32,275 nucleotides of DNA from NCBI GenBank assembly GCA_944389115.1, contig CALXLE010000065.1, positions 1 through 32,275 of the forward strand, read 5' to 3'. The notes below the pieces were generated by a model, which was not told where the DNA came from, searched no databases, and was given only the letters and a program-made list of their open reading frames with translations. Below are positions 1 to 32,275 of the stretch, one piece after another (position 1 is the stretch's first letter; every line of letters begins with the position of its first letter). Source of the stretch: an uncultured Spirochaetaceae bacterium (GTDB taxonomy: Bacteria > Spirochaetota > Spirochaetia > Sphaerochaetales > Sphaerochaetaceae). A program made the position numbers and the translations under genes.

Positions 1-49
1 AATCCTCGGACCGCCATACACCATGGCCGTACCCTGTCATGCTTCTCAC
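1..49 (-). CDS. yicC: YicC family endoribonuclease, N-terminal fragment
   Basis: Only the first 16 codons lie in the window; the gene runs off the left edge. They read VRSMTGYGHGVWRSED, matching the conserved YicC N-terminus (family form roughly MIRSMTGYG). I chose the GTG start because GGAGG lies six bases upstream and because GTG overlaps the stop of the preceding gene as GTGA, the coupling style used throughout this window. YicC proteins are known as endoribonucleases. Here the gene is third in a small operon after a zinc-ribbon miniprotein and an unknown protein. The in-frame ATG three codons later is a less likely start, since it would drop the conserved VRS residues. Confidence 0.8.
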   Translation of the reverse strand, partial: MRSMTGYGHGVWRSED

Positions 50-474
50 TTCTGACCTCCTGCCCTGATTATCATGATATCCTCGCTGCTGTATCCTGCA
101 CCATGGAGAAGATCATAGGCCTTCTCCAGATCCTCTGTCATGAAGACAGATGACAGAGCCTTGGGCACAGGAGAGAATACGAGACGACCGGAAAGCTTCT
201 CCAGCTCGCTGAACTCGCGAATGCCCCTCCTGCCGATGATGACAAGATATGGGATATCAGCAAAGGCGGATACCCATTTCCGTGGTGAGACGAGAACATC
301 CTCTGACGGGAGGAAGATGACGCCCTTCTTCCCGTTCTTCTGGATTATCTTTCTCATATCATCGGCAGACGCAGCTTCGATGATTTCCGCCTGCAATGCC
401 TCAAATGAAAAAGAGGGCGTACTGAAGTACTCCCTCATCTCAGTGCTCTCCCTCTTCTTTCTGAAGAATGCCAT
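46..474 (-). CDS. Conserved-looking hypothetical protein, 142 aa
   Basis: I do not recognise this protein. The start is the ATG one base after the stop of the zinc-ribbon gene; the reading frame stays open further upstream but there it only shadows that gene. The protein starts MAFFRKKRE and then has an alpha/beta-looking pattern: helical stretch FSFEALQAEIIEAA, strand GVIFLPSEDVLV, strand YLVIIGRR, and a final helix-strand ending DIMIIRAGG. No signal peptide, membrane segment or catalytic motif is evident. Its stop overlaps the yicC GTG start by four bases, so the two are probably translated together. A link to YicC or RNA metabolism is suggested only by this position. Confidence 0.7.
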   Translation of the reverse strand: MAFFRKKRESTEMREYFSTPSFSFEALQAEIIEAASADDMRKIIQKNGKKGVIFLPSEDVLVSPRKWVSAFADIPYLVIIGRRGIREFSELEKLSGRLVFSPVPKALSSVFMTEDLEKAYDLLHGAGYSSEDIMIIRAGGQK

Positions 475-475
475 A

Positions 476-640
476 TTACTTAGAGAGCTTGGAATTGCAT
501 TCCTTGCAGATCTTGACCTTGTTTCCGTCAATCTCCTTCTCATAAAGGCACTTGATTGCTGTTCTGCCGCATACAGGGCATGTAGCTCTGCCATTATTGA
601 ACTGATCACGGATACCTGTTCCTCTATGTGCTTTGGACAT
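476..640 (-). CDS. Zinc-ribbon miniprotein, 54 aa
   Basis: This short gene starts at an ATG with AAGGAG six bases upstream. The protein MSKAHRGTGIRDQFNNGRAT is followed by two CxxC knuckles, C21-P-V-C24 and C45-K-E-C48, plus an extra Cys31 and a basic tail. Four cysteines in two CxxC pairs about 20 residues apart are the hallmark of a rubredoxin-like zinc ribbon. Together with the high basic content they suggest a nucleic-acid-binding or ribosome-associated protein; that role is inference. It heads an operon with a hypothetical protein one base downstream and then yicC. The strong ribosome site, intact cysteine pairs and tight packing argue that it is real despite its size. Confidence 0.85.
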   Translation of the reverse strand: MSKAHRGTGIRDQFNNGRATCPVCGRTAIKCLYEKEIDGNKVKICKECNSKLSK

Positions 641-697
641 GTTATTCTCCTTGAATAGAACTTTCCCAAAGACTATAGCGCAGGTAATGCGCTCAGG

Positions 698-1087
698 TCA
701 ATCCTTATGCGGTTCTGCTGTATCAGCAGACTCATGGACAACAGCATCCTCGGCTTCCGCTCTGGCCTTCTCCGCCTCCATCCTGTCAATCTTCCTCTCC
801 TTCTCCTTCAGATCCTTATCCTGCGGCTTGTGGACAAGGAGAATGACGAATACAGCCATGGAAAGAAGTCCGGCATCGAATACGATGCGACCAAATTCCG
901 TGAAAGGAATACCTGCCCCTGCAGGTCCTGCCCATACAGCCCTGTATGAATAGCTGAAATGCCCGCTGCCATAACTGTAGATGGAGCTGTGTGGCATATT
1001 CAGATACACTCCATATGAAACGAGTCCGATTCCTGCAACAAGCAGGATTATCGAGACCACAAGCATTATCACTGCGCTTTTTCTCAT
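698..1087 (-). CDS. Small two-helix membrane protein, 129 aa
   Basis: The ATG has GGAGG six bases upstream and an extended -10-like TGCTATCTT before that. The protein has a hydrophobic segment at about residues 5-29 (rich in V, I, L and G), an aromatic/glycine-rich loop containing SIYSYGSGHFSYSYRAVW, a second hydrophobic segment at about 67-86, and a highly charged tail (KDLKEKERKIDRMEAEKARA) likely to form a coiled coil in the cytoplasm. I recognise no family. It sits 57 bases before the zinc-ribbon gene on the same strand, which has its own ribosome site, so cotranscription is possible but not shown. Confidence 0.75.
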   Translation of the reverse strand: MRKSAVIMLVVSIILLVAGIGLVSYGVYLNMPHSSIYSYGSGHFSYSYRAVWAGPAGAGIPFTEFGRIVFDAGLLSMAVFVILLVHKPQDKDLKEKERKIDRMEAEKARAEAEDAVVHESADTAEPHKD

Positions 1088-1165
1088 ATCCAGCCTCCGG
1101 TTAAGAAGATAGCACTTTCCTTCGATTTAGTTCGCATGAACACCGAATCTGCACAGAACTACACA

Positions 1166-1753
1166 TTATCGCCTTATAGCATGTATGGAGACGACATCAT
1201 CCAGATCCGGAACGGAGTCTTTCTCGACAGCTCTTATATCAAAGCCGATCATCGACAGGGCCTTCATGACATCATCTGGCATGTAGCGCTTGAAATAGAC
1301 TTCCTCCTCCATCGAATACCAGGACTGGATAAGCTTCTTGGGCGAAAGCTCATACTTCAAAGTCGCAGGGAATGAGATATAGAGATTGCCCCCAGATGCA
1401 AGGGAATCGGCAAGATTGAAAAGATAAGGCGTGAGCTCCCTTGTATCCAGTCCCTGTATGTAAAGCACCGATACCGCGATATCGGCTTTATCAGCGATAT
1501 ACTCTGCAGGATCAGCCAGCACAGCATAAAGAGAAGGCTCCTCTGACTTAGCCTCATCAAGCCTTGCTTTGTCATCCGCAACAGCTGTTATTGCGGCATC
1601 AGGATAGAGCGCATGGTAAAGAGGTGCGAGGAATGCCGATGCAGGGCCTGATAGAAGTATCGAGGAGGCCCCATCCCTCATGCACGGGATCTCCCCGGCA
1701 TATCTGAAAAGCTCTGCATTGTCCGTCATCCAAAGTCCAAGTGGATCTTTCAT
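1166..1753 (-). CDS. SAM-methyltransferase-fold protein, possibly degenerate
   Basis: The start is the ATG overlapping the GNAT stop as ATGA, with GGAGG eight bases upstream; an in-frame codon five residues earlier lacks such support. The 195-aa protein resembles a Rossmann methyltransferase: strand ILLSGPASAFL where motif I would be, acidic strand end AITAVADDKARLDEA (motif II-like), DIAVSVLYIQGLD (motif IV-like) and LASGGNLYISFP (post-motif strand). The usual glycine-rich GxGxG of motif I is replaced by SGPASAF, so SAM binding is uncertain. It is the last gene of the salvage operon. No substrate can be assigned, and it could be a non-catalytic relative. Confidence 0.6.
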   Translation of the reverse strand: MKDPLGLWMTDNAELFRYAGEIPCMRDGASSILLSGPASAFLAPLYHALYPDAAITAVADDKARLDEAKSEEPSLYAVLADPAEYIADKADIAVSVLYIQGLDTRELTPYLFNLADSLASGGNLYISFPATLKYELSPKKLIQSWYSMEEEVYFKRYMPDDVMKALSMIGFDIRAVEKDSVPDLDDVVSIHAIRR

Positions 1754-2244
1754 CTCAATTCCCTCCAATATGGACAGATGTCCTCGTACTCTCCATCCGG
1801 TCTTCTGAATCCACCGCTTATGATTCCAAGCGGATGGAATCCAAGCTCCTCATAAAGCTTTCTTGCACGCATATTGCTCCGGACTACAGCGTTGAACTGC
1901 AGGATCCTGAAGCCAAGCGATGCCGCCACCCTGAGCGAATCCAGGACAAGGAGCCTCCCCGCGTGCATTCCACGGAAACCGGATGAGACAGCGTAGCTTG
2001 CATTGGCAATATGGGAACACCTCCCGATATTGTTCGGATGGAGGATATAGAGTCCTACAACCAGATTCCCGGACAACGCGACTGCAGTGTAGGACTGCGA
2101 TGCGAAGAACTGACGGCCTGTGGTCTCATCAAGGAATTCCTCCTGCGGGAACGCATTTCCTTCCCTGACCACTTCGTTCCAGATTTCAAGCATTCCAAGA
2201 AGATCTTCCTCCCTGTAAGCCCTCACTTCGATGCTGTCCATCAT
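1750..2244 (-). CDS. GNAT-family N-acetyltransferase
   Basis: This 164-aa protein has the full GNAT layout: IEVRAYREEDLLGMLEIWNEVV at the N-terminus, central strands SYTAVALSGNLVVGLYIL, the acetyl-CoA loop SGFRGMHAGRLLVLDSL (R-G-M-H-A-G, an RxxGxG/A variant), and the C-terminal NMRARKLYEELGF signature. GNAT enzymes move an acetyl group from acetyl-CoA to an amine; the substrate is not predictable here. The opening IWNEVV and the NMRARKLYEELGF end resemble phosphinothricin-type acetyltransferases, but that resemblance is common in unrelated GNATs. The gene overlaps its neighbours on both sides by four bases, so it is translationally coupled to the phosphorylase before it and the methyltransferase-like gene after it. 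Confidence 0.85.
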   Translation of the reverse strand: MMDSIEVRAYREEDLLGMLEIWNEVVREGNAFPQEEFLDETTGRQFFASQSYTAVALSGNLVVGLYILHPNNIGRCSHIANASYAVSSGFRGMHAGRLLVLDSLRVAASLGFRILQFNAVVRSNMRARKLYEELGFHPLGIISGGFRRPDGEYEDICPYWRELR

Positions 2245-2936
2245 GACAGAGCCCTAAGTGCAATCTTCATTATGCGGGATGCAATGCGCTCAATCGATTC
2301 ATCCTCAAGGAAAGAGACACCTTCCATATCGAGCCCTGCAGCCCAGTTTATCGAGAAGGCGACAGCTGCGTTCGGGATGCCAGCCTCCTTAAGAAGCTCC
2401 GCCTCAGTGGCAAGCGTCATACCTACGATATCAGCACCCATATGCCTGTATGCATTGATCTCCGCCGCAGTTTCGAGACGCGGGCCCTGGGTAGTGATGT
2501 ATATCGTCTCATAGCCCATTGGTATTCCTTCCTTTATCGCCTCCGATGCGAACTTCGCCTTAAGCGTTATATCAAAAGGATTGATCATGGGAGTATGGCG
2601 GACTGCATCATCGAAGAACGTATTCTCCCTGCCATATGTCAGATCGATGAAATCCCTTACGAGCCCGAATGAGGCAGGGGCAAGCTTCCTTGTTATAGAA
2701 CCGACGGCATAGATGGATATCACACCATCGACACCAAGCATCCGCAAAAGCTCTACGTTGGCCCTGTAGTTTATCTTATGAGGCGCTGTCTTATGCCCTG
2801 GAAGATGCCTCGGGATGAATATAATCCCATCATGCTCCGAATAGAAAGCATCTCCGTATGCTGTCTCCGCCTTGACTATACCTTCACAGAATCTTGGATC
2901 GCGGTCTATGCCGGTCCCTGCTATTATCGCTTTCAG
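2241..2936 (-). CDS. mtnP: Methylthioadenosine/methylthioinosine phosphorylase (PNP family)
   Basis: The enzyme cleaves 5'-methylthio-nucleosides with phosphate to a purine base and methylthioribose-1-phosphate. No ATG opens the frame. Translating upstream gives LKAIIAGTGIDRDPRF, then FIPRHLPGHKTAPHKINYRA, which are the family's phosphate-binding and HKINYRAN signatures. The best start is therefore a CTG whose last two bases share the mtnA stop (CTGA), preceded by AAGGA nine bases away. The 231-aa product is somewhat short for the family (about 245-280). Later motifs include TTQGPRLETAAEI and GMTLATEAELLKEAG. At the base-selecting position it reads SINWAAG, where adenine-preferring MTAPs have a DYD motif. 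Asn there suggests a 6-oxopurine substrate such as methylthioinosine. Confidence 0.8.
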   Translation of the reverse strand: MKAIIAGTGIDRDPRFCEGIVKAETAYGDAFYSEHDGIIFIPRHLPGHKTAPHKINYRANVELLRMLGVDGVISIYAVGSITRKLAPASFGLVRDFIDLTYGRENTFFDDAVRHTPMINPFDITLKAKFASEAIKEGIPMGYETIYITTQGPRLETAAEINAYRHMGADIVGMTLATEAELLKEAGIPNAAVAFSINWAAGLDMEGVSFLEDESIERIASRIMKIALRALS

Positions 2937-3877
2937 ATCACACCATCCTTTGTTATTATCCCGGATACAAGCTCCGGGGGAATTATATCGAATGCAGGAT
3001 AAAGGGCATCGGTCTCCTTCTCTGCGATCATAGATCCGCCGATGCTCTTCACCTCCTCCCCGCTGCGTTCTTCCATCACTATATCCTTCCTCGTCCTGCC
3101 CTTATCAATAGAGAGGGAGAAAGCATAATAAGGTATACCATAGTATCTTGCAGCTACCGCATCGGAAAGAGTTCCCACCTTGTTCACGACTGTTCTGTCA
3201 CTAAGGGCGAGATCCGAAGCTGTCATAACCTTCGCTATCCTTCCCTCAGCCATGAAATGAGCATTCATCGCATCTGTTATCAGACTGCAGCTGATGCCCA
3301 TCGCCCGAAGGGATGGCTCTGTCAGCCTCGCTCCCTGCAGATATGGCCTCGTCTCCGGAACGTATACATGCACTGCCTTCCCCGAAAGGACTGCTTTTCT
3401 CACAGACAGAAGGAAAGTATGCTCCGGAAAGCAACGGGTAATAATCCCATCCCCATCCTCGATCAGGGATGCTCCTATATCGGAGACTGCATCATAAAGC
3501 TCATCGTAATAATTGAACGCACTGTGGATCAGTTCCTCCATCTCCTCCCCTGCACGGTAACGCTCCATAATCGCTGCAAGAGTACGCTTCATAGTTGTAT
3601 TCGTCGGCCTGGACGATGAAAGGACGAGAACAGCCTTTTCAAGGTCCTCTCCTTTCCGGCTGGCAAGGAGCATGGCATTCAGTGCAACCTCCAGAGGTCC
3701 TCCACCTTGGGTCACCATGGCCTTTATCGCTGAAGCCGCTTCCTCTGCGTTCCTGCAGATGACCTCCTCATGCACGGATGGAAGCTTCCGTCTGTCCGTA
3801 ACATAGAGAACATCCCCTTCTATCCTGGATATCCAGCTATGCTTCAGGAAAGGCGGGTAGAGCGCATCACCTTGCAT
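2933..3877 (-). CDS. mtnA: Methylthioribose-1-phosphate isomerase-like protein (MtnA/eIF2B-alpha family)
   Basis: MtnA opens methylthioribose-1-phosphate to methylthioribulose-1-phosphate. The 314-aa protein has the catalytic Cys149 in GDGIITRCFPEH, the catalytic Asp222 in the ASDLALSDRTVVNKVGT segment (the family's GADRIxxNGDVANKIGT), ETRPYLQGARLT, and SRPTNTT in place of ARPTA. The early RGAP motif is changed to QGGGPLEVA, so it is a divergent branch. A related isomerase acting on deoxyribose or ribose phosphates is possible, though the phosphorylase next door supports the methylthioribose role. The ATG overlaps the end of the deaminase gene by 11 bases, and the stop overlaps the phosphorylase start. 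Confidence 0.82.
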   Translation of the reverse strand: MQGDALYPPFLKHSWISRIEGDVLYVTDRRKLPSVHEEVICRNAEEAASAIKAMVTQGGGPLEVALNAMLLASRKGEDLEKAVLVLSSSRPTNTTMKRTLAAIMERYRAGEEMEELIHSAFNYYDELYDAVSDIGASLIEDGDGIITRCFPEHTFLLSVRKAVLSGKAVHVYVPETRPYLQGARLTEPSLRAMGISCSLITDAMNAHFMAEGRIAKVMTASDLALSDRTVVNKVGTLSDAVAARYYGIPYYAFSLSIDKGRTRKDIVMEERSGEEVKSIGGSMIAEKETDALYPAFDIIPPELVSGIITKDGVI

Positions 3878-4364
3878 CCCAGAAACCTATATGATCGCGT
3901 ACAATCTCCTCAAGCAGCGCATTGTCCTCAGTCGGACCAAGGATCTCAATCGGCTTCTGCCCATGCTTCACAACCTCTCTTGAGGAAAGGGAGAATGTAG
4001 GATTCTCATCGTTGCTTCCTGTATAGGAAAGAAGCGCGTCCTCTGTGGCACCGAATACAAGCCTGCCCACATTAGTCCAGTAAAGAGCACCTGTGCACAT
4101 GCAGCATGGCTCGAAATTCGAGTAGAGCGTACAGCTCTGAAGCTCCTCAGGACTGAATTTCCTTGCAGCCCGGAGAAGGAGAAGCGTCTCAGCATGGTAT
4201 GCGCTTCCGCCTTCAGTGAATGCATTGCCCTGCTCCATCAGGATATTTCCATCCTTATCAGCAAGGAGAGCTCCGAAGGGATGGTTTCCCTTCTCCATCG
4301 CCTCATGAGCTATTCTTATGCACTCCCTGAGAAGTGCCTTGTCCTTTTCAGTCATTCCATCCAT
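3867..4364 (-). CDS. CDA-fold purine/nucleoside deaminase
   Basis: This is a zinc hydrolytic deaminase of the cytidine-deaminase fold (COG0590 type, including guanine and tRNA-adenosine deaminases). Visible motifs are NHPFGALLADKDGNIL, the zinc/acid motif HAETLLLL and the second zinc motif PCCMCTGALYW, followed by VGRLVFGA. I chose the ATG at 4364 (MDGMTEKD, 165 aa), seven bases downstream of an extended -10 (TGCTATCAT); neither this ATG nor the one three codons later has a Shine-Dalgarno. It heads the operon with mtnA and the phosphorylase. That suggests a purine base or nucleoside substrate, for example guanine or methylthioadenosine. tRNA editing (TadA) is less likely given this setting. 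Confidence 0.85.
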   Translation of the reverse strand: MDGMTEKDKALLRECIRIAHEAMEKGNHPFGALLADKDGNILMEQGNAFTEGGSAYHAETLLLLRAARKFSPEELQSCTLYSNFEPCCMCTGALYWTNVGRLVFGATEDALLSYTGSNDENPTFSLSSREVVKHGQKPIEILGPTEDNALLEEIVRDHIGFWDAR

Positions 4365-4371
4365 ACCGACG

Positions 4372-4380
4372 ATGATAGCA
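4372..4380 (-). promoter_or_regulatory. Extended -10 element of the deaminase/mtn operon
   Basis: On the minus strand the sequence reads TGC TATCAT, then seven bases, then the ATG at 4364. TATCAT matches the -10 consensus at five of six positions and has the extended TGn. No convincing -35 is visible. The spacing puts transcription start at or next to the A of the start codon. Confidence 0.5.
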
Positions 4381-4407
4381 CATTCACGCAATCTACATGA
4401 GCCTTTG

Positions 4408-4436
4408 TTGACCCGCATAGCGATAAATCGTAGATT
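4408..4436 (+). promoter_or_regulatory. Sigma70-type promoter of the FKBP gene
   Basis: TTGACC (4408-4413) and TAGATT (4431-4436) are separated by exactly 17 bases. The downstream ATG at 4466 has AAGGA eight bases upstream. The promoter is divergent from the salvage operon, whose -10 lies about 30 bases to the left. Confidence 0.6.
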
Positions 4437-4465
4437 TACCAATAGAAAATAAAAGGACGGTTTTT

Positions 4466-5755
4466 ATGAAAGGAATCAAGAGAACAGCTATCGCAGCTCT
4501 GGTTTTTCTTATGATGTTTACTCTTCCTGCCCAGGGAATGAAGGAACAGCAGGAAGGAGAGGTGCTCGTAAAAGTGCTTTCTGCCGAGGTTGATCCCGAT
4601 GGTAATCATATGATATCAGCGCAGAAGGAGAACGGAGAGAGCATCATCTATGTCGCAGGGCCTGACACAGTTGTTGAAGGATATCCTATTGATAGTATCG
4701 GCGAAGGCGATTACCTTCTCGTCAGGGACAATGGGATTATGACAATGAGCATTCCGCCACAGGCTCCCGCTGCATCAATAAGGTATGTGACGCCAGCTGT
4801 GAAGAACGGTCTCATCGCTGCGGATTTCTCTGCCCCGCTCACACTTCCAGGGCTCATTGTCCAGATAGCAGAAGTCAACAGGGATGATCTCGATTCGGCA
4901 TTCAGCTACTCATATGGATATATGTCTATCAATGGGCTGAAATCACAGGGTCTCTATCCTCATGCTGGATACTTCGCAAGGGGAATCCTCGATGCTGCGG
5001 CATTCGGTGAGGCGGAGCCTCTTATGACCACGGATGAGATGAATGAAGCCCTCACACTCTTCATCGACAACTATATCAGCCAGGGTGTCAAGACGGATTA
5101 CGGCACTGTCTATACAACCGCGGAGGAGATCAATGCGCTTGAAGCTCCTTCTACAGATGAGGATAGGTTCGCATATGGCTATGGCTACTTCATAACTCTT
5201 AATCTCATGATGAGTGGCATCGAAGTGAAGGGACCTGAGTTCGCAGATGGAGCTCTTTCCGCCCTCTATGGTGCATCCACAACATTCACCGAGGAAGAGA
5301 TGAATGGCTTCATCACAGAGTATGCAGATAAAATGCAGCAGGAGTATCAGGCATATGTAGCGGAGCTTTCCGCATCAAACCTTGCTGAGGCAGAGGCATT
5401 CCTTGCTGACAACAGCACAAAGGAAGGGGTTATCTCCCTTGATTCAGGTGTGCAGGTAGAGTTCATCCTAGATGACGATACAAGTACTGCAAAGCCTTCT
5501 GCAGACAGCAATGTCGTTGTTGATTACAAGCTGACACTCCTCGATGGCTCTGTCATGGACCAGGGAACGGATGTTGAGTTCAACCTCCAGAATCTCATTC
5601 CGGGATTCGCTGAGGCTACAATGCAGATGACACCAGGCGATTCAATCAGGGCTTATATCCCGCCAGCACAGGGATATGGCGAGATGGGCGCAGGGAATAT
5701 TGAGCCGAATTCCCTCCTTATTTTCGATATCACACTCAAGGAAATCAAAGAGTGA
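4466..5755 (+). CDS. Exported FKBP-type peptidyl-prolyl isomerase
   Basis: This is a 429-aa envelope folding catalyst. Residues 1-24 form a signal peptide with a cleavage-like PAQG end and no lipobox cysteine. Residues about 28-110 look like a small beta domain. Two tandem segments (about 145-205 and 234-290) share a Y-G-Y-hydrophobic plus DGAL/RGIL helix pattern typical of the Mip/FkpA N-terminal dimerisation domain, so that domain appears duplicated. Residues about 345-429 are the FKBP domain: YKLTLLDGSVMDQG, LIPGFAEATMQMTPGD, IPPAQGYGEMG and LLIFDITL. Tyr404 is kept, but the canonical FD pair is MD and the pocket Trp is Phe, so isomerase activity may be modest. It is a single-gene unit with its own promoter and terminator. 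Confidence 0.88.
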   Translation: MKGIKRTAIAALVFLMMFTLPAQGMKEQQEGEVLVKVLSAEVDPDGNHMISAQKENGESIIYVAGPDTVVEGYPIDSIGEGDYLLVRDNGIMTMSIPPQAPAASIRYVTPAVKNGLIAADFSAPLTLPGLIVQIAEVNRDDLDSAFSYSYGYMSINGLKSQGLYPHAGYFARGILDAAAFGEAEPLMTTDEMNEALTLFIDNYISQGVKTDYGTVYTTAEEINALEAPSTDEDRFAYGYGYFITLNLMMSGIEVKGPEFADGALSALYGASTTFTEEEMNGFITEYADKMQQEYQAYVAELSASNLAEAEAFLADNSTKEGVISLDSGVQVEFILDDDTSTAKPSADSNVVVDYKLTLLDGSVMDQGTDVEFNLQNLIPGFAEATMQMTPGDSIRAYIPPAQGYGEMGAGNIEPNSLLIFDITLKEIKE

Positions 5756-5774
5756 TTTCCCAGCATGGAAAACT

Positions 5775-5806
5775 GATTCCACCTCATTATGGGGTGGAAT
5801 CTTTTT
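5775..5806 (+). terminator. Rho-independent terminator after the FKBP gene
   Basis: A nine-base-pair stem, GATTCCACC with GGTGGAATC, and a nine-base loop are followed directly by TTTTT. It lies 20 bases after the FKBP stop, between two convergent genes. Confidence 0.85.
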
Positions 5807-5831
5807 GTCTCAGAGATGGAGATACAGCTTC

Positions 5832-6209
5832 TCAGAAAATGAACCTGACAGCCTTGAAATGGACTGGAAGCGCATACATCATGCCGCGACGGACATCCTC
5901 TTCCCCGGAGTAAATGAGGAAACGGCCTTCTGAGAGACGGAATACCGATGAAGATACAGAGACCATCTCCTCCCCTTCCAGCACAATCTCCATAATCCGT
6001 CTGCCCTCATGCTTCGGGCTATCAAAGCCCTTCTCTGAGGAGAGGCACTCATCGATTATGTATTTAACTGAGGACTCTTCCGGAGTATCATAGCGTCCCG
6101 GAAGCTGATCATAAGGAAGCGACCGGTCCATAACTGAGATTATCGTATTAATCTCAGGAAATGGGCCGGTGTAGCTCTCAAGATACGAAAGCGTATCGAA
6201 GACAATCAT
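5832..6209 (-). CDS. YhcH/YjgK/YiaL family protein
   Basis: The 125-aa protein is probably a small cupin-like member of the YhcH/YjgK/YiaL (DUF386) family. These proteins accompany sugar and sialic-acid catabolism genes and are suspected sugar anomerases or hydrolases. The match rests on layout rather than strong identity: N-terminal MIVFDTLSYLES, then FDSPKHEGRRIMEIVLEGEEMV (the family's ExHxxYxDIQxxxxGEE) and LSEGRFLIYSGEEDVRRGMMY (the family's FFPxDxHxPG region), ending in a basic strand. Several metal-ligand histidines of classic members are not preserved, so activity is uncertain. Its start overlaps the stop of the kinase-like gene as ATGA, so the two are coupled. Confidence 0.65.
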   Translation of the reverse strand: MIVFDTLSYLESYTGPFPEINTIISVMDRSLPYDQLPGRYDTPEESSVKYIIDECLSSEKGFDSPKHEGRRIMEIVLEGEEMVSVSSSVFRLSEGRFLIYSGEEDVRRGMMYALPVHFKAVRFIF

Positions 6210-6856
6210 ATGCTGTTCTTAGCCTCTTTCCTATGCTTCCTGACGATCTCGGTGAACTCTATTATCTGATCCACGCATCCATCGATCCCGAGAAGGGATG
6301 AGTCGAGGGAGAGGTTGTATGTGCGGCACATTCCCCACTTGTGATCGGAGTAGTAGTTGTAGAAATTGGCTCTGCTCTTATCGTTCTTGAGGCAGACGTC
6401 CTCAGCCTTCGCAGGATCTATGCCATAGCTCTCTATAGCCCTCTTCACCCGGGCTTCAAGAGGCGCATGGACGAAAATCGATATAAGGTCCTTATTGCCC
6501 TTTAGAACGTAGTCCGCACACCGTCCGATTATAATGCAAGAACCCTGTGATGCTACTTTCCTTATCGTATTCGACTGGATCAGGAAAAGCTGATCATTCA
6601 GAGGCATTTCGTTGAAGCCAAGCGTTCCCGAAGACATGGGATAGTTGCCCATTACGAGGGAGTAAAGGAGCGATGATGCAGGCTTCTCATCCACATTCTG
6701 GAACAGAGCCTCAGAGAATCCGCTGTCCTTCGCTGCAAGCGTAAGGAGCTCCTTATCGTAATACGGTATACCAAGCTTAGCAGACAGGGCCTTTCCTATC
6801 TGTCTTCCGCCAGAACCGAACTGGCGTCCGATCGTATAGATTATCTTTTCAGCCAT
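6206..6856 (-). CDS. Cytidylate-kinase-like family protein
   Basis: This P-loop kinase of the cytidylate-kinase-2 type (216 aa) begins MAEKIIYTIGRQFGSGGRQI, where GRQFGSGG is the family's modified P-loop. It continues with LGIPYYDKELL, an internal IIIGRCADYVL strand-helix motif and an FVHAPLEARVKR LID-like segment. Members of this family are usually not the housekeeping Cmk and their substrates are largely unknown. I chose the second of two close ATGs because AGGAGG sits seven bases before it but only one base before the first. A TATAAT box lies about 20 bases upstream. The gene is coupled to the YhcH-family gene by a four-base overlap. Confidence 0.85.
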   Translation of the reverse strand: MAEKIIYTIGRQFGSGGRQIGKALSAKLGIPYYDKELLTLAAKDSGFSEALFQNVDEKPASSLLYSLVMGNYPMSSGTLGFNEMPLNDQLFLIQSNTIRKVASQGSCIIIGRCADYVLKGNKDLISIFVHAPLEARVKRAIESYGIDPAKAEDVCLKNDKSRANFYNYYSDHKWGMCRTYNLSLDSSLLGIDGCVDQIIEFTEIVRKHRKEAKNSI

Positions 6857-6861
6857 AAGCA

Positions 6862-6898
6862 TGCCTCCTAGATATATTATAAAACAGCAAGGGAGGCA
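6862..6898 (-). promoter_or_regulatory. Promoter and inverted repeat over the kinase ribosome site
   Basis: On the minus strand a perfect -10 TATAAT occupies 6876-6881, with only a weak -35 (GTGCAA) upstream. Flanking it is an inverted repeat, TGCCTCC (6892-6898 region) and GGAGGCA (6862-6868), whose downstream arm contains the Shine-Dalgarno. Transcripts starting at this promoter would lack the upstream arm. Read-through transcripts from mntP would contain both arms. Confidence 0.45.
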
Positions 6899-6910
6899 TT
6901 GCACGGAAAA

Positions 6911-7471
6911 TCAGATATGTTCTACGAGATGCTGTATAAGAATCCTGAGGCCGATTGCAATAAGCACGATGCCTCCTACCGCCTCAGCCCTTGAGCTGTT
7001 CCTGCCTCCGATGAGAGAACCAGCTCTTACGCCTATCGTGCTGAGGACGAATGTGGTGATGCCTATGAATACGACGGCATGGATTATATCTGCACCTGCA
7101 GCAGCCATAGCGACACCGGATGCAAGGGCATCTATGCTTGTCGCGACAGCGAGAGGAAGCATTGCCATGAATCCCACGGAAGGATCCCCTTCATCCTCTC
7201 CTTTTACGGCCTCCCTTACCATGTTCGCGCCGATTGCAGCCAGCAGGATAAAAGCAATCCAGTGATCGAATGCGCTTATATAGTCCTCGAATTGCACACC
7301 GAGGAAGAACCCGATAAGAGGCATAAGGGCCTGGAATACGCCGAACCAGAGTCCGACAGTCAATGCACTGCCCAGCCTTGCCTTACCCATGGACAGTCCT
7401 TTGCAGACAGAGACAGCAAATGCATCCATGCTGAGTGCGACTGCAAGTATAAAAGTCTCAATAATTCCCAT
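6911..7471 (-). CDS. mntP: Manganese efflux pump MntP
   Basis: A 186-aa, six-helix membrane protein that exports Mn2+ from the cytoplasm. The two MntP half-repeats are clear: AVALSMDAFAVSVCKG near the start and AVATSIDALASGVAMA in the middle, carrying the conserved Asp residues in SMDA and TSIDA, plus GLWFGVFQALMPLIGFFLG and the closing GGIVLIAIGLRIL. I chose the ATG giving MGIIETFILA, which matches the family N-terminus; a GTG five codons upstream is possible. The ribosome site is weak (AGG six bases before). A strong terminator hairpin ends about 17 bases before this start, so expression may require read-through or a promoter inside fprA. No manganese riboswitch fits in the gap. Confidence 0.92.
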   Translation of the reverse strand: MGIIETFILAVALSMDAFAVSVCKGLSMGKARLGSALTVGLWFGVFQALMPLIGFFLGVQFEDYISAFDHWIAFILLAAIGANMVREAVKGEDEGDPSVGFMAMLPLAVATSIDALASGVAMAAAGADIIHAVVFIGITTFVLSTIGVRAGSLIGGRNSSRAEAVGGIVLIAIGLRILIQHLVEHI

Positions 7472-7487
7472 AACCAACCTGTACACG

Positions 7488-7512
7488 AAAAAGAGGGCCG
7501 GAGCCCTCTTTT
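7488..7512 (-). terminator. Rho-independent terminator between fprA and mntP
   Basis: On the minus strand AAAA is followed by GAGGGC, loop TCCG, GCCCTC and TTTTT. It is a compact six-pair GC-rich stem with a tetraloop, nearly symmetric, so it could act in both directions. It lies 15 bases after the fprA stop and directly before the mntP start region. Confidence 0.85.
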
Positions 7513-7527
7513 GGATTCATGAATGCT

Positions 7528-8739
7528 TTACTCAGCCTTCGATACGCTCTCGCAAAGGACAGATGCAAGAGAATCAAGCAGTTCCCTCTGATCATCCTTC
7601 AGGGATGACTTGATCGAGAGCTGAGGCTCAATAATCCGGATATTCTTCATTGATGCGAGGAGCTCAGTCATCTTCTTGCCAGAGGAAAGCGCCCATGTGC
7701 CATTCTCGATGACAGCGACGTCTCTGTTCTGGAATGCATGCGCCTTGAGATCAAGAAGAAGAGTCTCCATCTTTGGGAAGATCTCTGCATTGTATGTCGG
7801 AGATGCGAAGACGATTGTGCTGTACCTGAAGCACTCAGAGACAAGCACGGAGCAATCGGTCTTCGATGCATCATACATATGGATATTCCTTATGCCCTTC
7901 TCTGCGCACATCGATGCGAGAAGGTCGACAGCAGAGGCAGTATTGCCATAGATTGAGGAATATACGATGAGAAGCCCCTTATCCTCAGGCACATATGAAG
8001 CCCATGTCGTGTACTTATCGATGAAGTATCCAAGATTCTCCCTCCAGATCGGACCATGCAGAGGCAGAATCATCTTAATCGGGAGTGCAGATGCTTTCTT
8101 TAGCGTATTCATAACCTGCACGCCATACTTGCCAACGATGTTTATATAGTATCTTCTTGCATCATCAAGCCACTCTCTGTCGAAATCAACCTCATCAGCA
8201 TAGAGATTGCCTGCAAGAGCTCCGAATGTACCGAAAGCATCAGCGGAATAGAGATAGCCATCCGTAGTATCGAAGGACACCATGACCTCCGGCCAATGAA
8301 CCATAGGTGCGAATGCGAATACGAAGTTATGCTTCCCTGTCGATAAAGAGTCTCCATCTTTCACAACGTGTGCTCTTGCATCGATATCGAAGGAGTAGAA
8401 CTGCTTGATCATCTGGATTGTCTTCGCATTTCCAACAATTCTGATATCAGGATAGCGAATCACAAGCTCGGCAATTACGGAGCAATGATCAGGCTCCATA
8501 TGATTCACGATAAGGTAATCAAGGGCACGGCCTGAGAGAGCTGCTTCCACATTATCGAGGAACTCCCTTGAGACGGAATGGTCAACCGTATCAAGGAGAA
8601 CAGTCTTCTCATCCATAACAAGATAGGAATTGTAGCTTACACCGCGCTCAATCGGATAAATATTCTCGAAAAGAGCAAGACGTCTGTCGCTTGCACCAAC
8701 ATAATATACATCATCATTGATTTTTCTGAAGTTATGCAT
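7528..8739 (-). CDS. fprA: Flavodiiron protein (class A, FprA type)
   Basis: The cytoplasmic enzyme reduces O2 to water and/or NO to N2O, protecting anaerobes. The 403-aa protein has the usual two domains. The metallo-beta-lactamase-like domain (about 1-250) holds every di-iron ligand: His80, Glu82, Asp84 and His85 in NHMEPDH, His148 in VHWPE, Asp167 in SADAFG and His228 in LHGPIW. A flavodoxin domain (about 255-400) starts IVYSSIYGNTASA, the FMN phosphate loop, with SPTYNAEIFP and ENGTWA further on. The ATG has GGAG about seven bases upstream. There is no rubredoxin fusion, so electrons must come from a separate donor. It is transcribed toward a terminator and then mntP. Confidence 0.95.
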   Translation of the reverse strand: MHNFRKINDDVYYVGASDRRLALFENIYPIERGVSYNSYLVMDEKTVLLDTVDHSVSREFLDNVEAALSGRALDYLIVNHMEPDHCSVIAELVIRYPDIRIVGNAKTIQMIKQFYSFDIDARAHVVKDGDSLSTGKHNFVFAFAPMVHWPEVMVSFDTTDGYLYSADAFGTFGALAGNLYADEVDFDREWLDDARRYYINIVGKYGVQVMNTLKKASALPIKMILPLHGPIWRENLGYFIDKYTTWASYVPEDKGLLIVYSSIYGNTASAVDLLASMCAEKGIRNIHMYDASKTDCSVLVSECFRYSTIVFASPTYNAEIFPKMETLLLDLKAHAFQNRDVAVIENGTWALSSGKKMTELLASMKNIRIIEPQLSIKSSLKDDQRELLDSLASVLCESVSKAE

Positions 8740-8854
8740 GTTTATCTCCGAGAGAAGATTCTATATTAAGCAGGGAATTGCTACAAGAAGCCCATGAATG
8801 AAACAGCAGTTCATAAATAATCCAGAATATCTGAATTATTGCTTCGAATTTCAA

Positions 8855-8883
8855 TTGACATCCCTTATACTCTGCTGTAGCAT
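8855..8883 (+). promoter_or_regulatory. Strong-looking orphan promoter
   Basis: A perfect TTGACA (8855-8860) is separated by 17 bases from TAGCAT (8878-8883). It points away from fprA into the AT-rich gap and serves no visible protein gene. The next feature downstream is a terminator about 30 bases further on. Confidence 0.6.
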
Positions 8884-8889
8884 TATTTT

Positions 8890-8952
8890 TGCTAAGGGTA
8901 TCCTCCCACAAGCACCCCAGATACAGTGCAAGGTGTCTGGGGATTTATTTTT
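8890..8952 (+). ncRNA. Candidate small RNA of about 60 nt
   Basis: The start is estimated at seven bases after the -10 of the orphan promoter; the end is the T-run after the hairpin. The body would be an unpaired 5' part (about 25 nt, containing TCCTCCCA) followed by a terminator stem. TCCTCC is an anti-Shine-Dalgarno-like stretch, which would fit an RNA that pairs with ribosome sites. I recognise no known RNA family, and no ribosome site or reading frame is present. An alternative is a short terminated leader whose gene has been lost. Confidence 0.4.
8915..8952 (+). terminator. Terminator of the candidate small RNA
   Basis: The stem pairs CCCCAGATAC with GTGTCTGGGG (ten pairs, one G-U) around the loop AGTGCAAG, then ATTTATTTTT. 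This is a strong rho-independent signature on the plus strand. Confidence 0.8.
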
Positions 8953-9306
8953 CTATAAGTTTGATAAATATTTATTTATATACAATATGATTTATATAAT
9001 GTATATATGCATAATAGTATCTGAACAATACATATATTTATTTAAATATTACTTATATACAAATAGTTTTGATGTTAAATCAAATATTTTTAAGAAATTA
9101 TTACTAGATGTTTGATACTGAAAAAAAATAGTCATTAGATGAATCCAATTTATATCAAATATCTGATTGCCAGTTGAATAAAATAAGCAACCAGGAAGAA
9201 TGATATCACAACAGCGAGAAACATACATGTGTTTTACTTCGACAGTCGGTGCAGAGACTCTTCCAAATAGCGTAATGCAAGGGTATTATTCTTTCAGAGG
9301 GAATAT

Positions 9307-9840
9307 ATGAATGAAAACACGCTTGTAGCTTATTTCTCACGGAAAGGAATAAACTTCCGTGTCGGAAGTGTCGAGAAAGGCAGCGCCGAGATTCTCGCTG
9401 ACATGATTGCAGACCTGCTTGGTACATCTGAGTACGAGATCTGCACTGCTGAAGGCTACCCTGACGATCTTGAGGAATGCAACAGGAAAGCAAAGCAGGA
9501 ACATGATGAGAATGCACGGCCTGAGCTGCGCAATGCTCTCCCGGATATGAGCGGATTCAGCAATCTTGTGCTTGTATATCCGAACTGGTGGGGAGATCTG
9601 CCGATGGCAGTCTACACGTTCCTGGACGGGATAAGAACGGAAGGGCTGGATATATATCCTGTATGTACGCATGAGGATAATGGACTGGCCATGACGGAGA
9701 GAATCCTAAGCCAGACCTACCCAAAGGCAAGAATCATGAAGGGTGTTGCTATACGCGGAACATTGATACAGTGTGATCGGAACAGTACAAAAGATATTGT
9801 AATAAAATATCTATCTGATAGAGGTTTTATTAAGAAGTAA
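9307..9840 (+). CDS. Flavodoxin-family protein
   Basis: This 177-aa FMN-binding protein is likely an electron carrier or quinone/flavin reductase-like flavodoxin. Seen are the first strand TLVAYFSRKG, helix SAEILADMIADLLG, the YPNWWGDLPMAVYTFLDG segment typical of the flavodoxin_4 type (YPIWWGxxP loop over the flavin), and PVCTHEDNGLAMTERIL. The first phosphate-binding loop is unusual (SRKGINFRVGSVEKGSAE), longer than the standard TGNT version. The ATG has GAGGG five to six bases upstream and a TATTAT -10 before that. It is flanked on both sides by AT-rich DNA and looks monocistronic. It could feed electrons to the flavodiiron protein, but that is inference from proximity. Confidence 0.88.
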   Translation: MNENTLVAYFSRKGINFRVGSVEKGSAEILADMIADLLGTSEYEICTAEGYPDDLEECNRKAKQEHDENARPELRNALPDMSGFSNLVLVYPNWWGDLPMAVYTFLDGIRTEGLDIYPVCTHEDNGLAMTERILSQTYPKARIMKGVAIRGTLIQCDRNSTKDIVIKYLSDRGFIKK

Positions 9841-9929
9841 TTTTATTTTTAATATAATTTATATATGGAATATATTTTTAGATATATAAATAGATTCATT
9901 TTAAATTGAATATCTATATTGATTGTATG

Positions 9930-9960
9930 ATAGCCATCCATAAACAATCTGGATGGCTAT
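9930..9960 (-). terminator. Perfect 11-bp hairpin after the efflux operon
   Basis: ATAGCCATCCA and TGGATGGCTAT pair perfectly around a nine-base loop, four bases after the TolC-like stop. It lies between convergent genes. There is no T-run on either side, so it may act as a bidirectional block, an RNA 3'-end stabiliser or a rho-dependent signal rather than a classical terminator. Confidence 0.5.
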
Positions 9961-9964
9961 TGAA

Positions 9965-11392
9965 TCATACAGTTCCTCCATCGGATATCAATGGAAGTGA
10001 ATCAGAAGTCCTGTTGATAAGATAGTAAAGTGTATAGCAGTTCTGGGCCAGATTCATCTTCTCGGTAATAAGCTCTATATGATCCTGAAGCATATCCAGC
10101 TCATTCTGAAGGATACCGCTCCGTGATGAACTTCCTGCGTCGAACCGCATTTTCTCATTCTCTGCCTTTCTCTCACCATTCTCAAGCTTCAGCTCCTGAT
10201 ATTCGATCTTTGCAGCAGACAGCTCTGCACTTGTGAATGCATCGGTCACATTAGTCGTTAAGGCCTCTATGGCGCTATCCCTGTCGATATCATTTGATCT
10301 TATACGGCTCTCAGCGCGCTTCACATTATTGAGGATCTTGCCACCATCCCATAGCGTCGTCTTGAACGCGACAGTAACGTTCAGCCCCCAGTCATCCTCA
10401 CCTGTCCATCCTGTTTCAAAGAGGGGGAAACGTGTACCACCATAATTGAGCGAAAGCTGCAGACCGAGGTCAGGAATGCCATACATGGAGGCATCTGCAA
10501 TCTTCTTCGCATACTCCATTGCCTCTCCTGATTTATCCAGCATCTGAAGCGCAGGAGATGATGGAGATACAGCAAGTGCTACAAGAGAATCAAGCGGGCA
10601 TGAAAGAATCGCATCGAACTCCGATTCATCCACCTCATAGCTGATATCCTCTGCTTCAAGATCAGGAATGCCTGTAAGTACGCGAAGCCCATCGATGAGC
10701 ATTGCCTTCTGCTTTTCTATCTCCTTGAGAGATACATCAGCCTCACCCGCCTGGATCTTCGCATCCAGGACATCCTCCTCAAGTATCATGCCCTCTTCAC
10801 TTCCCTTCTCTGCAAGGGACACAAGCTCATCAGATGTAGTAATCACATCACCGAGAAGCTCCTCGATATCGGACAGATATACAAGAGCTGCAAGCCTTGC
10901 CTTCAGCTCTGTAACAAGCTGATTGCCGAGATCGTCACGCTGCATCTCCCGTGCGCTTTCCGCTGCCTTAAAGAGCTTTACAGAATTCGTTATCTTACCC
11001 CATGTCAGAAGCGGCTGCGTAATCGATATGGAGGCATTGTAGAAGGTATGCCCGATCCCATCGAAGAGCGTTATATCATAGCTCTGGGGAATCGGAGCCA
11101 TCCCCATCTGCATAAGGATATCATTGGTATTGATCGTGATATCATCGATGAATGGATTGGCCATGTACATGCCCATCAGCGTCAGCTCGATCGTCGGCTG
11201 ATACTCCGCCTCCGCATCCTTTGTATCCAGATGAGCCTGAACAACCTCTTCGTCAGCCTTCCTTATTTTCGTGTTGTTATTGTAGATGGACTGGATCAGA
11301 TCATCAATGCCGTATTTTTCCACATCCTCCGCAAATACTGGAGTTACAAGGAATAATACAATAGTAATGACCAATAACAAACGTTTCATCAA
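9965..11392 (-). CDS. TolC-family outer-membrane efflux channel
   Basis: A 475-aa outer-membrane factor that gives the RND pump an exit duct. Residues 1-22 are a signal peptide ending PVFA-ED. The rest is the OEP repeat pattern: two halves, each with long alpha-helical coiled coils (about 33-60 and 150-235, then 280-300 and 365-460) and amphipathic strands such as LFDGIGHTFYNASISITQPLLTWG and WGLNVTVAFKTTLWDGGK, the classic pair of beta-barrel strands followed by the G/N-rich turn. The start overlaps the lipoprotein stop by four bases (ATGA). It is the last gene of a four-gene efflux operon. Identity with E. coli TolC is low, so I give no symbol. Confidence 0.92.
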   Translation of the reverse strand: MMKRLLLVITIVLFLVTPVFAEDVEKYGIDDLIQSIYNNNTKIRKADEEVVQAHLDTKDAEAEYQPTIELTLMGMYMANPFIDDITINTNDILMQMGMAPIPQSYDITLFDGIGHTFYNASISITQPLLTWGKITNSVKLFKAAESAREMQRDDLGNQLVTELKARLAALVYLSDIEELLGDVITTSDELVSLAEKGSEEGMILEEDVLDAKIQAGEADVSLKEIEKQKAMLIDGLRVLTGIPDLEAEDISYEVDESEFDAILSCPLDSLVALAVSPSSPALQMLDKSGEAMEYAKKIADASMYGIPDLGLQLSLNYGGTRFPLFETGWTGEDDWGLNVTVAFKTTLWDGGKILNNVKRAESRIRSNDIDRDSAIEALTTNVTDAFTSAELSAAKIEYQELKLENGERKAENEKMRFDAGSSSRSGILQNELDMLQDHIELITEKMNLAQNCYTLYYLINRTSDSLPLISDGGTV

Positions 11393-12267
11393 ACTGTTTC
11401 CTCTGCTTTTACTGCCTTTTCAAGCTTAATTGAATAATCCATAGACTCATCGCTATTGCATGTTATCCTCCCATCACCTGTATACGCGGAATCAGGATTG
11501 AATCCATTTCCCACAGCAAAAATATAGAAATCATGACTTGAGGGGTTTGTTGCATCAGAAGTATTCCACATTACCTGCATGGTATACCGTCCATCTGACT
11601 GTGTTACGGAAACGCTGTGGTAATCATTAGGACTAAAGCTATTAGCATATGAATCAGGATTGATAGAGAAGAGACCGGATGCCTTTTTAAGGGCACCGTC
11701 ACGATCGTCCTTGCTATCAAAAGCATAGATCTTTATACCACCCAGATTAACAGGATTATTCTCTGAGTCATCAGTCACAAGTCCGGAGATTCTTGATTCT
11801 GCATTATAAATCTCCTCAAGATTTCCTATCCTGACGCTGTTTCCACCAAGCGATCCTGAACCTGACGTGACCCTGAAATCGGTTATGGCAGGTCTATATC
11901 CATCTTTGAGAACTAGGAAATAGAAAGGATGTATATCCTTATCTTCACCATATGCGGAGGATGATGTCTTCCAGACCAGAGGCATCGAACTGATTATGCC
12001 TTCGGTCGTATAGCTATGAATCACACTGCTGTTCTCCATCTCCTGATACGATCCGCGCGTATAGATATGCAAAGCAGCCTCATAATCTGCATCCCTGGCT
12101 TCCCTGGAATCATAAACAAGAATCTTTGCTCCATCTATGAGTTCCCCATCTGTTCCATTCACCTCACCTGTAAGCTCAACACTGATCAGGCTGCTGAATA
12201 CATACGAGCAGGATGCAAGAAGCATTACCATAAGCATTGCCGCAGCTACTGTGAATATCTTTCTCAT
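11389..12267 (-). CDS. Lipoprotein inside the RND efflux operon, duplicated beta domain
   Basis: The 292-aa protein has a signal peptide with lipobox LLASC (Cys20), so it is predicted to be a lipid-anchored envelope protein. The mature part contains two copies of one domain, about residues 30-130 and 155-265. Each has a G-x-V strand, a KI-x-V/A-x-DS motif with R-D after it, a helix with alanines, a strand ending in W-x-T-S, and FYFLVLKDGY or FYIFAVGNGF. The fold looks like a carboxypeptidase-regulatory/transthyretin-like sandwich, though I recognise no named family. It starts two bases after the RND stop with GGAGG nine bases upstream, and ends overlapping the TolC gene. This suggests an accessory part of the pump. 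Confidence 0.82.
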   Translation of the reverse strand: MRKIFTVAAAMLMVMLLASCSYVFSSLISVELTGEVNGTDGELIDGAKILVYDSREARDADYEAALHIYTRGSYQEMENSSVIHSYTTEGIISSMPLVWKTSSSAYGEDKDIHPFYFLVLKDGYRPAITDFRVTSGSGSLGGNSVRIGNLEEIYNAESRISGLVTDDSENNPVNLGGIKIYAFDSKDDRDGALKKASGLFSINPDSYANSFSPNDYHSVSVTQSDGRYTMQVMWNTSDATNPSSHDFYIFAVGNGFNPDSAYTGDGRITCNSDESMDYSIKLEKAVKAEETV

Positions 12268-12268
12268 A

Positions 12269-15200
12269 TTATCTGACCTCCAGTCCTTTTCTTCTCATGA
12301 ATTTTCTTATGCGGTGGCGCTCAAGCACGAAATAGAGTACCGGCATAAGGAAGAGTGTTATGAATGTACTGGTCGTAAGACCACCCATTATTACCTGTCC
12401 AAGCGGAGCATATACCTCGGCGCCCTCGCCTGTTGCGACAGCCATAGGAATGACTCCAAGAATCGTCGTCAGTGCACTCATCAATATGGGCCGCAGCCTA
12501 GATGATGTTCCAACCCTGACATTCTCCTTGAGATGCTTTATCTCATCATCGAATGACATGAATCCGATAAGAACCCTGTCCGCATCATCGACCTCTATAG
12601 AGGCAGCCTTTGCAGCATCAAGCCTATTCTGCTTCTCAAGCTGGTTGATATAATCGACCATGATGATTCCATTGTTCACGACCATGCCTGTCAGAGAGAT
12701 TATTCCCATTATCGATACCATATTCATCGATGAACCGAATACAGCAAGCGATACGACAACACCTATGACGCAGAATGGGACAGTAAGCATGATCATGAAT
12801 GGCTGGTCAAAGCGTTCATATATCAGGACGATGACCATATAAACGAGGAAGAGCGCTATGACAAGAGCTCTCATGATTGGTCCCATCGACTCATCGAGAA
12901 GCTCTCCTATGCCTCCTGTCTCTGTAGTAATGCCATTCTGCAGCGGATTCTCCCTGAGATACTCATTCACTCGCCTTGTCACACCAGAGGTCGACTCTCC
13001 TGTAAGCTGTGCGCTTACTGTGATAGTCAGAGCCCTGTCAGAGTGGTTTATCGAGGAGAGCGTCTGCTCTTCTGTAAGCTCTGCGATCTCGGAGAACGAG
13101 ACGGTGGAACCAGCCTGGGTCTTTATCTTAAGCGATGAAAGCAGGGATTCATCGACAGGGCGTTCCGAAGCATCAGATGTAAGCCGTATATCATAGCGCT
13201 CATCGCTATTCTGATCACGGAATGTGCCTGCATCGACACCATTGAAGAGGATTGCAGATGACATAGCTGCCTCATAGGCCGGAATGCCAAGCGATGACAT
13301 GTACTCATACGATGCATCGATGACCGATGTTCTCGCATCGAACGATGAGTTCACAGATGCAGAGATGACCTCAGGATCTGTCAGGAGGAAATTGCGTATG
13401 CGGTCAGCTTCCTGATACAGCTCCCTGCTGTCATTGCCTACCAGTGTCAGACCATAACCACCGCCACCGGAGATATATCCTACAAGGTAGTCGAAACCTC
13501 CGTTCTTCACATTGATCTTGGCATCAGGGATCTCTGCGGATAGCCTGTACTGCATATCCAGAATGATTTCATGTATATCCCTGTCTCTTTCCGCGACAGG
13601 TACAAGGACCGCATGAATGCCTCCCTGGTTCTTTGTTGCAGAGAATGAGAAGACCTCAATGGATTTGCCGGAATAGACAACATCGGTCTTCAGCTCAGGG
13701 ACGTTCTCTACGAGGATACGCTCAGCCTTCTGCATTACAGCCTCTGTCTCCTCTGCTGTGTAACCATATGGGAGCTCTATGCTGATATAGAAATCATTAT
13801 TATCGGTGGAAGGGATGAATGCGAATCCCAGCTGTGTCAGCGAGTATACCGTGACACCGAAGATCAGGAGCGCAATCACAATGACAAAAGGCGTATGCTC
13901 TATGCATGCCGCAAGCGCTCTGTTATAGAGCTTCTCGAGGTTGTTGATTCCCCGGACGAAGAGAAGCTCCTTCTTAGGCTTCCTGGAGCCATCCTCCTTC
14001 AGCAGCTTCTTCATCAGATACGGCACGAACACAATCGCAACAAGAAGCGATGAGAAGATTGCGAACATGAATGTCAGAGAGACATCATGGAGAATCTGGC
14101 CGACGATTCCGGAAAGCATAGCAAGCGGGATGAATACGACAACGGTCGTAAGGTTGGATCCTATAACCGATTTATCGACTATTCCCGTTCCGTGGTAGAT
14201 TGACTGCGTTACGCTATACAGTCCTTTTCCATCCTTCTCCTGCTGATAGAATCGATATACCTGATCAAGGACAACAATCGAGGCATCGACTATAGAACCA
14301 AGCGCGACTACTATGCCCGACATAGACATAAGGTTCACGGAAATACCTGCAACCTTCATGACGATAAAAGTAAAGAAGCATGAAAGCGGTATCGAAAGCC
14401 CTATGATGAATGTCGCACGGAGATCATTGAGGAAAACGAAGATCACAAGAATTGCTATTATGACTCCCATGACTCCAGATTCAATGACATTCTTCAGCGA
14501 TGATGTGACTATCTGCGAATCATCACTGATCATGCTGAAATGAAGAGCTCCATTGGTCTCCCGCTCTGCATCGCTGAGAACCGACTTGATTGAATCTGTT
14601 ATCTGGACAGTATTGCCATCAGCCCTCTTGGAGACTTCGACGACAACGACATCCTTACCCATGGAAGTGACAGAGTAATCATCGCCGTCATATACCAGAT
14701 TGACATCCGCAACATCGGAAAGGTGGATTATCGTGCCATCATCAGAAGCCCCGACAGGAAGAGATCTTATCTCTTCGATATCGGAAAAGGATCCATCGAA
14801 TCTCAGGTCCACGCTCCTTCCACCTGCTTCGGATGTGCCAAGAGGCATCGATACATTCGAATATGATAAGAGCTGGTATACAGTCAAAGGCGAGATGCCC
14901 TTTGAGTCGAGATCGTCGAGACGAAGCTTTACATCGATCTCAGGATAAACACCTCCTGAAACAGCTATCGAGGAAACACCTGAGATCTGGGTAAGCCTGG
15001 GCTTCAGCTCATTCTCTATGTAGTTTGTCACAGCACCGAGATCAGAGCCGCCTTCGACGGTGAATGTCGCGATAGGAAGCATTGTTGCTCCTCCGACAAG
15101 GGCTGTAGGCTCCCCCTGCAGCCCCGCCGGAAGCTGATCGGACATCTCGGATATCCTGTTCCTTACTTCATCAAGCTGATCATAGACATCGACACCATCA

Positions 15201-15487
15201 CTGAATGTGATCGTGATCATCGCAGCGGAGTTCATCGCCTGCGAATCCATGCCCCTGAAATCCGGAAGCGTAACGAAATTATCCTCCATTACATCTATAA
15301 CCGTCTTCTCGATATCCTCAGCGGATGCCCCGGGGTATATCGCGACAACGAATATCTGCGGGAGGTTCATATCAGGGATGAATTCAAGATTCATCGATGA
15401 GACAGAGAAGATACCGAAGAGCGCCAAGGCGATGAGTATCATCGTCAGGACGGGTGTATGTCTTACTGAGAACTTTGAGACATTCAT
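12269..15487 (-). CDS. RND (HAE1-type) multidrug efflux transporter
   Basis: The inner-membrane proton/drug antiporter is full length (1072 aa) with twelve helices and two large periplasmic loops. It begins MNVSKFSVRHTPVLTMILIA and shows the family segments FIPDMNLPQIFVVAIYPGASAEDIE, PVGASDDGTIIHLSDVA and LPYGYTAEETEAVM. In helix 4 the proton-relay site reads GSIVDASIVVLDQ: the first Asp (401, AcrB Asp407 equivalent) is kept and the second is Ala. In helix 10 the AcrB Lys position lies in GMVVNNGIIMVDY, the form common in non-AcrB HAE1 pumps. Its ATG overlaps the adaptor stop. Substrates cannot be predicted, but drugs, bile salts or lipids are plausible. Confidence 0.95.
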   Translation of the reverse strand: MNVSKFSVRHTPVLTMILIALALFGIFSVSSMNLEFIPDMNLPQIFVVAIYPGASAEDIEKTVIDVMEDNFVTLPDFRGMDSQAMNSAAMITITFSDGVDVYDQLDEVRNRISEMSDQLPAGLQGEPTALVGGATMLPIATFTVEGGSDLGAVTNYIENELKPRLTQISGVSSIAVSGGVYPEIDVKLRLDDLDSKGISPLTVYQLLSYSNVSMPLGTSEAGGRSVDLRFDGSFSDIEEIRSLPVGASDDGTIIHLSDVADVNLVYDGDDYSVTSMGKDVVVVEVSKRADGNTVQITDSIKSVLSDAERETNGALHFSMISDDSQIVTSSLKNVIESGVMGVIIAILVIFVFLNDLRATFIIGLSIPLSCFFTFIVMKVAGISVNLMSMSGIVVALGSIVDASIVVLDQVYRFYQQEKDGKGLYSVTQSIYHGTGIVDKSVIGSNLTTVVVFIPLAMLSGIVGQILHDVSLTFMFAIFSSLLVAIVFVPYLMKKLLKEDGSRKPKKELLFVRGINNLEKLYNRALAACIEHTPFVIVIALLIFGVTVYSLTQLGFAFIPSTDNNDFYISIELPYGYTAEETEAVMQKAERILVENVPELKTDVVYSGKSIEVFSFSATKNQGGIHAVLVPVAERDRDIHEIILDMQYRLSAEIPDAKINVKNGGFDYLVGYISGGGGYGLTLVGNDSRELYQEADRIRNFLLTDPEVISASVNSSFDARTSVIDASYEYMSSLGIPAYEAAMSSAILFNGVDAGTFRDQNSDERYDIRLTSDASERPVDESLLSSLKIKTQAGSTVSFSEIAELTEEQTLSSINHSDRALTITVSAQLTGESTSGVTRRVNEYLRENPLQNGITTETGGIGELLDESMGPIMRALVIALFLVYMVIVLIYERFDQPFMIMLTVPFCVIGVVVSLAVFGSSMNMVSIMGIISLTGMVVNNGIIMVDYINQLEKQNRLDAAKAASIEVDDADRVLIGFMSFDDEIKHLKENVRVGTSSRLRPILMSALTTILGVIPMAVATGEGAEVYAPLGQVIMGGLTTSTFITLFLMPVLYFVLERHRIRKFMRRKGLEVR

Positions 15488-16536
15488 ACATCATCTCCGG
15501 AAACAACTGTCACCTTCTCTCCGGAGAGGAGGCTGTTCTGTCCGCGGATGATGAACTGCGTATCGCTATATCCATCAGGTATCTGGAAATACGACGAATC
15601 CGATGCCATGCGGTCAAATACGATGCTTTCGGCTGTATCACCATTGAGCATGTAGACAGCGCCCTCTGCGGTCCTAGCTGTTACAGGTAGTGTGCTGCAC
15701 TCAATACTTTCGTAGACAATATGGACCTTTATGAACATTCCAGGAGTGAATCCCTCTGGATTGGAAAGGGATGCCTTGACCTTGAATGTCTTGGAAGTCG
15801 GATCTATGAATGGAGAGACAGAGACAACAGAGGCCGCGGAGACAGCTCCGCCCGGACTTGATATCGTTATCTTCAGACTATCGGGATCGGAGCTTATTCT
15901 TCCGAAATACTGCTCCCCGACGCTGATATTCACGACAAGGTCCGAAAGATCGGCAATCACTGCAAGAGGCTGCTCGGAGGATGCAATAGAGCCAGCAGCG
16001 GATGGAGCCATCAGCACGGTACCTGATACAGGAGATGTAACATCGGCATAGGAAAGCTGCAGCTCTGCAAGCTCCAGCTGGGCCTTCGCTGCGTCATGCT
16101 GTGCCTTGACCATCTCATAGTCCTGCTTTGTGGCAGCTCCCGATTCATACAGTGGCTCGGTCCTCTTCAGGGCACTCTCCACAGCTGTGAACTGGGCCTC
16201 TGCCTGGGCAAGCTGCAGCTCATATGGCCGCTTATCGATGACAGCGATCACATCATCCTTGCTGACAGCCATCCCCGCCTCGATATTGTATTTCTCGATG
16301 GTCCCCTGAACAAATGGCACGACAGGAATCATAGCTGATGCCTCTATATACCCCGTCGTATCGATTGCGCTGTCGATTGTCCTTATCTCCGGCTTTGCCA
16401 CCTCAACCGGCTTAGGCGGAGCGGTATAGACAACAGCTTCACGTGATGAGAAGAAAACAACAAGTCCTGCTGTCAGTACAGCGAAGACAAGAAGCATGAT
16501 GATATATCTCAGAATAATGGTCTTACTGCCCTTCAT
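15484..16536 (-). CDS. RND periplasmic adaptor (membrane fusion protein)
   Basis: The 350-aa adaptor bridges the RND pump and the TolC-like channel. Residues 8-30 form an N-terminal transmembrane anchor with no lipobox. Then come the first lipoyl half (VVPFVQGTIEKYNIEAGMAVSKDDVIAVID), an alpha hairpin of about 70 residues rich in A, E, Q and L, the second lipoyl half (YADVTSPVSGTVLMAPSAAGS), and beta-barrel and membrane-proximal domains (VVSVSPFIDPTSKTFKVKASL, GFTPGMFIKVHI). I rejected a 99-residue upstream extension because it covers the divergent promoter region. The chosen ATG has AGG eight bases upstream. It is first in the order adaptor, pump, lipoprotein, channel, all coupled by overlaps or short gaps. 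Confidence 0.93.
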   Translation of the reverse strand: MKGSKTIILRYIIMLLVFAVLTAGLVVFFSSREAVVYTAPPKPVEVAKPEIRTIDSAIDTTGYIEASAMIPVVPFVQGTIEKYNIEAGMAVSKDDVIAVIDKRPYELQLAQAEAQFTAVESALKRTEPLYESGAATKQDYEMVKAQHDAAKAQLELAELQLSYADVTSPVSGTVLMAPSAAGSIASSEQPLAVIADLSDLVVNISVGEQYFGRISSDPDSLKITISSPGGAVSAASVVSVSPFIDPTSKTFKVKASLSNPEGFTPGMFIKVHIVYESIECSTLPVTARTAEGAVYMLNGDTAESIVFDRMASDSSYFQIPDGYSDTQFIIRGQNSLLSGEKVTVVSGDDV

Positions 16537-16591
16537 AATCCTTACCTGATTTGAATAGTAATAAGAAGGGATACCTGTCTGCACAACAAAA

Positions 16592-16610
16592 ATACGACAT
16601 ATTGTCGGAT
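16592..16610. promoter_or_regulatory. Palindromic operator candidate before the efflux operon
   Basis: The 19-base element ATACGACATATTGTCGGAT has dyad symmetry: AT-x-CGACA, three central bases, TGTCG-x-AT. It lies about 55 bases upstream of the adaptor start in the divergent region shared with the aldehyde dehydrogenase. Its size and shape fit a TetR- or MarR-type operator, but no regulator gene lies nearby. Confidence 0.4.
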
Positions 16611-16663
16611 TGTCTGTGAAGCTATTATGAAGATTTCTTTTCCTGACAGTTTTTCTTGAAGTG

Positions 16664-16692
16664 TAGATATTTTTATCGAGTAGTGATAACAT
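16664..16692 (+). promoter_or_regulatory. Promoter of the aldehyde dehydrogenase operon
   Basis: TAGATA (16664-16669) and TAACAT (16687-16692) are 17 bases apart, with an extended TGA directly before the -10. Only seven bases separate the -10 from the ATG, and no Shine-Dalgarno is present. Confidence 0.45.
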
Positions 16693-16699
16693 CGCCGCC

Positions 16700-18070
16700 A
16701 TGGACCAGTACAGCACAATGCTAGCAAAGCAGAGGGAATATTTCAGAAGCGGGAAAACGCTCCCATATGAGGAGAGAAAGAGGAATCTCGGGAAGCTGAA
16801 GGATGCGCTCAGAAAGCATGAAAGCGAGATCATCGCAGCTCTTCACGAGGATCTTGGGAAAAGCCCATTCGAGGCATATGCCACTGAAATCGGAATCGTA
16901 TACGGCGAGATCGGGTATCTGATGAAGAACCTCAGAAAGCTTATGGGGAAGCACAGGGTGCCCTCCCCTATAACGATCTTCAAGGCAAGCTCATATACCG
17001 TTTCGGAGCCCCTGGGCAACACACTCATCCTTTCTCCCTGGAATTATCCACTGCAGCTGACGATGGTTCCGCTTGCAGGAGCAATAGCCGGAGGCAATAC
17101 GGCAATCGTCAAGCCTTCCAGATACTCTGCTGCGACTTCAGCACTGATGAAGAAGATAATAGAGGAGGCATTTCCCTCTGAATACATAGCAGTATTCGAG
17201 GGCGGCCATGAGACGAATACTGCGCTTCTCAGCCTGAGATATGATTTCGTCTTCTTCACAGGTTCTCCGAATGTAGGAAGGATAGTAGCGGAGAAATGTG
17301 CTCCCAATCTCACTCCTTGCGTGCTGGAGCTCGGAGGAAAGAGCCCTGTTATCATAGATGGCACTGTGGATATGAAGCTCGTATCACGCCGCCTAGCATG
17401 GGGAAAGCTCCTGAATGCAGGTCAGACATGCGTTGCACCGGACTATGTCCTTGTCAAGGAAGGCTTCCAGGACAGGCTTATAGAAGAGCTTGGAAAACGG
17501 TTCAGGGAGATGTTCTCCGATAACCCACTTGCCGCAGAGGAATTCCCGAAGATCATAAATGCAAAGCATTTCGAGAGAATCAAAGGTCTGATCGAAGGCT
17601 CTGCAACAGCTATCGGCGGACATTCTGACGAGAAGACGATGAGGATTGAGCCTACGGTGCTCTACCCCGTCAAGGATACCGATCCTGTGATGCAGGAAGA
17701 GATCTTCGGACCGGTGCTGCCGATACTCACATACAATTCTCTGGATGAGGCAATAGATTTCATAAGGAACAGGGAGAAACCTCTTGCCCTCTACATTTTC
17801 AGCAATGACCGTTCCTCGATTGAGCGCGTTCACAGCCTTGTCTCATTTGGAGGCGGATGCATAAACGATACGGTCATACATCTCACGAATCCGCGAATCC
17901 CATTCGGAGGCGTTGGGAACTCAGGCATGGGTTCATACCACGGAGATGAGAGTTTCAGGGTATTCACCCATAGAAAATCGATAATAAAAGAAGCAACATG
18001 GATAGATCTTCCTATACGCTTTGCCCCATTTAAGGATAAAATCAAGCTTGTGAGGCTGTTGATGCGATGA
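16700..18070 (+). CDS. Aldehyde dehydrogenase, ALDH3-like
   Basis: The 456-aa NAD(P)-dependent enzyme oxidises aldehydes to acids. The short, ALDH3/YwdH-like layout lacks the N-terminal extension of other ALDHs. Catalytic residues are present: Asn115 in SPWNYPLQL, Glu210 in LELGGKSP and Cys244 in NAGQTCVAPDYVL. FFTGSPNVGR is the cofactor loop, EEIFGPVLPI the late signature and NPRIPFGGVGNSGMGSYHG the C-terminal motif. The start is the ATG at the extended -10 spacing (see promoter); a second ATG six codons in also lacks a ribosome site. Its stop overlaps the CLC gene by four bases. A membrane-lipid aldehyde substrate is typical for ALDH3 but not provable here. Confidence 0.92.
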   Translation: MDQYSTMLAKQREYFRSGKTLPYEERKRNLGKLKDALRKHESEIIAALHEDLGKSPFEAYATEIGIVYGEIGYLMKNLRKLMGKHRVPSPITIFKASSYTVSEPLGNTLILSPWNYPLQLTMVPLAGAIAGGNTAIVKPSRYSAATSALMKKIIEEAFPSEYIAVFEGGHETNTALLSLRYDFVFFTGSPNVGRIVAEKCAPNLTPCVLELGGKSPVIIDGTVDMKLVSRRLAWGKLLNAGQTCVAPDYVLVKEGFQDRLIEELGKRFREMFSDNPLAAEEFPKIINAKHFERIKGLIEGSATAIGGHSDEKTMRIEPTVLYPVKDTDPVMQEEIFGPVLPILTYNSLDEAIDFIRNREKPLALYIFSNDRSSIERVHSLVSFGGGCINDTVIHLTNPRIPFGGVGNSGMGSYHGDESFRVFTHRKSIIKEATWIDLPIRFAPFKDKIKLVRLLMR

Positions 18071-19323
18071 TGCATGGTTTCCTGAGGTGGATTGCGGATG
18101 CTGTCCGCAGCATTATGATAGGTTCCCTGGCAGGGGTCATGATAACGATCTTTGCCAATACCGTATCATTCCTCGGGAATCTCAACTCACACCACCCTCT
18201 GCTCGTGCTGCTGATGCCTGCCGGTGCATTCATCACATTCATGCTCTACAAGGCAATGGGAGAGGCATATAAGAGAATCACGTCAACAGCCATAGACTTC
18301 ATCCATGATGGAGAGGCGGAGGAAGCAGGCGTTGCGAGGCCTGGCCACAACGGGCTCAGGATAACACCGGTGATGGGTGTTGTCGCATACATCGCAGCAG
18401 CTATATCTCATTTTGTAGGAGCCTCAATCGGCAAGGAAGGCGCAGGAGTACAGATAGGATTATCGGCAAGTGAGCTGATCTACCGTATTGATAAGCGCAT
18501 AATGCCAAGGGGAAAGCGAGGAAGAGGTGATTACTACCTGATGTGCGGTGCATCCGCCGCATTCGGAGCACTCTTCGGATCTCCAGTCGCAGGAACATTA
18601 TTCGGACTGACATTTGCCTCTCCTGACATACTCCGCATCCCGGCATTCTGCCCTTCCCTTATCTCTTCATACACAGCGGTCCTTGTCTCATCGCTCCTAG
18701 GGATACACCGTATGGTGATACCGCCATTCACCGTTCTCCCCGTAACAATCGGCAATGCATTCATCGTGATAGCATTCGCATGCCTGATCGGTCTTGCCGC
18801 AAGGATCTTCATCTTCCTGCTTGAGGCATTCAAAGCCGCATTCGATTCTCCGATACTGGCTGTGATCATTCCTTCATCGCTTGCGATGGTAATGCTTGTA
18901 ACGCTCTACTTCAGGACGAATGATAATGATTACAGCGGACTATCGCTCGATCTGCTGTATGCGGCGATTGACGGGCGCGGCGTCCCCTACTTCGCATTCG
19001 TGGTCAAGGCAATGCTGGTCTTCCTCTCGATATCAGCGGGATTCACAGGAGGAGAGGTCGTTCCGCTCCTTGTCACGGGAGGAACCTTCGGCTACTCATT
19101 TGCATCCGTGCTAGGGCTTGATGCGAGTGCTTTCGCCGTTCTTGGAGCTATCGGCATGCTCTCAGGGGGCTCGAACCTGCCGCTTGCATGCTTCGCACTC
19201 GGCCTTGAGCTCTTCGGATACAGCGAGCCGATACTCCTCTTCCTGGCAGTGGCCTTCGCGTTCATAGCATCTGGCAGGGAGAGCATCTATCAGCATCAGA
19301 AAGCTGCGATCATGCACCAGTGA
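18067..19323 (+). CDS. CLC-family anion/proton antiporter, CLC-F-like
   Basis: This is a 418-aa polytopic membrane protein of the CLC family. Signature segments are GASIGKEGAGVQIG (gating Glu124; most CLCs have GREGP), SAAFGALFGSPVAGTLFGL, and SAGFTGGEVVPLLVTGGTFG, which follows the GGExxPL pattern I associate with the fluoride-exporting CLC-F branch rather than the GGxFxP of chloride CLCs. Fluoride/H+ exchange is therefore plausible but rests on memory of that branch. Its ATG overlaps the aldehyde dehydrogenase stop (ATGA), so the two are coupled. No fluoride riboswitch is visible in front of the operon. The last residues (YQHQKAAIMHQ) are an ordinary soluble tail. Confidence 0.88.
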   Translation: MMHGFLRWIADAVRSIMIGSLAGVMITIFANTVSFLGNLNSHHPLLVLLMPAGAFITFMLYKAMGEAYKRITSTAIDFIHDGEAEEAGVARPGHNGLRITPVMGVVAYIAAAISHFVGASIGKEGAGVQIGLSASELIYRIDKRIMPRGKRGRGDYYLMCGASAAFGALFGSPVAGTLFGLTFASPDILRIPAFCPSLISSYTAVLVSSLLGIHRMVIPPFTVLPVTIGNAFIVIAFACLIGLAARIFIFLLEAFKAAFDSPILAVIIPSSLAMVMLVTLYFRTNDNDYSGLSLDLLYAAIDGRGVPYFAFVVKAMLVFLSISAGFTGGEVVPLLVTGGTFGYSFASVLGLDASAFAVLGAIGMLSGGSNLPLACFALGLELFGYSEPILLFLAVAFAFIASGRESIYQHQKAAIMHQ

Positions 19324-19340
19324 CAATCAGAGGAGGCATT

Positions 19341-19403
19341 GTGCTTCCTGAATATTTCCAAAGTCCATCTATTATGGTATTTTATCTCCGCCATGGACGA
19401 TAA
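19341..19403 (+). CDS. Possible 20-codon leader peptide before EF-G
   Basis: A GTG four bases after a perfect AGGAGG (19331-19336) opens a 20-codon frame starting VLPEYFQSP and ending LRHGR, whose TAA lies 11 bases inside the EF-G gene. It may be a leader peptide that couples translation from the upstream operon into EF-G. An alternative is that AGGAGG serves a TTG that would extend EF-G by 18 residues. The peptide shows no recognised motif, so it is tentative. Confidence 0.3.
19375..19383 (+). promoter_or_regulatory. Extended -10 element before EF-G
   Basis: TGG TATTTT is followed by nine bases and then the EF-G ATG. A weak -35 (TTTCCA) lies 17 bases before the -10. The start context, CTCCGCCATGGAC, is nearly the same as that of the aldehyde dehydrogenase (CGCCGCCATGGAC), and neither has a Shine-Dalgarno. 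Confidence 0.35.
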
Positions 19404-21426
19404 CAGAATACGCAATATAGGCATCATGGCGCACATTGATGCCGGCAAGACGACCACAACGGAGAGAATCCTCTACTATACAGGCGAGAACCATCGCATC
19501 GGCGAAGTCGATAACGGTGAAGCCACAATGGACTGGATGCAGCAGGAGCAGGACAGAGGCATCACCATAACAAGTGCTGCGACAACATGCTACTGGAGGG
19601 ACCACCAGATAAACATCATCGATACTCCGGGACATGTCGACTTCACTGCAGAGGTTGAGAGAAGCCTCCGCGTCCTCGACGGAGCTGTCGGAGTATTCTG
19701 CGCAGTAGGAGGCGTTGAGCCGCAGACTGAGACGGTCTGGAAGCAGGCTGATAGATACAAAGTGCCAAGAATCGCATTCGTCAATAAGATGGACAGGCTT
19801 GGTGCGGATTTCTTCCGTGTTCTTGAGGATATGAAGAAGAAGCTCGGTGCAGAGCCTGTGCCTCTCTTCATCCCTGTCGGAGCGGAGAATGCGTTCTCCG
19901 GCATCATCGATCTCATAAAGATGAAATACCTTGTATTCGATCCAGCGGATGAGGGCAAGACAATAACAGAGGAGGAAATTCCATCCTCTGAGGCCGATAA
20001 AGCAGCAGAATGGAGAGAGAAGCTCATTGACAGCGTTGCATCATTCTCGGATGAGATCATGGAGCTGTTTTTCGATGGCAAGGACATCCCTTCTGAGATG
20101 ATTGTCAAAGCCCTCCGCAAAGCTGTGCTTGAGAGATCTCTTCTTCCAGTCTTCGTAGGTTCTTCGCTGAAGAACGTCGGGGTACAGCCCTTGCTTGACG
20201 GCATCGTCGATCTCCTGCCATCCCCTGCGGAGGCAGAGCCTGTCGATATTATCAATGCAAAGAATGGCAAGGAAGAGAAGCTGCAGCACAGTGCATCCGG
20301 TCCGCTCGAAGCTCTGATTTTCAAGATCCAGGTCGATCCGCAGGCTGGTCCGATGTGCTTTGTCCGTGTATATTCAGGTGTCCTGAAGAAAGGTATCGGC
20401 GTATATAACCTCACGAAGGGAAAGAAGGAAAGGATAAACAGACTCCTGAGGATGCATGCCGATAGGCAGGAGGATCTCTCAGAGCTCCGTGCCGGGGATA
20501 TTGGGGTAATCATAGGATTCAGGCTTGCCCAGACCGGAGATACCATCGGAGAGGAGAAGCATCCCTACCTTCTCGAGAAGATGCAGTTTCCAAACCCTGT
20601 CATTTCAATAGCTATCGAGCCAAAGAGCACGGCAGAGATGGACAAGCTCCGCAAGGCCCTTGAAACGCTTGCTATGGAGGATCCAACATTCTCTTACAAA
20701 GATGATCAGGAGACAGGGCAGCTTGTCATCTCAGGCATGGGAGAGCTCCATCTCGATGTCCTTGTGACAAGGATAACGAAAGAGATGAAGATCGATGCAA
20801 GGGTTGGCAATCCGCAGGTTTCATACAGGGAGTGCATAAGAGGAGAGGCATCCGGCTCGGAGAAATTCGAGAGGACGATAGCCGGAAAGGAGAATACAGC
20901 AGGCATCTCGCTTGCGGTGAAGCCGCTTCCACCTAAGAGCGGCAATGTTCTCAAGATCACGGCAAATACGAGGGATATTCCTGAAGAGATCGTTGAAGCA
21001 ATCAAGAACGGTATCCAGGGAGCATTCTCAGGAGGGATAAAATTCGGATACGAGTGCACGGATATCGAAGCGGATGTTACTGCGATTGATTACGATGAGA
21101 ACACCTCTACTCCATTCGCATTCACTTCCTGCGCGGCTATGGCATTCGACAGGATCGCATCTGAGGCGGGAGCTGTGCTTATGGAACCTATAATGAAGGT
21201 CCAGGCTTCTGCACCATCTGAGTATATCGGTGATGTCATCTCGTCGATAACTCAGCGTGGAGGCATCGTTATATCGATGGAATCACGCCCAGGAGGGGAT
21301 CTTGTCACAGCAGAGGCTCCGCTTGAGAAGATGTTCGGCTATACGACAGTGCTTAGATCCTCAACGCAGGGAAGAGGAACATTCAGCATGGAGTTCTCCC
21401 ACTACAGCGAAAAAGCAGGACAATGA
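19393..21426 (+). CDS. Elongation factor G, spirochaete-type second EF-G (spdEFG2-like)
   Basis: This is a 677-aa translational GTPase. The G domain is canonical: [15 protein letters not shown] (P-loop), [14 protein letters not shown] (switch I), DTPGHVDF with catalytic His81 and NKMD. Domains II-V follow, with [28 protein letters not shown] in domain III. Domain IV is shortened and lacks the usual KKQSGGxGQYG loop segment, reading [15 protein letters not shown] instead. That and the N-terminal text resemble the second EF-G of Borrelia and Treponema, reported to work in ribosome recycling rather than translocation. The start follows the family N-terminus ([18 protein letters not shown]); an upstream TTG would add 18 non-conserved residues. 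It is coupled to the FMN reductase gene. Confidence 0.9.
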
Positions 21427-21974
21427 GAATACTGATGATAATAGGATCCCTGAGAACGGGATCGTTCAACAGGCAGATTGCAGAAAGGGCAATGGAGATC
21501 ATCGGAAACAGAGCCGATGTTTCCATCCTTGATTACCATGATATCCCATTCATGAATCAGGACATTGAATACCCTGCTCCTGATTCGATACAGCATGTGC
21601 GGAAGGACGTCCTTGATGCTGATGGCATATGGATATTCTCCCCTGAGTACAATTACAGCATACCCGGTGTGCTGAAGAACCTCCTTGACTGGCTTTCCAG
21701 GCCGCTGGTAAAAGGAGATCCTGAGCGCAGGACAGCGATGACAGGAAAAGCAGTGACGCTGTCAGGAGCAGGTGGCCGATCTGGAGCATCCAATGCCCGG
21801 AAAAGGCTCTCGGAGCTGCTTTTATTCATGAAAGCCCGGCAGATGGAGGGAGAGGAGACTTCCGTAGCACTCACGCCCGAGGAGTTCTCGTCAGATACCG
21901 TTGCTTTCAGCGATGAGCTGCTTGCAAAGCTTGGAGATCAGGCAGAGAGGTTCCTGAAATTCATTGCAGAATGA
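21423..21974 (+). CDS. NADPH-dependent FMN reductase family protein
   Basis: The 183-aa flavodoxin-fold enzyme reduces FMN, quinones or azo dyes with NAD(P)H. Motifs seen are [16 protein letters not shown] (FMN phosphate loop), the [22 protein letters not shown] block (the family's SPEYN-x-SxPGxLKNxxDW signature) and [19 protein letters not shown]. The C-terminal helix carries [18 protein letters not shown]. Its ATG overlaps the EF-G stop by four bases, so it is coupled to that gene. It is the third flavoprotein in this window, after FprA and the flavodoxin. An oxidative-stress or quinone-detoxifying role is typical, but the physiological substrate is unknown. Confidence 0.93.
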
Positions 21975-22053
21975 TATCATCACAAAATCGATATTATATT
22001 GTAATTATATTTTAATATCATAAACAGATATCATATTTCCGAATCTTTGATAT

Positions 22054-22083
22054 CAGTATGAAAAATACTGGCAGGCAATCTGC
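22054..22083 (+). other. Two small hairpins between FMN reductase and EF-G2-like gene
   Basis: CAGTAT and ATACTG pair around GAAAA (22054-22070), followed at once by GCAG and CTGC around GCAAT. No T-run follows. They sit in a 206-base AT-rich gap and could be a weak terminator, an RNA processing site or a 5' leader structure of the next gene. Confidence 0.3.
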
Positions 22084-22180
22084 ACCAATTTGCGTGTCCA
22101 GTCTGATTTTCCTTTACTTCCGCTATCTGAGCATTTAACATTTTCCTAATAGCTTATTTCAATTCAAAAGGAGGATTCAG

Positions 22181-24253
22181 ATGAGCGTCAATACCAAGGA
22201 TATCAGGAATGTGGCCATCATCGGCCATAATGGAACGGGAAAGACGAACCTCATAGAGCAGATGCTTTACTATGCAGGCGTTCTTTCCCATCCCGAAACA
22301 GTAGAGAGCGGCAAGACCGTAAGCGACTACACAGACGAGGAAATTCAGAGGAAGATGTCCATCCATTCATCGCTCGCTTCAATGGAGTGGGATGGAAAGA
22401 GAATCAATGTGCTCGATACGCCGGGTACTGGCGACTTCATCGGAGAGGCTATCTCCGCTTTCAGGGCAACGGAAGCAGCGCTCATGCTTGTAGATGGCAG
22501 GGAGGGTGCTCAGATTGAGACAATCAAGCTCTGGAGAAGACTGGATGAGAGAAATAAGCCTAGAGCTGTCTTCATCAACAAGATGGATAAGGAAAGGGCA
22601 AGCTTCAGGCATACGATAGATTCACTTGTGGAGGAGTTCGGAACACACTTTGTGCCAGTTGTAATGGCACTAGGGGAAGCAGAGGAATTCCATGGCGTCA
22701 TTAATCTCATTGAGAATCAGGCATATGAGTGCCATGAAGGCGGAAAGGAGACTCCGATGCCGATTCCTGAGAAGTATGCAGCTGTCGTAGAGGACTTCCG
22801 GAACAGACTTATCGAGAATGCCGCAGAGGGCACTGATGAGCTGATTGAGAAGTTCTTTGAGCAGGGAACCCTAGAGCCGGATGACATCAGACACGGACTG
22901 GCAGTCGGCATGAGGGAGAACAGGGTCGTACCTGTATTCTGCGGAGCAACTGACAAAGGAGCAGGCATCACATCGCTTCTGAACTTCATCAAGAACAACT
23001 TCCCATGGCCTCTTGGCATCGAGGAGTACATCATCGGACATGAGGGCGAGAATACAACGCTTGAGATCGATCCTGAGAAGCCTTTCTCTGCATACTGCTT
23101 CAAGACGACAATCGACCAGTTCTCCGGGAAGATGAGCTTCCTGAAGATAGTGACAGGAGAGCTCACTCCTGAGACAGATATATACAACAACGAGATCGGA
23201 AAGAAGGCAAAGCCTGGAAAGCTCTTCAGGGCCATCGGAAAGAAGCTGGTCGAGACAGACTCACTGGGAGCTGGTGATATCGGTATAATAACCAAGTGTG
23301 ATATCGCATATACTAATGCAACGCTTGTAGCAGGGCCTGAGTTCAAGAGACGCTTCAGACCTCTCAAGCTCCCACAGCCAATCTACCAGCTTGCAATATC
23401 CGCAGAGGACAAGAAGAGCGAGGACAAGATGAATGAGGCGCTCCACCGCATCGCTGAAGAGGATCTCACATTCCAGATGCAGTACAACGAGGAGACAAAG
23501 GAATCCATCATCGGAGGCATGGGCGAGCTGCATATCAACATGATTCTCGATAAGATCCGCGAGAAGCAGAAGATCAACATCAACACAAGGACACCTAAGA
23601 TTGCCTATCGTGAGACGATTACAAAGGATTCAGGACTTGCGGAATACACACACAAGAAGCAGTCCGGCGGACATGGGCAGTTCGGCCGTGTTGTCATCGA
23701 CATCTACCCTCTCGAGCGCGGAAAGCAGTATGAATTCGCAAACGAAGTAAAGGGCGGAGCCGTATCGAAGGGTTATGTCCCGGGCATCGAGAAGGGAATC
23801 CACGAGGCAATGGAGGAAGGCTATCTTGCAGGCTACCCTCTTGTCGATATCGGTGTAAGGCTGATCGATGGAAAGGAGCATCCGGTAGACTCCTCAGAAA
23901 TGGCATTCAAGCTCGCTGCGAAGGGTGCTATGCAGCAGGCTCTTTCAAAGGCTGGCTGCGTGCTTCTTGAGCCATTCATGAAGCTTGAGGTATTCGTCGA
24001 TGATGAGTATCTCGGAGCCATACTCTCCGACCTCTCCTCGAAGCGCGGTCGTGTGCTCGGCCAGGAAGAGAAAGGGCATGTCGTATCTGTCAAGGCAGAG
24101 GTCCCGATGGCTGAGCTCCGGAACTATGCTATCGATCTCAAGAGCATGACCTCGGGCACAGGCTCATTCGAGCTTGAGTTCGATCACTATGAGACGCTCA
24201 ATGGAAAGCTTGCGGAAGATGTAATCGCAGAGTCGAAGAAGAGCGAGGAATAA
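22181..24253 (+). CDS. Elongation factor G-like protein (EF-G2 type)
   Basis: The 690-aa protein is a paralogue of EF-G from the EF-G2-like group (Thermus EF-G-2 is a relative). The P-loop is GHNGTGKTNLIEQML, not AHIDAGKT. Switch I reads EEIQRKMSIHSSLASMEW, not RGITI. The G3 motif is DTPGTGDF, so the catalytic His is Thr83; Thermus has Tyr there. NKMD (133-136) is intact. Domain IV keeps EYTHKKQSGGHGQFGRVVID. The altered switch residues predict changed GTP hydrolysis or a non-translocase role. The ATG has AAAGGAGG about six bases upstream. A possible TTAACA/TTCAAT promoter pair lies just ahead. A strong hairpin follows the stop. Confidence 0.92.
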   Translation: MSVNTKDIRNVAIIGHNGTGKTNLIEQMLYYAGVLSHPETVESGKTVSDYTDEEIQRKMSIHSSLASMEWDGKRINVLDTPGTGDFIGEAISAFRATEAALMLVDGREGAQIETIKLWRRLDERNKPRAVFINKMDKERASFRHTIDSLVEEFGTHFVPVVMALGEAEEFHGVINLIENQAYECHEGGKETPMPIPEKYAAVVEDFRNRLIENAAEGTDELIEKFFEQGTLEPDDIRHGLAVGMRENRVVPVFCGATDKGAGITSLLNFIKNNFPWPLGIEEYIIGHEGENTTLEIDPEKPFSAYCFKTTIDQFSGKMSFLKIVTGELTPETDIYNNEIGKKAKPGKLFRAIGKKLVETDSLGAGDIGIITKCDIAYTNATLVAGPEFKRRFRPLKLPQPIYQLAISAEDKKSEDKMNEALHRIAEEDLTFQMQYNEETKESIIGGMGELHINMILDKIREKQKININTRTPKIAYRETITKDSGLAEYTHKKQSGGHGQFGRVVIDIYPLERGKQYEFANEVKGGAVSKGYVPGIEKGIHEAMEEGYLAGYPLVDIGVRLIDGKEHPVDSSEMAFKLAAKGAMQQALSKAGCVLLEPFMKLEVFVDDEYLGAILSDLSSKRGRVLGQEEKGHVVSVKAEVPMAELRNYAIDLKSMTSGTGSFELEFDHYETLNGKLAEDVIAESKKSEE

Positions 24254-24270
24254 TAGGATCATAGGGACCA

Positions 24271-24301
24271 GAAAGCCCGGAGGCATTGCTTCCGGGCTTT
24301 C
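24271..24301 (+). terminator. Long GC-rich hairpin after the EF-G2-like gene
   Basis: A 14-pair stem with one G-U and an ATT loop begins GAAAGCCCGGAGGC. The 3' arm ends in GCTTTC with only a short T-run, but the stem is very stable. It lies 18 bases after the stop and may serve both convergent genes. Confidence 0.75.
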
Positions 24302-24440
24302 ATATGGGTGCAGGATGCGCCTCTGAACGAGCAGATCTTTTTCCCCAACGACAGCTACTAGTTCAATTCAATGCTACTATATCAGCTGATTATTCACAAT
24401 GAAAAAGTAACAAAGCATCCAAAATTGCCAGTGATGGAAT

Positions 24441-25160
24441 TCAGACACGCTCCAGCCATATTTCATTGATTGAATACTCTTTCTCCATGCCTTTCTGTTC
24501 GAATTTCGTCACAGGTCTCCATGCAACAGGAGGTGCAAATCCGAAGAATGGATTATAAAGCAACGGCTCTTCCTTGGCAGTCTCCACCGCTTCCTCGGCG
24601 TACTCCTCCCAGTCAGTAACCATATAGATATACCCGCCCTTAACGAGCTTTGATGCGAGGAGATGGATGAAAGGAAGCTGCATAAGACGCCGCTTGTGGT
24701 GCTTCTTCTTAGGCCATGGATCCGGGAAGAAAATATGGAAGCCCTGAACTGAACCGTCAGCTATCATATGCGTAATGACATCGACAGCATTGAAACGGAT
24801 TATCCTTACATTATCCAGATTGTCCTCCCCTAGATGCTTCAGAAGCTTGACGAAGCCCTGAAGGAATACCTCTATCCCGATATAGTTGTACTCTGGTCTT
24901 CTGATGGCGACCTGCTGCATCGTATCGCCCATACCGAACCCTATCTCGATTATCACAGGCTTATCCGAACCGAACAGCTCCCTGTAATTGATGATTCTAT
25001 CTTCAAAGAAGAAACCGTACTGCGGCATATATCTTGCAATTGTTTCCTTCTCTTTATCAGATAGGACATTATTGCGGAGCACGTAGCTTTTTATCTGCCG
25101 TTCCTTCCCTTCTCTTATTTCGATCTTTCCAAGCTTCTGGAAAAGCTCCTCATCTGTCAT
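24441..25160 (-). CDS. trmB: tRNA (guanine-N7-)-methyltransferase TrmB
   Basis: The enzyme makes m7G46 in the variable loop of tRNAs using SAM. The 239-aa protein has VIIEIGFGMGDT (SAM motif I), IGIEVFLQGFVK, RIIRFNAVDVI, the diagnostic IFFPDPWPKKKHHKRRL block (catalytic/tRNA-binding) and GGYIYMVTDWEEYAE near the end. Family fit is complete. The N-terminal 30 residues (FQKLGKIEIREGKERQIKSYV) are charged and species-variable as in other TrmBs. Its start overlaps the mfd stop by four bases (ATGA), so it is translated after mfd. It ends about 140 bases from the EF-G2-like terminator, in convergent orientation. Confidence 0.96.
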   Translation of the reverse strand: MTDEELFQKLGKIEIREGKERQIKSYVLRNNVLSDKEKETIARYMPQYGFFFEDRIINYRELFGSDKPVIIEIGFGMGDTMQQVAIRRPEYNYIGIEVFLQGFVKLLKHLGEDNLDNVRIIRFNAVDVITHMIADGSVQGFHIFFPDPWPKKKHHKRRLMQLPFIHLLASKLVKGGYIYMVTDWEEYAEEAVETAKEEPLLYNPFFGFAPPVAWRPVTKFEQKGMEKEYSINEIWLERV

Positions 25161-28100
25161 AAAAGTCTCCTGAGCTGCTCCAGTATGAATACAGCCTTAT
25201 CTTTAAGCGATACTGCGCCGGTCTCCATGCGCATATAGTTCATCCTCCTGCTGTCCAGCTGAATCTTCCCGTCAGCAAGGCGCAGGAGATTTATTACCCT
25301 GTCAGGATTGAGATCGGAGAGCTTCGAGAACTCGATCTCGACAATACCTCTGGACTCCGAGAGATGGAATATGGAGAGACTCCTGCATATGATCTTTATC
25401 TCAGCTATGCAGAAGAGGTTATCAACCTCCTCGGGCATGGTTCCATACCTATTCTCAAGCTCTGCCCTGAGCCCTTCAAGCTGTCCTTCCGTTGAAACGG
25501 ATGCGATCTTCTTGTATGCCTCGAACTTCGATGATGGATCGGGAATATACTGGTCAGGGATGAAGCCTGAATAATCAAGCTCAAGAAGTACAGGTCTTGC
25601 CTCTTTCTCATTGTTGGTAAGCCTGTCGACCTCCTCCTCGAGAAGGCGCATGTACATATCAAGGCCGACAGCCTCAAGGTGGCCAGACTGCTCTCTGCCA
25701 AGGATATTCCCTGCCCCTCGTATCTCCATATCCTTCATCGCAACCTTGAATCCTGAGCCGAGAGCGGTATTCTCAGAAAGGACACGCAGACGGCGCAGCG
25801 CATCATCATTCAAGGCTGATCTGTCTTCATACAGCAAATAGCAGTAGGCCTTTCTGTCAGACCGTCCAACCCTGCCACGTAGCTGATATAGCTGAGACAG
25901 GCCAAACCGATCCGCATGGTCGATGATGATTGTATTGACGTTCGGGATATCGATGCCGTTCTCGATTATCGTTGTGGATACAAGCACCTGTATGCCCTCA
26001 TAGACGAACCTATGCATTATATCCTCAAGATCCTTTGCCTCCATCTGCCCATGGGCGCTCTCGACGATGGCGTATCTCACCTCAGAACGTATCATCTGGC
26101 ATACATCCTCCAGATCGTCGATGCGGTTATGCAGGTAGAATACCTGCCCTCCTCTATCAAGCTCCCTTCTGATCGCATTGCCGATGACGGAGGGATCGAA
26201 CTGCCTTATCTCCGTATCAATCGGCTGTCTTTCCCTCGGAGCGGTTGTAAGCAGTGACATATCACGCACTTTCAGAAGAGACATATAGAGCGTACGTGGA
26301 ATTGGGGTTGCAGAGAGCGTCAGCGAGTCGATATTGGTCTTCATCGCCTTAATGCGCTCCTTATCCTTCACGCCGAAGCGCTGCTCCTCATCGACTATAA
26401 GAAGCCCCAGATCCTTGAACCTGACATCCTTCTGGAGTATTTTATGCGTGCCGAAAAGGATATCAACAGAACCATCGGCAATACCCTGCAGCGTCTTCCT
26501 CTGATCCTTGGCAGGCACAAAACGGGAAAGTATTCCGGGGACCACAGGGAATGACCCAAGACGCTTCCTGAAATTATTGTAGTGCTGCTCTGCAAGGATG
26601 ACAGTCGGAGCGAGGAAAGCAACCTGCTTCCCGCTCATGACAGCCTTGAACGCAGCACGGAAGGCAATCTCGGTCTTCCCGTATCCGACATCTCCGCATA
26701 CGAGCCTGTCCATGACCTTGTCAGACTCCATATCCTTCTTTATGTCCTCAATGCATTTAAGCTGATCGGGAGTCTCTGTGAATGGGAAAGATGCCTCAAA
26801 CTGCACCTGCCAGTCCTTGTCCTTCTCGAAAGGATATCCATGGACAGCCTGCCTAGCGGCATAAAGATGGACAAGCTCTGCCGCAAGCTCGGCGGCATTG
26901 CGTATTGCCTTCTCCTTCTTTCTGTTCCAGCTTTGCGAACCAAGGGAATCGAGCTTGGGAGGTCTTCCATCATTTCCTATGTACTTCTGGACAAGATCGG
27001 CCTGCTCAATCGGAACATAGAGATAATCATCATTGGCGTAACGTATCTTAATGTAGTCGCGCTCAGTACGGCTTGTCTTCACTCTTTCGATCTTCACGAA
27101 GGAGCCGATACCGTAATTGACATGGACGACGAAATCCCCCTCTTTCAGTTCAACAAAGGAATCAAGAGGCGATGAAATTGTCTCGACAATACTCTTGGAT
27201 CTGCTCTTTTTCCTGCCGAATATCTCCGAATCGAGGACTACGAGCATCGGCACATCCTCTATCTGGAACCCAGATGAGATATCGCCGACAAGGATATCCA
27301 CAGGATAATCCCTGAGAACATTCCTCAGTCTTTCCTCCTGCACCGCAGATGGAGCAATGATGAATACCTTCCATCCGTTCTTCAGCATTCCTGAAAGATC
27401 ATCCTTGAAGTATGTTACATTGCCGAAATAAGATCTGGATGCGCTTATGGAGAAATGGAAGTATTCAGGCGAAGAGATATCATAGATGAAGAATCCTTCA
27501 GAGAGGGAGCTGACAAAGCCATTCCAATCGTAAAGCAGCTTCTCTGGAAGCACTGCATCGGGATTTTCCTTGTATGCCTCATGGAATCTGGCCTTTGCCT
27601 CATTCTGCATCGCATTCCATGATGTCTCCAGTCTCTCAAATCCTGAAAGGATGAAATAATCATCAGGACGTATGTAGCTAGAGATATCGGAAAGTCTTGG
27701 GCTCGTATTGCCGGATATAAGGGAAATGGATACACGACCGAACTCCTTCGATGCTTTCTGCGTCATAGGATCAAAGGCAGCGATCCTTCCGATCTTATCC
27801 CAGTCCGCATATATCCTTATCGGATACTCCGAGGCAAACGGGAAGACATCCATTACCTCGCCTCGTATCGAAAAAGAACCTTCCTCATAGCATGAAGGAG
27901 AACGGAAGTAGCCTGCATCCGCAAGCTCGGCTCCAATTGCCTGAGGATCGAAAGGATCCCCCGGCTTAAGCTTCAGTGAATAGCGCTCAAGGGATTCTGG
28001 AGAGAGCATCGGAGAGACAAAAGCCCTGAGTGATATGACTGCAATACCATGCTTCATCTCAGAAAGCGTATCGAGTGCGCTCTTCTGCTCATACTCGGAG

Positions 28101-28393
28101 GCCGAAGCTGTATATGATGAGTAGAGCTGCTTGCCATCGCTTGGAATCATCACAGCAGGGATATCATCGGAATCGGAAAGATCCGTTATCAGGGATTTTG
28201 CGAACTCTTCCGTGGAAGCGATGACAAAGACACGGCCTCTGCGTCTTCCGGCGATATATCTGACAGCTCTGGAGAGCGGATAGTAATCAAGGCCATCTGC
28301 CCTGATGATCCTCCCACGTCCATCCTTGAAATCGATGAAAACCCGGCTGCGCTTTATATAATCAGCAACGATGTCCTGAAATGCCCTGTCCAC
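25157..28393 (-). CDS. mfd: Transcription-repair coupling factor Mfd
   Basis: Mfd pulls stalled RNA polymerase off DNA lesions and recruits UvrA. Order seen: UvrB-homology region; RNA-polymerase-interacting domain with GDFVVHVNYGIGSFVKIERV; translocase with GDVGYGKTEIAFRAAFKAV (Walker A), LGLLIVDEEQRFGVKDKE (DEEQ), LSATPIPRTLYMSL and QLRGRVGRSDRKAYCYLL; then the C-terminal TRCF domain. I place the start at the GTG at 28393 (1078 aa) because TTGCCC and TAATAT, 17 bases apart, stand seven bases in front of it. A TTG 12 codons upstream coincides with that -35 and has no ribosome site. It is coupled to trmB. The family is usually about 1,150 aa, so this copy is a little short. Confidence 0.95.
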   Translation of the reverse strand: MDRAFQDIVADYIKRSRVFIDFKDGRGRIIRADGLDYYPLSRAVRYIAGRRRGRVFVIASTEEFAKSLITDLSDSDDIPAVMIPSDGKQLYSSYTASASEYEQKSALDTLSEMKHGIAVISLRAFVSPMLSPESLERYSLKLKPGDPFDPQAIGAELADAGYFRSPSCYEEGSFSIRGEVMDVFPFASEYPIRIYADWDKIGRIAAFDPMTQKASKEFGRVSISLISGNTSPRLSDISSYIRPDDYFILSGFERLETSWNAMQNEAKARFHEAYKENPDAVLPEKLLYDWNGFVSSLSEGFFIYDISSPEYFHFSISASRSYFGNVTYFKDDLSGMLKNGWKVFIIAPSAVQEERLRNVLRDYPVDILVGDISSGFQIEDVPMLVVLDSEIFGRKKSRSKSIVETISSPLDSFVELKEGDFVVHVNYGIGSFVKIERVKTSRTERDYIKIRYANDDYLYVPIEQADLVQKYIGNDGRPPKLDSLGSQSWNRKKEKAIRNAAELAAELVHLYAARQAVHGYPFEKDKDWQVQFEASFPFTETPDQLKCIEDIKKDMESDKVMDRLVCGDVGYGKTEIAFRAAFKAVMSGKQVAFLAPTVILAEQHYNNFRKRLGSFPVVPGILSRFVPAKDQRKTLQGIADGSVDILFGTHKILQKDVRFKDLGLLIVDEEQRFGVKDKERIKAMKTNIDSLTLSATPIPRTLYMSLLKVRDMSLLTTAPRERQPIDTEIRQFDPSVIGNAIRRELDRGGQVFYLHNRIDDLEDVCQMIRSEVRYAIVESAHGQMEAKDLEDIMHRFVYEGIQVLVSTTIIENGIDIPNVNTIIIDHADRFGLSQLYQLRGRVGRSDRKAYCYLLYEDRSALNDDALRRLRVLSENTALGSGFKVAMKDMEIRGAGNILGREQSGHLEAVGLDMYMRLLEEEVDRLTNNEKEARPVLLELDYSGFIPDQYIPDPSSKFEAYKKIASVSTEGQLEGLRAELENRYGTMPEEVDNLFCIAEIKIICRSLSIFHLSESRGIVEIEFSKLSDLNPDRVINLLRLADGKIQLDSRRMNYMRMETGAVSLKDKAVFILEQLRRLL

Positions 28394-28400
28394 TTGCTGA

Positions 28401-28429
28401 ATATTATCTGATAGGAATTCTTTGGGCAA
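28401..28429 (-). promoter_or_regulatory. mfd promoter
   Basis: On the minus strand TTGCCC (28424-28429) and TAATAT (28401-28406) are 17 bases apart. The GTG proposed as the mfd start follows seven bases after the -10. Confidence 0.45.
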
Positions 28430-28438
28430 CAGCTATGA

Positions 28439-28455
28439 GAAATCTGTAAGATTTC
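28439..28455. promoter_or_regulatory. Inverted repeat upstream of the mfd promoter
   Basis: GAAATCTGTAAGATTTC has perfect seven-base arms around GTA. It lies ten bases upstream of the proposed mfd -35, a position suited to a regulator or to a transcription hairpin. No known operator consensus is recognised. Confidence 0.3.
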
Positions 28456-28871
28456 ACAATTTCAGATATAAATCTAAAGTAATATATGTGGATATATACA
28501 AACTGATATATTTAACTCAATAACTTATTATTAGTTTTTATATTTAAAATATTATATTTTTGTGGGTATTAATATGTTTATTTGTATTGAAATAAACTGA
28601 AATTCATTTATTCATAACTAGAATTGATTCATATCTATGATTATATTAATGATTTCAAATTTGCAGTAAATATCATACCAATATATGTTAGATTAATTAA
28701 TGTATACATTTATATGCATTAAGCAGAGTTGCTGTATATGTTTCTAATCATTGAAATATTCTTTTCAAAGCAGAAACCCTCTAAACCCATTTGCAATTAA
28801 AGGAAATCTCATCCTGTTGATATAGGAATAATTAACTCTTGCAATATGTTCTATATTCTTTCCACTGGGAC

Positions 28872-28900
28872 TTGAATCATATTTTTTTGAAAAATAGAAT
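28872..28900 (+). promoter_or_regulatory. Promoter of the inositol-phosphatase family gene
   Basis: TTGAAT (28872-28877) and TAGAAT (28895-28900) are exactly 17 bases apart. The ATG follows after seven bases, with no Shine-Dalgarno, so transcription likely begins at or next to the start codon. Confidence 0.55.
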
Positions 28901-28907
28901 TATCCAT

Positions 28908-29729
28908 ATGGATCTTGATGAGGAAAAGCTTCAGATAATCAGCAGTGAGATCAGGAAAGCAGGAGAATATGCATTCAGGATGCAGAGAAGTGTCCACAGG
29001 TCATTCAAAGCAGACGGCTCTGTCCTCACTGAAACTGACATTGCCATAAGCCACAGGATAACAAGTATCATCCATGAGCTCTTCCCTGCTGCTCTTGTGA
29101 TATCCGAGGAAGAAGAGGCTAAAGGCTATGCAGATGCTGAGTGGACATTCGTTCTCGATCCGATTGATGGAACGGATGTGTATTCACAGGGAATGCCTGC
29201 ATTCGCGGTCTCACTAGGTATCCTTGATTCCAATATGGAGCCCGTCGGGGCATTCATTGCAGCACCCCGCTTCGGCGTCGGAGAGGAATCTCTCTTTGTC
29301 TCGCTTCTTCCAGGAAAAGACGTTCTGATCAACGGAGAGGAACCTGTGCTGATCGGAGATAAGGACAGAGTCAGCCAGATTACAACAGGCTCCAAGGCCT
29401 ACCGCTATCTTGACTTCTCTGCCTATACGGGAAAGATAAGGATTCTGGGTTCAACGATTCTCCATATTCTTGCCCCCGTGCTCTTTCCATCTATTGAGGC
29501 AAGTGCCCTTCTCCCATGCTTCATCTGGGACACTGCATCATCACATGCTGTTGTAAGAAAGCTTGGGATGGATCTCGTATACTATGATGGAAGGCCCTAC
29601 ATCTATGATGACAGGATGCTTCAGAAGAAACCATTCAATGGATCTGTATACTCAGGAACAGAGATTGGCAGGGAGTATCTCAGGAAAGCGCTTCCACCAA
29701 GACCTTCTCTCCTTGAAAGAACTTTATGA
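28908..29729 (+). CDS. Inositol monophosphatase/3'(2'),5'-bisphosphate nucleotidase family protein
   Basis: The 273-aa Mg-dependent phosphatase has KADGSVLTETDIAIS near the start, VISEEEE (metal-binding Glu), the hallmark LDPIDGTDVYSQGMPAFAVSLG (metal-binding Asp84, Asp87 and Asp90) and WDTASSHAVVRKLG in place of the usual WDxAAG. All metal ligands are present. The family cleaves inositol phosphates, PAP or fructose bisphosphate; the exact substrate is unresolved. I chose the internal ATG (MDLDEEKLQ) over one 23 codons upstream because the extra residues are encoded in AT-rich promoter DNA. Its last 50 bases overlap the convergent NTPase gene. Confidence 0.88.
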   Translation: MDLDEEKLQIISSEIRKAGEYAFRMQRSVHRSFKADGSVLTETDIAISHRITSIIHELFPAALVISEEEEAKGYADAEWTFVLDPIDGTDVYSQGMPAFAVSLGILDSNMEPVGAFIAAPRFGVGEESLFVSLLPGKDVLINGEEPVLIGDKDRVSQITTGSKAYRYLDFSAYTGKIRILGSTILHILAPVLFPSIEASALLPCFIWDTASSHAVVRKLGMDLVYYDGRPYIYDDRMLQKKPFNGSVYSGTEIGREYLRKALPPRPSLLERTL

Positions 29730-30123
29730 TCACATCATCTGCAAAGCTCTTCCTTACAGATACCACAAGGTCGATATCTCTATCCTTCAGAAGACGAAGC
29801 ACGGGAGCATATCCGCCATCATCGAGTTCAAGGCGCCCTACCTCATCGATAAGGACGGTACCGGAAATTACTTCAGAAAGCTCATCCAGAATCATCTCAA
29901 AGAGAGATTGATCATAATACCATTTCCCTATTCTATCAGGATATATATTCCTATCAGTCATAAAAGGAACAGCTTTTTCAGAGGAGATGCTGTACAATGA
30001 ATAGCCACAGTAAGACCTAGGCATAATAAATCCTACCGAATTAGGAATCTCTTTGGCTATCTGCATCATACGAGTACTCTTTCCCTCGCACTTTTCTCCT
30101 GTTATGATCCTACAGCTCTTCAT
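29680..30123 (-). CDS. THEP1-like P-loop nucleoside triphosphatase
   Basis: The 147-aa protein opens MKSCRIITGEKCEGKST, a P-loop (GxxxxGKST) in the first ten residues, and has VLIDEVGRLEL (Walker B with the trailing Glu/Leu of the THEP1 group), then GGYAPVLRLLKDRDIDLVVSVRKSF. THEP1 proteins hydrolyse NTPs and are of unclear purpose. I chose the ATG with GAGG nine bases upstream, overlapping the ACT-protein gene by 14 bases; a longer frame only repeats the end of that gene. The 3' end overlaps the convergent inositol-phosphatase gene by 50 bases. Both frames look genuinely coding to their stops. Confidence 0.78.
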   Translation of the reverse strand: MKSCRIITGEKCEGKSTRMMQIAKEIPNSVGFIMPRSYCGYSLYSISSEKAVPFMTDRNIYPDRIGKWYYDQSLFEMILDELSEVISGTVLIDEVGRLELDDGGYAPVLRLLKDRDIDLVVSVRKSFADDVIIKFFQGEKVLVEALS

Positions 30124-30772
30124 CCAGAAATGCCTCGAGTGCCTGATATGCCCTATGGCTGTCCTCTCTTGATACGATGAAAGTAAGGACATTCATCGTT
30201 GAGACGATCTCAATGATATTTATATGCTCCCATGCCAGCTTCCTTACCGCAAGATATGTGATACCTGGAGTCTGGATATAATCACCATGGAAGACTATAG
30301 TCAATGCAACCAGATCTGTATATGAATGGACGATATCGAAGCCGGAGAGAATCCTATCGACATTCTCCCTGCAGTTCTCCGATACAGAAAGCGTTATCTC
30401 ATGCGAGCCGATTGTGACATTGATGAAATCCCCTCGCTCAGGATGGACGGAAGAGTATATCTCCGGGAGCTTCTCCGCAAACAAGTCATTCCGGCGGAGA
30501 TTCACATCATAGATGTTCGTCTTCATCTGTATCTCATAGTTGATACTTCCAGACCTGCTCCTCTGTGGCCTCGACCTAAGCTCCTCAGCGTATCTCCTGA
30601 TTGCCATCACGATGGACGAATCAGAGACGGGAGCGCCATAGAGCGCCTCAACCTTTGGCTTGATTGAGAGAGCAAGGCTGGAATATGACGCGATATCCTG
30701 TATAAGCATATCCGAAATGAATGGGCTTCTGTCGATAATCGTTTTAACGTAGCTCGCTATAGATGCTGCCAT
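30110..30772 (-). CDS. ACT-domain protein with helical N-terminal domain
   Basis: The 220-aa protein has a helical, HTH-like first third (IASYVKTIIDRSPFISDMLI, then SSLALSIKPKVEALYG, then SIVMAIRRYAEEL), a basic linker with PQRSRSGS, and two ACT-like beta-alpha-beta halves: VNLRRNDLF to HEITLSVSEN and DLVALTIVFHG to NVLTFIVSREDSHRAYQALEAF. The last part (YLAVRKLAWEHINIIEIVSTMNVLTFIV) matches the ACT domain of aspartate kinases, which bind amino acids. No kinase domain is present. It may be a ligand-responsive regulator, possibly acting on the palindromes next to it; that is inference. Its start has AAGGGA close by, and it is cotranscribed with the THEP1-like gene. Confidence 0.75.
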   Translation of the reverse strand: MAASIASYVKTIIDRSPFISDMLIQDIASYSSLALSIKPKVEALYGAPVSDSSIVMAIRRYAEELRSRPQRSRSGSINYEIQMKTNIYDVNLRRNDLFAEKLPEIYSSVHPERGDFINVTIGSHEITLSVSENCRENVDRILSGFDIVHSYTDLVALTIVFHGDYIQTPGITYLAVRKLAWEHINIIEIVSTMNVLTFIVSREDSHRAYQALEAFLDEEL

Positions 30773-30794
30773 AAGTCCCTTACTACTCCAATAC

Positions 30795-30830
30795 TGTTAT
30801 TTTAATAACATTATGTTACATAATTAACAT
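30795..30830. promoter_or_regulatory. Palindrome cluster between nrdR and ACT-protein genes
   Basis: Three overlapping dyads built on TAACA/TGTTA half-sites lie here: TGTTATTTTAATAACA (30795-30810), TAACATTATGTTA (30806-30818) and ATGTTACATAATTAACAT (30813-30830). They cover the divergent promoter zone. A sequence-specific regulator binding several phased sites is plausible; NrdR and the ACT protein are the neighbouring candidates. The sites do not closely resemble the known NrdR box (ACACAATATATTGTGT type). Confidence 0.5.
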
Positions 30831-30859
30831 ATCAAAATCAACACCATCGACGCTAGATG

Positions 30860-30868
30860 TGTTATCAT
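30860..30868 (+). promoter_or_regulatory. Extended -10 of nrdR
   Basis: TGT TATCAT ends six bases before the nrdR ATG. TATCAT matches the -10 consensus at five of six positions, and TGn precedes it. No clear -35 is visible, as is common with extended -10 promoters. Confidence 0.5.
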
Positions 30869-30874
30869 CATTCC

Positions 30875-31339
30875 ATGGTCTGTCCAAGATGCGGAAATGA
30901 TGATGACAAGGTAATTGAATCGAGATCGAACAAGGAAGGTACTGCCATAAGACGCAGAAGACAGTGTCTCAGCTGCGGTCACCGGTTCACGAGCTATGAG
31001 CGCATTGAGGAAAAACCAATCATGGTTATCAAGAAGGATGGACGCCATCAGCCCTTCGATATAAGCAAGGTTGAACGTGGAATCAGGCAGTGCACGGAGA
31101 AGCTCAGCATTCCGCAGGGAGATATTGACTCTATCCTCCGGAAGATCGAGGACAATATATACGACCTTGCAGGTGCGAAGAATACCGTGACGAGCAAGGA
31201 AGTGGGAGAAGAGACACTTAGGCAGCTCTACCCAGTCTCCCCTGTCGCCTATGTACGGTTTGCATCGGTATACAGGGCATTCGATGATCTTGACCAGTTC
31301 ATTGAGGAGATAGAGAGCCTTACCGGCCACCAGTCCTGA
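30875..31339 (+). CDS. nrdR: Transcriptional repressor NrdR
   Basis: NrdR represses ribonucleotide reductase genes by sensing ATP/dATP. The 154-aa length is typical. An N-terminal zinc ribbon has Cys3/Cys6 (CPRC) and Cys31/Cys34 (CLSC) around KVIESRSNKEGTAIRRRR, and the ATP-cone (about 46-136) carries VIKKDGRHQPFDISKVERGI and the YVRFASVYRAF end. The start is the ATG giving MVCPRCG, the invariant family N-terminus; an earlier in-frame ATG six codons up is inside the promoter. There is no ribosome site. It is divergent from the ACT-protein gene, and its 3' end overlaps the convergent dGTPase gene by 20 bases. Confidence 0.96.
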   Translation: MVCPRCGNDDDKVIESRSNKEGTAIRRRRQCLSCGHRFTSYERIEEKPIMVIKKDGRHQPFDISKVERGIRQCTEKLSIPQGDIDSILRKIEDNIYDLAGAKNTVTSKEVGEETLRQLYPVSPVAYVRFASVYRAFDDLDQFIEEIESLTGHQS

Positions 31340-32275
31340 CAGCGTCGAACCAGCGCCCTGTAACGCTCTGCTCTATCTCGACATTGAGATGGTCGGGCTT
31401 GAGTATCTCATTCGCGCAGTCAAGAGTGAAGTTGTCGGTCATACCCGCTATGTAATCGATTATCATGCGGCAATCGGAACCTTCCCTCTCTATATACTTC
31501 GGATACATCTCCTTGATATGGCTGTAGAAACCTGCAGCAAGCATATTATGCTCCGCCACATAGCCTTTCTCATCAAGCCCATATGAGGAATACAGATCCT
31601 CAAGGTAGTCAGCGATGAGATGCAGAAGCCTTGTGAAGTATCTTGTATAGCCATTGAGTATCTCCGAACGGTAGATATATTCATAGTTGAATGCGCTGAA
31701 GGCTTCGACAGCTTCGAATATGTCCTCGGAAAATCCTATGCCCTCCTCAGAGGCACCAGAGATTATATCGGAGACAAGTGTATTGATAATCTGCCCGTTG
31801 GTTGTCCCGAGTCTTTCGCGGACTATATCGGGAAGATCGCGTCCTTTCAGGATTCCAAGCCGGTATGCATCCTCCCAGTCACGCCCAAGATAGGCTATCG
31901 AATCGGAGAAACGTACGACAGCGCCTTCATATGTCGAAGGAAGGAGGCCTTCCCTCTCCGTTATGCTGTCAAGATCCTTCAGCTCGTATGATGGCTTTAT
32001 CCTCTTGCGGAGGCTCTCACCATTATGGCATACGATGCCATCACGCACAGCATATGTAAGATTCAGCCCTTTGCCGTTATCGGCAAGAAAGTCGACGACG
32101 CGAAGCGAATTGACCTCATGCTCGAATTTACCGAGTCCCCGTTCCTCAGACATCTTCGATATTATCCTCTCTCCGACATGTCCGAACGGAGTATGCCCGA
32201 GATCATGCCCCATTCCGATGGCCCATGCAAGCTCTGAATCAAGACCGAGAGGACGGCAGATCGCAGATGCTATCG
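31320..32275 (-). CDS. dgt: dGTP triphosphohydrolase-like HD protein, 5' end outside window
   Basis: This HD-domain enzyme of the dGTPase family splits dNTPs to nucleosides and triphosphate, controlling nucleotide pools. The frame is open to the window edge (317 codons plus stop), so the N-terminus is missing. Near the edge the protein reads ICRPLGLDSELAWAIGMGHDLGHTPFGHVGE; the HD pair is in MGHDLGHT. Further on come NGESLRKRI, EGAVVRFSDSIAYLGRDWEDA (the second metal-Asp region), and ASAF/FNYEYIYRS segments of the helical C-terminal part. The ATG inside this span is not a true start. The gene is convergent with nrdR and overlaps it by 20 bases. Confidence 0.9.
   Translation of the reverse strand, partial: IASAICRPLGLDSELAWAIGMGHDLGHTPFGHVGERIISKMSEERGLGKFEHEVNSLRVVDFLADNGKGLNLTYAVRDGIVCHNGESLRKRIKPSYELKDLDSITEREGLLPSTYEGAVVRFSDSIAYLGRDWEDAYRLGILKGRDLPDIVRERLGTTNGQIINTLVSDIISGASEEGIGFSEDIFEAVEAFSAFNYEYIYRSEILNGYTRYFTRLLHLIADYLEDLYSSYGLDEKGYVAEHNMLAAGFYSHIKEMYPKYIEREGSDCRMIIDYIAGMTDNFTLDCANEILKPDHLNVEIEQSVTGRWFDAVRTGGR

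Follow-up and report, generated by a model that had tools for sequence, protein, structure and literature searches.

The window, by which we mean the whole stretch of 32,275 nucleotides analysed here, belongs to the genome of an uncultured spirochaete (G000; 2.47 Mb in 167 contigs). The part of interest lies between two divergently oriented genes and comprises the following features, where "the four genomes" are those that carry the locus.

7528 to 8739, reverse strand: gene for an fprA-type flavodiiron protein, the divergent neighbour (Pfam ODP, 65.1 bits against a cut-off of 27.2)
8855 to 8860, forward strand: -35 box TTGACA of the small-RNA promoter, identical in 4/4 genomes
8878 to 8883, forward strand: -10 box TAGCAT (TAATCT, TATTCT and TATTCT in the relatives)
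8891 to 8950, forward strand: predicted small RNA of about 60 nt, with a 56-base block near-invariant in the four genomes
8891 to 8913, forward strand: 5' hairpin of the predicted fold, GCU-AA-GGG-UAUCCU-CCC-ACA-AGC, with UAUCCU in the loop
8915 to 8942, forward strand: ten-pair terminator hairpin with the loop AGUGCAAG at 8925-8932, identical at 8/8 positions in the four genomes
8943 to 8952, forward strand: T-rich terminator tail ATTTATTTTT, T-rich in 4/4 genomes
9261 to 9289, forward strand: promoter-like element TTCCAA-17-TATTAT assigned to the flavodoxin gene itself, conserved in the four genomes
9307 to 9840, forward strand: flavodoxin gene, the downstream neighbour on the same strand (Pfam Flavodoxin_4)

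The fprA product also matched NCBIfam flavorubredoxin models, at scores below their cut-offs. Pfam Flavodoxin_4 was found in the window and in the related genomes G062 and G025, and the orthologue beside the small RNA of G032 shows 97% identity. The stretch from the small RNA to the flavodoxin gene (8952-9306 in the window) is very AT-rich (G+C of 17-34% across the four genomes) and differs widely in length. Positions 9965-16833 of the reverse strand hold an outer-membrane efflux gene (Pfam OEP) and, after it on that strand, several large frames, a layout that is perhaps that of an RND-type efflux operon.

An earlier note on this DNA had described an orphan promoter and terminator, and its motifs were found again. 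The promoter TTGACA-17-TAGCAT lies at 8855-8883 and presents 10/12 consensus matches around its 17-base spacer. The ten-pair hairpin with a T-run, announced for about 30 bases downstream, has its stem 31 bases after the end of TAGCAT; its arms CCCCAGATAC and GTGTCTGGGG occupy 8915-8924 and 8933-8942 and enclose an 8-base loop that reads AGTGCAAG in DNA. The sequence TCCTCCC, which the predicted 5' part was said to contain, was located at 8901-8907, inside the 5' hairpin. The first base of the conserved block, the G at 8891, follows the -10 box at the 7-base distance expected of a start site, and we therefore infer that the small RNA starts there. The 23-nt 5' hairpin is predicted to fold at -6.7 kcal/mol by itself, and this fold is common to 4/4 genomes; its pairs are invariant, which makes a covariation test impossible there. 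The region 8885-8952 as a whole folds at -25.4 kcal/mol (z of -3.9 relative to shuffles). In a 1-kb scan, we found five promoter-like sites against 3.9 expected in shuffles and two terminator-like sites against 0.6 expected. The promoter-like sites are about as frequent as chance would give and the terminator-like sites somewhat enriched, so that the motifs by themselves are weak evidence.

The locus was identified in 4 of the 48 genomes of the genus, the window's own included (G000, G025, G032, and G062), always in the same position between the divergent fprA and flavodoxin genes (4/4), and the small RNA is single-copy in G000 at E-values up to 1. The 567-base intergenic region was used as a DNA query against 60 genomes, own included, and matched 50 of them at E up to 1; these matches were mostly short among those listed, and, apart from G000 itself, the feature was covered with E below 1e-20 in G032 and G025 alone among the matches listed. 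The locus of G062 was added by an 18-base pattern search. With up to three mismatches this pattern had a match in 35 of the 48 genomes, exact in four, and the 30 pattern-match loci read in context presented promoter and hairpin in the four genomes only. The earlier note had suggested a search for homologous hairpins beside fprA in related genomes, and the covariance and pattern searches indeed recovered them in G025, G032, and G062. The covariance model R1, built from the four small-RNA sequences, scored 93.8-95 bits in the four genomes and did not exceed 22.4 bits in the remainder of the 48 genomes of the genus, where we judged the weak matches to be due to chance; in the order as a whole (139 genomes), the highest score apart from the four was 27.3 bits. 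The four sequences of R1 match by construction, and the weight of this result lies in the absence of intermediates and in the pattern of change. The count of four in 48 is a minimum, since many genomes are incomplete and large searches were more strictly filtered. The block was absent from the 620 bases upstream of six more distant fprA relatives (L020-L025). Viral contigs contained no exact match to the 18-base pattern and thus gave no sign of a connection to phages.

The four locus-bearing genomes are those of related gut spirochaetes, and the block has been kept while the surrounding DNA changed. Across all pairs of the four genomes, 53-56 of the 56 positions of the transcript block are identical; the loops of the two hairpins are constant in the four genomes, as is every block position except three. 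Upstream of the block, the -35 box is identical at 6/6 positions in every pair and the -10 box at 3-6/6. The 17-base spacer of the promoter is fixed in length with 3-11/17 identical letters in pairs, and the discriminator is likewise fixed at 7 bases with 3-5/7 identical. The fourfold-degenerate sites of fprA, in contrast, are 34.9-65.9% identical in the same four genomes. Based on these comparisons, the contrast between the block and the fourfold sites constitutes the main argument for a small-RNA gene. One pair of the terminator stem is A-U in three genomes and G-C in G062, and 142 of 500 shuffles reached the observed level of stem covariation. With four sequences only, such a control cannot reach significance, and we consider the compensatory pair a supporting detail rather than proof. 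Loss of the hairpin and promoter in close relatives had been posed as an outcome that would speak against the unit; both are kept in 4/4 locus-bearing genomes. We conclude that the promoter-plus-terminator unit observed earlier is real, and it is its conservation in three other genomes that is decisive.

The same observation had included the statement that no open frame is present, which proved incorrect: an ATG frame of 105 codons (8798-9115, forward strand) crosses the feature in the window. This frame has no Pfam match. Its equivalent comprises 35 codons from a TTG start in G032 and 56 codons from a TTG start in G062, which also has an ATG 6 bases before the block, and it lacks a start codon in G025. 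Its starts and stops fall at unconserved places, which indicates that the 105-codon frame is not a conserved gene. We also considered whether the block itself could encode a tiny protein. Of its three frames, frames 0 and 1 have no stop codon across the block in 4/4 genomes, and an upstream start codon is available in three of the four genomes both for frame 0 and, as a TTG two bases before the block, for frame 1. Yet frame 0 is startless in G025 and frame 1 in G032, and all of the upstream starts precede the inferred transcript start. The stops are scattered as well, at 222 (window), 69 (G032), 78 (G025), and 132 (G062) bases after the first base of the block in frame 0 and at 97, 79, 238, and 61 bases in frame 1. 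In addition, two of the three differences within the block would alter the frame-0 protein. In none of the frames are both the start and the stop conserved among the four genomes, as is expected of a non-coding sequence, and a protein-coding role is in our view highly improbable.

Other explanations of the block were weighed against the same evidence. A cis-acting leader of the flavodoxin gene, i.e., a terminator or attenuator controlling read-through, would fit the position of the block upstream of flavodoxin on the same strand in 4/4 genomes. However, the flavodoxin ATG lies 416, 416, 1166, and 1117 bases beyond the first base of the block, with an AT-rich filling in between that is largely dissimilar, and the flavodoxin gene possesses its own promoter-like element just before its start (TTCCAA-17-TAT[TC]AT, at an equal distance from the ATG in 4/4 genomes). 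The variable distance and the separate element suggest that the small RNA is a unit of its own, and the leader explanation is very unlikely. The very high identity of a sharply bounded stretch could also point to a DNA-level element, or to a recently spread mobile or repeat sequence that resembles a promoter and a terminator. This is equally hard to credit: the sequence is single-copy in G000, its syntenic place is equal in the four genomes, its terminator stem contains a compensatory change, and its promoter boxes are kept while the letters between them drift, which recent spread would not produce. Finally, the near-expected number of promoter-like matches in this AT-rich stretch would be compatible with a functionless chance coincidence of promoter-like and terminator-like sequences, but the block identity relative to that of the fprA fourfold sites contradicts this, and we regard it as close to impossible.

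The evidence therefore supports an independent non-coding RNA gene at 8891-8950, about 60 nt long and presumably transcribed, in this uncultured spirochaete. The promoter and terminator are fixed, the block is conserved, the crossing frame is unconserved, and flavodoxin has a separate promoter-like element; together, these features indicate independence. The reading of the unit as a stand-alone RNA gene of about 60 nt, proposed before, is borne out by the boxes, spacings, block, and terminator kept in four genomes. At the sequence level the unit presents its own promoter and its own terminator in the four genomes, as is characteristic of trans-encoded small RNAs, and it probably regulates other genes.

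We consider it somewhat more probable than its opposite that this RNA, with a sigma-70-type promoter and an intrinsic terminator of its own, is an antisense repressor acting in trans. The loop UAUCCU and the adjoining CCC would pair with ribosome-binding sites resembling GGGAGGAUA, and this pairing might block the translation of a small set of mRNAs, by analogy with RsaE/RoxS, C-rich small RNAs of Gram-positive bacteria. The locus lies between two redox flavoprotein genes, and a response to oxygen, nitric oxide, or iron is a reasonable guess. The segment UAUCCUCC complements GGAGGATA, which is frequent at ribosome sites of the genome, and this complementarity makes antisense repression the likeliest mechanism. 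GGAGGATA followed by 1-9 bases and ATG was found 62 times in G000 against 12 times for the reversed control (54 vs 17 in G025, 59 vs 15 in G032, and 57 vs 13 in G062). An anti-Shine-Dalgarno seed is plausible on these grounds, and such a seed would offer little specificity. The 14-base complement, allowing up to two mismatches, was found at 10, 11, 12, and 15 places in G000, G025, G032, and G062, counts that include the small-RNA locus itself, against 3, 6, 6, and 5 places for its reversed control. No ribosome site shared by the four genomes was identified in the 30 of 48 complement places that were read. The best recurring site, ATGGGAGGATATCC (G000, G025, and G032), and the second, CTGGGAGGATATCC (G000 and G032), are followed by no frame longer than 14 codons and were rejected as targets. 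The idea, put forward in the earlier note, that TCCTCCC pairs in trans with Shine-Dalgarno sequences is thus plausible and fits the ribosome sites of the genome but finds no conserved target among the places read.

Predicted duplexes gave a similarly mixed picture. RNAduplex was run against 28 start regions of the window and the fprA and flavodoxin starts of the relatives. It yielded -17.3 (G025), -16.9 (G062), -12.8 (G032), and -10.1 (G000) for the flavodoxin start and poor values of -7.9 to -9.0 for the fprA start; several unrelated starts of the window pair better than flavodoxin of G000, the best at -18.3. We claim no target from these start regions, from the GGAGGATA sites listed, or from the complement places read. 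Two further observations sit uneasily with antisense action. In the predicted fold, the CCC of the C-rich segment is engaged in base pairs, and constancy extends beyond the putative seed to nearly the whole molecule, more than simple antisense action would call for.

This constraint on the whole molecule makes protein binding the main rival. Rather than pairing as an antisense RNA, the small RNA might bind a protein, or a protein and an mRNA, through its two conserved loops, for instance as a sponge, an RNA-polymerase ligand, or a ribosome ligand. Such a role is favoured by the constancy of both loops and of nearly every block position, as well as by the terminator loop of a second RNA described below (RNA B), which is constant while its stem covaries and so suggests that the loop is recognised by something. 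Against it, neither a protein partner nor a known protein-binding motif was identified, the window has no Rfam family at gathering score, and the molecule is much shorter than 6S RNA. We consider protein binding, whichever of these forms it might take, an alternative of real but clearly minor probability next to antisense repression.

The best weak matches of R1 outside the genus share the terminator loop AGTGCAAG, and two of the genomes concerned, G101 and G077, led to RNA B, a conserved RNA preceded by a promoter-like sequence in other genera of the order, roughly 100-175 nt long as judged from its inferred start (loci L297-L322, e.g., L310:1501-1602 on the reverse strand and L317:1435-1536 on the forward strand). 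A hairpin model that includes two of these weak extra-genus matches (R2) had matches with E of 1e-5 or better in 30 of the 139 genomes, of which 26 belong to other genera. With the limit relaxed to E of 0.5, some match to R2 was present in 82 of the 139 genomes, most of the remainder being weak. In most sequences, RNA B consists of a C-rich hairpin CCCCCUCA...UGAGG, then a CCGC...GCGG hairpin, then the terminator. The terminator loop contains GUGCAAG in 16 and UGCAAG in all of the 17 aligned sequences, and the terminator stem varies in a compensatory manner: of the 16 pairs predicted from the alignment, 7 show changes on both sides. We built a third model (R3) from these 17 RNA B sequences, none of which comes from the window's genus. 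At E of 0.01 or better across the order, it identified 32 of 139 genomes in 6 of 22 genera, model sequences included, and no genome of the window's genus; most genomes bearing RNA B present one strong match. A search of 14 RNA B loci against Rfam gave no match with an E-value of 1 or lower. Among the neighbours of RNA B are a SIMPL gene, located upstream in 7 of 11 loci with frames listed, and a NUDIX gene, confirmed by Pfam in 5/5 cases tested. Downstream of RNA B in two g36 genomes (G101 and G104) lies a pyridine nucleotide-disulphide oxidoreductase; that of G104 matched NirB best and the NADH:flavorubredoxin reductase NorW lower, below cut-offs among the models listed.

The two RNAs share several properties: a promoter-like sequence of their own, a C-rich hairpin (in most RNA B sequences), and the GUGCAAG terminator loop (again in most), which all four small RNAs contain within AGUGCAAG. 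R3 scored the four small RNAs at 19-26 bits, mostly through the terminator, and the next score in 31 chosen sources was 12.9. Among 354 distinct terminator-like hairpins, a set biased by how the sequences were fetched, GTGCAAG occurred in 13, all of which we take to belong to the small RNA or RNA B, although not every one was traced. RNA B differs, however, in its length, its 5' part, and its neighbours: its two 5' hairpins are absent from the small RNA, which possesses a single, different hairpin of 23 nt instead. These likenesses are suggestive of common descent, which we nonetheless hold to be doubtful. Equally tentative is the broader idea that both would belong to one ancient clan of small RNAs of the order, in which a terminator with a constant GUGCAAG loop would serve as recognition site, the C-rich 5' part would have been exchanged from lineage to lineage, and the RNAs would be tied to flavoenzymes that detoxify oxygen or nitric oxide (fprA and flavodoxin here, and the oxidoreductase beside RNA B in the two g36 genomes).

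If the loop is a recognition element shared with RNA B, a presumed mere stop signal would gain a second role across the order. The small RNA is tiny, strongly conserved, and sharply delimited, which makes it easy to test. The titles and openings of abstracts found in literature searches offered little about small RNAs in these spirochaetes and contained no description of the small RNA or of RNA B.

We then compared the small RNA to known families. The whole window had no Rfam match at gathering score and no tRNA or tmRNA, and positions 8880-8960 gave six Rfam matches at E up to 10, all far below gathering, RsaE not being among them. The model of NsiR1 (RF02399, nitrogen stress-induced RNA 1) has 60 positions and a common layout with the small RNA, namely a short 5' part followed by a CCCC...GGGG hairpin and a U-tail. 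The small RNA scores 12.9 bits against this model, whose gathering score is 39, and thus falls outside the family; the likeness appears to be a resemblance of terminators. The small RNAs of Borrelia burgdorferi (PMC5216591) can be set beside it as small RNAs of a spirochaete. RsaE/RoxS of Staphylococcus and Bacillus resembles it as a regulatory RNA with a C-rich sequence complementary to Shine-Dalgarno sequences. RoxS is reported to be induced by nitric oxide, to regulate redox genes, to bind Shine-Dalgarno sequences, and to use C-rich regions (PMC5419742), and RsaE has been proposed to act through its UCCC motif (PMC9266662). Compared with RsaE/RoxS, the small RNA described here is about 60 nt long, has one C-rich segment before its terminator, and belongs to a different phylum. 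We regard it as a new RNA within an established class of small RNAs, which is not a member of RsaE/RoxS by the Rfam test and is perhaps similar to it in action.
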